From: an uncultured Eubacteriales bacterium
GTDB lineage: Bacteria; Bacillota; Clostridia; Christensenellales; Aristaeellaceae
DNA: 60,173 nucleotides
NCBI GenBank assembly: GCA_900318145.1
Contig: ONJM01000015.1
Location: forward strand, 1-60,173
Reading direction: 5' to 3'
Below the pieces are notes generated by a model. It did no database searches, had not been told where the DNA came from, and worked only from the letters and a program-made list of their open reading frames with translations. Positions 1 through 60,173 of this stretch are shown here, in pieces; position 1 is the first letter of the stretch, and the number at the start of each line of letters is the position of its first letter. The position numbers and the translations under genes are program-made.

Positions 1-1
1 G

Positions 2-3000
2 CCTGCCGGAGTGTTTATTAACCGCTACGGCATGGCGAATACGAACGTAAACTTCCGGACCGGGCCCGGAACAAAGAGCAGCGCAATCCGGAAGGTGCAT
101 GACAGGGAATACATATACCTGATTATGAACGAAACCGGAACGGACGGCGAACTCTGGAGCAGAGTGAACGTAAACGGAACGGAAGGATATATCAAGAGCG
201 AATTCATCAACCTGCTGAGTGAAGAGGAAAGCCAGGCTTATGACGCTGTCCAGCCGAGTCCGGCACCGGTCTACACTTCAGAACCGGCACCGGAACCTAC
301 GGCAGAACCGACGCAGGAACCTACGGCAGAGCCTACGGCGGAACCCACGTCCGAACCTACGCCCGAACCTACGCCCGAACCTACGCCGGAACCAACGCCG
401 GAACCAACTCCGGAACCAATTCCGGATCAGGCGGATATCCTTCCAGTCGGTGAACTGATCAACAGATACGGCATAGCGAACACAAACGTGAACTTCCGGA
501 CCGGGCCCGGCACAAAGAGCAGCGCAATCCGGAAAGTACGCGAGAGGGAATATGTATACCTGATCATGAACGAATCCGGAGCGGACGGCGATCTCTGGAG
601 CAGAGTGAACGTAAACGGAACGGAAGGATATATCAAGAGCGAGTTTATCAACCTGCTGAGCGAAGAAGAGAGCCGGGCATATGATGCCGTCCAGCCGAGT
701 CCTGCACCGGTCTACACTTCAGAACCGGCACCGGAACCTACGGCAGAACCGACCCAGGAACCTACGGCGGAACCTACGTCCGAACCTACGCCCGAACCTA
801 CGCCCGAACCTACGCCGGAACCAACGCCGGAACCAACGCCAGAACCAATTCCGGATCAGGCGGATATCCTTCCCGTCGGTGAACTGATTAACCGGTACGG
901 CATCGCGAATACGAACGTGAACTTCCGGACCGGCCCCAGTACAAAGAGCAGCGCAATCCGGAAGGTGCATGACAGGGAATATATTTATCTGATCATAAAC
1001 GAGTCCGGAACGGATGGCGAACTATGGAGCAGAGTCAATATCAAGGGTACAGAAGGATATATCAAGAGCGAGTTTATTAATCTGCTGAGCGAAGAAGAGA
1101 GCCGGGCATATGACGCTGTTCAGCCGAGTCCTGCACCGGTCTACACTTCAGAACCGGAACAGGAAATAACGGCAGAGCCGACCCAAGAGCCTACTGCGGA
1201 ACCTACGCCTGAACCTACGCCGGAACCTACGCCTGAACCTACGCCGGAACCTACGCCGGAACCGACACCCGAACCTACGCGCGTACCAGCTGACACAATT
1301 CAGACCGGAGAATACATTAACCTGTACGGTATCGCAAACGAAAATGTCAATTTTCGTAAGGGACCCGGCAAAAATCATACCCCGATCCGGAAGGTGCTCG
1401 AAAAAGAATATGTTTATCTGATTGATAATGTGATCGGAACAGACAACGAATTGTGGAGCAAGGTGATCGTCAACGGTACGGAAGGGTATATTATGAGCGG
1501 GTTTATCGACCTGCTGACCGAAGAGGAAAGCAGTGCGTACGACGCTGCCCAACCGAGTCCGGCTCCGGTTTACACCGCAGAACCGCAGCCAACGCTGGAA
1601 CCAACACCGGAGCCTTCTGTTGCTCCAACACCCACGCCGGAACCGACCCCCGAACCCACGCCGGAACCGACACCGGAACCAACACCCGAACCTACGCCGG
1701 AACCGACACCAGACCCCACACAGGAACCAACACCTGAACCAACATCCGAACCTACGCCGGAGCCGACATCCGAACCCACACCGGAACCGACATCCGAACC
1801 CACCGCTGTTCCGACTGCTACGCAGGAACCTTATCAGCGAACCGGATACCATATCACAATCGGCGACGGAGCTTATGTGCATAGTTGGCCGGGAAGCACC
1901 AGCGTGATTATCGATGAGCTTGGTCCGAACAAAGTTGTGTATGTACAGGGACAGCACTATGTGGACGGAATCGGATGGCATCTTGTGATGTATGATAACG
2001 GATCCCGGGGTTACGTCCGGGCGGATATGCTGCGGATGATGAACGAATATGAAGTGCTGGAGTATCTGGAAAACACGAAAATCACACCGGAACCTGAACC
2101 TGAACCGATTATCACGGTTGCACCATACGATCCGGATTCCCTGAGCTGTTACGGGTATGTTTCAGCGGATTCCGTCAATTTCCGGAAGCAGCCGTCCACC
2201 CAGTCCGACAGGATTTCAAGACTGAAAAAATATGCGCTATGCCTGATTTATGACACAGTGGATGCAGACGGAAAACCGTGGTATAAGGTTGGATATGAGG
2301 GAACGATCGGATATGTAAACGGCGATTACTTCAGGCAGATGACCGTAAGCGAAGCTGAAGCGTTCTTCCAGTCCAGGGAATATGCGGAAGGCGTGAACAA
2401 CAATACCTCTGAAGATCAGCCGAAGGTTACGCCCGCCACAACCGGAACAGCTTCAGGCATCGCGTCTGCAGAGGACTGGCAGGTCGAAACCTGGAAGAAT
2501 CCGGACAGCGGCATTACTGTCAGCTATGCGCCTTTCGATCCGTTTGCCACACCTGCTCCTTTGCCGGAAAACGATATAAGGAACAAGGAATACCTTGATT
2601 CCCTGGCGGAACGAATCCGGAAAGGAAGCCTGAAGGAAGAAGATCTGGAGAGGCTTCTTGAAACAGCGTACAGAGACAGCGCGGACAAGGAAACAATTAT
2701 CAGCAGCGCACTGAACTATGTACGGGAGAAACTGGGAACCGAAATCATCGCGGAGGAGACAGCCACACCTGAGCCTGTCCCGATGGAAACGGAAGAAAAT
2801 CCCCAGTATGAGCAGGAAAAGGGAGGAAGCGCGCTGGGATGGATTATCGGCGGCTTGCTGCTTGCTGGAGCAGGAGGAGGCGGATACGTCTATTACTCTT
2901 CGGTACAGAAGAAACGGCAGGCAGCACAACGGCTGGCGCAGAAGAAAGCTGAACAGCAGCGTAAGGTGCAGACAGCAGGAAAACAACCGTCCGGAAGCAG

Positions 3001-3283
3001 CGGAACGCAAAAGGCACAACCTGTATCAGCCCAGCAAGCTGCGAAAGTCCGTACGGGAACCTATACCGAAAAGAACGGCGCAACGGCTTCCAAACCTGCC
3101 GGAACAGCCGGCAGCACCGGAAAACCATATTCAAAGACGATGGAAAACCCATACGGCCGTTATACTTCCAGCGGTGAGGAAGACGCAACTTACACAGCTT
3201 CCTTCAAACCGGGAGAAAACAGAAAAACCAACGGCAGCCGCAGAAGAAGCGGCGGAACCGGGAACGGAGAGACAAAAACATGA
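2..3283 (+). CDS. SH3b-repeat, PEPT-linker, membrane-anchored surface protein (5' partial)
   Basis: The frame is open from the window edge and the first visible module is already under way, so the true start lies upstream; the GTG at 11 is probably internal. It holds four near-identical bacterial SH3 (SH3b) modules with the motif VNFR(T/K)GP at about residues 14, 161, 304 and 447 (counted from position 11). Two more divergent SH3-like modules follow at about 640-700 and 755-820. The modules are joined by long Pro-Glu-Pro-Thr linkers. One membrane segment lies near residues 940-960 (LGWIIGGLLLAG), followed by a Lys/Gln/Ser-rich tail of about 130 residues. A large outside part and a small cytoplasmic tail are therefore likely. 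SH3b domains usually bind peptidoglycan or surface peptides, so a cell-wall role is inferred. No catalytic domain is visible. The stop overlaps the start of the next small gene. Confidence 0.8.
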   Translation, partial: PAGVFINRYGMANTNVNFRTGPGTKSSAIRKVHDREYIYLIMNETGTDGELWSRVNVNGTEGYIKSEFINLLSEEESQAYDAVQPSPAPVYTSEPAPEPTAEPTQEPTAEPTAEPTSEPTPEPTPEPTPEPTPEPTPEPIPDQADILPVGELINRYGIANTNVNFRTGPGTKSSAIRKVREREYVYLIMNESGADGDLWSRVNVNGTEGYIKSEFINLLSEEESRAYDAVQPSPAPVYTSEPAPEPTAEPTQEPTAEPTSEPTPEPTPEPTPEPTPEPTPEPIPDQADILPVGELINRYGIANTNVNFRTGPSTKSSAIRKVHDREYIYLIINESGTDGELWSRVNIKGTEGYIKSEFINLLSEEESRAYDAVQPSPAPVYTSEPEQEITAEPTQEPTAEPTPEPTPEPTPEPTPEPTPEPTPEPTRVPADTIQTGEYINLYGIANENVNFRKGPGKNHTPIRKVLEKEYVYLIDNVIGTDNELWSKVIVNGTEGYIMSGFIDLLTEEESSAYDAAQPSPAPVYTAEPQPTLEPTPEPSVAPTPTPEPTPEPTPEPTPEPTPEPTPEPTPDPTQEPTPEPTSEPTPEPTSEPTPEPTSEPTAVPTATQEPYQRTGYHITIGDGAYVHSWPGSTSVIIDELGPNKVVYVQGQHYVDGIGWHLVMYDNGSRGYVRADMLRMMNEYEVLEYLENTKITPEPEPEPIITVAPYDPDSLSCYGYVSADSVNFRKQPSTQSDRISRLKKYALCLIYDTVDADGKPWYKVGYEGTIGYVNGDYFRQMTVSEAEAFFQSREYAEGVNNNTSEDQPKVTPATTGTASGIASAEDWQVETWKNPDSGITVSYAPFDPFATPAPLPENDIRNKEYLDSLAERIRKGSLKEEDLERLLETAYRDSADKETIISSALNYVREKLGTEIIAEETATPEPVPMETEENPQYEQEKGGSALGWIIGGLLLAGAGGGGYVYYSSVQKKRQAAQRLAQKKAEQQRKVQTAGKQPSGSSGTQKAQPVSAQQAAKVRTGTYTEKNGATASKPAGTAGSTGKPYSKTMENPYGRYTSSGEEDATYTASFKPGENRKTNGSRRRSGGTGNGETKT
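20..1750 (+). repeat. Tandem coding repeat of SH3b plus PEPT units
   Basis: Four copies of a long unit start at the Asn codon of the N-(R/L)-Y-G motif at 20, 461, 890 and 1319, giving periods of 441, 429 and 429 bases. Copies 1 to 3 are almost identical at the DNA level and copy 4 is more diverged, which suggests recent duplication of the first three. Each unit ends in short direct repeats of the GAACCTACG / GAACCAACG type that encode PEPT, a likely substrate for slippage or unequal recombination. Confidence 0.85.
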
Positions 3284-3387
3284 CAAAAAGCAAAGCTGAA
3301 AGGAAGAAAGGGTATATCCGCATCGGAGCCCTGGTAGTCGCGGGCGTGATGGCACTGTCCATTATTCTGGCCGTGATTATCAAATAA
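3280..3387 (+). CDS. Small single-pass membrane protein, 35 aa
   Basis: This short gene begins at an ATG that overlaps the TGA of the SH3b gene (ATGA junction), with GGAG at 3266-3269 as ribosome binding site. The N-terminus is strongly basic (about seven Lys/Arg in the first dozen residues). A hydrophobic stretch at about residues 15-34, rich in Val, Ala, Ile and Leu, is followed by a single Lys and the stop. That is the layout of a single-pass membrane miniprotein with its N-terminus inside. The tight coupling suggests that it works with the SH3b surface protein, for example in anchoring or assembly, but this is inference. I recognise no family. It could also be a chance frame, though the start overlap, the clean topology and the hairpin just after it argue that it is real. 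Confidence 0.6.
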   Translation: MTKSKAERKKGYIRIGALVVAGVMALSIILAVIIK

Positions 3388-3397
3388 ATCATCTGCT

Positions 3398-3426
3398 GCG
3401 CAGCCGGAGGCAGTCTCCGGCTGCGC
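3398..3426 (+). terminator. Hairpin after the SH3b / small peptide genes
   Basis: A perfect 12-bp GC-rich stem (3398-3409 with 3415-3426) has a 5-base loop and is followed only by CTTTGAA. The T tract is poor, so it may be a weak terminator or an mRNA 3'-end stabiliser before the next gene. Confidence 0.45.
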
Positions 3427-3462
3427 CTTTGAATACCGGGACAGAACGGAAGGAGGCGGGGC

Positions 3463-4749
3463 ATGGGAGAGAAAAGGAAAAGAAAAGTATCAGCAGGGAC
3501 GCTTGTGATTCTGACGTCCTCTCTGGTGATTCTCGGACTGACATTTTTCGTGCTGAACCGCTTGTCTTCCGGCGCACGCATTGATCTGAGCCGGCTGCGC
3601 CCGGAAACAATACAGCTAAAAGATCATCAAAGGACGGAAAAGGAAGCGGAGAATCCGCAGGAAGCAAGGATTCAGCCTGCAGCCGCAGCGGTACCGGAAA
3701 TGCCATCGGTCCCTTCGGTTCCGGAAAGAAGAAGCTTCACGCTGACCGCAGCCGGAACGGTCGCGCTGACGGGTGAAGTGCGCACAAACAGCTATTATTC
3801 CGATGTAAAGCAATACGATTATTACGATGTCATGTCCCTGCTGAAACCGGAGCTGGATTCTGACCTGAATGTCGTATTCCTTGAAAACATTCTGAGTGCG
3901 GACGGAAAAACATCGGATGTGATATCCAACGGTGCAGCGGCAGCGATGCTGAAAGCCGCAGGTTTCAATACTGCGGCGTGCGGCTTTTCAAAAGTGTTTG
4001 AAAAATCGGAGGAAGGCGTCCAATCCACCCGAAACATTCTGGAAGAATACGGAATCCGGCCGCTGGGCATTTACGGAAACAACGGAAGCGACAACATAAC
4101 CGTTACCGATATCAACAGAATACGAACGGCGATGCTGCAGTATACGGAAACGATACCGGCCGCCACAAGAAAAAATATGAACAAACAGGGAAAGGCGCAG
4201 ATGGTTCCGGCGGCGGATCCGGAAACTGTCGCATCCGACATCGCCAAAGCCCGTGAAGCGGGGGCGGAATTTGTAATCATTCTTCTGCATTGGGGGAAAA
4301 GCGGCAGGGAACCGGACAAAAATCAGCGGAACCTGGCTCAGCAGATTGCCGATGCCGGAGCGGATCTGATTATCGGATGCGGCAGCAGAATTGTTTCGGG
4401 CGCGGAAATGCTGGCCGGTACGGGGACCGGGAAAGAGACGCTTTGCGTCTGGAGCCTCGGGACATTACTGAGCGGGGACCGGGGAAATATCAGACGGATC
4501 GCCGGAATACTGCTTCACGTTACGGTATTCTCCGAGGAAGGAAGGACCTGGGTCCGGGAATACGGTTATACACCGGTATATACGTGGAAATACAAGATGG
4601 ACAGCCGGTTTTACTATCGCTGCCTTCCTGCGAACGGGACTGTTCCGGACGGAATGGATTCAGATCAGCAAAAGCAAATGAAAAAAGCTGCGGATGCCGT
4701 AAGAAATGCCGTGAAGGGAACACTGCTGAAGGAGTACGGCATTGAATAA
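3463..4749 (+). CDS. CapA-like (PGA_cap) membrane-anchored protein, degenerate active site
   Basis: A protein of 428 residues with a basic N-terminus and one membrane anchor at about residues 12-32, then a domain with the overall layout of CapA/PgsA-type poly-gamma-glutamate capsule proteins of the metallophosphatase fold. Family landmarks still visible are LHWG, ADLIIG and WSLG. The motifs that normally carry the metal ligands are changed. The opening GD reads as GTVALTG, the NLE motif as VFLEN, the NNH motif is missing in the stretch AACGFSKVFE, and HPH is replaced by GCGSR. I infer a non-catalytic or re-purposed envelope protein. AGGAGG at 3451 lies 6 bases before the ATG. The 3' end overlaps the next gene by 8 bases, so translation is probably coupled. 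Confidence 0.7.
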   Translation: MGEKRKRKVSAGTLVILTSSLVILGLTFFVLNRLSSGARIDLSRLRPETIQLKDHQRTEKEAENPQEARIQPAAAAVPEMPSVPSVPERRSFTLTAAGTVALTGEVRTNSYYSDVKQYDYYDVMSLLKPELDSDLNVVFLENILSADGKTSDVISNGAAAAMLKAAGFNTAACGFSKVFEKSEEGVQSTRNILEEYGIRPLGIYGNNGSDNITVTDINRIRTAMLQYTETIPAATRKNMNKQGKAQMVPAADPETVASDIAKAREAGAEFVIILLHWGKSGREPDKNQRNLAQQIADAGADLIIGCGSRIVSGAEMLAGTGTGKETLCVWSLGTLLSGDRGNIRRIAGILLHVTVFSEEGRTWVREYGYTPVYTWKYKMDSRFYYRCLPANGTVPDGMDSDQQKQMKKAADAVRNAVKGTLLKEYGIE

Positions 4750-5221
4750 ACTGCGAAAAAAACTGCAGGAAATCCTTTCCGGAACAGAATCCTTCCGTCC
4801 GGCTGCGCTGCGGCGCAGCTTACGGAAAGAATATCTTTATGCCACGGACCTTCCACGGTGCGCGGAAATCACCGCGGTTCAGGATTTCTGCAGAAGAGCG
4901 GAGCTTGAGGCATGGACCGTCTGCATGGACGGAGACTGGATTCAGCTGGATTATTCCGGTGCGATTCCGGAAGACATTTGTTTTGGCGGACCGTTCGGAA
5001 GAGAAGCGGAATGCTGTGCCGAGCTGCTGCGGAGGCATCCGGACGGCAGAAAATCCGGAGAAAATGAAATGCGTATGCTGATCAAAGCCGGAGAGGAAGG
5101 ACCGGAAGCATATGAAAAAATCTGCGCCGAATTGCACAATGAATGGGCAGCGGCGCTTCGCAGGAAAGATCTGCTTCCGGATCTTCCCGAAAGCTGCTTC
5201 AGAAAGGAAAAGAAAAAATGA
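4742..5221 (+). CDS. Hypothetical protein, 159 aa
   Basis: I do not recognise a family. The gene starts at a TTG eight bases inside the end of the CapA-like gene, with AAGGAG ending 7 bases before it, and its TGA overlaps the ATG of the MBL-fold gene. It is therefore in the middle of a tightly coupled set. The product is soluble-looking, with no signal peptide or membrane segment. It is rich in Arg, Glu and Cys, with a charged basic C-terminus (RKEKKK). The middle contains a Gly-Gly-Pro-Phe-Gly turn followed by an amphipathic helix. Its neighbours suggest an accessory role in the envelope cluster, but nothing in the sequence proves it. Confidence 0.7.
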   Translation: MNKLRKKLQEILSGTESFRPAALRRSLRKEYLYATDLPRCAEITAVQDFCRRAELEAWTVCMDGDWIQLDYSGAIPEDICFGGPFGREAECCAELLRRHPDGRKSGENEMRMLIKAGEEGPEAYEKICAELHNEWAAALRRKDLLPDLPESCFRKEKKK

Positions 5222-5862
5222 TTATTCAACAGATCGGACATGCTGAATTCCTGATTGAGACAGAAAGCGGAATGCGCATCGTAACAGATCCATACGGAGA
5301 GGGATGCGGGTATCCGGTGCGAAAACTCAGAGCGGACGCTGCACTGGTATCCCACGGACACCATGACCATAACGCGGTTGAAAACCTGACCGGACTCCAG
5401 ACTGTGGTGGACCGGGAAGGTATTTATACGCTGAGCAAAGGAATCCGGGTGACAGCCATTAAGGGCTTTCATGACGATGCAATGGGGAGCAAGCGTGGAG
5501 AAACGCTTCTGTTCCTGCTCGAAGCGGAAGGACTGCGGATTGTTCATCTGGGAGATCTGGGATGCATGCTGAACGAAGAACAGATGAACATCCTGAAGAA
5601 ACCGGACGTTCTGATGATTCCGGCAGGCGGATTTTATACGATTGACGGAAAGACAGCCAGGAAGACAGCTGATCTGCTGCAGGCGGGAGTGCTTCTTCCC
5701 ATGCATTACAAAACAAAACACAACGCGGACTGGCCTATCAGCGGCCCTGAAGACTTCCTGGAGGGAATTCCGGAAAAGGAAATCCGCAGGGATATTGACG
5801 TGCTGCGTATTACCGCAAGCGACATCGTGTGTCAGCCGCGGGCGGTTATTTTCAAAGCCTGA
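5218..5862 (+). CDS. MBL-fold metal-dependent hydrolase (UPF0173-like)
   Basis: This 214-residue metallo-beta-lactamase-fold protein carries the metal-binding motif HGHHDH in the segment SHGHHDHNAVE (about residues 45-55), then KGFHDD, HLGDLG and LPMHY further along, which supply the remaining ligands of a dinuclear site. Length and motif order fit the UPF0173 / UlaG-like group of small cytoplasmic hydrolases. The substrate is unknown. The start is the ATG at 5218 that overlaps the previous stop; the frame upstream is open but lacks a suitable ribosome binding site. The last 31 bases overlap the end of the converging phosphodiesterase gene, so there is no terminator between them. Confidence 0.85.
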   Translation: MIIQQIGHAEFLIETESGMRIVTDPYGEGCGYPVRKLRADAALVSHGHHDHNAVENLTGLQTVVDREGIYTLSKGIRVTAIKGFHDDAMGSKRGETLLFLLEAEGLRIVHLGDLGCMLNEEQMNILKKPDVLMIPAGGFYTIDGKTARKTADLLQAGVLLPMHYKTKHNADWPISGPEDFLEGIPEKEIRRDIDVLRITASDIVCQPRAVIFKA

Positions 5863-6563
5863 TCCGGGAAATTGGTAATCAGGATATCCGCACCTTCCCG
5901 GCAGACGGCTTCCATATCTTCCGGCGTGTTTACAGTCCAGGTATTGACACGGACGCCAGCAGCGTGGGCAGACGTACATTCGCCGGCAGGGAACAGTACT
6001 TCGGAATAGTGCGGATGAATGGCGTCCATGCCCAGACGGCGGGCGTATTCCCAGGGACGGACCAGAACAGCCTCATAAAGAAGTCCGCACTGTACAGAAG
6101 CATCCAGCCGCTTCATCCGGAGCATACTGTGATGGTTGAAGGAAGAGAAGAGAACACGGCTGCGGCAGAAATACCGGTCCACCTCCTCCAGGGTTCTGCG
6201 TTCCAGATCGGGATAGTCGATGATGCTGTTTTTCAATTCAATATTGATTCCGAGCCCGGAAGACCGCAGAAGCTGAAAAACTTCGGACAGCAGCGGAATC
6301 CGGGCGTTTTTGCAGAATGGATGGGTGCGGTTGAAACGGAGCGATTTAAGCTCTGCAAGAGAAAGATCACGGATAAAACCTGTGCCGTCGGAGACGCGGT
6401 CGACCGTTTCGTCGTGAGCGACAACCAGCTCACCGGAACGGCAGATGTGAACATCAAGTTCCACACCGGCAGCACCCATCCGCACAGCCTCTTCAAAAGC
6501 TTCAAGTGTGTTTTCCGGAAAGTATCCGGATGCGCCGCGATGTGCGTAAACCAAAGTACTCAT
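5832..6563 (-). CDS. Glycerophosphodiester phosphodiesterase (GDPD family)
   Basis: This cytoplasmic 243-residue TIM-barrel enzyme hydrolyses glycerophosphodiesters to glycerol-3-phosphate and an alcohol. The family hallmarks are plain: AHRGASG near the N-terminus (catalytic His-Arg), PENT, ELDVH (metal ligands) and VAHDET (second catalytic His). No signal peptide is present, so it probably recycles lipid headgroups inside the cell, like UgpQ. AAGGAG lies 11 bases before the ATG at 6563 and 8 bases before an in-frame TTG at 6566, so either may be used. The site overlaps the stop of the upstream acpS gene, which shows the two are co-transcribed. Pairing with acpS suggests a lipid-metabolism unit. 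Confidence 0.9.
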   Translation of the reverse strand: MSTLVYAHRGASGYFPENTLEAFEEAVRMGAAGVELDVHICRSGELVVAHDETVDRVSDGTGFIRDLSLAELKSLRFNRTHPFCKNARIPLLSEVFQLLRSSGLGINIELKNSIIDYPDLERRTLEEVDRYFCRSRVLFSSFNHHSMLRMKRLDASVQCGLLYEAVLVRPWEYARRLGMDAIHPHYSEVLFPAGECTSAHAAGVRVNTWTVNTPEDMEAVCREGADILITNFPDQALKITARG

Positions 6564-6579
6564 CAAAAAACACGCTCCT

Positions 6580-6945
6580 TCAGGATGCAGATTCCAGCAG
6601 GCAGACAGCAGCAGCTATGCCGCCATCGTGGGAAACGGAAAGAAAAAGCCGGTTATCCCCGACCCGCTCCCTGAGCTTTCCGGAAAGGCGGTAGAAGGGA
6701 GCACCGGATTCGGTATGGCATATTTCAGCTTCCTTCAGGTCAAAGTCGATTCCACCGCCTAGCGCTTTGCCGAGCGCTTCGCGGGCGGCAAAAAGGCCTG
6801 CCAGTGACCGGGCGGCGCCGGTACCGCGCGAACGGATATAATCAATTTCCCCTGAAGTGAAGTAACGGGTCAGAAAACGATCGTCCTGCAGGACTTTTTC
6901 CATCCTTGCAATTTCACAGACATCCAGGCCGATTCCCTTGCACAT
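6580..6945 (-). CDS. acpS: Holo-[acyl-carrier-protein] synthase
   Basis: AcpS transfers the 4'-phosphopantetheine group from CoA to a serine of acyl carrier protein, switching on fatty acid synthesis. The 121-residue length is typical. The N-terminal GIGLDVCEI motif carries the metal-binding Asp, and the AAREALGKALG helix carries the second signature with its metal-binding Glu. The ATG at 6945 is chosen because GGAGG sits 8 bases upstream and the protein then begins at the family's usual point; the longer open frame adds 23 residues with no such site. It leads a two-gene operon with the phosphodiesterase, from a promoter interlocked with that of the moxR operon. Confidence 0.92.
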   Translation of the reverse strand: MCKGIGLDVCEIARMEKVLQDDRFLTRYFTSGEIDYIRSRGTGAARSLAGLFAAREALGKALGGGIDFDLKEAEICHTESGAPFYRLSGKLRERVGDNRLFLSVSHDGGIAAAVCLLESAS

Positions 6946-6985
6946 CTTCCAGTCCTCCACAGTATTCCGTATGTTTGGTATGCCT

Positions 6986-7014
6986 ATCATACCATAACTT
7001 GCGGTTTTCAGCAA
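6986..7014 (-). promoter_or_regulatory. acpS: Promoter for acpS (minus strand)
   Basis: On the minus strand TTGCTG (7009-7014) and TATGAT (6986-6991) are separated by 17 bases. The transcript would begin about 35 bases before the acpS start. It overlaps the divergent moxR promoter almost completely. Confidence 0.55.
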
Positions 7015-7027
7015 TTACGGCTATAAT
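6999..7027 (+). promoter_or_regulatory. Promoter for the moxR operon (plus strand)
   Basis: TTGCGG (6999-7004) and a perfect TATAAT (7022-7027) are separated by 17 bases, about 40 bases before the moxR start. Confidence 0.75.
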
Positions 7028-7066
7028 TAAAAGGATTGTAAAGATGCTCCGAAGGAGGGGTTGCGT

Positions 7067-8011
7067 ATGCTTCATCCGGGACAGATGATACTGGCGCTGC
7101 AGAGGAACATCGGCAAGGCTGTTGTGGGCAAGGAGGAAGCAGTGGAATACGCGCTGATCGCGCTGCTCTGCAAAGGCCATGTGCTGATTGAGGATGTACC
7201 GGGTGTCGGGAAAACCACCCTGGCGAGCGCACTGGCAAAATCGCTGGACTGTTCGTTCCGCCGGATCCAGTTTACACCGGATCTGATGCCCTCCGATGTG
7301 ACCGGGTTTACCCTGGTGAATTTCAAGACGGGTGAAATGGAATACAAAGAAGGGTCGGTCATGAGCCAGATTGTTCTGGCAGACGAGATCAACCGGACCA
7401 GCCCGAAGACGCAGTCCGCCCTGCTGGAAGTGATGGAAGAGCATCAGGTGACGGTGGACGGAATCACACATCCGCTTCCGCAGCCCTTTATAGTACTTGC
7501 GACACAGAATCCCGGTGAATTTGTCGGTACATATCCGCTGCCTGAAGCTCAGGTGGACCGCTTTTTTCTGCGTATTTCCATCGGATATCCAACAATTGAA
7601 CAGGAAATGGACGTGCTTGAGCGATATTCCGGAACCGTGATGCCGATGGAAACCATCGGACCGGTATGCACCGCACAGGACATTCTTTCGATGCAGAACC
7701 AGGTGACGAAAGTTTACTGCTCACCGGAAATCCGTTCCTATGTGGCGACCCTGGCCGCGGCTACGCGGAACGATGCGAATTTCTCACTCGGAGCGTCGAC
7801 ACGGGCAGCCATCGCACTGATCCGAGGCGGGCAGGCGTGCGCGCTGCTGGACGACCGGGATTATGTGCTGCCGGAGGATGTGCAGCATATGTTCCTGCCG
7901 GTAATGGCTCACAGGATGGTGATGTCTCCGGAAGCGAAGATGAAAGGCATACCGGCGGAGCAGATTCTGCTGAAGATTCTGCAGAGCACCGCCGTTCCCG
8001 TAAAACTATGA
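7067..8011 (+). CDS. MoxR-family AAA+ ATPase
   Basis: A 314-residue AAA+ ATPase of the MoxR type, a chaperone-like helper that often remodels or activates partner proteins. Walker A reads GVGKTT (about residue 47) within DVPGVGKTTL. Walker B and the following region read LADEINR, with the family's PLPEAQVDRF sensor segment later. GAAGGAGGGG ends 6 bases before the ATG at 7067; a TTG at 7061 abuts that site and is unlikely. The TGA overlaps the ATG of the DUF58 gene. MoxR, DUF58 and a transglutaminase-like membrane protein form a recurrent three-gene set; a role in assembling or maturing envelope proteins is the usual proposal, not proven here. Confidence 0.92.
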   Translation: MLHPGQMILALQRNIGKAVVGKEEAVEYALIALLCKGHVLIEDVPGVGKTTLASALAKSLDCSFRRIQFTPDLMPSDVTGFTLVNFKTGEMEYKEGSVMSQIVLADEINRTSPKTQSALLEVMEEHQVTVDGITHPLPQPFIVLATQNPGEFVGTYPLPEAQVDRFFLRISIGYPTIEQEMDVLERYSGTVMPMETIGPVCTAQDILSMQNQVTKVYCSPEIRSYVATLAAATRNDANFSLGASTRAAIALIRGGQACALLDDRDYVLPEDVQHMFLPVMAHRMVMSPEAKMKGIPAEQILLKILQSTAVPVKL

Positions 8012-9156
8012 AGATCCGCCTGATGACTCCGATAACCGTTTTTATCACGCTGCTGGCAACCGCCCTGGCTACAGGAAACCCGATGCTGTTTATGCTGGCG
8101 ACGCTGGTATTGCTGACGGTAGCTATGAGCCTGGCCGGAGTTCTCTGGGCTTCCGCGACTATGCGGGTTTACGCAGTGACCGGGGAGGGAACGGTATACC
8201 GGGGAGACCATGTTTCCCTGACGCTTCAGGTGCGGCATCACGGATGGATTCCCATCGCTCCGGTACAGCTGGAGCTTTGCACGCTTTCCGGCGGAGAGAG
8301 GCGGAAAATACGGCTGAGAAACCTTCCCGGGAAAATACAGACGCTCAATATGCCGCTGTATGCGGCGCATGTGGGTGTATATTCCTCGGGAATCAGATCA
8401 TGCATGGTGGAAGATCTGCTCGGTTTTTTTCAGAAAACAATTTTTCCATCTGATACGGAATACAAGATGACGGTACTGCCGCTGACCTTTGAAACCGAAC
8501 CGCTGATCATGGCACCGGGGGATCCCGGCAGCGAAATGATGTCCAGGGCAACGGAAGATCTGAATGCTCCGTCAGACACGAGGTCATACCAGCCCGGTGA
8601 CGCAATGAAAAAAATACACTGGAAGCTCTCCCTCCGGAAGGGAGAACTGATGGTGCGGAGATTTGATGAACCGGTTCTGCAGGAAGCACTGATTCTGATG
8701 GACTGTTCCAGACCGACTGATTCCGGCCTTCCCGAAGCGGAAGCAAGTCTGCGGGACGCACTGCTGGAAACGGCTGCCTCGCTCTTTTCTGACCAGAAAA
8801 AAACAGAACACACAGTCCGGATGCCTCTTACTGGCGAACATCCGACAGACGCGGATGACAGAATGAGTATCCCGATCGTTTTTGATATGCTTTCCAGAGT
8901 GGATTTTTCGGCGGCGGACCGGTTTGAAAGAGTCCTGATGATGGAAAGCAGGAGGCTTGCAAAAGTCGGATGTATCGCGGTGGTAACAGCCCGGCTGAGC
9001 GGGGAAATGGTGGAAATGATGATTCGGATGCACCGTATGGGACCGAATCTGCGGCTGTACCTGGTTACTTTCGCACCGGATGATCCGGCTGTAACACCGC
9101 TGATCGGGCGGCTGCGCCACAGCGGAATTGACGTGGCCTATGTTAAACCGGAATGA
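8008..9156 (+). CDS. DUF58 domain membrane protein
   Basis: This 382-residue protein has two membrane helices at the N-terminus (about residues 5-22 and 26-45), an extracytoplasmic or interfacial beta region, and the DUF58 core. The core signature is visible as RSYQPGDAMKKIHWK near residue 195, followed by a von Willebrand A-like half with ALILMDCS. VWA-like domains bind metal through a MIDAS site; here the DCS fits the first part of that motif. It probably partners the MoxR ATPase, whose stop codon overlaps its start (ATGA). The 3' end lies 40 bases before the favoured start of the transglutaminase gene. Confidence 0.88.
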   Translation: MKIRLMTPITVFITLLATALATGNPMLFMLATLVLLTVAMSLAGVLWASATMRVYAVTGEGTVYRGDHVSLTLQVRHHGWIPIAPVQLELCTLSGGERRKIRLRNLPGKIQTLNMPLYAAHVGVYSSGIRSCMVEDLLGFFQKTIFPSDTEYKMTVLPLTFETEPLIMAPGDPGSEMMSRATEDLNAPSDTRSYQPGDAMKKIHWKLSLRKGELMVRRFDEPVLQEALILMDCSRPTDSGLPEAEASLRDALLETAASLFSDQKKTEHTVRMPLTGEHPTDADDRMSIPIVFDMLSRVDFSAADRFERVLMMESRRLAKVGCIAVVTARLSGEMVEMMIRMHRMGPNLRLYLVTFAPDDPAVTPLIGRLRHSGIDVAYVKPE

Positions 9157-9196
9157 TCCGCAGCAACCGGAAGAACGCGGGAGAGGAGGAAAAAGC

Positions 9197-11479
9197 TTGG
9201 CAGACGAAATCAGAGAAAGGCTCCGGCATGCTCTGCTGGCACTGCTTCTGTCCGCAGGACTGGCGGTACCGCTGTGCGGTGTTCTGGACAGCTGCCTTCT
9301 TTCTCCCCGACTTTTCATGATCATTGCCGGAACGGTGCTGCTGTTTGAGGTTTTGTCCCTGCATAGAGCGGCGGCGTGGACCGGTACAGCGGCTGCCGTG
9401 GCGGCAGCTGCCATATGGATCTTCGGCGGTGACGGAGCGCGCACACTTTCCGACGTGTTTCTGGCGGTAAGCCTGCGCCTGCGGGGTATTACGGCGGCGG
9501 TTCCGCTGGCCGCACTACCCGTCACTCTGGTGACGACAGTTACGGTGACGCTCCTGAGTTGTTTTTCCGCGCTGCGCAGTGCCACCTGCATCCCGGCGCT
9601 GATGCTGTGCGCAGCCGTTATGACAGCGGTCTGGCTCTCAGACTCGATGGCACTGCTGCCCTGGCTGCTTCCGGCAATAGCGGCGGCTCTGACATTGCTG
9701 CTTGTTTACAGGTTTGACGACGTTTCCGTATTGCGGGTACTGCCCTGGGCAGCGGCGCTGACCGCGGCGGCTTTCCTGCTGACCGGCGCCGCTCCGCGGG
9801 AAACACCGCTGAAGGAAAAAGCAGACGAGATCAGGCAGGCGATTCTGGACAGGTTATTCTTTACAGAGGCACGGGATGTCTTTTCCCTGTATTCTGTCGG
9901 CTATTCCCCGCAAGGGGCTGATCAGCTGGGCGGAAAACCGGATCCGTCCGACCGGCCGGTAATGCAGGTATCCACCACCAGGAAAACGTACCTTCGGGGG
10001 ACTGTATATAACCGGTATGACGGACACGGATGGCAGAACACCACAGGCGGACGGCGTTTCCTGTGGCAATCAGCCAGGATGGAGGAGAGAAGATCCTTGC
10101 TTTTTGACGAAGCGCTTCCGTCAGCTTCCATTCAGAACTCGCTGAGCGAATCTGTACCGGTTTCCGTCCGGATGATCTCGGGCAGCGCATCGACGCTGTT
10201 CGTACCTCAGCGCATACGGGAACTGGTTCCCGGAGGCGAGATGGTACCGTATTTTTCAAATTCGTCGGAAATCTTTATAACCCGTAATCTTCAGGCCGGA
10301 GACACCTATGAAGCAACCGCGCCGCTGTATACCTCAGAGGATCCGGGAATCGGAGCTCTGACAGAGCTTTGTGCCATGCAGGAAGACACGCGCTGGGAAA
10401 CCATCAGAAATACCTACCTGGAGCTTCCTTCCCATCTGGAACAGCCGGTACGGGATCTCGCACTGGAAGTGGCGAGCGCCGGGGAAATGCCGTTTGAGAA
10501 AGCGAAAGCCATTCAGAACTATCTGACCCGAAACCACAAATACACCCTTGATGTCGGTGAACATCCGGAAAATGTCGACTTTGTCACGTCGTTCCTGATG
10601 GACACCCGGAAAGGATACTGCACCTATTTTGCGTCCGCAATGACGGTGCTCTGCAGACTCGCAGGACTGCCGGCAAGATATGTGGAAGGCTACCTTGCGG
10701 AACCGGACGGGAACGGCGTAGCGCTGGTAACCGGCCTGAACGCGCATGCATGGACCGAAGTCTATTTTAGGGGGTTTGGATGGCTGACATTTGACGCGAC
10801 TCCCGGCAGAAGTTCCACCGGCGGACAGGGCAGCAGTTCTTCCGGGGCACGGAATACACCGGAGCCTTCCCCTGAGCAGACAGAAACGCCTGCTCCGGAG
10901 ACGGAGGAAAGCATCGCTCCGGACAAAACAGTGTCCGGAACACCGGAACCGCCGGAAACGCAGACAGAACAGCCGCATGAAGCGCCTTCCGAAGAACAGC
11001 AGCCGCCTGAGGATCCGGAATTCAGGGGGGAAAACAGCGCTCCGTCTTTCCTGTGGTGGCTGCTTGTCGCAGCAGTAATCTGCGCGGCAGCCGGACTGCG
11101 GATGCTGTTTACTTCACCCCTCTTCCGGGAAAAACGGGCAGGGAGAGAGGAGGAGCGGTTTGATATCTGGACAGAGGAAATCGCAAAGCTTCTGAGGGCG
11201 GAAGGGTTTGAACGCGAAAACGGGGAGACGCCCCTGTCTTTCGCACGCAGAATAGACAGAAGCTGCTGTTTCAGCGAGAGCGTGCTTCCGGCGGGTGAAT
11301 GCCTTTCCGCAATCCGGTATTCCAGAGCCAGGCCGCTGCAATCCGATACCGGACTGATGCGCGACACTTCGCTGCTGATTCGCGGAGAACTGTCCGGGCG
11401 GGGCAGAACACGTTATCTCGTACGGCGGATGCTGCCTTTCAGCGGCCGGCGGCGGCCGGGAAGGAAAACAGAAAAATGA
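9197..11479 (+). CDS. Transglutaminase-like membrane protein (TgpA type)
   Basis: About 760 residues. The N-terminal 200 residues form several membrane helices, followed by an outside region with a transglutaminase core. The Cys-His-Asp triad is visible as GYC (Cys475), NAHAW (His517) and FDATPG (Asp533). A Pro/Glu/Thr-rich linker, a further membrane helix (FLWWLLVAAVICAAAG) and a short cytoplasmic DUF4129-like tail follow. The enzyme could cross-link or cleave peptides at the surface. AGGAGG at 9184 lies 7 bases before TTG 9197, which I take as the start; an in-frame ATG at 9140 would add 19 residues but has no good ribosome binding site. It closes the moxR operon, and a new promoter follows. 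Confidence 0.85.
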   Translation: MADEIRERLRHALLALLLSAGLAVPLCGVLDSCLLSPRLFMIIAGTVLLFEVLSLHRAAAWTGTAAAVAAAAIWIFGGDGARTLSDVFLAVSLRLRGITAAVPLAALPVTLVTTVTVTLLSCFSALRSATCIPALMLCAAVMTAVWLSDSMALLPWLLPAIAAALTLLLVYRFDDVSVLRVLPWAAALTAAAFLLTGAAPRETPLKEKADEIRQAILDRLFFTEARDVFSLYSVGYSPQGADQLGGKPDPSDRPVMQVSTTRKTYLRGTVYNRYDGHGWQNTTGGRRFLWQSARMEERRSLLFDEALPSASIQNSLSESVPVSVRMISGSASTLFVPQRIRELVPGGEMVPYFSNSSEIFITRNLQAGDTYEATAPLYTSEDPGIGALTELCAMQEDTRWETIRNTYLELPSHLEQPVRDLALEVASAGEMPFEKAKAIQNYLTRNHKYTLDVGEHPENVDFVTSFLMDTRKGYCTYFASAMTVLCRLAGLPARYVEGYLAEPDGNGVALVTGLNAHAWTEVYFRGFGWLTFDATPGRSSTGGQGSSSSGARNTPEPSPEQTETPAPETEESIAPDKTVSGTPEPPETQTEQPHEAPSEEQQPPEDPEFRGENSAPSFLWWLLVAAVICAAAGLRMLFTSPLFREKRAGREEERFDIWTEEIAKLLRAEGFERENGETPLSFARRIDRSCCFSESVLPAGECLSAIRYSRARPLQSDTGLMRDTSLLIRGELSGRGRTRYLVRRMLPFSGRRRPGRKTEK

Positions 11480-11512
11480 AGCGGGGGCGAGCGGACTGAA
11501 ACCGGAAAAAAC

Positions 11513-11541
11513 TTGTCAAAAGAAGCAATCAAAAGTATAAT
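11513..11541 (+). promoter_or_regulatory. Promoter for the phosphoglucomutase gene
   Basis: TTGTCA (11513-11518) and TATAAT (11536-11541) with a 17-base spacer, 45 bases before the gene. No clear terminator separates it from the transglutaminase gene. Confidence 0.8.
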
Positions 11542-11585
11542 TAAATAACCTGGTGGGCAAAAAAATATGAAAGGCGGCTGGAACG

Positions 11586-13304
11586 ATGACAATCCGTGAG
11601 AATTATGAAAAATGGCTGAAGGATTTTGCGGGAGACGCGGAGACAGTTCAGGAACTGGAAGCTATCAGGAATGACGACAAGGAAATAGAAGACAGATTCT
11701 ACACCGAACTGAGCTTCGGGACAGCCGGTATGCGGGGCGTACTCGGGGCAGGGATGAACCGTATGAACAAATACAATGTCCGCCGGGCTACCAAAGGACT
11801 TGCCGGATATCTTCTGGAAAACCCTGAGGAAGCGAAGCGGGGAGTTGTAATCGCCTATGACAGCCGCCGTTTCAGCGCTGAATTCGCCAAGGATACCGCG
11901 CTGGTGCTCTGCCGGGAAGGTGTGCCCGCGTTTCTTTTTGACGCGCTGCGCCCGGTGCCGGTACTCAGCTTCGCGGTACGCCATCTGCACGCGGCGGCGG
12001 GCGTTGTGATTACCGCCAGCCATAATCCGCCGCAATACAACGGATATAAAGTATACGGGGAAGACGGGGCGCAGGTCGGGCCGGAAGCAGCGGAAGGCAT
12101 TACACGGATCATCCGGAAGACGGAATACACAGACTGTAAACTGATGGATGAACGGGAAGCGCTGGATAAAGGGCTGCTGAAATATATCGGCAACAAGGAA
12201 GTGGACGACGACTACATCGCGCGGATCAAAACCCTGAGTATCAATCCCGAACTGCTGGAACGGGAAGGGAAGAACCTGAACATCGTTTATACACCCCTGC
12301 ACGGAAGCGGCAATGTTCCGGTGCGCAGGGTGCTGAAGGAAATCGGTCTTACGAATGTGGCTGTGGTGAAGGAGCAGGAGATGCCTGATCCGAATTTCAG
12401 CACCATCAAAGTACCGAATCCGGAAGATCCGGGCGCATACGATCTGGCATTCAAACTCGCGGCGGAAGTCGGCGCAAGCGTTATTTTCGCGACGGATCCG
12501 GACTGTGACCGCCTGGGAGTCGCGGTTAAGGACGGCACGGGAGAATGGCATCTGCTGAGCGGAAACCAGATTGGCTGTGTGCTGCTGTACTATATTCTTT
12601 CCAGCCTGCGGAAGGCCGGGAAGCTGCCGAAGGACGGCGCGGCTGTTAAGAGCATCGTATCCACGAGCCTTGCGAATAAAATATGCGAAAGCTTCGGCGT
12701 TTCCATTTTCGAAACGCTGACCGGTTTCAAGTTTATCGGAGAGAAGATCCAGCAGTTCATGGACAAGGGTGACCATACTTTCCTGTTCGGATTTGAAGAG
12801 AGCTACGGATTCCTTTCCAGCACCTTTGTCCGCGACAAGGACGGTGTGAATGCCAGCCTGCTGATCAGCGAGGTTGCCTGCGCATGCATGGCTGAGGGGA
12901 TTACGCTGTATGACCGCGTGCAGCAGATCTTCCGCGAATACGGCTATTACATTGAGAAAGTCGTATCCACCACCCTTCCCGGGAAGGACGGCCTGACCCG
13001 CATGAAGGAAATTATGGCCGGACTCCGGAAAAATCCGCCGGAGGAGATCGCAGGACTGAAAGTTACCGCCATACGGGATTACCTGAAGGGAATCCGTACC
13101 GCGGACGGGAAGGAAGAACCCACAGGACTGCCGGTATCCGACGTGCTGTACTTTGAACTGGAAAAAGGATGCTGGGTCTGCGTCCGTCCTTCCGGAACAG
13201 AACCTAAAATCAAGCTTTATGTAAACGCCAATGATCCGGACCGCAGGGCGGCGGAGGAACTGAACGAAAAACTTTGTGAAGCCAGCAAGGCGCTGATGGC
13301 ATAA
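11586..13304 (+). CDS. pgcA: Phosphoglucomutase / phosphomannomutase
   Basis: This 572-residue alpha-D-phosphohexomutase interconverts glucose-1-phosphate and glucose-6-phosphate (mannose phosphates are possible). The four family motifs are complete. TASHNP carries the phosphorylated serine (about residue 145). The metal loop is DPDCDR, the sugar-binding loop is GFEESYG, and the phosphate-binding loop near the C-terminus is RPSGTEPK. The N-terminal GTAGMRG motif and length resemble B. subtilis PgcA. It would feed glycogen and surface-polysaccharide synthesis and join with the malQ/glgP operon found elsewhere in the window, since phosphorylase yields glucose-1-phosphate. It has its own strong promoter and the next gene follows 35 bases on. 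Confidence 0.93.
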   Translation: MTIRENYEKWLKDFAGDAETVQELEAIRNDDKEIEDRFYTELSFGTAGMRGVLGAGMNRMNKYNVRRATKGLAGYLLENPEEAKRGVVIAYDSRRFSAEFAKDTALVLCREGVPAFLFDALRPVPVLSFAVRHLHAAAGVVITASHNPPQYNGYKVYGEDGAQVGPEAAEGITRIIRKTEYTDCKLMDEREALDKGLLKYIGNKEVDDDYIARIKTLSINPELLEREGKNLNIVYTPLHGSGNVPVRRVLKEIGLTNVAVVKEQEMPDPNFSTIKVPNPEDPGAYDLAFKLAAEVGASVIFATDPDCDRLGVAVKDGTGEWHLLSGNQIGCVLLYYILSSLRKAGKLPKDGAAVKSIVSTSLANKICESFGVSIFETLTGFKFIGEKIQQFMDKGDHTFLFGFEESYGFLSSTFVRDKDGVNASLLISEVACACMAEGITLYDRVQQIFREYGYYIEKVVSTTLPGKDGLTRMKEIMAGLRKNPPEEIAGLKVTAIRDYLKGIRTADGKEEPTGLPVSDVLYFELEKGCWVCVRPSGTEPKIKLYVNANDPDRRAAEELNEKLCEASKALMA

Positions 13305-13339
13305 AAACGGAAGTCAGATTCCGGACCGGAGGATGAGAT

Positions 13340-14383
13340 ATGTTCGGCAGAATGATGAACAATTATTATTACGGAAAGAGCGGAAAAGGCGATTTCCGTA
13401 AGGATGACATGCCTGAAACGAGGATGCAGCTTTTCTGGGATACGCTGCGGACACGGCTGAGCGGCCTGTGCAGGCTGAACCTGCTGTACATGCTGGCATG
13501 GATTCCCGCAATGGTTGTCATACTTGTTTTTTCCAGCAGGGTTTACTCCAATACGAGCATGGTGGTCATGATCAAGGAAAACGACTATGCCACTTATGTG
13601 CAGGCGGTTGAAGAGTCCAAGGGTGAGGTTACCATCACAGAGGAACAGTACAACGAACTGCGCAAACAGGACGTGAACCTGCGGGATTATCTGCTGAACT
13701 CCTTTTTTACGATGCTGCTGATTCTGTTTCCGTGCATCGCCATTACGGGACCGGTTACGGCAGGTATGTGCTATGTTACGCGGAACTGGGCCAGGGATGA
13801 ACACGCATTTATCTGGAGCGATTTCCGCGACGCCGTGAAAGCGAACTGGAAGATTCCGCTGGTGCTGAGCACCATAACCGGCGCTCTGCCGATGCTGATT
13901 TATCAGGGATGGATAACCTACGGCCGGATGGCGGAGAAAAGCACATTCATGATTGTGCCGCAGATGCTTGTTGTAATGATCGGCGTTGTCTGGGCACTGT
14001 GCATTACATATATGCATCCCATGACGGTTTCCTATGATCTGAAGATGAAAGGAGTCATCCGAAACGGGCTTCTGCTGGGGATTGCCCGACTGCCGTTCAG
14101 TATCGGGATCCGCCTGCTGCACTGTGTTCCGATACTGATTGCGGCCGGCGTTGTGTGGTTCTTCGGGGTGGATCTGATGCTGGTGCTCGTGCTGCTGGGC
14201 GCGTACTACATGGTGATCGGATTCGGACTCAGCCGCTTTGTAACAGCCAGCTACACCAATGCCGTATTCGACCGCTTTATCAACACCAGGATTGAAGGCG
14301 CAAAAGTGAACCAGGGTCTTCGAGAAAAGGATGACGACGATTCGTACGGGGAAGACGAAACTGAGGAAGAGACGGAACAATAA
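13340..14383 (+). CDS. YesL / DUF624-like integral membrane protein
   Basis: A 347-residue polytopic membrane protein with about five to six helices, between residues 45 and 315, and a very acidic C-terminal tail (runs of Asp and Glu). The segment PCIAITGPVTAGM, then WARDEHAFIWSDF and KANWK, resembles the core of the YesL (DUF624) family, whose members often sit beside carbohydrate transport genes. Its molecular function is not known. GGAGG lies 7 bases before the ATG. Between helices 1 and 2 is a charged stretch of about 60 residues, probably a large loop. The family call is by pattern only. Confidence 0.7.
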   Translation: MFGRMMNNYYYGKSGKGDFRKDDMPETRMQLFWDTLRTRLSGLCRLNLLYMLAWIPAMVVILVFSSRVYSNTSMVVMIKENDYATYVQAVEESKGEVTITEEQYNELRKQDVNLRDYLLNSFFTMLLILFPCIAITGPVTAGMCYVTRNWARDEHAFIWSDFRDAVKANWKIPLVLSTITGALPMLIYQGWITYGRMAEKSTFMIVPQMLVVMIGVVWALCITYMHPMTVSYDLKMKGVIRNGLLLGIARLPFSIGIRLLHCVPILIAAGVVWFFGVDLMLVLVLLGAYYMVIGFGLSRFVTASYTNAVFDRFINTRIEGAKVNQGLREKDDDDSYGEDETEEETEQ

Positions 14384-14385
14384 TC

Positions 14386-15132
14386 ATGTATCAGGCGTTT
14401 GCCGAACTGTATGACGAACTGATGAATGACGTGGACTATGAAAGCTGGGCGGATTATTATACCCGCCTGCTTTCGGTTTACGGTATCCGCGGGGGAAAGA
14501 TCTGTGAGTGTGCCTGCGGCACAGGTTCCCTGACCCTGCCCATGTACCGCAGAGGGTTTCAGTTGACCGGGGTGGATGTAAGCCAGGATATGCTCTGGCA
14601 AGCCGCCCAGAAAAGCAGAAAACAGGGTATCGCGATCCCCTTTGTGCGGCAGGATATGCGGGCACTCAATCTTCACCGTCCCATGGACGCCGTGATTGCC
14701 ACCTGTGACGGGGTTAATTATCTGCTGACAGAAGAAGATCTGCTGAGTTTCTTCCGTGCTGCTTTCCGGTCCATACGGCCGGGCGGAGCGTTGATTTTTG
14801 ATGTTTCCACGCCCTACAAACTGAAGGAAATCCTTTGCGCGGGACTATTCGGGGAGGACCGGGAAAACATCACTTATCTCTGGCAGAATACCTGGCATGA
14901 AAAACGGAAGACGGTGGAACTGGACCTGGTCTTTTTTACACGGCGGGAAGACGGAATGTACCGCCGGATCGACGAGCGGCAGCACCAGCGGGCATGGGAG
15001 CAGCAGGAACTGAAGGAAACACTCTGGAAAGCGGGATTCCGGGCGGTAAGTCTCTACGGGGACTACACCATGAACGCTGCTTCGGAAAAAAACCAGAGGT
15101 GGCATATCGCCGCAACACGCGGAAAAGACTGA
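14386..15132 (+). CDS. Class I SAM-dependent methyltransferase
   Basis: 248 residues with a Rossmann-type methyltransferase fold. Motif I is CECACGTGSL (about residue 40), the acidic end of strand 2 is GVDVS, and the later FVRQDMR segment and GGALIFDVSTPYK match motifs II and III of the small-molecule and YqeM-like group. The substrate is not predictable from sequence. It begins 3 bases after the membrane protein gene with only a weak GAGGAAGAG upstream, so it relies on coupled translation. The next gene, hslO, begins 22 bases after its stop. No signal peptide is present, so it is cytoplasmic. Confidence 0.85.
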   Translation: MYQAFAELYDELMNDVDYESWADYYTRLLSVYGIRGGKICECACGTGSLTLPMYRRGFQLTGVDVSQDMLWQAAQKSRKQGIAIPFVRQDMRALNLHRPMDAVIATCDGVNYLLTEEDLLSFFRAAFRSIRPGGALIFDVSTPYKLKEILCAGLFGEDRENITYLWQNTWHEKRKTVELDLVFFTRREDGMYRRIDERQHQRAWEQQELKETLWKAGFRAVSLYGDYTMNAASEKNQRWHIAATRGKD

Positions 15133-15154
15133 GAAAACCGGGAAGAGTGAAAAT

Positions 15155-16054
15155 ATGACGGATAAGGACGAAATGCTCCAGATCGACCTGTGCGACGGAC
15201 AGGTACGGGTGATGCTCTGCGAAACAACGCAGGCCGTTCAGCGGTGTGCGGATATTCATGAAAGCACGCCTGTGTGCACTGCAGCCCTGGGACGGCTGAT
15301 GACAGGTACGCTGATGCTCGGAATCATGATGAAAGGTGATGACGAATCCGTAACTGTGACATTGAAGGGGGACGGCCCCATCGGCTCCCTGGTGGCGGTG
15401 GCGGACCATGGCTTTATACGCGCCTGTGCGGATCATCCAGAGCTGGAGCTTCCGCTGAGAGCGGACGGCAAACTGGACGTCGGCACCGCAGTAGGGCATA
15501 CGGGCAGGATGAGCGTGATTAAGGACCTGGGCCTGAAAAAAAACTATATCGGACAGTGCGAACTGGTAAGCGGCGAAATTGCCATGGATTTCGCCAACTA
15601 TTTCACTGTTTCGGAACAGCAGCCGAGCCTTGTTGCTCTGGGCGTTCTGGTAAGCGATAACGTTGTGCTGAAAGCGGGAGGACTGCTGATTCAGCCGCTG
15701 CCCGGATGCCCGGACGAGATTATCGATCAGCTTGAGCTGCGCAGTCCGATGTTTGCGGATATAAGCCGGGAAATGACGTTCGCTCCCATTGAGCAGCTCT
15801 GTGAAGACTGGTTCAGGGGTATGAATCCCCGGATTCTGGAGCGTACACCGCTGGAATATCGCTGCACCTGCAGCAGGGAACGGATGGAGAAGGCACTTGT
15901 TTCCCTCGGCCGGAAGGATCTGAAGAGTCTGATTGACGAGGATCAGGGCGCGGAACTGGTCTGCCATTTCTGCCGCAGCAAATATATGTTTTCAACCGAG
16001 GAACTGAGAGGCCTTCTGGAACGGGCCGGGACAAAAGGAGGCGGGCAGCCGTGA
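15155..16054 (+). CDS. hslO: Redox-regulated chaperone Hsp33
   Basis: Hsp33 is a cytoplasmic holdase activated by oxidation and unfolding. This 299-residue protein has the usual length. The C-terminal zinc-centred switch is intact: Cys237-x-Cys239, about 30 residues, then Cys270-x-x-Cys273. N-terminal family features include GRLMTGTLMLG and LKGDGPIG. The start ATG has GGAAGAG upstream. The final four bases overlap the GTG start of the HEAT-repeat gene (GTGA), so the two are translationally coupled, which hints that the HEAT protein could act with the chaperone. Confidence 0.93.
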   Translation: MTDKDEMLQIDLCDGQVRVMLCETTQAVQRCADIHESTPVCTAALGRLMTGTLMLGIMMKGDDESVTVTLKGDGPIGSLVAVADHGFIRACADHPELELPLRADGKLDVGTAVGHTGRMSVIKDLGLKKNYIGQCELVSGEIAMDFANYFTVSEQQPSLVALGVLVSDNVVLKAGGLLIQPLPGCPDEIIDQLELRSPMFADISREMTFAPIEQLCEDWFRGMNPRILERTPLEYRCTCSRERMEKALVSLGRKDLKSLIDEDQGAELVCHFCRSKYMFSTEELRGLLERAGTKGGGQP

Positions 16055-16887
16055 AAATGCCGATTCATAACTTTGACGAACACTTTGCGGATTTTATGTC
16101 AGCGTGGATGAAACAGCATAAGGATGAATACGGCAGCTTTGACGAAATGGAGGCGGACGTGCCCCGTATCTATATGGCTTTTCTGAATACGCGTGCCGGA
16201 TGGCTGGGCAGTATTTCTCCGGGATCTTTTTTCACACAATTTGAGGATCCGAAGGTACTTGTGGACTGGATGCACCAGTACTGCAGGGAAGGAACGCCGA
16301 TTCCGGATCCCCTGCTTGAGCAGATTACCACCGTGGGGAAACCTTGCGAAAAGCGACTGGTGGAGCTGCTGAAGGATGAGGACGCGGAAGAAGAGGCCAG
16401 GATGACAGCTGTTGAGCTGCTGCGTGAAATGGAAAGCGTTCAGCCGAAAATGCTATACATCCAGTGGCAGCTGGAACGGGAACCGAAAGACGACCTGAAA
16501 GATATGGCGGTGGAAAGTCTGAGCCTGATGGGAGAAAGTGTCGTGCAGCCGGTACTCCAGCAGATCGGGAAAGCAAATGAAGCGGGAAAAGAAGCATTGC
16601 TGGAGGTGCTGAGCCATTATCCCGGGAACGAACAGGTTTTCCGGATTGCGATGGATTGCTTCCGCAACAACCCTGACCGCCGCGCCTTATTTGCGGGATA
16701 CCTTGCAAAGATCGGAGATGAAAGGGCACTGCCTGAACTGACGGAAGCGGCGAAGGATCCAAAGCTTCCTTATCTGACTTTTATTGAGATCCGGAACGCG
16801 ATAGAGGAACTCGGAGGGACATGCCCGGAGAGGAAATATGACGACGACCCGGAATATGAAGCGCTGCGGGATCTGGACAGGATCTGA
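16051..16887 (+). CDS. HEAT-repeat protein
   Basis: 278 residues, all helical in appearance, with no signal peptide or membrane span. From about residue 95 it is built of short helical pairs of the HEAT type: VELLKDEDAEEEAR, DMAVESLSLMGES, GKANEAGKEALLEVL and GDERALPELTEAAK. Such repeats form protein-binding solenoids. The first 90 residues are distinct and acidic, with aromatic residues. The function is not known. AGGAGG lies 9 bases before the GTG at 16051, favouring it over the ATG two codons later. It overlaps hslO by 4 bases and precedes the zinc-ribbon membrane protein by about 30 bases. Confidence 0.8.
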   Translation: MKMPIHNFDEHFADFMSAWMKQHKDEYGSFDEMEADVPRIYMAFLNTRAGWLGSISPGSFFTQFEDPKVLVDWMHQYCREGTPIPDPLLEQITTVGKPCEKRLVELLKDEDAEEEARMTAVELLREMESVQPKMLYIQWQLEREPKDDLKDMAVESLSLMGESVVQPVLQQIGKANEAGKEALLEVLSHYPGNEQVFRIAMDCFRNNPDRRALFAGYLAKIGDERALPELTEAAKDPKLPYLTFIEIRNAIEELGGTCPERKYDDDPEYEALRDLDRI

Positions 16888-16918
16888 GCGCCGCACTGCG
16901 GAACGGAGGTGATCCCCG

Positions 16919-18832
16919 ATGCTTTGTCCGAAATGCGGTTTTTATTCCGAAAAGGAAGAAAATGTATGCCCCGAATGCGGAAATATTCTTCGGCAGGCAT
17001 CTGATTTCCGGCAGAGAGGCGCTCAGGCGATCCGGCAGGGAAAACGCGCGCGGGAAGCTGCAAAGACAAAGCAGCCGCGTCCGGCAGCGGAGCCGATGAC
17101 GGGAAAACACAGAAAGCCGACCCGGCAGGAAACGGTGAAAATGCCGGTTGTCCAGGATACGCGGGTGCTGGCCGGTGAAGAGGAAGAATGGAAAACCGGG
17201 AATGAGGATAGCGGACCCGCACCCGCGTTTGAGCGGCGAAGACGCACTGTCTATGATGAAGAAGCGGATGAAAGCACTGCCATGAGATATCTGGCGGCGC
17301 ATGAAGATTACGGTTCCGCACCGCATCTGGTAAACTGGGTAAAAATATCCATTTTCGCAATACTGATTGTCATCCTGCTGCTGGGCGGAGGATGGTTCTT
17401 TATCAACAGAACGGATGCCGGACAGCGTTTTCTTGCCAGGATGGGCAAGGACGCCACATCAGTCGCTCTGTGGGCCGTCGGTGACGAACAGCTCAACAGG
17501 GGTGAAATTGACAAAGCCATAGAGAGCTTCGAAAAAGCGCGGAAGAAAGATGAAGCGGAAGGCGTTATCGACGTGGACGGTCTTCTGACCCTTGGCAGCG
17601 CGTATGAAGCCGCGGGAATGACGGACAAGGCAGCAGATCTGTATGAAGAAATCTATACTCAGACGCCTTCCCGGACGGAGGCGTATGTCAACCATATCCG
17701 GATTCTGCAGAACAAAGGCGGGAAAGATCTGGCCAAAGCGGGAGATCTGATGAAACTGGCATATGAAAAGACAGGAGAAAAGACTTTCCTGACGCAGCGC
17801 ACCGATCTGCTTCCCGCTCCGCCGGAGGTTAAACCGATCGCAGGATACTATGAAACGAAAAAGACCCTGGTTTTTTCCTCCTATCAGGGATATGACGTCT
17901 GGTTTACGTTTGATGACGAAGCGAAGCTGCCTTACGAAGGTCAGAAAGCCACGAGGGAAGGATTTGTGCTGGATGAGGGAATCTACAACCTGCGGGCTGT
18001 CACTGTATACGGCGACCTGGTTTCAGATGAGTTGAAGGCCACCTATAAAATTATCATGCCGTCCCCGCAGACGCCGCGCGCAACGCTGGCGCCGAATACC
18101 TACAAAACCAGTCAGCGGGTACGGCTGAAGCCCGGCCTGGATGATGAGAATGATACAAGCATTACGATATATTATACAGTGGACGGATCGACACCGGATT
18201 CTGACAGTCCGATTTATGACGGAGAACCGATCCTGCTGCCGAATGGTTGGGTGACGCTGAAAGCAATTGCTGTAAACCGTTACCGGAAGCTTTCCAATAT
18301 GCTTGAAATCAAATACAAGATTGAAGCGAATCCGAAACCGAAATCCGCGTTCGATTCCGAGGATACCGTCGACAAGCTGAAAATAAACCAGACGTCGCAG
18401 AACGAGTTTTTCAGCTTATATTCTCAGGGAACCGCAGCGGGCGCGGTACAGCCGGAAGGATTTGAAACAGAATGCCGCAGGTTCGACTATCCATGGGGAT
18501 ATGCCGTGATGACCCTGTCGAAAAAGAACTGGGTTCTGGTGGAAGTATCTTTTCATTCCTCCGGTGTACTCTCCGGACCGCGGGGAACGCAGATCGGCGA
18601 CAGCGAGGCTGCCGTGGTCGGCAAATTCAGGGATATGCAGCAGGTGGAGAGCAAGAGCGGTAACAGAGGACTGTATGCAGTAACAAACGGCACAGGAAAA
18701 ATCTGGCTGCAGGAGAATAACGAAAAGATTATCCGGTACCGTTACGCGGTGGATTCTCACTGGGTGCAGCTCGAATATCTTGTCGGCAGTTCCGGAACCG
18801 TGAAGAACATCGATCTGAAGTACATTCCGTAA
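16919..18832 (+). CDS. Zinc-ribbon membrane protein with TPR and chitobiase-like domains
   Basis: 637 residues. An N-terminal zinc ribbon (CPKCG at residue 3, CPECG at about 18) is followed by a long charged cytoplasmic linker and one membrane helix at about 142-162 (IFAILIVILLLGGGWFFI). Outside is a TPR-like stretch (residues 190-260) containing GEIDKAIESFEKA. Two beta modules resembling the chitobiase C-terminal domain follow, the second with the telltale GSTPDSDSPIY, and then a C-terminal beta domain of about 150 residues. The architecture suggests a surface protein that binds ligands outside and signals or scaffolds inside; no enzyme motif is seen. GGAGGTGATC lies just upstream of the ATG. 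Confidence 0.75.
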   Translation: MLCPKCGFYSEKEENVCPECGNILRQASDFRQRGAQAIRQGKRAREAAKTKQPRPAAEPMTGKHRKPTRQETVKMPVVQDTRVLAGEEEEWKTGNEDSGPAPAFERRRRTVYDEEADESTAMRYLAAHEDYGSAPHLVNWVKISIFAILIVILLLGGGWFFINRTDAGQRFLARMGKDATSVALWAVGDEQLNRGEIDKAIESFEKARKKDEAEGVIDVDGLLTLGSAYEAAGMTDKAADLYEEIYTQTPSRTEAYVNHIRILQNKGGKDLAKAGDLMKLAYEKTGEKTFLTQRTDLLPAPPEVKPIAGYYETKKTLVFSSYQGYDVWFTFDDEAKLPYEGQKATREGFVLDEGIYNLRAVTVYGDLVSDELKATYKIIMPSPQTPRATLAPNTYKTSQRVRLKPGLDDENDTSITIYYTVDGSTPDSDSPIYDGEPILLPNGWVTLKAIAVNRYRKLSNMLEIKYKIEANPKPKSAFDSEDTVDKLKINQTSQNEFFSLYSQGTAAGAVQPEGFETECRRFDYPWGYAVMTLSKKNWVLVEVSFHSSGVLSGPRGTQIGDSEAAVVGKFRDMQQVESKSGNRGLYAVTNGTGKIWLQENNEKIIRYRYAVDSHWVQLEYLVGSSGTVKNIDLKYIP

Positions 18833-18858
18833 GGAAGGCATGCCGCGGCCGGCGGGGA

Positions 18859-19092
18859 TCAATGAAAGAGCGTACAGCCCATATCCCTGAATTCCCGGAT
18901 TTTTTCACGAAGATTATCCTCAGACACATCAAAGCGGCGTGCGAGGCACGAAAGGCACAGAAAACGGACGGCACCGCGGTTGATCATCTTTTTTGTGAGG
19001 GCAATCTCGTCCGCTTCAAGCGGACGGCCGCACTGAATACAGGCCGGCAGGGAACTGCCGGCCTGACTGTTTTCAGAAGACACGTTATGCAT
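18859..19092 (-). CDS. Small double-CxxC (zinc-ribbon-like) protein, 77 aa
   Basis: A 77-residue protein with two CxxC pairs, CIQCG at about residue 18 and CLSC at about 46, spaced as in a zinc ribbon. A helical acidic/basic C-terminus ends in CTLFH. The segment between the pairs (ADEIALTKKMINRGA) is helical. Similar short proteins occur, to my recollection, as uncharacterised genes in Clostridia. It starts 8 bases inside the end of the alpha-galactosidase gene, so it is the last member of that operon. A perfect hairpin lies within its 5' coding region. The function is unknown; binding of zinc or nucleic acid is a guess. Confidence 0.65.
   Translation of the reverse strand: MHNVSSENSQAGSSLPACIQCGRPLEADEIALTKKMINRGAVRFLCLSCLARRFDVSEDNLREKIREFRDMGCTLFH
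19040..19065 (+). terminator. Hairpin with T-rich tail, plus-strand reading
   Basis: An 11-bp perfect stem (19040-19050 with 19055-19065) with a GGAA loop is followed by ACTGTTTTC on the plus strand. It lies inside the small CxxC gene of the other strand. It may stop transcripts running on from the plus-strand gene ending at 18832, or simply reflect codon use. Confidence 0.35.
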
Positions 19093-20275
19093 GAGACCTT
19101 ACCAGACGGCACAGATACAGCCGCATATCATGGCCCGGGACGTGCTGATTGAAGTAATCACGTTTCGCTCCGAGGGACTCTCCTGTAAAGGCATCCCGCA
19201 CATCAAGAGCAAAACCGGAGGATACGGGAAGTCCGAGATCCACAAGTTCACAGTGGATTGTGCTTTCCGCCTCAGAAAGGTTGATAAACGCCAGCGCAAA
19301 TTCGCCGTCGGAAAGATGACGGAAAATGGTATATGACGAATCGGGAATCTGACGCCAGGGCATTTCGCCTTCCTTTGCATCCGGGTTGGAGGTAAAGACG
19401 GAACCTTTTCTGATTACGTAGGGAGAACGGCATTCAGCATCCTGATCGATCCGAAGCAGACCGGGATGCTTCATGAGTGCTTCATATTCAGGAGCGACGC
19501 TGCGAAGATCTGCGCCGAGCATGAGCGGAACACTGCAGAGGCACCAAAGAGCGAACTGCATTCTGTATTCCTCATAGGTGCAGGTTTTGCCGACTCCGAC
19601 GTTTCCTTTTCCGCCCATGCCGACGGTAAGCATATCCATATCGTTGAAGGAACCGGCTGCGCTCATACACAGATTATCCAGCTGGGACCTGAAAATATCC
19701 GTGAAGGAACGGTAGTTATCCATAATATCGCCGGTGGACCGATACATGTGTGCTCCGACACTGCGCATCCATTTCCAGGGCTCCTTCTGTCCCCAGTTGC
19801 ATGCGGAAAAAAGAATATCACGCCCGGTGGATTTCAGCGCCATGGACATTGTCTGATACCGGGTCCTGCAATCACCGGTCTCCGGGAAATTGCAAAAATC
19901 GTATTTCAGGAAATCTACGCCCCAGGAAGCAAAAGTTTGCGCGTCTGTAAACTCATGGTCATAGCTTGAAGGATATCCGGCGCAGGTCATAACGCCGGCA
20001 CAGGAATACATGCCGAATTTCAGCCCCTTTGCGTGTACATAATCCGCCAGGGCCTTCATGCCATACGGAAATTTTTCCGGATCCGGTACAAGGAGTCCGT
20101 TTTCGTCCCTGTCCCGGAGAGACCAGCAGTCGTCAATTACAAGATATTCGTATCCCGCATCCCGGTATCCATGTTCCACGATAATATCCGCCATTTCCCG
20201 GATCAGAGAGTCGGATATTTTTTCGCCGAAAGTATTCCAGGAATTCCAGCCGAGCGGGGGTAATTTTGCGAGCAT
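19085..20275 (-). CDS. Alpha-galactosidase, GH27
   Basis: This enzyme removes terminal alpha-linked galactose from oligosaccharides such as melibiose, raffinose or galactomannan fragments. The 396-residue protein begins PPLGWNSWN, the typical GH27 opening. It has VIDDCW and GMYSCAG, and the nucleophile motif FLKYDFCN (Asp126). Later segments are RSTGDIMDN (near the acid/base) and MLGADLRSV. There is no signal peptide, so it works on imported sugars. The ATG at 20275 follows GGAGGA by about 9 bases; a longer frame upstream has no support. It sits in the ilvE / rluA operon and overlaps the small CxxC gene by 8 bases. Confidence 0.92.
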   Translation of the reverse strand: MLAKLPPLGWNSWNTFGEKISDSLIREMADIIVEHGYRDAGYEYLVIDDCWSLRDRDENGLLVPDPEKFPYGMKALADYVHAKGLKFGMYSCAGVMTCAGYPSSYDHEFTDAQTFASWGVDFLKYDFCNFPETGDCRTRYQTMSMALKSTGRDILFSACNWGQKEPWKWMRSVGAHMYRSTGDIMDNYRSFTDIFRSQLDNLCMSAAGSFNDMDMLTVGMGGKGNVGVGKTCTYEEYRMQFALWCLCSVPLMLGADLRSVAPEYEALMKHPGLLRIDQDAECRSPYVIRKGSVFTSNPDAKEGEMPWRQIPDSSYTIFRHLSDGEFALAFINLSEAESTIHCELVDLGLPVSSGFALDVRDAFTGESLGAKRDYFNQHVPGHDMRLYLCRLVRSHA

Positions 20276-20294
20276 TGTGTCAGTTCCTCCTTGT

Positions 20295-21167
20295 TCAGAA
20301 TGGTGGATTGATTTCAAATATCCGGCCTTCCAGCTGCGGAAGGCGGTTTTGTGTGAAAAGGGTAAGAGACACCGCGCAGAGCTTCAGGGAAGAAGCTTTC
20401 TGCCGGCGGTTGAAATCCCGGTCCCCGTACAGATCGTCCCCGAGAACCGGATGCCCCAGCGCGGCAAGATGGGCGCGGATCTGATGCGTTCTTCCGGTGA
20501 GCAGATGTACCCGCAGCCGGGATACGGACCCGGCCGAAATTGTTTCATAACCGGTGAGGATTGGACGGGCACCCGGAGCTTCCCGGTCCAGAATGCATAC
20601 TTTTCCTTTTTCAGCATCTTTCCGGAGCCATGCCCGACAGACCGCGGCCGGAGGTTTCGGAATGCCCCGGACCAGGCATTCATAATATTTTTCAACGGTT
20701 CTGTTCCGGAATGCGTCCTGCAGGATTCCGAGGGCGGCTTCATTTTTCGCAAAAAGGCAGAGGCCGGAAGTTTTGTTATCCAGGCGGTGACATGCGGCAG
20801 GCGCAAAAGAGCCGGGATATTGACCCGATACATGGAGACGGCACAGATCAGTCATGGACAGTTCGCCGGGCCTGTCCTTTTCAACGCTGATTCCGGCCGG
20901 TTTGTTTACCAGCAAGATATCCTCATCCTCAAAGACGATCCGGAGGGGAGAAGTATTTTCCGCCCGGTCCGGCAGAAAAACCTGCAGCTGCTGTCCGGGC
21001 CGGACACGGATATCGCGCTGAACCCGGATGCCGTCCAGCTTCACATCACGGGAAGAAAAAAGTTTCCGGAAAGTACTTTCCGTCAAATCAGGGAACAGGC
21101 GGCGAAGCAGAAGACCGACCTGCATCCCGTCCGCTTCGGCAGGAACGGATACGGTTTTCAGCGCCAT
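20295..21167 (-). CDS. RluA-family pseudouridine synthase
   Basis: This enzyme converts specific uridines in rRNA or tRNA to pseudouridine. The 290-residue protein has an N-terminal S4-like RNA-binding part (residues 15-75) and the catalytic core, with HRLDNKTSGL carrying the catalytic Asp (near residue 135). RLLTGRTHQIRAHL (as HLLTGRTHQIRAHL) and the GHPVLGDDLYG loop follow. Which site it modifies cannot be told. The ATG at 21167 overlaps the stop of the upstream gene by one base (TAATG), with GAGGG 7 bases before it. It precedes the alpha-galactosidase gene by 19 bases. Confidence 0.92.
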   Translation of the reverse strand: MALKTVSVPAEADGMQVGLLLRRLFPDLTESTFRKLFSSRDVKLDGIRVQRDIRVRPGQQLQVFLPDRAENTSPLRIVFEDEDILLVNKPAGISVEKDRPGELSMTDLCRLHVSGQYPGSFAPAACHRLDNKTSGLCLFAKNEAALGILQDAFRNRTVEKYYECLVRGIPKPPAAVCRAWLRKDAEKGKVCILDREAPGARPILTGYETISAGSVSRLRVHLLTGRTHQIRAHLAALGHPVLGDDLYGDRDFNRRQKASSLKLCAVSLTLFTQNRLPQLEGRIFEINPPF

Positions 21168-22219
21168 TACTGTACCCTCGAGGAGGAGAACCAGATCCAG
21201 CGGGGAACGCGGCCGGAGAGGTCCCGAAGCGCTTTGCACATATCCGCGGACGGCAGGGAGACCAGCATGGAGGAAAGCACTTCCTTCATATCTTCGTAAG
21301 GCACATCCTGCTTGGCTAGAATGATCAGGTCCTCCACGGCTTCTTCCGGAGACATCTCCGGACGAACCATATCCTGAATAGAAAAAAGCATTTGCTCATA
21401 GAGAGGGGATTCCAGATCGTTCAGACTGTCTGAAGCGGCGCGCAGCGCTTCGGGACTCATTTCCTGACAGGCGGCTGACGCGGCAGGCATTCTGCAAAGC
21501 ATGCGGTCCGGATGCGCCAGACCGGGATGAATCAGAATCAGGCGGCCGTTGCTGTCATACAGATGGTCGCAGCCGGAAAGGAGCATACGCTCAATCAGAT
21601 CAGGCCTGTTTTCGGCATATGTGTCTTTCAGAAGCGACTGAAGATGAAGTATGGGGCCGGCGGCCTGGGTCAGGCCCATCAGGTACAGGGAATTGTCAAT
21701 GCTCTCAAAAACGTTTTCCACGGCGTCCCGGATTTTCTTATGCCCCTCGCCGGCAAGCAGGAGCAGGGCAGACGCGCAAAGCTGATGCGGCATCTGAAGG
21801 ATACGGGAACCATTTTCCTCACGGGTACGGCACCAGAGGCGGCGCACAAGGCTGCGTGATGGAAAGATTTCCTCCCAATCCTGCAGGGTCAGTTTGCCTC
21901 CGAAGAGTACAAGGCGTACCAGCAGATCATGTTCTTCCGGTGATAGAAGGGCAAGTTCCGGCGCAAAGGAGGAGAGAACGCGGACACGCAGTTCCTCAAC
22001 GGTATGCAGCGCGTATTTGTGGGTTTTCCGGTCTTCTCCGGGATAAAAAGACAGATTGTAAAAATTTTCCGCATCCGCATCGGAACAGTCTTCGTCAAAA
22101 AGGCAACGGAAAGGCAGGCCTGCGAGATCTTTCTCGCAGGCCTCAAGCTGATTGGCCCGCAGCACGCTCATGGTTTTGTCAAGCCAGGAATCGGGACGGG
22201 AACTGCTGTGTGTATACAC
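21167..22219 (-). CDS. Hypothetical protein, 350 aa
   Basis: I recognise no family. The protein appears soluble and mainly helical, rich in Leu and acidic residues, without signal peptide or membrane span. Noticeable stretches are LSPEEHDLLVRLVLFGGKLT, a central helical part beginning HQLCASALLLLAGEG, and an acidic C-terminal part with MSPEEAVEDL. The start is a GTG with AAGGAG 7 bases before it, 14 bases downstream of ilvE. The end overlaps the pseudouridine synthase start by one base. The tight coupling means it is expressed, but the operon partners (amino acid, RNA and sugar enzymes) do not point to one function. Confidence 0.72.
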   Translation of the reverse strand: MYTHSSSRPDSWLDKTMSVLRANQLEACEKDLAGLPFRCLFDEDCSDADAENFYNLSFYPGEDRKTHKYALHTVEELRVRVLSSFAPELALLSPEEHDLLVRLVLFGGKLTLQDWEEIFPSRSLVRRLWCRTREENGSRILQMPHQLCASALLLLAGEGHKKIRDAVENVFESIDNSLYLMGLTQAAGPILHLQSLLKDTYAENRPDLIERMLLSGCDHLYDSNGRLILIHPGLAHPDRMLCRMPAASAACQEMSPEALRAASDSLNDLESPLYEQMLFSIQDMVRPEMSPEEAVEDLIILAKQDVPYEDMKEVLSSMLVSLPSADMCKALRDLSGRVPRWIWFSSSRVQ

Positions 22220-22233
22220 TGTTCAACTCCTTG

Positions 22234-23301
22234 TCAGAGTCTGGTGATCCAGTTGTTTTTGTCCTCAAGACGTCCGTACTGAATACCGGTAAGGGTGTCA
22301 TACAGCTTCTGCGCGACGGGACCGATGCCGCCGTCACCCAGAACAATCTTCTCATCGTCCATGGCCAGGAGACCGACCGGACTGATGACAGCAGCTGTAC
22401 CGGTTCCGAAAGCTTCGGTGAGCTTGCCGGATCTGGCATCCGCAAAGATCTCATGGACATCCAGACGAGCTTCTTCCGCTTCAAATCCAAGCTGGCCAGC
22501 CAGTTTCAGAACGCTGTCCCGGGTGATTCCGGGGAGAATGGATCCGTTCAACCGCGGCGTAACGATCTTTGTACCATAGGCAAACATCATGTTCATTGAA
22601 CCGACTTCTTCAATGTACTTCTGTTCCACGCCGTCCAGCCAGAGAACCTGGGAAAACCCCTTTTTTTCCGCAATGTCTCCGGCCAGAATGGAAGCAGCGT
22701 AGTTTCCGGCGCACTTGGTGAAACCGACGCCGCCGCGAACGGCACGGACGTATTCATCCTCTACGTAGATGCTGACAGGTTTCAGACCTTCCTTATAATA
22801 TGCGCCGACCGGGCTGAGGATGATAAAGAAGCAGTATTTCTTTGAGGCATGCACTCCGAGACCGACATCCATGGAAATCATGGTAGGACGGATATAGAGG
22901 GAAGTGCCTTCCTTATGCGGAACCCAGTCCGCGTCGATCCGGATCAGCTGCTTCAGGCCTTCCAGTGCCGTTTCCTCATCCAGCGCGGGCATGCACATAC
23001 GCTGTGCGCTGCGCGTCATCCGGGCAAGGTTATCCTGCGCGCGGAACAGCTGCAAACCGCCGTCCGCACGGCGATAACACTTGCAGCCTTCAAAAATGGC
23101 CTGACCGTAGTGAAGCACCATAGCCGCGGGATCCATTGCAAAAGCGCCGTAGGGGACGATACGGGCATTGTGCCAGCCGATGCCAAGTTCGTAGTCCATG
23201 ACAAACATATGGTCGGTGAAAATACGGCCGAAACCGAGCGCGGATTCATCCGCCGGTTTTGTTTTCAGATTTTTTGCAAGCGTTACGGAGATGTTTTGCA
23301 T
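22234..23301 (-). CDS. ilvE: Branched-chain amino acid aminotransferase
   Basis: IlvE transfers the amino group between glutamate and the keto acids of leucine, isoleucine and valine, using PLP. At 355 residues it belongs to the longer fold-type IV group found in many Firmicutes. The PLP lysine is in GFTKCAGNYAAS (Lys196). Other signatures are HYGQAIFEGCK, SLYIRPT and the C-terminal GTGTAAVISPVG that binds the cofactor phosphate. The start ATG is preceded by AAGGATG. It heads a five-gene minus-strand operon: ilvE, the 350-residue unknown, the pseudouridine synthase, the alpha-galactosidase and the small CxxC gene. Confidence 0.95.
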   Translation of the reverse strand: MQNISVTLAKNLKTKPADESALGFGRIFTDHMFVMDYELGIGWHNARIVPYGAFAMDPAAMVLHYGQAIFEGCKCYRRADGGLQLFRAQDNLARMTRSAQRMCMPALDEETALEGLKQLIRIDADWVPHKEGTSLYIRPTMISMDVGLGVHASKKYCFFIILSPVGAYYKEGLKPVSIYVEDEYVRAVRGGVGFTKCAGNYAASILAGDIAEKKGFSQVLWLDGVEQKYIEEVGSMNMMFAYGTKIVTPRLNGSILPGITRDSVLKLAGQLGFEAEEARLDVHEIFADARSGKLTEAFGTGTAAVISPVGLLAMDDEKIVLGDGGIGPVAQKLYDTLTGIQYGRLEDKNNWITRL

Positions 23302-23329
23302 AACTCATCCTTCTTTCTGTGTTTTCTAT

Positions 23330-23335
23330 ATTATA
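23330..23335 (-). promoter_or_regulatory. ilvE: -10 element for ilvE (weak -35)
   Basis: On the minus strand a perfect TATAAT lies 28 bases before the ilvE start. At the right distance upstream I find only CAATCT, which is a poor -35, so an activator or a weak promoter is possible. Confidence 0.35.
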
Positions 23336-23370
23336 CTCATGAAAACCCATGCAGATTGTTCGATCTTTGT

Positions 23371-24126
23371 TTATATTTCATCGTCAATCTCTTCCAAAGA
23401 AACGGAAAAGGTCAGCAGGCCTTCCGATTCGTCAGCAGCCCATCCGGGAAGAATGAAGAAGACGGGGTTTCCGCTTGCGTCCAGCCAGAAATCCTGTTCG
23501 GCAATCAGCAGGCTGTCTACGTCCTCACGCACCAGGTCTTTGTGATATGCGACGCCTTCAGCGTTTTTCTGTATTCTGTCCCAGATCAGCGTATAAACAG
23601 CTTCACGGACTTTGCTGTCCTGGCGGTCTCCGATCCAGTTGTCGGTTTCACCGATTTCCACCAGTCCGAGGATATGGGACAGCGTACAGGAAGTACCGGG
23701 CATACCGTTCTGCAGGGAGAAGGTATTTCCTTCCCAGGTTTCAAACATTTCGCCGTCCGCGTTTTCCGTCTTATGGATACGAACGGAAAAATAGTCGTCG
23801 TTGCTGCAGGTGACTTCATAATCAATTGTGACGGATGCCGGTGTTCTGATACCCGCATAGTAATCTGCCAGGTTCGGGATCGTATTGGCTTTGGTATCCG
23901 ATGCCAGATATTCATAAAACTCATTTATCAGATAAGCCCGGGGATCCGCCGGATCCGCGTGCGGATAGCGGAAGGAGTATACATAGCTGCCGGCGGCCGG
24001 GTCCTGTTCGTCATAAGGAACCGTAACGGTTTCCGACAGGTCTTCCGAGAGATGAAGCGGATCCGCAAGGGAGGCGGCAGGCAAAAGAAGCAGAACCAGC
24101 AGCAGAATCAGGGATTTCTTTGTCAT
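23371..24126 (-). CDS. Secreted DUF4163/DUF3298-like protein
   Basis: 251 residues with a clear signal peptide (MTKKSLILLLVLLLLPAASLA) and a likely cut after ASLA; no lipobox. The rest resembles the DUF4163 plus DUF3298 pair seen in RsiV- and PdaC-type extracytoplasmic proteins. An N-terminal strand-rich part contains INEFYEYLASD, then the VTCSNDDYFSV and NTFSLQNG segments. The C-terminal QDFWLDASGNPVFFILPGWA fits the DUF3298 signature. No enzymatic domain is attached. It is the last gene of the LCP / zinc-ribbon operon; GGAGG lies 7 bases before the start, 12 bases after the preceding gene. In RsiV this fold binds lysozyme; a ligand-binding role here is inference. Confidence 0.6.
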   Translation of the reverse strand: MTKKSLILLLVLLLLPAASLADPLHLSEDLSETVTVPYDEQDPAAGSYVYSFRYPHADPADPRAYLINEFYEYLASDTKANTIPNLADYYAGIRTPASVTIDYEVTCSNDDYFSVRIHKTENADGEMFETWEGNTFSLQNGMPGTSCTLSHILGLVEIGETDNWIGDRQDSKVREAVYTLIWDRIQKNAEGVAYHKDLVREDVDSLLIAEQDFWLDASGNPVFFILPGWAADESEGLLTFSVSLEEIDDEI

Positions 24127-24138
24127 CGGGCATCCTCC

Positions 24139-25911
24139 TTATCTTGTGTAGGTGTAACGGGCATTCAGATAGGGCATTCCGTTATAAGTGGAAGCGGCGT
24201 CTGCGTACAGGCGGTAATATTTTCCGACTTCCCATTTTGTCTTTGTAAAATTCTCCACAAGCACCGGCTGGGATTTTCCGTCCTCACTGGTGTTGATGAC
24301 GACCATCTGCGGCTTGTCGGAAACGGAATACTGTACGACACCCTTTACCACATAAACCTGGGATCTGGCGGCGCGTATCTGGATGTTGCTGAGCAGTTCA
24401 GAATATCCTTCCGCCGTAAGGGGCCATGCTTTGACCGTATATTCGTCGGGAGGCGGAAGATAGTAGACCACGTGATCTACCTGGGAAGGGCTTTTCCCGG
24501 GATAGGAAGCGACGATACTGATGGTGTTGTTTCCGATTTTGTCAAAAACCGCGTTGAAGGAAAATTTTCCGGTTGTGTCGAGCTCACTGATGTTCAGGTC
24601 CGCGTAAGGTGTAAGTACTTCCACATGAGCACCGGGAAGCGTGGTGGCGTTTACCTTCATAACTTTCCGGTCCGTGGTGCCATAGGTTCCGACAGCGAGA
24701 TCCAGGGGAATATCCTGCTTTTCACGGTAAAAGACGACAGTGATGGTATTGTCACGGCAGTACTGGGAACGTACGACAATGGTGAACACGTTGTCTCCCT
24801 TCGGCTGAACAGTGGCGTTATACGTCATCTCGCCGGTCTGAGAGGAAACTGTGTCACTGTAATCTTTTCCGTTCACCGTGACTCTCGAGCCGGGGCGAAC
24901 CACGATCCGGATTGTAGCCATGGTTGTGGACACGGTAGTCCGGTTGGTTTCAGGAGCTTCCAGCTCAACCTTGCTCAACGGGATCGAGATGGTATAGGTA
25001 ATCGGATCCATCGGGGTCTGGCGGCCGGAGGAGGCTTTCAGGAAAGGAGTCAGCGTGACGTCCATGGTTTCATCCAGAGATCCTTCCAGATTGTCATACC
25101 AGACATGATCCGGTATTTCCACGGTTGCGAAACCTTCGTCAACGACATAGCTGGCATGCAGTTCCCGAATATAGATTGTACTACCCTCCGCACCGGGGAT
25201 CATGACCGTGTGGGCCGCGAGATCATCCAGCACACCTGCAGAAATAATCACGCCGGGCGGGTTCTCCCTGGGGCGGTTCGAATCAGCGAAAAGATACCGG
25301 TAACCGAAGTATCCGCCGGCGCCGAGCAGCGCAAGAATGACAACCGCCAGGAATGCACGGAGAAAAGTATGGCGTTTACGAGGCAGGTACCGGCTTGAAC
25401 GGCGGGGAAGAGGGTTTTCCGAGGTACGGAAGGAAACCGGGACAAGCGGGTCGTAGACCCGGGATTCAACAAATGCGCCGTTTTCATCCATAAAGCGGAC
25501 GCGTGAACGCATTTCCGATTCGCGTTTTGCCTGAAGATCCGCTTCGGTTTCCTGATTCAGAACAATGGTTCTGCGGACAGAAACGGGATCGCCGGTGTCT
25601 TTTTCGGTAACGATCACACGGGACGCGGAAACGTCAGACGGCTTGCTGCGTAATTTTTCCTGCAGCGCGCGGCCCCGTTCCTTCCGGCGCTTCAGATCCT
25701 GCATTTCTCCGGCCAGCGCATCCCGCGGTTCGGGAGACTGATCGGTCTGGCCGAATTCATCCGCACGCAGATAAGTTGCGGAGGCACCGCCGTCCCGGAG
25801 TGAATCTTTCCAGGCAAACCGGGAAGCCTCGTCGATATTCAACGGGGCTCCGCAGCGGATGCAGTGGGGCTGGGAAGCGCGGTTCCACAGTCCGCATTCG
25901 GGACATTTCAT
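24139..25911 (-). CDS. Zinc-ribbon single-pass membrane protein with beta-rich outside domains
   Basis: 590 residues. A zinc ribbon opens the protein (CPECG at residue 3, CIRCG at about 17). A charged cytoplasmic region with a helical segment follows (ALAGEMQDLKRRKERGRAL). One membrane helix lies at about 184-206 (LRAFLAVVILALLGAGGYFG), and about 380 residues outside form repeated beta-sandwich modules. These include NGKDYSDTVSSQTGEM and FSFNAVFDKIGNNTISIVAS, resembling bacterial Ig-like folds used for surface binding. The topology matches the other zinc-ribbon membrane protein in the window, but the outside parts are different. AGGAG lies 6 bases before the ATG; the gene begins 12 bases after the LCP-type gene. 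Function unknown; envelope role inferred from the operon. Confidence 0.7.
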   Translation of the reverse strand: MKCPECGLWNRASQPHCIRCGAPLNIDEASRFAWKDSLRDGGASATYLRADEFGQTDQSPEPRDALAGEMQDLKRRKERGRALQEKLRSKPSDVSASRVIVTEKDTGDPVSVRRTIVLNQETEADLQAKRESEMRSRVRFMDENGAFVESRVYDPLVPVSFRTSENPLPRRSSRYLPRKRHTFLRAFLAVVILALLGAGGYFGYRYLFADSNRPRENPPGVIISAGVLDDLAAHTVMIPGAEGSTIYIRELHASYVVDEGFATVEIPDHVWYDNLEGSLDETMDVTLTPFLKASSGRQTPMDPITYTISIPLSKVELEAPETNRTTVSTTMATIRIVVRPGSRVTVNGKDYSDTVSSQTGEMTYNATVQPKGDNVFTIVVRSQYCRDNTITVVFYREKQDIPLDLAVGTYGTTDRKVMKVNATTLPGAHVEVLTPYADLNISELDTTGKFSFNAVFDKIGNNTISIVASYPGKSPSQVDHVVYYLPPPDEYTVKAWPLTAEGYSELLSNIQIRAARSQVYVVKGVVQYSVSDKPQMVVINTSEDGKSQPVLVENFTKTKWEVGKYYRLYADAASTYNGMPYLNARYTYTR

Positions 25912-25923
25912 TGCTTTCTCCTG

Positions 25924-27261
25924 TCAGTCGTCGACGACGAGATAGTCGATATCCCGTGTCAGCGTGGTATGGTCGAGAAATTCGGCAAATTTGGTTCGGG
26001 TAGACGGCCAGTTGATTTCTTCAGCGGCCATGTTTCCAAAGGTGATTGAACGGACGTCCTCCTGCCGGGGGATGCGGAACTCCTCGATGGTGCAGTCCCT
26101 GAGCGTCCACGCGATGCCGGACGCCTCAACGATTTCCTGCAGATTCATATTGGTGGTGTCCTGGTGCTCGTTGATGCTGTTGGCCAGGGCGTTTGCCTCA
26201 TCCAGGGAGAAAGCGCGGCACTCATCAGCCAGCGCGCTCAAAACGGTCCGGACACGCTGGGTGCGCATGAAATCGGTATCGCCTTTGCCTGCTTTCCGGA
26301 TCCGCATATACAGGAGAGCGGAATGCCCCTTCATATGATACAGACCTGCAGGGGCGCGCCTGTTCAGATGCACGTCCGCACCGGTCATCACCTCAAGGCG
26401 GTTATGTTCAAAGCTGTAGAATCCTTTTTCGACGGTTCCGTCCTCCAGTGTGATGCTGCAGCTCCCCCCCGGTTCAAACGTGATCGCGCTTCCCCATGAG
26501 CCCGTGAAGGAGACCGTGCTGTCCACATAGCCGCTGTCTGTTTCCCGGAAGTGTCCGGAATCGATGGTAAATTCCAGGGCCTGCCCCTTTGTGGTGACAT
26601 ACTGCAGGACTGCCGTGCTGTCCGCAAACTTCAGCGGAAAATATCCGTCAGCCTTGATTACGGTATGACGGGGCACCGCGTAGCGGGCGAGATAATCGAT
26701 TTCGTCAGCAGTCAGTTCGACATATACGCCGTCCAGGCACTCAAGGTCGATGATGTCCTGGATCTGGGAGAAGTTGAAAAGGATGTATTTTTCAATTTTG
26801 ATTCCCAGATGCTCACTGATCAGCCTGCAGAGCGCTTCCGCCCCGAAATCATTGTAAATATACGTGATACGGCCATAATACTGTTTTTCGTCGGTACTGC
26901 CCGGTTTCAGGACAGCTGCGTCACGGATGATATTGGAGATCATCACCCGGTGTGCTGCAGTGTCCAGCGTCAGAATGACCATCCCGTCCGTAAAGCCGAA
27001 TTTGTCCGCTCCGCGGCCCTGCTCCAGCGGCGTGGAAGGGTAATCCTTCGGGCGGGGGGATGACTGCCACCTGTCAATGCAAAGCAGCAGATAATGGTGC
27101 TGGCCCGGATTGGTGTCGGGCAGATCATCCCAGGGAACGGTTTCTATAAACTCCGGCATGCGCTCTTTCGGAAGCCTGACATTTGCCCAGCCGCTGTCTT
27201 CCGCGGCGGCAAAGCAGGGAAGCAGGAGCACTGCGATCAGCAGACAGATAAACTTGCGCAC
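25924..27261 (-). CDS. LytR-CpsA-Psr (LCP) family protein with inserted beta domain
   Basis: LCP enzymes attach teichoic acids or capsule polymers to peptidoglycan from lipid-linked precursors. This 445-residue member has a signal peptide (LLIAVLLLPCFAAAEDSG) that looks cleavable rather than a permanent anchor. The LCP core is recognisable as LLLCIDRW (residue 58), FTDGMVILTLD (90-100), SNIIRDA (110-115) and, near 318-335, YMRIRK with GDTDFMRTQR carrying the conserved arginines and aspartate. Between about residues 213 and 305 lies an insertion absent from ordinary LCP proteins, with a WGSAITFEPGGS...GFYSFEHNRLEV pattern like a small lipocalin-type sheet. The start is GTG with AGGAGG 9 bases upstream. 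It leads a three-gene surface operon. Confidence 0.78.
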   Translation of the reverse strand: MRKFICLLIAVLLLPCFAAAEDSGWANVRLPKERMPEFIETVPWDDLPDTNPGQHHYLLLCIDRWQSSPRPKDYPSTPLEQGRGADKFGFTDGMVILTLDTAAHRVMISNIIRDAAVLKPGSTDEKQYYGRITYIYNDFGAEALCRLISEHLGIKIEKYILFNFSQIQDIIDLECLDGVYVELTADEIDYLARYAVPRHTVIKADGYFPLKFADSTAVLQYVTTKGQALEFTIDSGHFRETDSGYVDSTVSFTGSWGSAITFEPGGSCSITLEDGTVEKGFYSFEHNRLEVMTGADVHLNRRAPAGLYHMKGHSALLYMRIRKAGKGDTDFMRTQRVRTVLSALADECRAFSLDEANALANSINEHQDTTNMNLQEIVEASGIAWTLRDCTIEEFRIPRQEDVRSITFGNMAAEEINWPSTRTKFAEFLDHTTLTRDIDYLVVDD

Positions 27262-27298
27262 GGATAACTTCCTCCTGAATAAAGGATATCAATAATAA

Positions 27299-27304
27299 AT
27301 TATA
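27299..27304 (-). promoter_or_regulatory. -10 element for the LCP operon
   Basis: A TATAAT on the minus strand sits 38 bases before the GTG start, with only TTCCGT at the -35 position, so the promoter is weak or activator-dependent. The region between it and the divergent promoter at 27336 is AT-rich. Confidence 0.35.
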
Positions 27305-27335
27305 CACTAAATCTTAAAAAAACGGAAATGAAAAA

Positions 27336-27364
27336 TTTGATTTTGAAGAAATCAATGGTATAAT
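27336..27364 (+). promoter_or_regulatory. Extended -10 promoter for the COG2509 flavoprotein
   Basis: TTTGAT (27336-27341), 17 bases, then TATAAT (27359-27364) preceded by TGG, which makes an extended -10 element. The transcript starts about 18 bases before the start codon. Confidence 0.7.
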
Positions 27365-27389
27365 TCTTAAGAACGGAAGGAGAAACAGC

Positions 27390-28760
27390 ATGGATTACGA
27401 TGTTCTGATTATCGGGGCAGGTCCCGGCGGTATTTTTACTGCCTATGAACTGGTTCAGAAAGCAAAAAAACCGCTTAAAACCGCAGTGTTTGAGCTTGGA
27501 AACCCGCTGAACCGGAGGAGGTGCCCGATTGACGGTGAAAAGGTGAAGAGCTGCATTCGCTGCAAAACCTGTTCCATCATGAGCGGGTTCGGAGGAGCCG
27601 GTGCCTTTTCGGACGGAAAGTACAACATTACCAACGAATTTGGCGGAAGCCTGCATGAACATGTAGGAAAAGCCCGCGCGCTGGAACTGATGCGCTATGT
27701 GGACGATATCAACCTGAAATACGGCGGAAAGGGGACGAAGCTGTATTCCACTGCAAACAGCGCGATCAAACAGATGTGCCTGCAGCACGGCCTGCATCTG
27801 CTGGACGCACAGGTTCGCCACCTGGGCACGGATATCAATTATATTGTGCTGGAAAACCTGTACAACGAACTGAAGGATAAGGTTCAGTTCTTTTTCGGCA
27901 CGCCGGTGGCTTCCGTGGAACGGATAGAGGGCGGATATCGTGTGACGCCGGAAGGTATGGCGCCTGTTACGGCGGCGAAGTGCGTGATTTCCGTTGGGCG
28001 CAGCGGCAGCAAATGGATGGAAGGCATCTGCCGTAAAATGGGTATTCCCACGCGAAGCAACCGCGTGGATATCGGCGTCCGGGTGGAACTGCCCGCGGAA
28101 ATTTTCCGACATCTGACGGACGCGCTGTATGAAAGCAAAATCGTTTACAGGACAGAGAAATTTGAAGATCTCGTCCGCACCTTCTGCATGAATCCATTCG
28201 GAGCTGTCGTCAGCGAGAACACGAACGGCATCGTAACGGTGAACGGCCACAGCTTTGAGGATCCCGCGAAACATACGGAGAACACGAATTTCGCGCTGCT
28301 GGTCAGCAAGCATTTTTCAGAGCCCTTCAAGGATTCAAACGGATACGGTGAATCCATCGCCAGGCTCAGCAATATGCTTGGCGGCGGTGTGATCGTGCAG
28401 CGGTTCGGGGACCTGGTGCGAGGAAGGAGAAGCACGCCGGGAAGAATCGCGGGATCATTTGTAACTCCGACGCTTTCCGCGACGCCGGGAGATCTTAGCC
28501 TTGTAATTCCGAAACGGATTCTGGACGGGATTATTGAAATGATATATGCGCTTGACAAAATCGCTCCCGGTACTGCCAACGACGATACCCTGCTGTACGG
28601 TGTGGAAGTAAAATTCTACAATATGGAAGTTGAACTGGATGAGAATCTGGAAACCCAGTATCCCGGCCTGTATGTAATCGGCGACGGAAGCGGCGTGACG
28701 CACAGCCTCAGCCACGCAAGCGCCAGCGGTGTACACGTGGCGAGGCGGATCATCGGGTAA
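27390..28760 (+). CDS. FAD-dependent dehydrogenase (COG2509 family)
   Basis: 456 residues. The N-terminus has the dinucleotide-binding GxGxxG (IIGAGPGGIF) and an FAD-type acidic end of strand 2. A Cys cluster CIRCKTC (about residues 54-60) comes just before a GFGGAGAFSDGK motif. This pairing marks the widespread but poorly characterised COG2509 dehydrogenases. The C-terminus has YVIGDGSG and LSHASASG, the second FAD-binding segment. The three close cysteines might bind a metal or act in redox, which is inference. Its own strong extended promoter and GGAAGGAG before the ATG give good expression. It converges on tmcAL with an 11-base overlap of the coding ends. Confidence 0.87.
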   Translation: MDYDVLIIGAGPGGIFTAYELVQKAKKPLKTAVFELGNPLNRRRCPIDGEKVKSCIRCKTCSIMSGFGGAGAFSDGKYNITNEFGGSLHEHVGKARALELMRYVDDINLKYGGKGTKLYSTANSAIKQMCLQHGLHLLDAQVRHLGTDINYIVLENLYNELKDKVQFFFGTPVASVERIEGGYRVTPEGMAPVTAAKCVISVGRSGSKWMEGICRKMGIPTRSNRVDIGVRVELPAEIFRHLTDALYESKIVYRTEKFEDLVRTFCMNPFGAVVSENTNGIVTVNGHSFEDPAKHTENTNFALLVSKHFSEPFKDSNGYGESIARLSNMLGGGVIVQRFGDLVRGRRSTPGRIAGSFVTPTLSATPGDLSLVIPKRILDGIIEMIYALDKIAPGTANDDTLLYGVEVKFYNMEVELDENLETQYPGLYVIGDGSGVTHSLSHASASGVHVARRIIG

Positions 28761-29916
28761 CGGTCCGTTCGGTACAGGGAAAACCACCGGAAAGCCCGCT
28801 GCACATTCCCCAGATCCGGAAAGCTTCCGCATCCGCAGGATCGGCCTTTTCCAGCCATTCAGCGGCGGGACGTACACGCACCGGACCGCTTTTCCAGGGA
28901 CCCGTCAGTGACGGGTTCTTTCTGATTGCGAGCAGCAGCGCACTGTCCGGCAGAGCGGTTTCCGACAGCCGTTTCCCGGTGATGCCGAGAAGCGCATAGG
29001 TACAGAGCCTGCTGATGCGGGAAGCGGAATAACGGCGTGTTGTCAAAAGCGAAATCAATTCTTCCCGTGAACTTGCCGCGGCGGAGGCTTTCAGCAGCGC
29101 AGCACCCAGTCCTTCTCCGCAGTCCGGCATAAGAGCAGCCTGCCCGGGTGTCATCGAACGCAGCCTGGCGAGCAGGACAGCATCCAATTTCTTCGGATCC
29201 GGCGTGGTTCCGGAAAGGAAAGCGGCGCGCACGGCCTTTTGCGAAAAAGGCGGAAGAGCGGACAGAGCGTCCTGCCAGGCACCGCGCCGAAGCGATGCGC
29301 ATACCGCGGAAGCAGACGGCGATACAGGGGAAATGCATTCGCTGTGATAGGAACCGATGCGCGGAATGATCACCGGTGTAAGGGAAACGCCAAGGCGACG
29401 GACAGCGCGAAGATAGCAGACAGCAAGGATGTTGTTCGGCCGGTTCAGCAGCGCTTCGCATTCGGGAATACAGCTTCCGGCTGCCCGTGCGAGGGCGGCG
29501 GGATATCCTGTCCCTTCCGCAAGCAGGCCGCGAAGCATTCCGCGGAAGGGTTCCGGCTGATCTTCCAGCAGATCCGCGGTCTGCTGCAGAAGCGGAAGAT
29601 CCGCGTTTTCCGCTCCAAAAGCAAGATGGGTCGCACCCAGAGAAGAAAGCAGGAATACCGCTCCGAGCGCATAGTGTTCGGCGTCCCGGACCGTCCAGAG
29701 GACAGGCAGGGATACAACCGCGTCTGCGCCGGCGTCAAGCGCGCATTCAGCCCGCACAAAGGGCGAAAATACCGCCGGTCCGCCGCGCTGCCTGAACACG
29801 CCCGAAAGAGCGACGATCACCGCGGAAGGTGCCGCGGCGGAAACCGCGCTGCGCAGATGATAAAGATGCCCGTTATGGAACGGATCGTATTCCGCAATAA
29901 TGCCGAGAACCGCCAT
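28750..29916 (-). CDS. tmcAL: tRNA(Met) cytidine acetate ligase
   Basis: TmcAL (YlbM) uses ATP and acetate to acetylate the wobble cytidine of elongator tRNA-Met. The 388-residue protein opens with GIIAEYDPFHNGH, the nucleotidyltransferase HxGH-type site, followed by ALSGVFRQRGGPAVF and FGAEN. The later SGTTPDPKKLDAVLL part fits the C-terminal tRNA-binding half. The ATG at 29916 is chosen because GGGAGG lies 5 bases upstream; the longer frame adds 23 residues without one. It is divergent from ackA, whose product makes or uses acetate, the substrate of TmcAL; the gene pair may therefore share metabolic sense. The 3' end overlaps the converging flavoprotein gene. Confidence 0.9.
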   Translation of the reverse strand: MAVLGIIAEYDPFHNGHLYHLRSAVSAAAPSAVIVALSGVFRQRGGPAVFSPFVRAECALDAGADAVVSLPVLWTVRDAEHYALGAVFLLSSLGATHLAFGAENADLPLLQQTADLLEDQPEPFRGMLRGLLAEGTGYPAALARAAGSCIPECEALLNRPNNILAVCYLRAVRRLGVSLTPVIIPRIGSYHSECISPVSPSASAVCASLRRGAWQDALSALPPFSQKAVRAAFLSGTTPDPKKLDAVLLARLRSMTPGQAALMPDCGEGLGAALLKASAAASSREELISLLTTRRYSASRISRLCTYALLGITGKRLSETALPDSALLLAIRKNPSLTGPWKSGPVRVRPAAEWLEKADPADAEAFRIWGMCSGLSGGFPCTERTVTR

Positions 29917-29994
29917 AAAATCCTCCCTGACAGGAAACCGCTGAGGCTTTTTTCCGAGTGTAGCATGAAGACGAAAGATTTTCAATCAATCGTC

Positions 29995-30023
29995 TTTTCA
30001 TTCCCCGGAAAAGCGTGTATAAT
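29995..30023 (+). promoter_or_regulatory. ackA: Promoter for ackA
   Basis: TTTTCA (29995-30000), 17 bases, TATAAT (30018-30023), 36 bases before the start codon. Confidence 0.5.
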
Positions 30024-30058
30024 CAAACTATCTACTGAATGCAAAGGAGATAATTGGC

Positions 30059-31297
30059 ATGAAAATTCTGGTTGTGAACGCGGGCTCCTCTTCCCTGAAA
30101 TACCAGCTGATTGACATGGACGGCGAAAAGGAACTGGCGAAAGGCCTGGTGGAACGTATCGGGATCGAAGGCAGCCGCCTGAAGCACAGCGCCGGTGAAA
30201 AGAAAACCGAGATTGAGCAGGAAATCCCCGATCATGAGGCCGCAGCCCAGCTGATGCTGAAGATTCTGCAGGATCCCGAGTATGGCGTCATTAAAAGCAC
30301 CGATGAAATCGGCGCTGTCGGGCACAGAGTTCTGCACGGCGGCAGCGCATTTACGGCCTCCGTTATTGTAAATGACGCGGCCAAACAGGCTATCCGCGAC
30401 TGTTTCCCGCTGGGACCGCTGCATAACCCGGCGAATCTCATGGGGATCGAAGCCTGCGAAAAGGTCATGAAGGGCACGCCGCAGGTAGCCGTTTTCGATA
30501 CGGCATTCCATCAGACGATGCCTCCGAAAGCTTACATGTACGGCGTTCCGAAGATGTATGAGGAAAAGCTGCACGTGCGCCGTTACGGTTTCCACGGGAC
30601 CAGCCACCGCTTTGTAAGCCGCAGGGTCTGTGAGTTCCTTGGAGTCAGCCCGGAAGGAAAGCGGATCATTATCTGCCATCTGGGAAACGGCTCCAGTCTG
30701 AGTGCGGTGAAGGACGGGAAGTGCCAGGATACCTCCATGGGCCTGACGCCTCTTGAGGGCCTTCTGATGGGTACACGCTGCGGCAGCTGTGATCCCGCGG
30801 TGGTACAGTTCATTGCCAATAATCCCCTGAAGGAAGACGGCACGCCTCTCGGACATCCGGTCAGCGTAGACGATGTACTGACGATGATGAACAAGAAGAG
30901 CGGTCTGCTGGGAATCAGCGGCAAAAGCAGCGACTGCCGTGATATCGACAGCCTGGCTGATGCCGGAGACCCGGACGCGACGCTTGCCCGGGAAATGCTG
31001 ATTTACGGCATCAAGAAGTATATCGGTTCCTATGCGGCGGCCATGGGCGGGGTTGATATTATCGTATTCACGGCCGGAATCGGCGAAAACAACGCGTATC
31101 TGCGGGAACGTGTCATTGACGGACTGGAATTCATGGGCGCAAAGATCGATCCGGAAAAAAACAAGACCCGGAAGGAAGCCGTGATTTCCGCATGCGACAG
31201 CAAGGTTACCGTGTGTGTGATTCCGACAAATGAAGAAATTATGATCGCGCGGGACACTCTGGATCTTGTTACAACGGGCAAGGTCCGGGACAACTGA
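30059..31297 (+). CDS. ackA: Acetate kinase
   Basis: AckA interconverts acetyl phosphate plus ADP with acetate plus ATP, the last energy-yielding step of acetate fermentation. The 412-residue protein has the ASKHA kinase fold. The first phosphate loop is NAGSSSLKY at the N-terminus. Central segments are VAVFDTAFH and RYGFHGTSHR, and the adenine-site segments are HLGNGSSLSAV and FTAGIGENN. AAAGGAG lies a few bases before the ATG. No pta gene is visible in the window. It is followed by yceD-rpmF with a separate promoter, an arrangement common in Clostridia. Confidence 0.96.
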   Translation: MKILVVNAGSSSLKYQLIDMDGEKELAKGLVERIGIEGSRLKHSAGEKKTEIEQEIPDHEAAAQLMLKILQDPEYGVIKSTDEIGAVGHRVLHGGSAFTASVIVNDAAKQAIRDCFPLGPLHNPANLMGIEACEKVMKGTPQVAVFDTAFHQTMPPKAYMYGVPKMYEEKLHVRRYGFHGTSHRFVSRRVCEFLGVSPEGKRIIICHLGNGSSLSAVKDGKCQDTSMGLTPLEGLLMGTRCGSCDPAVVQFIANNPLKEDGTPLGHPVSVDDVLTMMNKKSGLLGISGKSSDCRDIDSLADAGDPDATLAREMLIYGIKKYIGSYAAAMGGVDIIVFTAGIGENNAYLRERVIDGLEFMGAKIDPEKNKTRKEAVISACDSKVTVCVIPTNEEIMIARDTLDLVTTGKVRDN

Positions 31298-31338
31298 AAA
31301 CCTGCGGCGGCAAAAGCCGGAATGTGTTGAAATTGTTG

Positions 31339-31367
31339 TTGACAAACGATTTCGAAACAACTATAAT
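31339..31367 (+). promoter_or_regulatory. rpmF: Consensus promoter for yceD-rpmF
   Basis: A perfect TTGACA (31339-31344) and a perfect TATAAT (31362-31367), 17 bases apart, start the transcript about 22 bases before yceD. This is the strongest promoter in the window, as expected for a ribosomal protein gene. Confidence 0.92.
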
Positions 31368-31395
31368 GACAAACGGTCACTTTTGAGGTGAGGAC

Positions 31396-31887
31396 ATGAA
31401 GCTTGATGTATCGGATGCTTTATCCCATCCCGGCCAGGAGTACCGTTTCTCCGGAACGCAGGCCATTGCGGATCAGGAGATCGCCGGAGATACCGTCCGG
31501 ATGGACGATTGTACGGTGGAAGGATGCTTTATGGCCGACGAGGACGGGAACATCGCGGTGAAAGGCAAGCTCAGGACTGTTGCCCACGCCCCGTGCGCCA
31601 ATTGCCTTGAAGAGGCACAAGCCGAAGTCATAAATGATTTTGACGAAGTGTTTCAGCGGGGCGGCGATCCGGAGGATGATGAAATCTTTGCCTATGACGG
31701 GCACGAGGTTTCCCTGGACAAACTGGTTATGTCATACGCCGTCATGGCTCTGCCAATCCGATTCCTTTGCAGAGAGGATTGTCCGGGCTTTGAATACAGG
31801 GACCCGGATGCCGTCCGTGCCGAACCGGGAATTCATTTTCCCTTCGCCGGGCTGCAGCAAATGCTTGATAACAATGAGGAGGTGTGA
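31396..31887 (+). CDS. yceD: YceD family protein (DUF177)
   Basis: A 163-residue protein of the YceD / DUF177 family, regularly encoded beside rpmF and linked to 23S rRNA maturation in bacteria and chloroplasts. The family pattern is visible: CANCLEEAQAE in the middle and CREDCPG near the C-terminus (Cys pairs that may bind zinc), with the acidic stretch GGDPEDDEIFAYDG between them. GAGGTGAGG lies just before the ATG. It begins the rpmF operon, and the gap to rpmF is 3 bases. Confidence 0.9.
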   Translation: MKLDVSDALSHPGQEYRFSGTQAIADQEIAGDTVRMDDCTVEGCFMADEDGNIAVKGKLRTVAHAPCANCLEEAQAEVINDFDEVFQRGGDPEDDEIFAYDGHEVSLDKLVMSYAVMALPIRFLCREDCPGFEYRDPDAVRAEPGIHFPFAGLQQMLDNNEEV

Positions 31888-31890
31888 ATC

Positions 31891-32082
31891 ATGGCTGTTC
31901 CGAAGGGGAAAATATCTAAGGCTCGCAAACACAGCCGCCGCGCCAACTGGAAGCTGGCTCTGCCGGGAATCTCTGAATGCCCTCAGTGCCATCAGATGAA
32001 GCTGGCTCATCGCGTGTGCAAACATTGCGGTTACTATAAGGGCGTCCAGGTCGTCAATATGGACGAAGAAAAGAACGCCTGA
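31891..32082 (+). CDS. rpmF: 50S ribosomal protein L32
   Basis: A 63-residue ribosomal protein of the large subunit. The N-terminal MAVPKGKISKARKHSRRANW is the family signature. It is the zinc-binding (C+) form, with CPQCH at about residue 30 and CKHCG at about 43. AGGAGG lies 8 bases upstream, within the end of yceD. It shares the strong yceD promoter. A terminator-type hairpin follows. Confidence 0.97.
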   Translation: MAVPKGKISKARKHSRRANWKLALPGISECPQCHQMKLAHRVCKHCGYYKGVQVVNMDEEKNA

Positions 32083-32121
32083 TTGCCGACTGCTTTTTTC
32101 CAGGTAAGCTTAAGCTTTTTG

Positions 32122-32148
32122 CAGCTCCGCCCATCAGGGTCGGAGCTG
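32122..32148 (+). terminator. Terminator-like hairpin between rpmF and valS
   Basis: CAGCTCCG (32122-32129) pairs with CGGAGCTG (32141-32148) around an 11-base loop, followed by TTTGTGT. It probably ends most rpmF transcripts with some read-through into valS, as no promoter is evident in the 95-base gap. A perfect AAGCTTAAGCTT palindrome precedes it at 32106-32117. Confidence 0.55.
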
Positions 32149-32177
32149 TTTGTGTACACAGGAGGAGGGATTCAGAC

Positions 32178-34832
32178 ATGGAGAAGAAAATGACCGGCGC
32201 CGATATGGAAACACGGTTCAACCCGCAGTCTATCGAAGCAGATCTCTACAAAGCCTGGGAGGAATCAGGCGCATTTGTCGCGCACCGGAAGGAAGGCAGA
32301 AAACCCTTCACCATCGTTATGCCGCCGCCCAATATTACCGGACAGCTGCATATGGGCCATGCCATGGATTGCATTCTGCAGGACGCTCCAATCCGCTATC
32401 ACCGGATGAAGGGTGATCCTACCCTGTGGCTGCCGGGTACGGATCACGCCGCGATCGCCACCGAGGTAAAGATTGTGGACGCGATGCGCGAGGAAGGACT
32501 CACCAAAAAAGAAATCGGCCGTGAAGCGTTCCTGGAAAGAGCCTGGAACTGGAAAAAGGAATACGGCGGACGTATCGTACATCAGCAGCGGAAGATGGGC
32601 GTTTCCTGCGACTGGAGCCGGGAACGTTTCACCATGGACGAAGGCTGCAGCCGCGCTGTGCGCGAGGTGTTTGTGCGTCTGTACGAAAAAGGGCTGATCT
32701 ATCGCGGAAACCGGATGATCAACTGGTGCCCGGCCTGCCGCAGCGCCCTGAGCGACGCGGAAGTGGAATACAAGGATCAGGCCAGCCATCTGTGGCATAT
32801 CCGCTATCCCGGTGCTGACGGCGGTGAAGGTGTTGTGGTGGCGACCACCCGGCCTGAAACCATGCTGGGCGATACCGGCGTGGCTGTGAACCCTGCGGAT
32901 GAACGGTATACGGACCTGGTGGGGAAAAAGGTGATCCTGCCCCTGATGGACAGGGAAATTCCGGTGGTGGCCGACGATTATGTGGAAATGGATTTCGGCA
33001 CCGGCGCAGTGAAGATGACGCCCGCCCATGATCCGAACGACTTTGAAGTAGCCCAGCGCCATAACCTGGACATTATTACGGTCACCAATGACGACGGCAC
33101 CATGAACGAGAACGCCGGGCGTTTTGCCGGCATGGACCCGATGGAATGCCGCAAGGCTGTGGTGGAAGAGCTGGATAAGTTGGGGCTGCTGGTGAAAATC
33201 GAGGATTACAGTCATAACGTGGGTTTCTGCTACCGGCATGGGAACACTCCTGTGGAGCCGCGACTGAGCGAGCAGTGGTTCGTGAAGATGAAGCCCCTGG
33301 CAGAACCGGCGATTGCCGCAGTGCGGGAAGGAAGGATAAAGTTCGTTCCTGAGCGGTTCAGCAAGATGTATTACAACTGGATGGAGAATATCCGGGACTG
33401 GTGTATCAGCCGCCAGCTGTGGTGGGGCCACCGGATTCCCGTATGGTACTGCGATGCATGCGGTGAAATGATCGTTTCCCGCGAAGACCCGGCGTGCTGC
33501 CCGAAGTGCGGCAGCAGCCTGCGCCAGGATGAGGATGTCCTGGACACCTGGTTCTCTTCCGCCCTGTGGCCTTTCTCCACGCTGGGATGGCCGGACATTA
33601 CGGAAGATCTGAAATATTTCTATCCAACAAGCATGCTGGTAACCGGGTACGATATTATTACTTTCTGGGTATCCAGAATGATCGTGTCCGGCATCGAGCA
33701 GATGGGTGAAGCGCCTTTTGAAACCGTACTGATCCACGGACTGGTGCGCGACGAACAGGGAAGAAAGATGTCCAAATCCCTCGGCAACGGCGTGGATCCT
33801 CTGGAAGTGATCGAGGAATACGGCGCCGACGCGCTTCGTTTCAGCCTGGTAATGGGCGTGAGTCCCGGGAATGATACCCGTTACAGCCGTGACAAAGTGG
33901 AAGCGGCAAGGAATTTTGCCAACAAGGTCTGGAATGCCAGCCGCTTTGTGCTGATGAATGTGAACGAACGGAAGGATTTTGATCCGGCGAAGCTGGAAAC
34001 GGCAGACAAATGGATCCTCTCACGCCTGCAGGAAGCAGTCCGTGACGTTTCCGACCATATGGAGGACGGGGATTTCGGGCTGGCCGCAACCAAGATCTAT
34101 GATTTCGCCTGGAGCGAGTTCTGTGACTGGTATATTGAACTGAGCAAATCCAGACTGCTGGGTGAAGATGGTGAAAGCAAGGAAACCGTGAAGGCGGTTC
34201 TGCTTTATGTGCTGGAGAATCTGCTGAAGCTGCTGCATCCCTTCATGCCGTTCCTGACGGAACAGGTGTACAAATATCTGCCGGAAACAGAAGGCTTCCT
34301 GATGCTGCAGAAGTGGCCGGAGGTGAAGGAAGAGCTGTTCTTCGGTGAAGATGAGCGGAAGATGCAGGGGATCATGGAGATCATCCGCACGATCCGGAAT
34401 CTGCGGAGCGAGATGAACGTGGCGCCTTCCAGGCGGACCCGCCTGATGCTGCTGCCGGCAGAAGGCTGGGCGGGCACGCTGACGGGCGGCGACGGTTATT
34501 TCCGCCGCCTTGCCGGAGCATCCGAGACCGAGCTGCTGTCAGACCGGAACGCTGTGTCCGGGAAAACGGTATCCGCTGTAACTGCGGCCGGCGAACTCTT
34601 TATTCCGCTGGGCGACCTGGTGGACTTTGAAAAGGAAATTGCCCGTCTGGGCAAAGAACTGGAGAACCTGCGGAAGGAAATAAACCGGAGCCGCGGGATG
34701 CTGAACAATCAGGGTTTCGTGGCTAAAGCGCCGGCTCAGCTGGTTCAGCAGGAAAAGGATAAGCTGGAAGCGGCGGCGGCCAAGGAAAAGGCGCTGGAGA
34801 ACCGCATTGCCGAACTGAAGGATAATGTCTGA
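32178..34832 (+). CDS. valS: Valine-tRNA ligase
   Basis: ValRS charges tRNA-Val with valine. The 884-residue length is normal. The class I motifs are HMGH (residues 58-61, the HIGH box) and KMSKS (near residue 530). The editing domain carries TTRPETMLGDTGVAVNP. A C-terminal coiled coil (LGKELENLRKEINR) closes the protein, as is usual for ValRS. A zinc-like set of cysteines (CDACG, CCPKCG) lies near residue 430. GGAGGAGGGA is upstream of the ATG. No T-box leader fits in the short gap, unlike many Firmicutes aminoacyl-tRNA synthetase genes. rsmH follows 20 bases later. Confidence 0.97.
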   Translation: MEKKMTGADMETRFNPQSIEADLYKAWEESGAFVAHRKEGRKPFTIVMPPPNITGQLHMGHAMDCILQDAPIRYHRMKGDPTLWLPGTDHAAIATEVKIVDAMREEGLTKKEIGREAFLERAWNWKKEYGGRIVHQQRKMGVSCDWSRERFTMDEGCSRAVREVFVRLYEKGLIYRGNRMINWCPACRSALSDAEVEYKDQASHLWHIRYPGADGGEGVVVATTRPETMLGDTGVAVNPADERYTDLVGKKVILPLMDREIPVVADDYVEMDFGTGAVKMTPAHDPNDFEVAQRHNLDIITVTNDDGTMNENAGRFAGMDPMECRKAVVEELDKLGLLVKIEDYSHNVGFCYRHGNTPVEPRLSEQWFVKMKPLAEPAIAAVREGRIKFVPERFSKMYYNWMENIRDWCISRQLWWGHRIPVWYCDACGEMIVSREDPACCPKCGSSLRQDEDVLDTWFSSALWPFSTLGWPDITEDLKYFYPTSMLVTGYDIITFWVSRMIVSGIEQMGEAPFETVLIHGLVRDEQGRKMSKSLGNGVDPLEVIEEYGADALRFSLVMGVSPGNDTRYSRDKVEAARNFANKVWNASRFVLMNVNERKDFDPAKLETADKWILSRLQEAVRDVSDHMEDGDFGLAATKIYDFAWSEFCDWYIELSKSRLLGEDGESKETVKAVLLYVLENLLKLLHPFMPFLTEQVYKYLPETEGFLMLQKWPEVKEELFFGEDERKMQGIMEIIRTIRNLRSEMNVAPSRRTRLMLLPAEGWAGTLTGGDGYFRRLAGASETELLSDRNAVSGKTVSAVTAAGELFIPLGDLVDFEKEIARLGKELENLRKEINRSRGMLNNQGFVAKAPAQLVQQEKDKLEAAAAKEKALENRIAELKDNV

Positions 34833-34852
34833 GGGCTAACAGGGGAAACACC

Positions 34853-35797
34853 ATGAAATTTCAGCATGAACCGGTGCTCCTGCAGGAAGTGCTGCAGTGG
34901 ATGGACGTACGGAGGGACGGTGTCTACTGCGACGGTACACTGGGCGGCGGAGGTCACAGCGGAGCGATTCTGAAAGCTTCCGGCGGTACGGCTGTACTGT
35001 ATGGTATCGACCGGGACGAAACAGCAATTGCCGCAGCGTCGGAGCGTCTGCGTCAGTATCCGGGCTTTCACGCGATCCGCGGCAACTTCCACGACGGGAA
35101 GGCGCTGCTGGAAGCAGCCGGGACCGGTCCGCTGGACGGTGTACTGCTGGATCTGGGTGTTTCCAGTCCGCAGCTGGATACGGCTGAACGCGGATTCAGC
35201 TACCATACAGACGCACCGCTGGATATGCGGATGGACAGGAGCAGCGGCATGACCGCAGCAGAATTCCTGAACACGGCGGAAGAGAAAGAGATTATGCGTG
35301 TGATCCGGGACTATGGTGAAGAGAAATGGGCTGCCCGGATCGCCGGGATGATCTGTGAACGCCGGGAAAGAAAACCCATTGAGACTACCTTCGACCTGGT
35401 GGAGGCGGTGGATGCCGCAATTCCGAAGGCTGTTCGCCGGAAGGATGACGGGCATCCGGCCCGCAGAACGTTCCAGGCGGTCCGGATCGCCGTGAATGAT
35501 GAACTCGCACCGCTGGAACAGTCGCTGAAAGACTTTGTTTCCTGTCTGAAGCCAGGGGGAAGGATCTGTGTTATCACCTTTCATTCCCTCGAGGACAGGA
35601 TCGTAAAAAACTGTTTCAGGACGCTGGAGCATCCGTGCGTCTGTCCGCCAAAGGCGCCGATCTGCGTATGCGGACGGAAACCAAGCCTGAAGGTACTTGC
35701 CGGCGGCGTGATTGTTCCGTCTGCCGAAGAAACGGAGCGTAACTCCAGAGCCCGGAGTGCTAAACTGAGGGTAGCCGAAAAAATCGGGGAGGTATGA
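34853..35797 (+). CDS. rsmH: 16S rRNA (cytosine(1402)-N4)-methyltransferase
   Basis: RsmH (MraW) methylates C1402 in the decoding centre of 16S rRNA. The 314-residue protein has HEPVLLQEVL at the start, then the SAM-binding YCDGTLGGGGHS. LLDLGVSSPQLD and ERGFSY carry the catalytic region. Later segments are RRTFQAVRIAVN and VITFHSLEDRIVK. In many Firmicutes this gene begins the division cluster; here it instead lies between valS and rsmI. Its functional partner RsmI methylates the same nucleotide, and the two genes are 3 bases apart, so both modifications are made together. Confidence 0.96.
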   Translation: MKFQHEPVLLQEVLQWMDVRRDGVYCDGTLGGGGHSGAILKASGGTAVLYGIDRDETAIAAASERLRQYPGFHAIRGNFHDGKALLEAAGTGPLDGVLLDLGVSSPQLDTAERGFSYHTDAPLDMRMDRSSGMTAAEFLNTAEEKEIMRVIRDYGEEKWAARIAGMICERRERKPIETTFDLVEAVDAAIPKAVRRKDDGHPARRTFQAVRIAVNDELAPLEQSLKDFVSCLKPGGRICVITFHSLEDRIVKNCFRTLEHPCVCPPKAPICVCGRKPSLKVLAGGVIVPSAEETERNSRARSAKLRVAEKIGEV

Positions 35798-35800
35798 TGA

Positions 35801-36661
35801 ATGGCTGCACTGTATGTTGTGGCAACCCCGATCGGCAATCTGCAGGATTTTTCTCCCCGGGCGGCGGAAACGATGAAAAAAGCCGGACTGATTATTGCTG
35901 AAGACACGCGGGTTACGATGAAACTCTGCCAGGTCTTTGGCTTTCGTGCACCCCTTGTCAGCTGCCACCGTCACAATGAGGACAGCAAGGCGGAATCACT
36001 GGCGGAAAAAATCCTTGCGGAGGATCTGGATGCCGCCCTGGTGACGGATGCGGGGACGCCATGCATCTCAGATCCGGGGAACGAGGTTGTACGCGCCTGT
36101 ATCGGAAAAGGGATCCCGGTGATCCCGGTTCCTGGCTGCTGCGCGGGTATCGCTGCGCTGTCCGTCAGCGGAACGGACGCACGGGAATTTGCTTTTTACG
36201 GCTTTCTTCCCAGAGAAAAAAAGGCACTGAGGGAAAAACTGCGGGAGATCGCTGGCGGTATACCGGTTGCAGTGCTTCATGAATCACCGTTCAGGATTAC
36301 GGAGCTGACGGAAATGATTGTTGAGGTTCTGCCGGAAGCCGGAATGACAGTGTGCTGTGATCTGACCAAGCTGCATGAAAAGACACTGTACGGACGGCCG
36401 GAAATGGTTCTTTCAGCGCTGAAAGCCAATGATAAAACCGAAAAAGGTGAGTATTGCGTTGTGCTGGATCTGCACGGAGTCAGCAGACCGGAGCCGCCGA
36501 AGGAGGAGCGGGAGCTTTCAGTGGAAGCCAGACTGATTGAGGAAATGAAACAGGGGAGAACTCTTCGGGAAGCGCAGGAGAGGCTGACAGAAGCGGGAGA
36601 AAAAAAGAATGCCGTCAAACAGGCGGCGATTCTTCTGAAGAACCTGTTCAGTGAACAGTAA
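35801..36661 (+). CDS. rsmI: 16S rRNA (cytidine(1402)-2'-O)-methyltransferase
   Basis: RsmI adds the 2'-O-methyl group to C1402 of 16S rRNA. The 286-residue protein begins YVVATPIGNLQDFS and has AEDTRVTMKL, SCHRHNE, TDAGTPCISDPG and VPGCCAG, all hallmarks of this tetrapyrrole-methylase-fold family. GGGGAGG lies 8 bases before the ATG. It ends the valS-rsmH-rsmI unit, closed by a long bidirectional terminator. Confidence 0.96.
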   Translation: MAALYVVATPIGNLQDFSPRAAETMKKAGLIIAEDTRVTMKLCQVFGFRAPLVSCHRHNEDSKAESLAEKILAEDLDAALVTDAGTPCISDPGNEVVRACIGKGIPVIPVPGCCAGIAALSVSGTDAREFAFYGFLPREKKALREKLREIAGGIPVAVLHESPFRITELTEMIVEVLPEAGMTVCCDLTKLHEKTLYGRPEMVLSALKANDKTEKGEYCVVLDLHGVSRPEPPKEERELSVEARLIEEMKQGRTLREAQERLTEAGEKKNAVKQAAILLKNLFSEQ

Positions 36662-36680
36662 TGTTAAAGGTTTATCAGCT

Positions 36681-36721
36681 GTAAAGTAAAGGGATGCCGG
36701 AGCGGCATCCCTTTACTTTAC
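36681..36721. terminator. Bidirectional terminator between rsmI and glgP
   Basis: An 18-bp perfect stem (36681-36698 with 36704-36721) and a 5-base loop. T-rich ends on both strands (CTTTACTTTA) let it stop rsmI and the converging glgP. The base directly after the stem is the first of the glgP stop codon. Confidence 0.85.
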
Positions 36722-39061
36722 TCATACATTCCAGATCTCCTTCGCGTACTGGCGGATTGTCCGGTCTGAGGAAAATTTACCGGCGTGAGCGATATTCATA
36801 AGGCATTTACGGGCAAAGGCTGCATCCGCGGCGCCGGCATCACAGATTGCCTTCAGCTTCGCTTCATAGTAGCTTTCAAAGTCCTTCATGACGAAGTAGT
36901 GGTCCGGTTTATGCCAGGATGCGCCTTCGAGAATTGCGTCATGGAGTTCCTTCAGCGCACCGTCCTCATCCGGGAAGGTACCGTCCGTCAGCGTATCCAG
37001 CGCCCTGCGGAGCAGTGTGTTCTTTTTATAAATCTTCTTCGGGTCATAGGACGCTCTGATCTTTTCCAGTTCGTCTACGGTGGCACCGAAAATATAGTTG
37101 TTTTCCACTCCGGCTTCCTCGACGATTTCAACGTTGGCACCGTCAAAGGTTCCAAGCGTTACGGCACCGTTAAGCATCAGCTTCATGTTGCCGGTACCGG
37201 AAGCTTCCGTGCCGGCAGGGGAAATCTGCTCGGAGATATCAGCGGCAGGAATGATTTTCTCTGCCCAGGAACAGTTGTAGTTCTGGACGAAAACCACTTT
37301 CATGCGTTCCTTTGTCTTCGGATCGCTGTTGACTTTTTCCGCAATCATGTTGATCCAGTGGATTACAGCTTTGGCACGATCATATCCCGGAGCTGCCTTG
37401 GCGCCGAAGATAAACGCCACTGGCGGAAGATCCTTCAGCCGGCCTTTTTTCACTTCGTCATATATCGCGAGAATACTCAGCGCGTTCATAAACTGGCGCT
37501 TATATTCATGCAGACGCTTGATCTGCACGTCGAAAACCATTTCCGGATTCAGCGCGACGCCTTCACGTTTCGCTATTTCCGCGCAAAGCTGCTCTTTTTT
37601 GGTTCTCTTGACAGCCAGAAACTTTTCACACAGCTCGGTGCTGATCTGCGGATCGAGTTCCTGCAGCCGGTTAAGATCGTTAATGAAACCGGGACCGATC
37701 CTGCTTTCGATCAGCCCGCACAGTTCCGGATTGCACAGGCCGAGCCAGCGGCGCTGGGTAATGCCGTTGGTTTTGTTCTGGAAACGTTCCGGATAGAGCT
37801 TATACCATTCGGCAAACACGTCATTTTTCAGAATTTCCGTATGCAGGGCGGCGACACCGTTGATCGCGTGAGAGACATAAACTGCAAGTTCAGCCATATG
37901 TATGCGGCCATCGAGAATGATGCACAGGGAAGGTGAGATTTCCTTTCCTGCTTTTTTCATTTCACGACGAAAACGGGCGTCGATTTTCCGAATGATGCCG
38001 ACGATCTGCGGACAGACAGAGGAAAGCAGGGAAAGATCCCATTTTTCCAGAGCTTCCTGCATGACGGTGTGATTGGTATAGGCAAAAGTGGCGCGGGCAA
38101 TGAGGAAAGCATCCTCGAAGGAAACGCCGTTCTCGCCGAGAAGGCGTATCAGCTCGGGAATCGCCATGGCCGGGTGGGTATCGTTCAGCTGCGCGGCGTT
38201 TTCTGCCGCGAAGCGGGAGTAATCGCTGCCATGGCGCTTCCGGTAAGCGCGGAGCAGATCCTGCATAGTGGCTGAAACCAGCACGTACTGCTGCTTCACG
38301 CGCATCTGCCGGCCTTCTTTTTTGGTATCATTGGGATACAGAAACTTAGTGATGTCTTCTGCCTGGTTCTTGCCGGCGGCGGCTTTTGCGTATTCCTGGT
38401 TGTTGAAAAGCCTGAAATCAATCTCATGGAGGCTTTCCGTCTGCCACAGGCGCAGCGTGCCGATGTTCTTCGCACCGTAGCCGATAACCGGCATATCGTA
38501 GGGAACAGCCAGCACGTCTCCGGTCTTCATATGAACGATTACGGATTCATCCTCCCGCCGGATGGACCACGGATCGCCGTAACGGGACCAGTCATCCGGC
38601 TCTTCACACTGGCGGCCGTTGACAAAAAACTGTTTGAAAAGGCCGTACCGGAAACGGAGTCCGTAGCCGGTCAGCGGAATATCGCAGGTTACCGCACTGT
38701 CCATAAAACAGGCGGCGAGACGGCCAAGCCCGCCGTTGCCGAAGGCGTCGTCCTCGATATCTTCCAGGGAGGCAAGATCCACACCCTTTTCAGCAAGGAG
38801 CCTGCGGGTTTCATCCAGCAGTCCCATGCAGTACAGATTGTTAAAAACGAGGCGTCCGACGAGAAACTCCATGGACAGGTAAGCCGCTTTTCTGCGCGGA
38901 AAACGTTCCTCTTCCTTCTTCTTCCACAGGGGAGCAATAGCGTCCATTGCCGCGAGGGACAGTGCGTTATGAAGCTCAGTCGCGGAGGCATCCTTCAGTT
39001 CCTTATGGGTTTCCGTCAACAGGTGCTGTTCAGCGTTTTTGATCAGCTGCTTCGCGTTCAT
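36722..39061 (-). CDS. glgP: Glycogen / alpha-glucan phosphorylase
   Basis: GlgP cuts glucose-1-phosphate from the non-reducing ends of glycogen or maltodextrins using phosphate and PLP. The 779-residue protein has all key segments. These are YLSMEFLVGR (near residue 60), GNGGLGRLAACFMDS, LNDTHPAMAIPEL, KRLHEYKRQ and the PLP-lysine motif EASGTGNMKLML (Lys627). The ATG is preceded by AGGAGGT at about 11 bases. It follows malQ by 8 bases and forms the end of the lacI-malQ-glgP operon; MalQ lengthens short glucans so that phosphorylase can use them. Confidence 0.97.
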   Translation of the reverse strand: MNAKQLIKNAEQHLLTETHKELKDASATELHNALSLAAMDAIAPLWKKKEEERFPRRKAAYLSMEFLVGRLVFNNLYCMGLLDETRRLLAEKGVDLASLEDIEDDAFGNGGLGRLAACFMDSAVTCDIPLTGYGLRFRYGLFKQFFVNGRQCEEPDDWSRYGDPWSIRREDESVIVHMKTGDVLAVPYDMPVIGYGAKNIGTLRLWQTESLHEIDFRLFNNQEYAKAAAGKNQAEDITKFLYPNDTKKEGRQMRVKQQYVLVSATMQDLLRAYRKRHGSDYSRFAAENAAQLNDTHPAMAIPELIRLLGENGVSFEDAFLIARATFAYTNHTVMQEALEKWDLSLLSSVCPQIVGIIRKIDARFRREMKKAGKEISPSLCIILDGRIHMAELAVYVSHAINGVAALHTEILKNDVFAEWYKLYPERFQNKTNGITQRRWLGLCNPELCGLIESRIGPGFINDLNRLQELDPQISTELCEKFLAVKRTKKEQLCAEIAKREGVALNPEMVFDVQIKRLHEYKRQFMNALSILAIYDEVKKGRLKDLPPVAFIFGAKAAPGYDRAKAVIHWINMIAEKVNSDPKTKERMKVVFVQNYNCSWAEKIIPAADISEQISPAGTEASGTGNMKLMLNGAVTLGTFDGANVEIVEEAGVENNYIFGATVDELEKIRASYDPKKIYKKNTLLRRALDTLTDGTFPDEDGALKELHDAILEGASWHKPDHYFVMKDFESYYEAKLKAICDAGAADAAFARKCLMNIAHAGKFSSDRTIRQYAKEIWNV

Positions 39062-39069
39062 TACAGAGA

Positions 39070-40542
39070 TTACCTCCTGTTTGTTTCTTTATTGAGCGCA
39101 CTGTATTTCATGGAAAGCTCAATGGTCAAAGCATCCGGCTTCATCCGCCAGAGCCAGTTTCCGCCGGTGACGCCAGGGTAATTCATACGCGCCTCCGTGC
39201 CCAGGTGAAGGATATCCTGCATGGGAATGATCGCAGTATCGCATGGACCGCTGAGGATTTTCCGGATAAACGCGTCCGGCGCCTCCTGCTTCTTCTTGAA
39301 TCCCAGAGTATTCATTGCCCGGGAAAGCGCCTGATCCGAAGCGCTTTCAGCCCATCCAAGTACGGTGTCATTGTCGTGCGTTCCGGTGTAGACAACCGTA
39401 TTGGTGCTGTAATTATCCGGGAAATGGGGATTGCTGTTATCCCCGTCAAAGCCGAAGGTAAGCACCTTCATCCCGGGAAATCCGCACCAGTCCAGCAGGC
39501 GCTGCACGCGTTCGTTCACACAGCCGAGATCTTCGGCGATGATGCAGATATCCGGGATTTTCCGCTTCAATACCCTGAAGAGGGCTTTCCCGGGACCGAC
39601 AACCCATTTTCCCTTGCGTGCGTCAGGCATGCCATGCCGGACGGAATAGTAATTCGCGAACCCGATGAAATGGTCAATCCGCACCATATCATACATTTCC
39701 GCCATGGCCTGCATCCGGCTGACCCACCAGTCAAAACCGCGCAGGCGGAGGCGGGTCCAGCGGTACAGCGGGTTTCCCCAGAGCTGGCCGGTTTCTGAAA
39801 AATAATCCGGCGGAACTCCTGCGATCCGTTTTGGCACCCTGTTCCGGTCCAGCTGGAAAATATCAGGATGCGTCCAGGTGTCGGCGGAATCCTCAGCCAC
39901 GTAAATCGGCATATCCCCGAACAGCCGGATTCCGCGCTGGTTGCAGTACTCCTTCAGGGAGAACCACTGACGGTGGAAGAGAAACTGGCAGAAAACATGA
40001 TAGGATATTTCATCTTTCAGGAGCTCCGTGTATTTCCGGACGGCTTCAGGCTTTCGCAGGACGATATCCCGGTCCGGCCAGGCGGAGAACATAGCTCCGC
40101 CGAAATGCTCCTTCAGCGCGGTGAACAGGGCGTAATCGGCCACCCAGGGGCGCGCGTCCCGGAACAGGCGGATCTGGTGTTCCAGCCGGGAAAAGGATTC
40201 TGAAAAACACCGGCGCAGCAGCATGGCTTTGTTCTTTCGGACAGCTTCATAATCCACCTTTTCGGGATCCTGAGGCACATACTCTTCCTCATCCCTGTAG
40301 GTGAGGAGCTTTTCCTCCCGCAGGGAACGGCAGGAAATGAACAGCGGGTTTCCCGCGAAGACCGAACCGGACTGATAGGGACTTTCCCCGTATCCCGTGG
40401 GGCCGACGGGCAGAACCTGCCAGATCGTAAAACCGGAAGCCTGCAGAAAATCAGCGAAATCACGGGCCTCCTGCCCGAGGCATCCGATGCCTCCGGGAGA
40501 AGGAAGGGAGGATATATGCAGAAGAATACCGCTGGAACGCAT
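39070..40542 (-). CDS. malQ: 4-alpha-glucanotransferase
   Basis: MalQ (amylomaltase, GH77) moves alpha-1,4-glucan segments between maltodextrins. The 490-residue length is usual for bacterial amylomaltases. Family markers are SSLPSPGGIGCLG, PVGPTGYGESPYQS and GDMPIYVAEDSAD. The catalytic motifs are VRIDHFIG (Asp290), IIAEDLGC (Glu337) and YTGTHDNDT (third acid). AAGGAG lies 8 bases before the ATG. It is the second gene of the lacI-regulated operon. There is no signal peptide, so it acts on imported or stored glucans. Confidence 0.97.
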   Translation of the reverse strand: MRSSGILLHISSLPSPGGIGCLGQEARDFADFLQASGFTIWQVLPVGPTGYGESPYQSGSVFAGNPLFISCRSLREEKLLTYRDEEEYVPQDPEKVDYEAVRKNKAMLLRRCFSESFSRLEHQIRLFRDARPWVADYALFTALKEHFGGAMFSAWPDRDIVLRKPEAVRKYTELLKDEISYHVFCQFLFHRQWFSLKEYCNQRGIRLFGDMPIYVAEDSADTWTHPDIFQLDRNRVPKRIAGVPPDYFSETGQLWGNPLYRWTRLRLRGFDWWVSRMQAMAEMYDMVRIDHFIGFANYYSVRHGMPDARKGKWVVGPGKALFRVLKRKIPDICIIAEDLGCVNERVQRLLDWCGFPGMKVLTFGFDGDNSNPHFPDNYSTNTVVYTGTHDNDTVLGWAESASDQALSRAMNTLGFKKKQEAPDAFIRKILSGPCDTAIIPMQDILHLGTEARMNYPGVTGGNWLWRMKPDALTIELSMKYSALNKETNRR

Positions 40543-40565
40543 GGGAAAATCTCCTTTCTGATCCT

Positions 40566-41585
40566 TTATGACCGGACATGCGGCGGGGCAACGGAATCAC
40601 GGCTGCGGAAAAATGCTTTTACCAGAATGTGGCGGGGAGCCGATCTCTTCTCCATCATATCCAGCAGCAGATGAACACTGCGCTGTGCGATTTCGTCCAC
40701 CGGCTGTTCCACAGTCGTTAAGCGTGGAATTGTATAACGGGTAAGATCGATGCCGTCGAAACCGATCACACTGATATCCTCCGGAACAGATCTGCCGAGA
40801 TCCCGCAGGGCGCGGATTGCCCCGATCGCGACGGCATCGCTCATGGCAAACAGCGCAGTGGTGTCCGGATGGTCCCTGAAATACGCACGTGCGGTGGTAT
40901 AGCCGGCTTCAAGAGAAAAACGGCATTCCCGGTAATCGTCCGGATCAAAGGAAAGACCGCGGTCCGTATATGCTTCGCAGAACCCCTGAAAACGCATAGC
41001 CAGGGAGTCTTCCGCAATGGGATTTGAACCGAACACAGCGATTCTGCGGTGACCGGCGGACAGCAGCTGTTCCCCGACCAGACGTCCCATGCTCCGGTCG
41101 TCCACCGCGACGGAAGAGGCGTTCGGCATGGAAGCGGCCTTGGCGTTTACTGTAGTGAAAACAACGGGTATTTCAAGGTTCCGGATCACACGAACCCTGT
41201 CGTCGATCAGACTGCCGACAAAGATCATTCCCTTGACTTTATTCTGCAGGGTCATTTTCAGGGCTGTTTCAAATTCGTCATCCTTTTCGTCGATATATTC
41301 CGTAACGAAATTGTCCGGAAGGGAAACAGCATGGCTGAGTATGGATTCCGCCAGAGCGTTCAGGAAAGGATTGGACCTTCCGCGGATAATCAGTCCGATT
41401 ACCTCACTGGTCTGCTTCAGACCGCGGGCGTTCTTGTTTCCGACGAAATGATTTTCCTCTATGATCCTTTCGACCTTCTCACGGGTTGCCGGATTGACGT
41501 CGGGACGGTGGTTCAGGACGCGGCTGACGGTTGTCACAGAGACATTTGCGAGCCGGGCGATATCCTTGATGGTGTAGACTTTCAT
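40566..41585 (-). CDS. LacI-family transcription regulator
   Basis: A 339-residue repressor with an N-terminal helix-turn-helix (IKDIARLANVSVTTVSRVLN, residues 5-24), hinge helix and periplasmic-binding-type sugar domain. Its place directly before malQ and glgP implies that it senses maltose, maltodextrin or glucose-phosphate signals. The ATG at 41585 gives the normal HTH start; an upstream in-frame codon adds 19 residues with no support. A LacI-type operator (41628-41641) overlaps its transcription start, so it probably represses itself and the downstream malQ-glgP genes. Confidence 0.93.
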   Translation of the reverse strand: MKVYTIKDIARLANVSVTTVSRVLNHRPDVNPATREKVERIIEENHFVGNKNARGLKQTSEVIGLIIRGRSNPFLNALAESILSHAVSLPDNFVTEYIDEKDDEFETALKMTLQNKVKGMIFVGSLIDDRVRVIRNLEIPVVFTTVNAKAASMPNASSVAVDDRSMGRLVGEQLLSAGHRRIAVFGSNPIAEDSLAMRFQGFCEAYTDRGLSFDPDDYRECRFSLEAGYTTARAYFRDHPDTTALFAMSDAVAIGAIRALRDLGRSVPEDISVIGFDGIDLTRYTIPRLTTVEQPVDEIAQRSVHLLLDMMEKRSAPRHILVKAFFRSRDSVAPPHVRS

Positions 41586-41627
41586 CCGAAGATCATCTCC
41601 CTTGACCGGAATTTCCGGAAACGATAT

Positions 41628-41641
41628 CGGTAACGTTTTCA
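41628..41641 (-). promoter_or_regulatory. LacI-family operator
   Basis: CGGTAACGTTTTCA matches the LacI/CcpA-type consensus TGNAANCGNTTNCA at 8 of the 10 fixed positions and has the central CG. It straddles the expected transcription start of the lacI operon, so binding would block transcription. Confidence 0.55.
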
Positions 41642-41646
41642 ATCAA

Positions 41647-41675
41647 AGGATAGCACAATCCGCCCCAAACGTCAA
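41647..41675 (-). promoter_or_regulatory. Promoter for lacI-malQ-glgP
   Basis: On the minus strand TTGACG (41670-41675), 17 bases, then TATCCT (41647-41652). It lies between the terminator at 41711 and the operator. Confidence 0.6.
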
Positions 41676-41710
41676 TCATGAGTTGCGTCTTTGAAAACCT
41701 TCCCGGGAAA

Positions 41711-41746
41711 AGCAAAAAAACACCGTTCATGCATGCTGAACGGTGT
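41711..41746 (-). terminator. Rho-independent terminator of the dgt-dnaG-rpoD operon
   Basis: A perfect 10-bp stem (41720-41729 with 41737-41746) with a 7-base loop is followed on the minus strand by TTTTTTTGCT. It lies just after the zinc-ribbon gene that ends the operon. Confidence 0.88.
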
Positions 41747-41759
41747 TGTACGGACGCGT

Positions 41760-42461
41760 TTACTGAATGATCATCCGGCCGCAGGTTTCGCATTCCACCA
41801 GTCCGCCGGCTTTGATTTTTGAGAGAACGGCGGAGGGAAGGGATGTGTTGCAGCCGGAGCATTGTCCGTGCGTAAGGCGGGCAACCGGCGGAGAAATGTG
41901 TTTTTTGATAATGTTATATTCCTCGAGCAGCGCGGGATCCACTGAGTCCAACAGCGCTTTTGCTTTCGCTCGCTGCGCGTCAAGCTCGGCTTTTTTGCTC
42001 TGGGATTCGGTTTCATATTCCGCTTTCAGCTGATCAAAAGCCTTTTTGGCATTGGCAGCCTCCACGCGGACGACATACTGCTGTTTTTCGTGGGCAGTGG
42101 CTTCCTTGACGATCCGGGCGATCTCCGCTTCATACTGGCGAATTGTATCCCGGCAGTGGCTGACTTCAGCCATCAGGGCGCGTACATCCTCGGCGGACTG
42201 GGGCGGGTCACTCTCAAAACGATCTTTCAGCGAAAGAAGCTGTGTTTCGGAATGGGCGACAGCTTGCTCGATGATTTCCTTCCGGTCTGTCATGGCGGTG
42301 ATCTCGGCCTCAATCTGCTTGTACTGCTTCTGGCGGTCCAGAATCAAATCGCGGGTTTTCTCGAGCTTCTGGCGGATCGGGGAACGGCGAATGGCATTGG
42401 CAATGGCATCTGCCTTCATATCTTCCGTCTGATAAGCCCACAGCGCTTCAAAGTTTTCCAT
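41760..42461 (-). CDS. C4-type zinc-ribbon coiled-coil protein (DUF164)
   Basis: This 233-residue protein has an extended coiled coil (residues 35-165, heptads rich in Glu, Lys and Ala) followed by a C4 zinc ribbon near the C-terminus: CSGCN and CETCG (about residues 200-230). This is the DUF164 / zf-RING_7 architecture, common in bacteria and often found beside nif3. A nucleic-acid or chaperone-like role is suspected in the literature but not settled. GGAGG lies 7 bases before the ATG at 42461. It closes the operon, separated from nif3 by a hairpin that may lower its expression. Confidence 0.88.
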   Translation of the reverse strand: MENFEALWAYQTEDMKADAIANAIRRSPIRQKLEKTRDLILDRQKQYKQIEAEITAMTDRKEIIEQAVAHSETQLLSLKDRFESDPPQSAEDVRALMAEVSHCRDTIRQYEAEIARIVKEATAHEKQQYVVRVEAANAKKAFDQLKAEYETESQSKKAELDAQRAKAKALLDSVDPALLEEYNIIKKHISPPVARLTHGQCSGCNTSLPSAVLSKIKAGGLVECETCGRMIIQ

Positions 42462-42482
42462 ACAGGAGCCTCCTTCCGACAG

Positions 42483-42510
42483 GAAAAACCCGCCTGTCAC
42501 GGGTGGCGGG
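42483..42510 (-). terminator. Attenuating hairpin at the nif3 3' end
   Basis: On the minus strand CCCGCC (42505-42510) pairs with GGCGGG (42489-42494) and TTTTTCC follows. The stem includes the last codons of nif3, so translation to the stop codon would compete with hairpin formation. Confidence 0.5.
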
Positions 42511-43267
42511 GGAATGCATACGCAGGAACTGCGGACACAAAAACCCGCACTTTAGATTCTACATGATCGAGGGTGTTTTGTAAAGCTTCAGCCAGGGCCG
42601 CGATCCCGGGCTCTTCGGTTGCGAAATGGCCGCATTCCAGCGCAGCAATGCCTGCATCTGCCATGGCCAGCGCGTAATGATGCTTGATTTCCCCGCTGAC
42701 GAAAGCGTCGCATCCTGTTTCTTTTGCCCGGGGCCATTCGCTTCCGCCGCTGCCTGAGCACAAACCAACCCGACGGATGACCCGAGTTTCCGGCGCCATG
42801 ACCCGGACGGTTGTCCTGAGATTCTCTTCCAGAAGATCCGCAAAGTCGCGGACGGTCATGGGCTGCGGCAGAATACCTGAACGGAAAAAGCTGTCGCCGG
42901 AAACCTCTGTCAGGCCGCACAGGGCAGCAAGAGTATCGTTGATGCCGCCTGCCGCCTGATCCAGATTTGTGTGCGCCGCAATCAGACTGATATTCTCCCG
43001 GATAAGGCGCCGGACAATACGTCCTTCATAAGTTGTATCCGTCAGCGTGCGGACCGCGTCGAACATGACGGGATGATGCGTTACAATCAGCTGGGCGCCG
43101 ATTGCTGAGGCTTCATCGATTACAGGCTGTGTAACGTCCAGCGCGAAGAGGACGGAAGTAATTTCCTGGGAAGGGGATCCAACGAGCAGGCCGGAATTAT
43201 CCCCTTCCATCTGTGTGTCAAAAGGCGCGACGGCATGGATGAGATCATGGATTTCCCGAACTTTCAT
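42497..43267 (-). CDS. Nif3-like dinuclear metal-centre protein
   Basis: A 256-residue protein of the Nif3 / YqfO family, a toroidal hexamer with a two-metal site. The metal motifs are visible: LIVTHHPVMFDA, IAAHTNLDQAAGG and the C-terminal CGHFATEEPG, with FVSGEIKHHYAL between. Some members show GTP cyclohydrolase I-type activity; the true function is uncertain. It is the short form without the inserted PII-like domain. AGGAGG lies 6 bases before the ATG. Its place after trmK is typical of the Firmicutes housekeeping operon. Confidence 0.92.
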   Translation of the reverse strand: MKVREIHDLIHAVAPFDTQMEGDNSGLLVGSPSQEITSVLFALDVTQPVIDEASAIGAQLIVTHHPVMFDAVRTLTDTTYEGRIVRRLIRENISLIAAHTNLDQAAGGINDTLAALCGLTEVSGDSFFRSGILPQPMTVRDFADLLEENLRTTVRVMAPETRVIRRVGLCSGSGGSEWPRAKETGCDAFVSGEIKHHYALAMADAGIAALECGHFATEEPGIAALAEALQNTLDHVESKVRVFVSAVPAYAFPRHP

Positions 43268-43289
43268 AATGAACCTCCTGACTGAACGG

Positions 43290-43982
43290 TCAACGGATTG
43301 CGGATTTCAGGAATGAATCATAAAAAGCAAGATCCCTGCGAAGGATGCGCAGTTGGGATTCATCCGGACCGGATGCGGCGGAGAGCCCGCGGATGCGTTC
43401 CTGAAGAACTTCACGCCGCCGCTGCAGGAAAGGAACAAGGACAGGAGACTGCGAACGGAAGAGCGGTCCGCCCAGTCTGATTTCCTGTTCAGTTATCGAT
43501 TCAGCGCCAGGCCTTGCCAGGATCACGAGATAATAGCGCCCCGCGGCAAAGCAGGGTTCTTCCCGGTCGAGACGGTATCCGATATCGCGCAACGCTGAAC
43601 GGATCAGATGCCAGTCCGTATGCGCGGACAGAACCAGGGACGCACCCTGAAGCTTTTCCTGTCCTTCAAGAAGGATATCCCGGATTGTCCTGCCGCCCAT
43701 CCCCATAACCGAAATCATTTCACAGGGTTCATCGATGGGAGAAAGCCCGTCTCCGATGCGGAGAGATACACGATCCGTCAACCGGAGACGCGTCATTTCC
43801 ATCCGGGCATTTTCAAGCGCCTTTGCACTGATGTCTGTCAGAATCATACGCTGACATCGGCCGCGCTGTAACAGCGCGGCCGGCAGGTGAGCGTGATCTG
43901 TCCCGATGTCCGCCGCAAGTTCGCACGCGTCGAAAAGGTCGAACGCCAGCGAAAGGCGGGGATCCAATATTCGTTGCTGCAT
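43290..43982 (-). CDS. trmK: tRNA (adenine(22)-N(1))-methyltransferase
   Basis: TrmK adds a methyl group to A22 of certain tRNAs. The 230-residue protein has a class I SAM fold. LAADIGTDHAHLPAALL carries the SAM loop, ILTDIS the acidic residue, and SVMGMGGRTI the NPPY-like region that is specific for TrmK. The C-terminal helices are present. The ATG lies 3 bases after the rpoD stop, with no clear ribosome binding site, so translation is probably coupled to rpoD. Confidence 0.92.
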   Translation of the reverse strand: MQQRILDPRLSLAFDLFDACELAADIGTDHAHLPAALLQRGRCQRMILTDISAKALENARMEMTRLRLTDRVSLRIGDGLSPIDEPCEMISVMGMGGRTIRDILLEGQEKLQGASLVLSAHTDWHLIRSALRDIGYRLDREEPCFAAGRYYLVILARPGAESITEQEIRLGGPLFRSQSPVLVPFLQRRREVLQERIRGLSAASGPDESQLRILRRDLAFYDSFLKSAIR

Positions 43983-43985
43983 TTT

Positions 43986-45113
43986 TCAGTCCAGGTAATC
44001 CCGGAGCTTTTTGCTGCGGGAAGGATGGCGCAGCTTGCGCAGGGCTTTGGCTTCAATCTGGCGGATCCGTTCCCGGGTTACATTAAATTCCTTACCGACT
44101 TCCTCCAGGGTACGCTGATGCCCGTCATCCAGACCGAAACGCAGGCGGAGTACCTTTTCCTCCCGGGGAGTCAGCGTATCCAGCACGTCCATCAGCTGTT
44201 CCTTCATCAGAGTGAAAGAGGCGGCTTCGGCCGGAGCGGGAGCATCGTCGTCCGGAATAAAGTCCCCCAGGTGGGAATCTTCCTCTTCGCCGATCGGTGT
44301 TTCCAGAGAAACCGGTTCCTGTGCGATCTTGATGATTTCACGAACCTTCGCTTCCGAGATACCCATTTCCGCGGCAATTTCCTCGGGTGTGGGTTCCCGA
44401 CCGTACTGCTGCAGCAGCTGACGGGAAACGCGGATCAGCTTGTTGATGGTTTCAACCATATGCACGGGGATCCGGATCGTCCGTGCCTGATCCGCGATCG
44501 CCCGGGTAATCGCCTGCCGGATCCACCAGGTCGCATAGGTTGAGAACTTGAATCCTTTGCGGTAATCAAATTTTTCCACCGCTTTGATCAGACCGAGATT
44601 GCCTTCCTGAATCAGGTCCAGGAAAAGCATGCCGCGGCCGACATAACGCTTGGCTATCGAAACAACCAGGCGCAGGTTCGCTTCGGCAAGCTTCTGTTTG
44701 GCCGACTCGTCACCCGCTTCCAGCTGTTTGGCAATTTCGATCTCTTCCTCGGCAGTCAGGAGCGGGACCTTGCCGATTTCCTTCAGATACATCCGAACCG
44801 GATCGTCGATACTGATCCCTTCGGGAATGGAAAGATCAATTACATCAGCGGCGGAGGAATCGATGGACGCGGCTGCTGCCGCCACATCTGCAGCCTGATC
44901 GTCAGAAATACGTACGGTTTCGGAAGCGTCGTTCACGACGGTAACGCCGTAGGCATCCAGGGTTTCGAGCACGTGGTCCAACTGGTCAGAATCCATTTCA
45001 AGCTCCATCAGCCGGTCCATGATCTCTTTATATGTAAGGGTTCCCTTGGATTTGCCGTATTCATACAGGTCGTCCAGACGCTTTTGCTTGTTTTCGGGTG
45101 ACAAGGTAGACAA
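43986..45113 (-). CDS. rpoD: Primary RNA polymerase sigma factor (sigma-A)
   Basis: The housekeeping sigma factor directs RNA polymerase to the TTGACA/TATAAT promoters seen in the window. About 375 residues. Region 1.2 reads [12 protein letters not shown]. Region 2 reads [20 protein letters not shown] and [13 protein letters not shown], followed by region 3. Region 4.2 reads [20 protein letters not shown]. The start is chosen as TTG at 45113, because AAGGAGAG at 45121-45128 lies 7 bases before it. An ATG ten codons upstream has no ribosome binding site and would place AAGGAG inside the gene. Its neighbours are the classic dnaG-rpoD pair. Confidence 0.94.
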
Positions 45114-45173
45114 GGGAATCCTCTCCTTTACATTCGGTGGCATGTACGCCGTCAGAGCCCGGGCAGCGGGCGG

Positions 45174-46961
45174 TTACTTCATTTTGTCGAGCTTTTTCTG
45201 TATCTCCTGCGCTTCCCGGAGCAGGGAGGGAATGGACGGATCCTTCGGATCCATGGATTTCAGCTGCTGCTGCAGGGCGTCAAACTGCCGCTGACACGAT
45301 GATTTCCGGATCCTTTCAAGACATTCGGTCGCCATGGAAATCATCTGATCCGTATTGTCGGCAGCGGGAGTCATCAGAATACGCGTATAGCGGGAACGGG
45401 TCTCCTCATCCGGTGCGGAATCCAGCAGAGAGGCCGGGGAAGCGCCGGAGATCAGAGCCGTATATAATGAGTTCAACTCTTCATCCTCAAAATCCTTTTC
45501 CTCGACCATATCTTTCGGAATTTGTCCTGTGGCCAGCAGGCCGAGGAGGATTTCCTGCGCGGCCAGTTCCGGAGAAACCGCGGTGATCCTTTTCTGAACG
45601 CTTCCGGATTTTCGGACCGCAGCCTGCGGTGAAATGTTTTCAGGCGCTTTGCGCTTTTCACCCCGGGCGGTATCAACCTGCTGCTTCAGTACGTCGTGTG
45701 AGAAACCGGTTTCCAGCATAAGCATTTTCAGGTATGTTTCTTCGCCGACGGGATCCAGCGGTGCGAGAATAAGGGATGCTTTCCGGATATAATTCATTTT
45801 TCCCTCATCCTGGGAGAGGTCGAAGGATTCCTTCAGACGGCGAAGACGGTATTCCGCGGCCGGCAGGACAGGCAGAGCGCTGAAACCGGCCGCTCCGTCA
45901 CGGCGGATGAATTCATCCGGGTCCAGTCCGTCCGGGAAATCCAGCACTCTTGCCGGGACACCTTCCTCCTCAAGAATGTCCAGGCCCCGGAGAATAGCGT
46001 GCTGGCCGGCGGCGTCACCGTCGTAGCTGAGCCAGACTTCCGGCGCGAAGCGGCGGAGGAGCCGGGCCTGCTCATTGGTCAGCGCGGTGCCCAGTGTAGC
46101 GCAGACACCGTTTATCCCGAACTGTGTCAGGCTGACGACGTCCATATAACCTTCCACGAGGATCACGCGGTCCAGGTGGCGCTGCTGGCGCAGCAGATTG
46201 GCAGCGTAAACGCCTTTCCGCTTATTGAAGACAGGCGTATCAGAGGTGTTCAGGTATTTGGGCTGGTCTTTTCCAAGAGAACGACCTCCAAAGGCGATGA
46301 CGTTTTTATACATATCAATAATAGGAAAGATCGCCCGGTTACGGAACATATCGAAATACCGGGGTTTATCGCCGCCCTCCTTCGGCGGTTTTACAACCGT
46401 AAGACCGACTGCGGACAACTCATCCAATGTGAATCCTGCGGCGAGCAGGCGGTCGGTCAGTGAAGACCACTGATCCGGCGCGGCGCCGAGCCCGAATTTG
46501 CGGATCACGGAATCAGACAGGCCGCGTTTTCGCAGGTAGGCGAGGGATGCTGCGCCTGCCGGCTCGAAGAGCGTTTCATGATAAAAACGTGCCGCTTCCC
46601 GGTTGGCCTGCAGAAGCCGTTCCCTGCGGGTACGCCGCTGTTCCCAGTCCGCGTCGTTGATCATTTCGGGCATCGGCATATGCGCGCGTTCCGCAAGAAG
46701 CTCCACAGCCTCGTGAAAACTGCAGCGCTCTATTTCCATGATGAAATTAATGACGTTTCCGCCGGCCTTGCATCCGAAACAGTAGAACAGCTGCTGTTCC
46801 GCGTCCACGGAAAAGGACGCAGTCTTTTCCCCGTGGAAGGGACAAAGTCCCCAGTATTTCCGCCCGGACTTTTTCAGACCGACATAACCGGAAATAATCT
46901 GTACGATTTCCGAACGGGAGCGGAGCTCATCCAGCCATGAGGCCGGGTAACGGGATGCCAT
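45174..46961 (-). CDS. dnaG: DNA primase
   Basis: DnaG makes RNA primers for replication. The 595-residue protein has the N-terminal zinc ribbon (Cys40-x-x-His43, Cys61-x-x-Cys64) in CPFHGEKTASF and FYCFGCKAGG. The TOPRIM core includes VILVEGYMDVVSL and YDGDAAGQ. A C-terminal helicase-binding part follows (SPELAAQEILLGLL). The ATG at 46961 follows GAGGTGGATC. The operon order dgt-dnaG-rpoD ties primase, sigma factor and dNTP control together. Confidence 0.96.
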   Translation of the reverse strand: MASRYPASWLDELRSRSEIVQIISGYVGLKKSGRKYWGLCPFHGEKTASFSVDAEQQLFYCFGCKAGGNVINFIMEIERCSFHEAVELLAERAHMPMPEMINDADWEQRRTRRERLLQANREAARFYHETLFEPAGAASLAYLRKRGLSDSVIRKFGLGAAPDQWSSLTDRLLAAGFTLDELSAVGLTVVKPPKEGGDKPRYFDMFRNRAIFPIIDMYKNVIAFGGRSLGKDQPKYLNTSDTPVFNKRKGVYAANLLRQQRHLDRVILVEGYMDVVSLTQFGINGVCATLGTALTNEQARLLRRFAPEVWLSYDGDAAGQHAILRGLDILEEEGVPARVLDFPDGLDPDEFIRRDGAAGFSALPVLPAAEYRLRRLKESFDLSQDEGKMNYIRKASLILAPLDPVGEETYLKMLMLETGFSHDVLKQQVDTARGEKRKAPENISPQAAVRKSGSVQKRITAVSPELAAQEILLGLLATGQIPKDMVEEKDFEDEELNSLYTALISGASPASLLDSAPDEETRSRYTRILMTPAADNTDQMISMATECLERIRKSSCQRQFDALQQQLKSMDPKDPSIPSLLREAQEIQKKLDKMK

Positions 46962-46996
46962 CGATGATCCACCTCAGCAGAATGATGTTCAGAGAC

Positions 46997-48001
46997 TCAG
47001 AAAGCCGGAAAGGAAGAAGGCGCGAAAAGTGCCGTAAACTTTCGGGTGGCGTACCGGTCCGTCATGCAGGAAAGATAGTCACATACACTGCGCTCGATGC
47101 CGTCCTCGTAACCGATCACCACAAATTCTTCGGGCATTTCCCCCGGGTGCTCGCAGTAATACTCAAAAAGGTGGCGCAGTACATAGTCGCAGCGTGCCTC
47201 TTCCGGATCGCGCCATTCGTTCCGGTATACGCGCTCAAACATGAAATCCCGCAGCCCGTTCATGGCGTTTTCCACGGAAGGGCTCATGGCAAGGTGCGGC
47301 TTTCCTTCGCTGTTTGCGACAACATCCACAATCATGGTGTTGATCCGCTCCCGGTGTGTGGTGCCAAGGACCTTCAGACAGTCCGGCGGAATTGCGTCCG
47401 GACGGAGAATGCCGCTGCGCAGCGCATCGTCGAGATCGTGGTTCAGGTAGGCGATCCGGTCTGCCCGGCGGACGCATTCCCCTTCCAGCGAGGAGGGCTG
47501 CAGGACGCCGGAATGGGTCAGGATCCCGTGGCGCACTTCCTTTGTGAGATTCAGGCCGGAGCCATTGTTTTCGAGTTTTTCCACCACGCGCAGGCTTTGC
47601 TCGTTATGACGGAAACCTTCGGGAAGCAGGGAGTTGAGCGTCCTTTCCCCGATGTGCCCGTAAGGGGTATGGCCCAGATCGTGCCCGAGGGCGACAGCTT
47701 CCGTCAGGTCTTCGTTCAGACGAAGGGCGCGCGCGATGGTTCTGGCGACCTGCGAAACTTCGAGTGTATGGGTCAGGCGGGTCCGGTAATGGTCGCCTTC
47801 CGGTGAAAGAAAAACCTGTGTCTTGAATTTCAGACGGCGGAAAGATTTGCAGTGAATAATCCTGTCCCGGTCCCTCTGAAAATCAGTACGCAGATCGCAG
47901 GGAGCCTCGTCCCTGTCGCGGCCGGCGGATTCGGCGGAATGGGCAGCACAGGGGGCGAGCAGAAGATATTCCTGCTGCTCCAGACGCTGGCGTATGGTCA
48001 T
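46997..48001 (-). CDS. dgt: Deoxyguanosinetriphosphate triphosphohydrolase
   Basis: An HD-domain hydrolase that splits dGTP (and related dNTPs) to deoxynucleoside and triphosphate. The 334-residue protein has TRLTHTLEVSQVART, ALGHDLGHTPYGHIGE with the HD pair, and FRHNEQSLRV. The smaller size matches the Firmicutes form. The ATG at 48001 follows GGAGG by 7 bases; a longer open frame adds 20 hydrophobic residues with no support. It leads the dnaG-rpoD operon. Confidence 0.92.
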   Translation of the reverse strand: MTIRQRLEQQEYLLLAPCAAHSAESAGRDRDEAPCDLRTDFQRDRDRIIHCKSFRRLKFKTQVFLSPEGDHYRTRLTHTLEVSQVARTIARALRLNEDLTEAVALGHDLGHTPYGHIGERTLNSLLPEGFRHNEQSLRVVEKLENNGSGLNLTKEVRHGILTHSGVLQPSSLEGECVRRADRIAYLNHDLDDALRSGILRPDAIPPDCLKVLGTTHRERINTMIVDVVANSEGKPHLAMSPSVENAMNGLRDFMFERVYRNEWRDPEEARCDYVLRHLFEYYCEHPGEMPEEFVVIGYEDGIERSVCDYLSCMTDRYATRKFTALFAPSSFPAF

Positions 48002-48027
48002 GCCCGGACCTCCTTCCCGCTGAAAAG

Positions 48028-48045
48028 ATAACTTCACAAAGTTAT
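48028..48045. promoter_or_regulatory. Inverted repeat upstream of dgt
   Basis: ATAACTT (48028-48034) and AAGTTAT (48039-48045) form a perfect 7-bp inverted repeat with 4 bases between. It lies in the AT-rich divergent region between dgt and the M16 peptidase gene and overlaps a possible minus-strand TATAAC. It might be an operator; no repressor is recognised. Confidence 0.35.
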
Positions 48046-48083
48046 ATACAACAAAAAGCAATGAAATCCTGCTTTGCGAATTC

Positions 48084-48111
48084 TTGACAAGACATTGGAA
48101 TCCGATAAAAT
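48084..48111 (+). promoter_or_regulatory. Promoter for the M16 peptidase gene
   Basis: A perfect TTGACA (48084-48089), 16 bases, then TAAAAT (48106-48111), 36 bases before the gene. Confidence 0.7.
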
Positions 48112-48147
48112 GAGTAAGAAAAAGAGAAGCAAAACAGGAGAAAAACG

Positions 48148-51030
48148 ATGAAGTATTCTGTCAACGCAACAATACACGGATTTCGCGTGCGCAGGGCGGG
48201 GAAGTTCCGCGAAACGGAAGACGACGCTTTTCTGCTGGAGCATGAGCGTACCGGCGCACAGGTGTTCTGGCTGGACAACGGTGCGGAAAACATGGTTTTT
48301 TCCATATCCTTCCGGACACTACCGGAGGATTCCACCGGTGTGTTTCATATTCTGGAGCACAGCGTGCTGTGCGGAAGCAAAAAGTATCCGGTCAGGGAAC
48401 CTTTTGTGGAACTGCTGAAAAGCAGCATGAATACGTTTCTGAACGCCATGACATTTCCGGATATGACCATGTACCCGGTCGCAAGCCGGAATCCGAAGGA
48501 TCTGATGAATCTGACGGAGGTCTATCTGGACGCGGTCTTTGCGCCGCTGGTGCTTTCGGACAAAAAACGCTTTTGCCAGGAAGGCTGGCATATTGACCGG
48601 GACGAACAGGGAAACCCGGAGTACAGGGGTGTTGTTTTTAATGAGATGAAAGGCTCCATGAGCGACACGGATACGCTCATTGACCGGGAACTTGCGTCGA
48701 TGCTTTTCCCGGATACCTCCTACGGGTACAACAGCGGCGGGGATCCGGAAAACATTACGGATCTGACCTGGGAAAAGTTCAGGGAACGGTACGCGGAATG
48801 CTATCATCCGTCCAATGCGCTGGTGTATCTGGACGGCGCCGTGCCTGCCGATGAAATGCTGGCGCTGCTGGACCGTTATTTCAGCCTGTACGAACGCAGA
48901 ACGGACAATCCGGAGTTTGCTTTCCAGCAGCCGAAGGGTTCGGAACGAACCATATACTATGAACTCGGGAAGGATGAGGAACCGGAGAACAAAGGTTATT
49001 TTACGGTCGCGAGAATTACCGGAACCTGGAAGGATCGGGCGGAAAACATGGCCAGGGCGATTATCTGCGACGTTCTCACCGGAAGCAATGAAGCGCCGCT
49101 GAAACGCGCGGCGCTGGAGCGGGGACTGGCCAGGGATCTGAACCTGTCCGTGGATGACACGGGACTGCAGAGCTGGATTGCCATACATGCAGAGCATGTG
49201 ACAGACGGAAAGGAACAGGAAATTCTGGACCTGCTGGAGGAAACCGGCAGGGAAATACAGGAGAAGGGAATTGACAGGGAGGCGTTCGAAGCTTCCCTGA
49301 ACCGGGCTGTATACAATCTGCGGGAGGAGGAAGAACCGCAGGGGATCGGACGGTGCATCCGCTGCATGGGTACCTGGCTGTACGGCGGTGATCCGGAAGA
49401 GGCGCTTTCCCACAGGGAGATGATCGCGAAGGTCCGGGAATACCTGGATGACGGGAGAGTCAATGCCCTGGCGGCAGATATGCTGCTTAACAGGGACAAC
49501 GCGGCGGTGCTGCATACACTTCCATCCTATACGGCAGGCGAGGAGAAACGCCGGAAGGAGTCGGAAAAGCTACAGCTCGCACTGAAGAGAATGGCGCCGC
49601 CGGAGCGGGAAGCGACCGAACGCCTGATCGATGAAATCAGGGAATGGCAGGACGCGCCTGATTCGGAGGAAAGCCTGTCGGCACTGCCGATGCTCAGAAA
49701 GGAAGACGCGGATATCGCGCCTGAATGGATTGAAACGGAAATAGTAACCGCGGGCGGAGTCCGGATTATGATGCACCGCCTTCCCTGCAACGGTGTTGTC
49801 CATTTGCGGGCATATTTCACCCTGACGGATCTTTCACTGGATGAGATTACAAAAGTGTCGCTTTTTGCGGGAATGCTGGGAAAGCTTCCCACCCGGAAAT
49901 ACGACGCGCTCAGGCTGCAGCAGGAAATCAAACGGCGGACCGGGAGCTTGGGATTCGCGGTGGTGCCCCGGACGCGGAACGGGGAAGAAGAAGCATGTAC
50001 ACCTTCGCTGGTCGCGTTTGTGAGCGCACTGGAGGAAAACGCGGAAAAAGCGCAGGAACTGATGGCGGAGGTGCTCAGCAATACGCTGCTTGAAGGCCAG
50101 GAAGACCGTATACGGGAATTCATGATGCAGAACGAGATGGGAGCGCGGCAGCGGATCGTCAGCGCCGGCCATCTGATCGCTGTCCGGAAATGCCTGAGCT
50201 TTTACAGCGCTGAAGGCGCAGTAAAAAACGCCATGGACGGAGACAGAGCGATCCGTTATATCCACGCCTTTGCCGCTGATCCTGCAAAAGAGATGGACGG
50301 ATTTATGCGTACGGCGGAAATGGTTCTCAGAAACAGCATCTGTACGGAACGAATGACCCTGAGCGTTACTGCCGGAAACGGGATGATCCCGAAATATCTT
50401 GCATGCGCTTTTCCCAAAGGAACGCCTGTGCCGGACAAAGCGACGTACAGGGAGGAAGAACAGTTCAATACAGGCTTCCGGATTCCGGCTCAGATCGGCT
50501 TTGCCGCAAGAGGATACCGGCTGAGCCGGTGCGGAAAGAATTTCTCCGGAAGCATGTGGCTTGCCGGCAGCATTCTGTCACTGGAGTATCTCTGGACCAA
50601 GGTCCGCGTACAGGGCGGCGCATACGGCGCGGGACTGCAGATCGACCGGTCCGGTAATTTGTTTTCCTACTCATACCGCGATCCGACACCGGGGAAAACG
50701 CTGACAGCTGACAACGGAGCCGCGTCGTTCCTGCGGGAGTTTGCCAGAAGCAGTGAAAAACCCGACAAGTATATTATTTCTGCACTGAATGAGCTGAACC
50801 CGCTACTTTCCCCGCGGGAAAAGGGGGCCCTGGCGGACGCAAGGATGATGACCGGATACACCCGGGAAGAAAGCGAACGTATCCGGAAGGAAGTGCTGAA
50901 CACGACGCCGGAACAGCTTGCATCCTGCGGGGAATGGCTGGAAAGTTTCGCTGCGGAGGGAAGCGTTTGTGTCGTCGCGTATGAGGAGGCGCTGGAGCAG
51001 TGCGAAGGCCTGCGGATCAGCGATCTGTAA
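48148..51030 (+). CDS. M16C-type insulinase-family metallopeptidase
   Basis: A large 960-residue zinc peptidase of the presequence-protease (M16C) type, which degrades medium-length peptides inside a closed two-bowl chamber. The inverted zinc motif HILEH is at residues 67-71, with the downstream Glu in VVFNEMKGSMSD. The second half carries the non-catalytic bowl, and RVQGGAYGAG near the C-terminus resembles the conserved Arg/Gly region of the family. There is no signal peptide, so it is cytoplasmic. AGGAG precedes the ATG. Only 31 bases separate it from the sugar-sensing genes, so transcripts may read through. Confidence 0.92.
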   Translation: MKYSVNATIHGFRVRRAGKFRETEDDAFLLEHERTGAQVFWLDNGAENMVFSISFRTLPEDSTGVFHILEHSVLCGSKKYPVREPFVELLKSSMNTFLNAMTFPDMTMYPVASRNPKDLMNLTEVYLDAVFAPLVLSDKKRFCQEGWHIDRDEQGNPEYRGVVFNEMKGSMSDTDTLIDRELASMLFPDTSYGYNSGGDPENITDLTWEKFRERYAECYHPSNALVYLDGAVPADEMLALLDRYFSLYERRTDNPEFAFQQPKGSERTIYYELGKDEEPENKGYFTVARITGTWKDRAENMARAIICDVLTGSNEAPLKRAALERGLARDLNLSVDDTGLQSWIAIHAEHVTDGKEQEILDLLEETGREIQEKGIDREAFEASLNRAVYNLREEEEPQGIGRCIRCMGTWLYGGDPEEALSHREMIAKVREYLDDGRVNALAADMLLNRDNAAVLHTLPSYTAGEEKRRKESEKLQLALKRMAPPEREATERLIDEIREWQDAPDSEESLSALPMLRKEDADIAPEWIETEIVTAGGVRIMMHRLPCNGVVHLRAYFTLTDLSLDEITKVSLFAGMLGKLPTRKYDALRLQQEIKRRTGSLGFAVVPRTRNGEEEACTPSLVAFVSALEENAEKAQELMAEVLSNTLLEGQEDRIREFMMQNEMGARQRIVSAGHLIAVRKCLSFYSAEGAVKNAMDGDRAIRYIHAFAADPAKEMDGFMRTAEMVLRNSICTERMTLSVTAGNGMIPKYLACAFPKGTPVPDKATYREEEQFNTGFRIPAQIGFAARGYRLSRCGKNFSGSMWLAGSILSLEYLWTKVRVQGGAYGAGLQIDRSGNLFSYSYRDPTPGKTLTADNGAASFLREFARSSEKPDKYIISALNELNPLLSPREKGALADARMMTGYTREESERIRKEVLNTTPEQLASCGEWLESFAAEGSVCVVAYEEALEQCEGLRISDL

Positions 51031-51061
51031 ATTTCGTCGAGTTCCAACAGGAGGTTTTTCC

Positions 51062-52042
51062 ATGAAGAGGAAAGCTCGGTATCTGATCATGGAGCTGCTG
51101 CTCTGCCTGACGCTCGTGTCCTGTGCATCCGCTCCGGAAAAGAACCCGGAGACAGCCCAGGTCGTGGTAGGCTTTTCACAGCTTGGCGCGGAAAGTTCCT
51201 GGCGGATTGCAAACACTGAAAGCATGGAAACGGCGGCGAAGGAAGCCGGCTTCGGGCTGATGATGGAAAACGCCAACCAGAAACAGGAGAAACAGATTGA
51301 CGCGATCCGATCCTTTATCGCATACCAGGTGGATGTCATCGTGTTTTCCCCGATTGTGGAGAACGGCTGGGACAACGTGCTGAACGAAGCAAAAAAAGCG
51401 GGCATACCCGTGATTCTTATGGACCGGATGATCAGCACATCTGACGAAAGCCTCTATGCGTCCTATGTCGGTGCGGATTTTTACGCGGAAGGCAGGCGCG
51501 CCGGGGAATACCTGATCCGGAAAGCGGATGCTCTGGGGGCAGAGCATATGAATATTGCCGAGATCAGCGGTACCATAGATTCGACGCCCATGCGGGAACG
51601 GCAGCGCGGTTTTATGGATGTGATCGCCGGGGATCCGCGCTTTACGGTCATCGACAGTATCTGCGGTGATTTCCTGCGCTCCAAGGGGGAGGAATGCGCC
51701 GTCCAGCTGCTGCAGAAATACGGGCGGGGCGGAATCGATGTGATCTATTCCCATAACGATTCCATGACGCTGGGTGCGCTGGATATTCTGGAGCAGAGGG
51801 GAATCGCGCCCGGAAAGGATATCCTGCTGATCACCGTGGACGGTGAAAAAGAGGCAGTGGACGCGCTCAAAACCGGAAAAATCAATTGTGTGGTGCAGTG
51901 TACGCCCAAACTGGGGCCGGCGGCTATGGCACTGGTAAAAAGCCTGACGACCGGCGGGACGGTATCCAAGATTACCCATCCGGAAGAGGGCGTTTTCTGC
52001 GATTTTGACGATCTTACGGATCCTGCGACGGAGGGCTTCTGA
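51062..52042 (+). CDS. Sugar-binding lipoprotein (YtfQ-like), probable sensor partner
   Basis: 326 residues. A signal peptide ends in a lipobox LVSC (Cys21), so it is membrane-anchored by lipid. The mature part is a periplasmic-binding-type domain. VVVGFSQLGAESSWR, then QKQEKQIDAIRSFI and VIYSHNDSMTLGALD, read very much like the galactofuranose-binding protein YtfQ. It has no transport genes directly beside it but overlaps the kinase start (TGATG), so it most likely presents sugar to the sensor kinase. That is inferred from the known XylFII-LytS/YesN arrangement in Clostridium. GGAGG lies 7 bases before the ATG. The sugar is unproven. Confidence 0.88.
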   Translation: MKRKARYLIMELLLCLTLVSCASAPEKNPETAQVVVGFSQLGAESSWRIANTESMETAAKEAGFGLMMENANQKQEKQIDAIRSFIAYQVDVIVFSPIVENGWDNVLNEAKKAGIPVILMDRMISTSDESLYASYVGADFYAEGRRAGEYLIRKADALGAEHMNIAEISGTIDSTPMRERQRGFMDVIAGDPRFTVIDSICGDFLRSKGEECAVQLLQKYGRGGIDVIYSHNDSMTLGALDILEQRGIAPGKDILLITVDGEKEAVDALKTGKINCVVQCTPKLGPAAMALVKSLTTGGTVSKITHPEEGVFCDFDDLTDPATEGF

Positions 52043-53523
52043 TGATTCGCGGAAAAAAAAGGAGCGGCATTTCATCCGAAGTCCGGCATTCCGTTTCCAC
52101 GATTGCCGTGCTGCTGGCACTGCCGGTGGTGATCGGACTGGTGATGATGATCCTGTACTCCTCCAGATACCAGAGCATGATTCAGCGTATGGACGCGGCC
52201 GCGGAACTGAAGCCCGCGCTGGAAACAACGATCGCCGAAGACCTTTTTTCCGTGGCTGCGGGCAGGACTGCATTTGAAAAAAGCGGGGTGACGGACACCA
52301 TTGTCCGGATTAACCGCAGTCTGGAGCAGCTGGCTCGGGAAACCGAGGGCAGAGGGCATCTGCAGCTGACGATTGCACGGCGGACCATGGATACCATGGA
52401 GCAATATGTGCTGCAGGTGCGCGACGGAATGGAAAATCGCCGGCCGATCAATGAAATCGAAAAGATCGTGGATGAGGTCCGGGATGTCGGCCGCCTGGTG
52501 GCGGACATGCTGGATGCCTTTATCACGGAGGAAATCGCAAACGCGACAATGACCAGCAGCCGCCTGTATCAGTGGATGTGGGTTGCCGCCGGAACGGAGA
52601 TCATCCTGCTGATTGCCGCGCTCTGGTACAGCCGATTCACGACGAACCGGATGACGGCTTCCATTCGGAACGCGCTGAGTTCCATGGAAAGCACTGTGCG
52701 CAGAATCGCTGAAGGCCGCTTCGGAGAACGCGTGACAGACATGGACGTGGAGGAACTGCAGGAGCTGGGCGACCAGATCAATGAAATGGCGAACCAGCTG
52801 GAAATGCTGATCCAGGAAACGCGACAGAAATCGGAGCATCTGGCCAAAGCCGAGCTGCGGACCATGCAGGCGCAGATCAATCCGCATTTTCTTTACAATA
52901 CGCTGGACACGATCGTCTGGCAGGCAGAGTCCGGCAAGGCGGACGAAGTGGTGCGGCTGACCCGGAGTCTGAGTGATTTCTTCCGTATTTCCCTTTCCTC
53001 AGGCGAGGACTGGATCCCTGTGCCGCAGGAAATGAAGCACGCTTCGTCCTACCTCAGTATCCAGAAAACCCGTTACCGTGATATTCTGGACTATGAAGTG
53101 GACGGCTGCGAGGAACTGAAGAACGTGTACATGCCGAAGCTCCTGCTGCAGCCGCTGGTGGAAAACGCGCTGTATCACGGTATCAAGACGAAACGCGGCG
53201 GGGGGCGGATTGAGGTTCGGGTCCGGATCGGACACGGTACGCTGACGTTCCTGGTGAAGGACAACGGCAAAGGTATGACCGCGGAAGAACTTACTGCCGC
53301 GCAGGCGCTGCTGCAGGAAGAGAATCCGACAGTCCGGAAAGCCATGGAACCGGGCCATTCCGGGTTCGGGCTGCGGAACGTGGATATGCGGATCCGGCTG
53401 TATTACAGGAAGCAGAAAGGGCTGAACATCCGTTCGGACAGGGACGGAACGGAAGTGTCCTTTACCATACCGATCAAAACGAGAGAGGAAATTGACCATG
53501 ACGAAAGTTTTTCTCGTGGATGA
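52042..53523 (+). CDS. YesM/LytS-type sensor histidine kinase
   Basis: 493 residues. Membrane helices lie at about 17-39 and 176-196, with a helical outside domain of about 135 residues between, then HAMP (197-250). The dimerisation domain carries QINPHFLYN with the phosphorylated His282. The ATPase has the N box ENALYHG (about 373) and a G box DNGKGMT (about 406). These are the marks of the LytS/YesM group (HPK7-type) that pairs with AraC-type response regulators. The start overlaps the stop of the binding-protein gene by one base. The outside domain has no sugar-binding fold of its own, in keeping with use of the lipoprotein as the sensor. Confidence 0.92.
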   Translation: MIRGKKRSGISSEVRHSVSTIAVLLALPVVIGLVMMILYSSRYQSMIQRMDAAAELKPALETTIAEDLFSVAAGRTAFEKSGVTDTIVRINRSLEQLARETEGRGHLQLTIARRTMDTMEQYVLQVRDGMENRRPINEIEKIVDEVRDVGRLVADMLDAFITEEIANATMTSSRLYQWMWVAAGTEIILLIAALWYSRFTTNRMTASIRNALSSMESTVRRIAEGRFGERVTDMDVEELQELGDQINEMANQLEMLIQETRQKSEHLAKAELRTMQAQINPHFLYNTLDTIVWQAESGKADEVVRLTRSLSDFFRISLSSGEDWIPVPQEMKHASSYLSIQKTRYRDILDYEVDGCEELKNVYMPKLLLQPLVENALYHGIKTKRGGGRIEVRVRIGHGTLTFLVKDNGKGMTAEELTAAQALLQEENPTVRKAMEPGHSGFGLRNVDMRIRLYYRKQKGLNIRSDRDGTEVSFTIPIKTREEIDHDESFSRG

Positions 53524-55063
53524 CGAGATCGCAATCCGTGAAAACCTGCGGAACTCATTTCCGTGGGAAGCGAAAGGTTATCAGCTGATCGGCGAGGCGC
53601 CGGACGGGGAAATGGCCCTGCCCATGCTCCGCGATCTGAACGCGGACATCCTGCTGACAGATATCCGGATGCCTTTTATGGACGGAATCAGGCTCTGCGA
53701 GGAAGTGCAGCGGACAATGCCCTGGGTGGAAAGAATCATCCTGTCCGGCTATGACGATTTCACCTACGCCCGGAAAGCGATCTCGCTGGGTGTAAAGGAA
53801 TATCTGCTGAAACCGGTAACCGCGGAGGAACTGGAAGCGGCGCTGAACCGGGTCCGCAGCCAGATTGAGGAAAAACGGCGGGAACGGGAAAACCTGACGG
53901 CCCTGCGGGAACGCCTGACCTCCGGCAATCAGTTTCTGCGCGACAAACTGCTGATGACGCTCTTTACAGATGAAGGAAACCCGGAGGATGATGACGCACT
54001 GCTGAACCAGATGCGCAGCCTGGGAATCAATCTGTCCGCAAACTGCTACGCGGTGATCGACATATCCTTTGACGCCGAAGGGGAGGAGCGGCTTTCCTGC
54101 AGGAACGCCCTGTATTCGCTGGCTGAAATGAGCGGCGGCGGCGTGTTTGTCTGCAGCGCACCGAAAGGAGCCCGGGCTCTGGTACTGGGCGATAACCCGG
54201 GAGATACGGAGGAACGAGCCTATTCCTTCGCCAATTCAGCCATGCATCTGCCGGAACTGACAGAGAAGAAGAGACTGCTGATTTCCGTGGGTGATACGGT
54301 TTCTGATTATCATGAGATCCGCCAATCCATGAAAAGAGCGCGGCACGCGCGCCACCTGCAGGGGCCGGAAACAAACAAGGAACGGAAAATCATCGGCGTG
54401 GACGAAAAAACGAATCCGCAGCAGCTCCTCTCGGAAACGGAACTGAGCCCGCTGTACGAACGGCTGCAGTACGCTTCCTCCGGCAGCGTGGAAAGCATTC
54501 TGACGGAATATTCCGAAAAAATGGAGCCGTCCCTGGCGCTCGGATATCTGCGGGTCGCCGCGCTGCTTGCCGCACAGCATATTATTCAGGACGCGGGGGG
54601 CAACGCAAGGAACGAGCTGTCCGAAAAGCAGATTGAGGAAGCACTCCGCGCGGAAGGAAATGAAGGCTTCTCCCTCCTGGCGGAGCTGCTGAAAAAGGCG
54701 ATCGCCTACCGGGATCAGAACTGTGCCGGATACGGCGATTCCACGATCAGCCGGGCCAGGTCGTATTTGTCGGAAAACTACGCCAATCCGAACCTGATGC
54801 TGCAGGACGCCGCAAACGAAGTGCATCTGTCCCAGAGCCATTTTTCAACTGTTTTCTCCCAGGAAACAGGCCTTACGTTCACCCAGTATCTGACGGCGCT
54901 GCGCATCGGCAAGGCGAAAGAACTGCTGGAAGCGACGGAAATGCGTTCCTCCCAGATCGCTCTGGAAGTAGGCTATAATGATTCGCATTATTTCAGTTAT
55001 CTTTTCAAGAAAAATACAGGACTCACTCCGGGAGAATACAGGAAAAACAGCCGCAATAAATAA
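53498..55063 (+). CDS. AraC-type response regulator (YesN family)
   Basis: 521 residues. The receiver domain has VFLVDDE and the phosphorylated Asp55 in LLTDIRMP, then KPVT. A middle region of about 250 residues has no clear fold. The C-terminal AraC DNA-binding domain (about 420-515) has HLSQSHFSTVFSQETG and IALEVGYNDSHYFSYLFKKN, both helix-turn-helix halves complete. It overlaps the kinase by 26 bases; AGAGG lies 9 bases before the ATG at 53498. It probably activates the transporter operon that starts about 170 bases downstream. A terminator follows. Confidence 0.92.
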   Translation: MTKVFLVDDEIAIRENLRNSFPWEAKGYQLIGEAPDGEMALPMLRDLNADILLTDIRMPFMDGIRLCEEVQRTMPWVERIILSGYDDFTYARKAISLGVKEYLLKPVTAEELEAALNRVRSQIEEKRRERENLTALRERLTSGNQFLRDKLLMTLFTDEGNPEDDDALLNQMRSLGINLSANCYAVIDISFDAEGEERLSCRNALYSLAEMSGGGVFVCSAPKGARALVLGDNPGDTEERAYSFANSAMHLPELTEKKRLLISVGDTVSDYHEIRQSMKRARHARHLQGPETNKERKIIGVDEKTNPQQLLSETELSPLYERLQYASSGSVESILTEYSEKMEPSLALGYLRVAALLAAQHIIQDAGGNARNELSEKQIEEALRAEGNEGFSLLAELLKKAIAYRDQNCAGYGDSTISRARSYLSENYANPNLMLQDAANEVHLSQSHFSTVFSQETGLTFTQYLTALRIGKAKELLEATEMRSSQIALEVGYNDSHYFSYLFKKNTGLTPGEYRKNSRNK

Positions 55064-55147
55064 AAATGTACATGAGTAAAAATAAAACGAACCTTTTTTT
55101 CCGGAGCAGATGAAACATACGGAAAAAATTGAACCAAAATAAAAAGC

Positions 55148-55178
55148 CTCTGTATTTTCCGTACAGGGACTTTTTTTT
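55148..55178 (+). terminator. Terminator after the response regulator
   Basis: A short stem around CTGTA/TACAG (seven pairs with one G-T) is followed by AC and eight Ts (55171-55178). The T run merges into the TATAAT used by the next operon. Confidence 0.7.
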
Positions 55179-55183
55179 ATAAT
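55178..55183 (+). promoter_or_regulatory. -10 element for the sugar ABC operon
   Basis: TATAAT begins at the last T of the terminator tract, 48 bases before the binding-protein gene. The -35 position reads TTTTCC within the terminator loop, a poor match, which fits a promoter that needs the AraC-type activator. Confidence 0.45.
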
Positions 55184-55231
55184 ATTCTCAAAAGGCAGGA
55201 ATGCCAAAAAGAAAAAATGGAGGAAAAAACT

Positions 55232-56203
55232 ATGAAGAAACTGATCGCTCTGGTAATTGCTCTGGCGATGGTGCTCTGCACGGCTGCCGCTCTGGCGGAC
55301 GGGATCAAGGTCGGCATCATCAATCTGGATCCCGCCGAATCCGGATACCGTGAAGCTAACGTGAAAGACATGACAGACACCTTTACCGCTGAAAATGGCT
55401 ATGATGCTTCCTTCGTGACCGCCCCCACCGCTGACAAGCAGCTGGACGCCGCCCGCGGATTTATCACCGACGGTGTGAAGTACATCCTGGTTTCCGCTGC
55501 GGATGCTGATGGATGGGATGAAGTTCTTCAGGAAGCGAAAGATGCCGGTATCGGCGTGTTCCTTTTCGACCGTATGGTAAACGCTTCCCCCGACCTGTAC
55601 ACCGCTGCTGTCGTTTCCGACATGGCAAAGGAAGGCGAAACTGCTGTAGCGTGGCTGGAGAACCTTGGACTGGAAGAGTACAAGATTCTGCACATCAAGG
55701 GACAGCTGGGCAGTGCTGCGCAGCTGGGCCGTTCCGGCGCTCTGGATGCCAAGTGCGAAGCTGAAGCCAACTGGACCATCGTCCGTGAAGGTACCGGCGG
55801 AGACAGCTGGGATCCTGAAGAAGCCCGTAAGATCGCGCAGGCTGCTATCGACGCCGGTGAGGACTTCAACGTTATCTACGCTGAGAACGACGGTATGGCC
55901 AACGGCGCTGTGGAAGCTCTGGATGCCAAGGGAATCACCCATGGTGTAAATGGTGACGTTGTTGTCATGGGCTTTGACTGCAACAAGTGGGCGCTGCGGA
56001 AACTGCTGGCTGGCGAATGGAACTACGACGGACAGTGCAGCCCCTTCCAGGCCAAGCTGATTGATGAAATGATCAAGACCCTTGAAGCCGGCGGAACAAT
56101 TGAAGGCCTGAATGAACTCGGCCAGATCATCAATGTGGAAGTCGGTTTCGACGCCAAAACTATTACAGAAGCTGACATCGAAGCTTACGGACTGGGCGAA
56201 TAA
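55232..56203 (+). CDS. Sugar ABC transporter substrate-binding protein
   Basis: 323 residues. A signal peptide (LIALVIALAMVLCTAAALA) ends in ALA before DG; the only Cys is preceded by VL, which is not a lipobox, so it appears to be a freely secreted protein rather than a lipoprotein. The mature part is a type I periplasmic-binding protein: KVGIINLDPAESGYREAN, ADGWDEVLQEAKDAG, IYAENDGMANGAVEAL and VMGFDCN. This is the layout of the YtfQ / ribose-galactose family (CUT2). The start at 55232 has GGAGG 8 bases upstream; an ATG five codons earlier lacks one. It heads the transporter operon and is followed by a strong hairpin. Confidence 0.92.
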   Translation: MKKLIALVIALAMVLCTAAALADGIKVGIINLDPAESGYREANVKDMTDTFTAENGYDASFVTAPTADKQLDAARGFITDGVKYILVSAADADGWDEVLQEAKDAGIGVFLFDRMVNASPDLYTAAVVSDMAKEGETAVAWLENLGLEEYKILHIKGQLGSAAQLGRSGALDAKCEAEANWTIVREGTGGDSWDPEEARKIAQAAIDAGEDFNVIYAENDGMANGAVEALDAKGITHGVNGDVVVMGFDCNKWALRKLLAGEWNYDGQCSPFQAKLIDEMIKTLEAGGTIEGLNELGQIINVEVGFDAKTITEADIEAYGLGE

Positions 56204-56220
56204 CTCGGATATACATTCAG

Positions 56221-56270
56221 GCGCGGTATGAACAAACGGTAAAGCGCGCGTTCATACCGCGCTTTCTTTG
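56221..56270 (+). terminator. Hairpin between binding-protein and ATPase genes
   Basis: A perfect 13-bp stem (56221-56233 with 56250-56262), a 16-base loop and a TTTCTTT tail. A partial terminator or stabiliser here would give more binding protein than membrane components, as in many sugar transport operons. Confidence 0.72.
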
Positions 56271-56313
56271 AAAGGCAGCAAGGCAGAAAGCGGTCGGGAA
56301 GGAGTTACCCTAC

Positions 56314-57867
56314 ATGGAGAATCAAACGGTCCTGGCAAAAGATCGTAATACCCCGCAGCAGGAAAACGACGTCGTACTGGCCATGCGCGGGATCAGTAAA
56401 TTTTTTCCGGGAACAATTGCGCTGAACAAAGTGGATTTTACCCTGCGCAAGGGGGAGATTCACGCGCTGATGGGTGAGAACGGAGCCGGGAAATCCACGC
56501 TGATCAAGGCGCTGACCGGAGTATATCCGAAGGATGAAGGCAAAATCTTTGTGGACGGTGCGGAGGGCGAGGTGCATATCCATTCTCCGCAGGATGCGCA
56601 GAATTTGGGGATCAGCACCGTGTATCAGGAGATTAACCTCTGTCCGAACCTGACCGTGGCGGAGAATATGTTCATCGGACGGACAAATCAGATCCGTGTG
56701 CATTGGAAGGAAAACGAAAAACGGGCGAACGAGATTCTGGAGAATCTCGGCATTCCCGCAAGGGCAAATCAGGAACTATCCCGCTGCTCACTGGCTGTAC
56801 AGCAGATGGTTGCGATTGCCCGCGCTGTCGATATGCAGTGCAAGGTGCTGATCCTGGACGAACCGACGTCCTCCCTGGATGAAAAGGAAGTGCAGATGCT
56901 GTTCGGACTGATGCGTGACCTGAAGAGCCGGGGGGTCGGCATCATTTTCGTAACCCATTTTCTGGAGCAGGTATACGAGGTCAGCGACCGGATTACGGTA
57001 CTCCGGAACGGTGAACTGGTCGGTGAATATCCGATCAGCGAACTGCCGCAGGTGGAGCTTGTGGCCAGGATGATGGGGAAGGATCTCAATGATCTGGCGG
57101 ACCTGGAGGAGATCGGCCAGAAGAAGACCGCGGGCGAAAAGCTGGTATATGAAGCGGAAAATCTGTCCAGTTCGGAGAGCCGGCCATTCAGCTTCCGAAT
57201 CATGGAAGGCGAAGTGAACGGTTTTACAGGCCTGCTGGGTTCCGGACGAAGCGAAAGCGTCCGGGCGATTTTCGGTGCGGACCGCGTTACGGGTGGCAAT
57301 GTGAAGGTCAAAGGGAAAAAGGTCAATATCACAAAACCGCATGACGCCATGAAAGCCGGCATCGGCTATCTGCCGGAGGACCGGAAACGGGACGGAATTA
57401 TCGCGGACCTGTCCGTGCGGGAGAACATCATCCTTGCCCTGCAGGTCATGAAGGGATTCTTCCATCCGATGAGCAAAAAGGAAACGGAACAGTTTGCGAG
57501 TGAATACATTGACGCACTGAAGATCAAGACAGCCAGCCAGGATACACCGGTGGGCAGCCTGTCCGGCGGGAACCAGCAGAAAGTGATTCTGGCGCGGTGG
57601 CTGCTGACGCATCCGGATTACCTGATTCTTGACGAGCCGACGCGCGGAATAGACGTCGGCACCAAACTGGAAATCCAGAAGCTGGTACTGAAACTGGCCG
57701 CGGAAGAAAACATGAGTATTACTTTCATTTCGTCCGAAATTGAGGAAATGCTCCGCACCTGCTCCCGGCTGATCGTTATGCGGGACCGGAACATCGTGGG
57801 CGAGCTTACAGGTGAGGATCTGAATCAGTCCTCTGTCATGAAAACAATAGCGGGAGGTGGACAGTAA
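56314..57867 (+). CDS. Sugar ABC transporter ATP-binding protein, two domains
   Basis: 517 residues with two fused ATPase domains, as in MglA, RbsA and YtfR. The first has Walker A GENGAGKST (near residue 54) and Walker B VLILDEPTS, with a degenerate signature (LSRCSLAVQQM). The second has a weakened Walker A (LLGSGRSE), the signature LSGGNQQKV and Walker B YLILDEPTRGIDVG. That asymmetry is normal for this family. AAGGAG lies 9 bases before the ATG. It energises the two permeases downstream. Confidence 0.95.
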   Translation: MENQTVLAKDRNTPQQENDVVLAMRGISKFFPGTIALNKVDFTLRKGEIHALMGENGAGKSTLIKALTGVYPKDEGKIFVDGAEGEVHIHSPQDAQNLGISTVYQEINLCPNLTVAENMFIGRTNQIRVHWKENEKRANEILENLGIPARANQELSRCSLAVQQMVAIARAVDMQCKVLILDEPTSSLDEKEVQMLFGLMRDLKSRGVGIIFVTHFLEQVYEVSDRITVLRNGELVGEYPISELPQVELVARMMGKDLNDLADLEEIGQKKTAGEKLVYEAENLSSSESRPFSFRIMEGEVNGFTGLLGSGRSESVRAIFGADRVTGGNVKVKGKKVNITKPHDAMKAGIGYLPEDRKRDGIIADLSVRENIILALQVMKGFFHPMSKKETEQFASEYIDALKIKTASQDTPVGSLSGGNQQKVILARWLLTHPDYLILDEPTRGIDVGTKLEIQKLVLKLAAEENMSITFISSEIEEMLRTCSRLIVMRDRNIVGELTGEDLNQSSVMKTIAGGGQ

Positions 57868-57868
57868 G

Positions 57869-58963
57869 ATGGTTCAGAAGGCATACGCCCGAAAGCGGAG
57901 GGATTTTTCCCAGCTTATCATTCCGCTGGCAGCGCTCGGTATCCTGATCCTTTTCAATCTGTTCAGAGGCATTGCTATCGGGGATTTGGGTTTTTTCAGC
58001 ATCGGTACCCGGGTCAATAACGACGGAAACACGGTATTGGCCGGCAATCTGATCAGCATTATCGACGACGCCAGCGCCCTGGCTATTATCGCCATGGGGA
58101 TGACGCTTGTTACTGCAGCCTGCGGCGGACAGGACATTTCCGTCGGCGCCGTGGGAGCCATTTCCGGCGCGGTCTTTGTGAAAGTGCTGGACGCTTTCGG
58201 ACTCGACAAAATTTCCGCCGGAAGTATTATTGTCGCCCTTCTTGCGGCTATCGCGGTCACGATTGTATTTACTCTCTTCAACGGAACGCTTGTTTCCGTT
58301 TTCAAGATCCAGCCGATGATTGCCACGCTGATTCTTTTCTCCTGCGGCCGTTCCATCGCGTATATGATTACCGGGAGTGCCACACCGCAGCTGAACGACA
58401 AGCTGATCAACGCCATCGGAAAAACTATTCCGGGTATCCCGATCCCGACGCCGATTTTTCTGGTGATTATTATGGCGCTGCTTCTTGCGCTGATTTTCAA
58501 AGTCACGAATCTGCGGCTGTATACGCAGACGGTGGGAATCAACCAGGGAGCCGCCAGGCTGAACGGCATCAATCCGATGATCATTAAACTCCTTTCGTTT
58601 GTGATCCTCGGCGTCTGCGTTTCCCTTGCTTCCATGATTCAGGTCTGCCGGCTGAACCAGCTGTCCCACAAGACGTTGTTGGACGCGATTGAGATGGACG
58701 CAATTCTTGCCGTGGCCATCGGCGGAAACAGCCTGGGCGGCGGTAAATTCCGCCTCTCCGGCACGATCCTCGGTTCGTATATTATCCTGATGCTCACCAA
58801 TACCCTGAACGACATGAGCGTAAAGCCGGAATCAATCAAGGCATATAAGGCAATCGTCATCATCATTATTGTGATTGCCGGTTCTCCCGCGGTGAAGGAA
58901 AAAATCTCAGCGCTTTGGAACAGAATGCACAGCGGTTCCCAAAAAGCGGTGACAGGGAGGTAA
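57869..58963 (+). CDS. Sugar ABC transporter permease (YtfT-like)
   Basis: 364 residues, about eight to ten membrane helices. The segment MTLVTAACGGQDISVGAVGAI is the family's conserved loop (xGGIDLSVGA type), and IGGNSLGGGKFRLSGTILG near the C-terminus is the cytoplasmic coupling region for the ATPase. It matches the CUT2 permease group (RbsC, YtfT). GGGAGGTGG lies 8 bases before the ATG at 57869, directly after the ATPase stop. Confidence 0.94.
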   Translation: MVQKAYARKRRDFSQLIIPLAALGILILFNLFRGIAIGDLGFFSIGTRVNNDGNTVLAGNLISIIDDASALAIIAMGMTLVTAACGGQDISVGAVGAISGAVFVKVLDAFGLDKISAGSIIVALLAAIAVTIVFTLFNGTLVSVFKIQPMIATLILFSCGRSIAYMITGSATPQLNDKLINAIGKTIPGIPIPTPIFLVIIMALLLALIFKVTNLRLYTQTVGINQGAARLNGINPMIIKLLSFVILGVCVSLASMIQVCRLNQLSHKTLLDAIEMDAILAVAIGGNSLGGGKFRLSGTILGSYIILMLTNTLNDMSVKPESIKAYKAIVIIIIVIAGSPAVKEKISALWNRMHSGSQKAVTGR

Positions 58964-58968
58964 AGGAT

Positions 58969-60027
58969 ATGACAGTGAAAAATCCTGAAAACACCGTCCG
59001 CAGACGGCCTCCGATGTCCAATACAAAACTGCTGATGCTTATTGCCATCGGGATCTTTGTTGCTATGTACGCCGCAGCAATGATTTTCATCGGAAAACGC
59101 TTTCTTTCACTCCAGGAGATCTTCAACCTGCTGAACAATAACGCTTATCTGATTATTCTCGGCTGCTCGCTGACCATTGTAATGATCGGCGGAGGAATCG
59201 ATATCAGTGTCGGCGGCGTTGTTTGCCTAACGGCCATGAGCTGCGCGAAGTTTCTGCAGACGTCGGGGATTGAGGGACCCGGAGGCGTGATTCTCTCCCT
59301 GCTGCTGGCGCTCGGTATCGGCCTTCTGTTCGGCTGCGAACAGGGCTTCCTGGTCAGCTATCTGGGTATCCAACCCTTTATTGTCACCCTGGCTGGTATG
59401 TTCCTGTCCCGCGGGGTCACCACCATGATCTCCAGCGAGAACGTACCGATCAAACATGAAGCTTTTCTGGAAATGAAGAAGTTTACCTTTCAGATTCCTG
59501 GTGTGTTCAAGCTGGAGCTCGGAGCCGCAATCGCTCTGCTGATCCTTGTGGGCATGTATCTGCTGCTGCGACATCACAAACTCGGCCGCAGTATTTATGC
59601 TCTGGGCGGAAACCAGCAGAGCGCGCTGATGCTTGGCATCAACGTGAAGCGTTCCCGGTTTTTCAGCTATATTATCAGCAGCGTGCTCGCTGCGCTGGCA
59701 GGATATGTTTTCATCATGCATGCATCCTCCGGCAAAACCAGTATCGGCCTCCGGAGTGAGATGGACGCGATCGCATCCGCCATTATCGGCGGTACGCTGC
59801 TGACAGGCGGTGTAGGCAATGTTTTCGGAACCTTCTTCGGGGTGATGATCCTGACTACAATCCAGGAGATCATGGCCGCCAGCAAAGTACAGGAATCCTA
59901 CTGGCAGGAGATCGCGAGCGGCGCCATGCTGGCTCTCTTTATTCTGATGCAGAGCGTGGTACTGGACCGGAGAGGAAAGAAGATGCAGCTTCCGTCCTGG
60001 CTGAAAATACAGCGAAAAAAAGAATAA
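58969..60027 (+). CDS. Sugar ABC transporter permease (YjfF-like)
   Basis: 352 residues, with a basic cytoplasmic N-terminus and about eight to ten membrane helices. It has MIGGGIDISVGGVVCL and IGGTLLTGGVGNVFGTFFG, the same conserved loops as the first permease but a different sequence. Two non-identical permeases with one two-domain ATPase is the YtfT/YjfF layout of the galactofuranose transporter. GGGAGG lies 8 bases before the ATG; the gap to the previous gene is 5 bases. A terminator and an intron follow. Confidence 0.94.
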   Translation: MTVKNPENTVRRRPPMSNTKLLMLIAIGIFVAMYAAAMIFIGKRFLSLQEIFNLLNNNAYLIILGCSLTIVMIGGGIDISVGGVVCLTAMSCAKFLQTSGIEGPGGVILSLLLALGIGLLFGCEQGFLVSYLGIQPFIVTLAGMFLSRGVTTMISSENVPIKHEAFLEMKKFTFQIPGVFKLELGAAIALLILVGMYLLLRHHKLGRSIYALGGNQQSALMLGINVKRSRFFSYIISSVLAALAGYVFIMHASSGKTSIGLRSEMDAIASAIIGGTLLTGGVGNVFGTFFGVMILTTIQEIMAASKVQESYWQEIASGAMLALFILMQSVVLDRRGKKMQLPSWLKIQRKKE

Positions 60028-60044
60028 AAAGTGATAAAATCATC

Positions 60045-60073
60045 AAGGAGCTGCCATGGAGGCAGCTCCTTTT
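60045..60073 (+). terminator. Terminator of the sugar ABC operon
   Basis: An 11-bp stem (60045-60055 with 60061-60071), a 5-base loop and a TTTT run. It ends the transporter operon and is the likely target of the intron just after it. Confidence 0.87.
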
Positions 60074-60077
60074 GATA

Positions 60078-60173
60078 GTGTGCCGGGCATGGCACAATTC
60101 TAGCGGGTGAAAGTCCCGCCACGGGTATTTACCGCCAAGTGTAGCGAACCGCAAGCTGCTGTTAGCAATGACA
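60078..60173 (+). mobile_element. Group II intron, 5' end (runs past the window)
   Basis: The sequence begins GTGTGCCGGGCATGGCAC, the conserved 5' end and first pairing of bacterial group II introns. Next comes GCGGGTGAAAGTCCCGC, a domain I hairpin whose shape (GGG-UGAAAGU-CCC) closely resembles the Oceanobacillus iheyensis class C intron. Only 96 bases are visible; the ribozyme domains and any reverse transcriptase lie outside. Its place 5 bases after a terminator T run is the classic site of class C introns, so that class is inferred. Confidence 0.85.

Follow-up and report, generated by a model that had tools for sequence, protein, structure and literature searches.

The DNA analysed here (the window) is a stretch of 60,173 nucleotides, which represents the whole of contig C11 of genome G000 (63 contigs, 88% complete), and it raises the question of which element begins directly behind a sugar transporter operon at its very end, and why the contig breaks off there. 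According to the original prediction, these are the opening bases of a group II intron that is cut by the window edge. Indeed, GTGTG is found at position 60078, in agreement with the GUGYG 5' end of group II introns, and the plus-strand sequence 60078-60173, which begins GTGTGCCGGGCATGGCACAATTCTAGCGGGTGAAAGTCCCGCC and which we annotate as the first 96 nt of a group IIC intron, contains the expected GGG-TGAAAGT-CCC hairpin in the form GCGGG-TGAAAGT-CCCGC at 60103-60119. The element is cut as predicted, the window being a complete contig that ends 96 nt into the intron. For RF02003, the Rfam model of the domain I-IV region of group II introns, a match extends over 60101-60173, where the contig cuts it off; it scores 23.4 bits at an E-value of 0.0024 for 374 bases, which is under the gathering score of 49 bits. 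At gathering thresholds, no Rfam match was obtained anywhere in the window, presumably because just 96 nt of the intron are present.

The genes preceding the element on the plus strand encode a sugar-binding protein (55217-56203), an ATPase with two ABC domains (56314-57867), a first permease (57857-58963) and a BPD_transp_2 permease (58981-60027; this start codon was picked by eye, the mechanical ORF start being 58915), and their order and spacing suggest one operon of a sugar ABC transporter, with the hairpin and the intron behind its last gene. The hairpin is of the terminator type and comprises 11 bp at 60045-60071 (arm AAGGAGCTGCC at 60045-60055, loop ATGGA, arm GGCAGCTCCTT at 60061-60071). 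When folded as DNA, the stretch 60040-60077 reaches -14.1 kcal/mol, which was equalled by none of 200 shuffles. On the plus strand, TTTT follows at 60070-60073, the first two T lying inside the stem, and is succeeded by GATA (60074-60077), with which the 5' exon ends and which probably represents IBS1, going by the IBS1 position given in PMC10190682. The intron thus begins 4 bases past the T run and not 5, as had been proposed. On the minus strand the hairpin is followed by GATGATTTTA, and a terminator scan classified it as terminator-like on this strand only. The earlier label of a strong terminator therefore needs a caveat: the 11-bp hairpin is present, but the scan gives no terminator on the plus strand, where the T run is short with just four T. 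The hairpin may serve both directions, or mainly the minus strand.

Two other places in G000 are near-identical to the final 134 bases of the window. The intron 5' end also occurs at the end of contig C37 and at the start of C56. These sequences are 100% identical over the 94 bases compared, and a different hairpin stands before each of the three 5' ends. Using a full-length copy (described below) as the query, we located the intron 3' end at C57:1-99, C52:1-98 and C17:85014-85111, in each case with 100% identity to this query across 98-99 bases. The copy on C57 ends CTACCCTAT, fitting the group II 3' end AY, and here we also found the domain V-VI that the original prediction implied: C57:26-98, the one of the three 3' ends on which the D5/D6 model RF00029 was tested, matches it with 35.9 bits (E 1.1e-5), under the gathering score of 40 bits. 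Domain V of the intron reads GCGCCGTA...TACGGTGC and carries a CGC triad, which is the IIC form of this domain. The contigs reach 96-97 nt into the 5' end and 97-98 nt into the 3' end of the intron, so that three intron copies explain six contig ends in G000. The window stops in the intron probably because the intron is repeated in the genome, the stop being most readily ascribed to the repeat handling of the assembler. Searches of G000 gave no match to RF00029 at E ≤ 0.001, the copies with their 35.9 bits being below the cut-off and too weak genome-wide, no match to the RVT_1 profile at E ≤ 0.001, the intron interior not being found in the genome, and no match to the protein of the full-length copy L064 at E ≤ 1e-60. 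The same genome also harbors, at C61:26558-26710 (L074, L103), the decayed 3' remnant of a related intron, which is truncated on its 5' side and 86% identical. It lies a little downstream of a sequence that by eye resembles a tRNA gene in its 5' half; no tRNA was detected here by ARAGORN.

Outside G000, the 5' end was matched at E ≤ 0.001 in 17 of the 100 genomes searched, counting the window's own, the weakest match being 33 bases at 85% (G010), and in several relatives it is 93-99% identical to that of the window over 90-94 bases. No match was obtained when plasmids were searched with the terminal 134 bases of the window. A complete intron of 1930 nt is present at 2272-4201 of L064, a 6527-base IMG/VR viral contig, where a tail tape-measure gene and then a hairpin precede it and a distal tail (Dit) gene comes next. 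This full copy was recognised by group II covariance models, as anticipated, namely RF02001 (113 bits), RF01998 (40.3 bits) and RF00029 (35.9 bits, the last under the gathering score of 40). The expected reverse transcriptase is likewise found in full copies elsewhere: L064 encodes a 458-aa reverse transcriptase/maturase with RVT_1 and GIIM, in which Pfam at E 0.001 recognised nothing beyond these two domains, and no endonuclease domain. The protein passes TIGR04416 (416 bits vs a cut-off of 300), and its best scores against solved structures are 389.5 bits for 7uim (residues 25-436) and 334.8 bits for GsI-IIC (6ar1), those for LtrA (164.2 bits) and 6me0 (139.2 bits) being far lower. Domain V of L064, GCGCCGTATACC...GGTACGTACGGTGC, also shows the CGC triad. 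A second full-length copy in G033 is 99.6% identical to L064 over 1932 nt and looks broken, since its protein is split over two frames (C168:126795-128170). At E ≤ 1e-60 the L064 protein was matched in 24 of 300 genomes of the family, which are an even draw from a larger group, while a viral scan with this protein gave the L064 contig itself as the sole match. Two of the remoter matches, L147 (protein identity 79%) and L150 (58%), also possess the 5' end, domain V and a 3' end.

The pairing of the contig ends was approached through the neighbouring genes. The first gene of C57 encodes a GH67 protein (alpha-glucuronidase family) and is directed towards the intron, its stop codon lying 26 bases from the intron 3' end (L104 99-127). 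Relatives of GH67 are located close behind the orthologous permease, and converge with it, in G013, G011 and G027, and this synteny makes C57 the contig that follows the window (C11). The nearest relatives by DNA, G013 and G011, harbor an extra gene between permease and GH67 (judged by eye), which is why G027 (57% complete) was taken as the intron-free case. In this genome permease and GH67 converge with no further gene in between, and the interval holds a hairpin and TTTTCATATAC but no intron, so that an empty site exists in a relative. C37 probably pairs with C17, as judged from one relative, G029, in which counterparts of the two end genes, at 43% and 61% identity, show the expected convergent arrangement; in G011 similar end genes are adjacent, but in an orientation unfit for a simple join. 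C56 is assigned to C52 by elimination only, and no C52 protein was found next to the relative of the C56 gene in G011.

To describe the target of the element, we collected 71 distinct 5' flanks by matching the 39-base 5' end with up to 8 substitutions, of which L016 was left out because its boundary is misplaced by a small duplication. All of the remaining 70 flanks fold at -14.5 kcal/mol or below in the 45 nt preceding the intron, and 69 of them at -15 kcal/mol or below; TTT occurs within 14 nt in 60 flanks and TTTT in 50. In comparison, 1000 random 45-mers of the window, a control that mostly consists of coding DNA, in which hairpins are less frequent than downstream of genes, average -9.3 kcal/mol (sd 4.0, lowest -26.9). 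When hairpins were searched for explicitly, 54 of 67 flanks exceeded the highest score among 1000 random stretches of the window (27), and none of the 1000 attains the median score of the flanks. The lowest scores, 12 to 16, belong to L120, L047 and L027, and 285 of the 1000 controls reach 12; these flanks fold stably nonetheless. The 3' exon starts with T at eight of eight ends; L147 adds another T and the more distant L150 a C. With genomes such as RUG199, in which the intron occupies 17 distinct insertion sites, the many copies constitute a natural data set for the target choice of class C introns.

Considering the matching 3' ends, the D5/D6 match, the reverse transcriptase of the full copy and the intron-free relative, the prediction of a group II intron behind the sugar transporter terminator is supported, all of the sequence elements that it described being present, and we regard it as almost certain that the window ends in the opening part of a mobile group IIC intron, whose three copies in G000 are identical where comparable and which is located behind a terminator-type hairpin. 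That the 5' end instead belongs to a stand-alone structured RNA or to a decayed intron fragment that is not mobile was already disfavoured and is barely conceivable: decayed fragments do exist, both in G000 (C61:26558-26710) and in relatives (L068, L069), but G000 contains three matching 3' ends, the D5/D6 match at C57 and the synteny that links C11 to C57. It is also very improbable that the intron belongs to a class other than IIC, for example to the terminator-associated g6 type. According to PMC8919778, terminators also directly precede nearly half of the introns whose proteins are of the types g6, U1 and U2, and these types are close to class C in the tree of that survey. The evidence against such a class is that the best solved relatives are IIC, that no endonuclease domain was recognised and that domain V carries the CGC triad. 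Class C, together with the fitting target and orientation that had been predicted for it, is hence supported by the solved IIC relatives, the absence of any recognised endonuclease domain, the CGC triad and the hairpin folds at 70 of 70 sites.

The alternative with the greatest weight concerns the part of the copies that the assembly omits. The three copies in G000 could be internally deleted and protein-less with both ends intact, either as leftovers or moved in trans by the protein of another intron, since some relatives hold internally deleted copies. L067 (G007; 2033-2434) retains 148 nt at its 5' side and 253 nt at its 3' side, and L070 (G041; 2915-3529) 57 nt and about 550 nt, the interior being gone in both; moreover, neither the RVT_1 nor the L064 protein search detected an intron protein in G000. 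However, a contig stop after 96-98 nt is expected at any identical repeat longer than the assembler word, so that the missing interior weighs neither way, and the identity of the shared ends among the copies suggests recent insertion. We therefore consider deleted copies rather unlikely, and on the preferred reading of a mobile intron the copies in G000 would be active and their missing interior complete.

Insertion of class C introns behind terminators is already known, reportedly from an original paper by Robart et al. 2007, and the behaviour of this element fits it. Such insertion behind intrinsic terminators is described in a review and a survey (PMC4424553, PMC8919778), and a terminator-like DNA stem-loop was used as the target in the experiments of PMC7161350. 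The structure of a IIC intron-maturase in PMC10190682 displays a bound DNA stem-loop, with EBS1-IBS1 forming four pairs and one additional pair being present, and with one EBS3-IBS3 pair that involves a T. By analogy with this published work on class C, spliced intron RNA together with the reverse transcriptase/maturase would recognise a DNA hairpin of the intrinsic-terminator type, along with an IBS1 that is short, at about 4 nt, and in most cases a T immediately past the site, would insert by reverse splicing into the strand with the hairpin 5' of the site, and the RNA would then be copied into DNA. The target in the present case was the hairpin between the transporter operon and the converging GH67 gene. 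One of the phage group II introns in PMC12350094 is found behind a terminator, a position typical of IIC, and L064 is likewise on a viral contig and behind a hairpin.

With group IIC introns such as B.h.I1 and GsI-IIC the element shares the hairpin target, the orientation, the GTGTG 5' end, the CGC triad, a reverse transcriptase and maturase protein without a recognised endonuclease, and a 3' exon that mostly starts with T. No essential difference from these introns was found; the element forms a separate lineage in one Clostridia family, with many copies in some genomes. Several named members of this family come from rumen or omasum samples, and among the titles listed for group II introns and the rumen none describes this lineage, which is no proof of absence. 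The closest solved protein is the group IIC intron-maturase of Eubacterium rectale (7uim, 390 bits), of which we take PDB 7uim and 7uin to be the entries. The EBS1 sequence differs from that of the E. rectale intron, and in our lineage the presumed EBS1 varies between copies.

The variable part is a domain I loop of the form GC NNNN CA, for which the role of EBS1 is suggestive only. With the loop and the register picked after inspection of the alignment, 19 of 24 positions pair with the exon in six copies, L067 and L068 being left out because their loops are deleted or decayed. Permuting the six pairings gave equally good results in 6 of 720 cases, and in 2 of 120 without the near-duplicate L065. 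The pairing is perfect in only two of the six copies, and L044 fits badly (2/4). The two exon bases directly preceding the intron are more uniform within genomes than between them (score 308 vs a permuted mean of 136, reached in 0 of 10000 permutations; 56 copies in nine genomes, single-copy genomes being left out). An EBS1 of TATC, as in L053, would pair with GATA, CGTA and TATA, in which the exons before the three copies in G000 end, at 4, 3 and 3 of 4 positions, and the four exon ends in the genome of L053 itself pair with TATC at 1 to 4 positions. It is conceivable, although we lean slightly against it, that the intron lineage alters a 4-nt EBS1 by species within a conserved loop, the copies of a genome sharing their last exon bases. 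If so, this would be one terminator-targeting element with fast-changing fine targeting, and GATA, CGTA and TATA would predict an EBS1 near TATC for the intron in the window.

The finding itself is an ordinary one, in which an intron repeat accounts for a contig break. For the neighbouring gene, the insertion might have consequences: if GH67 used the same hairpin and the copy is full length, the terminator was moved about 1.9 kb off GH67, and because of this displacement the converging gene need not be unaffected by an intron that lands behind a bidirectional terminator. The GH67 gene faces the transporter hairpin, and the intron may lie between it and a bidirectional terminator that it would share with the operon.
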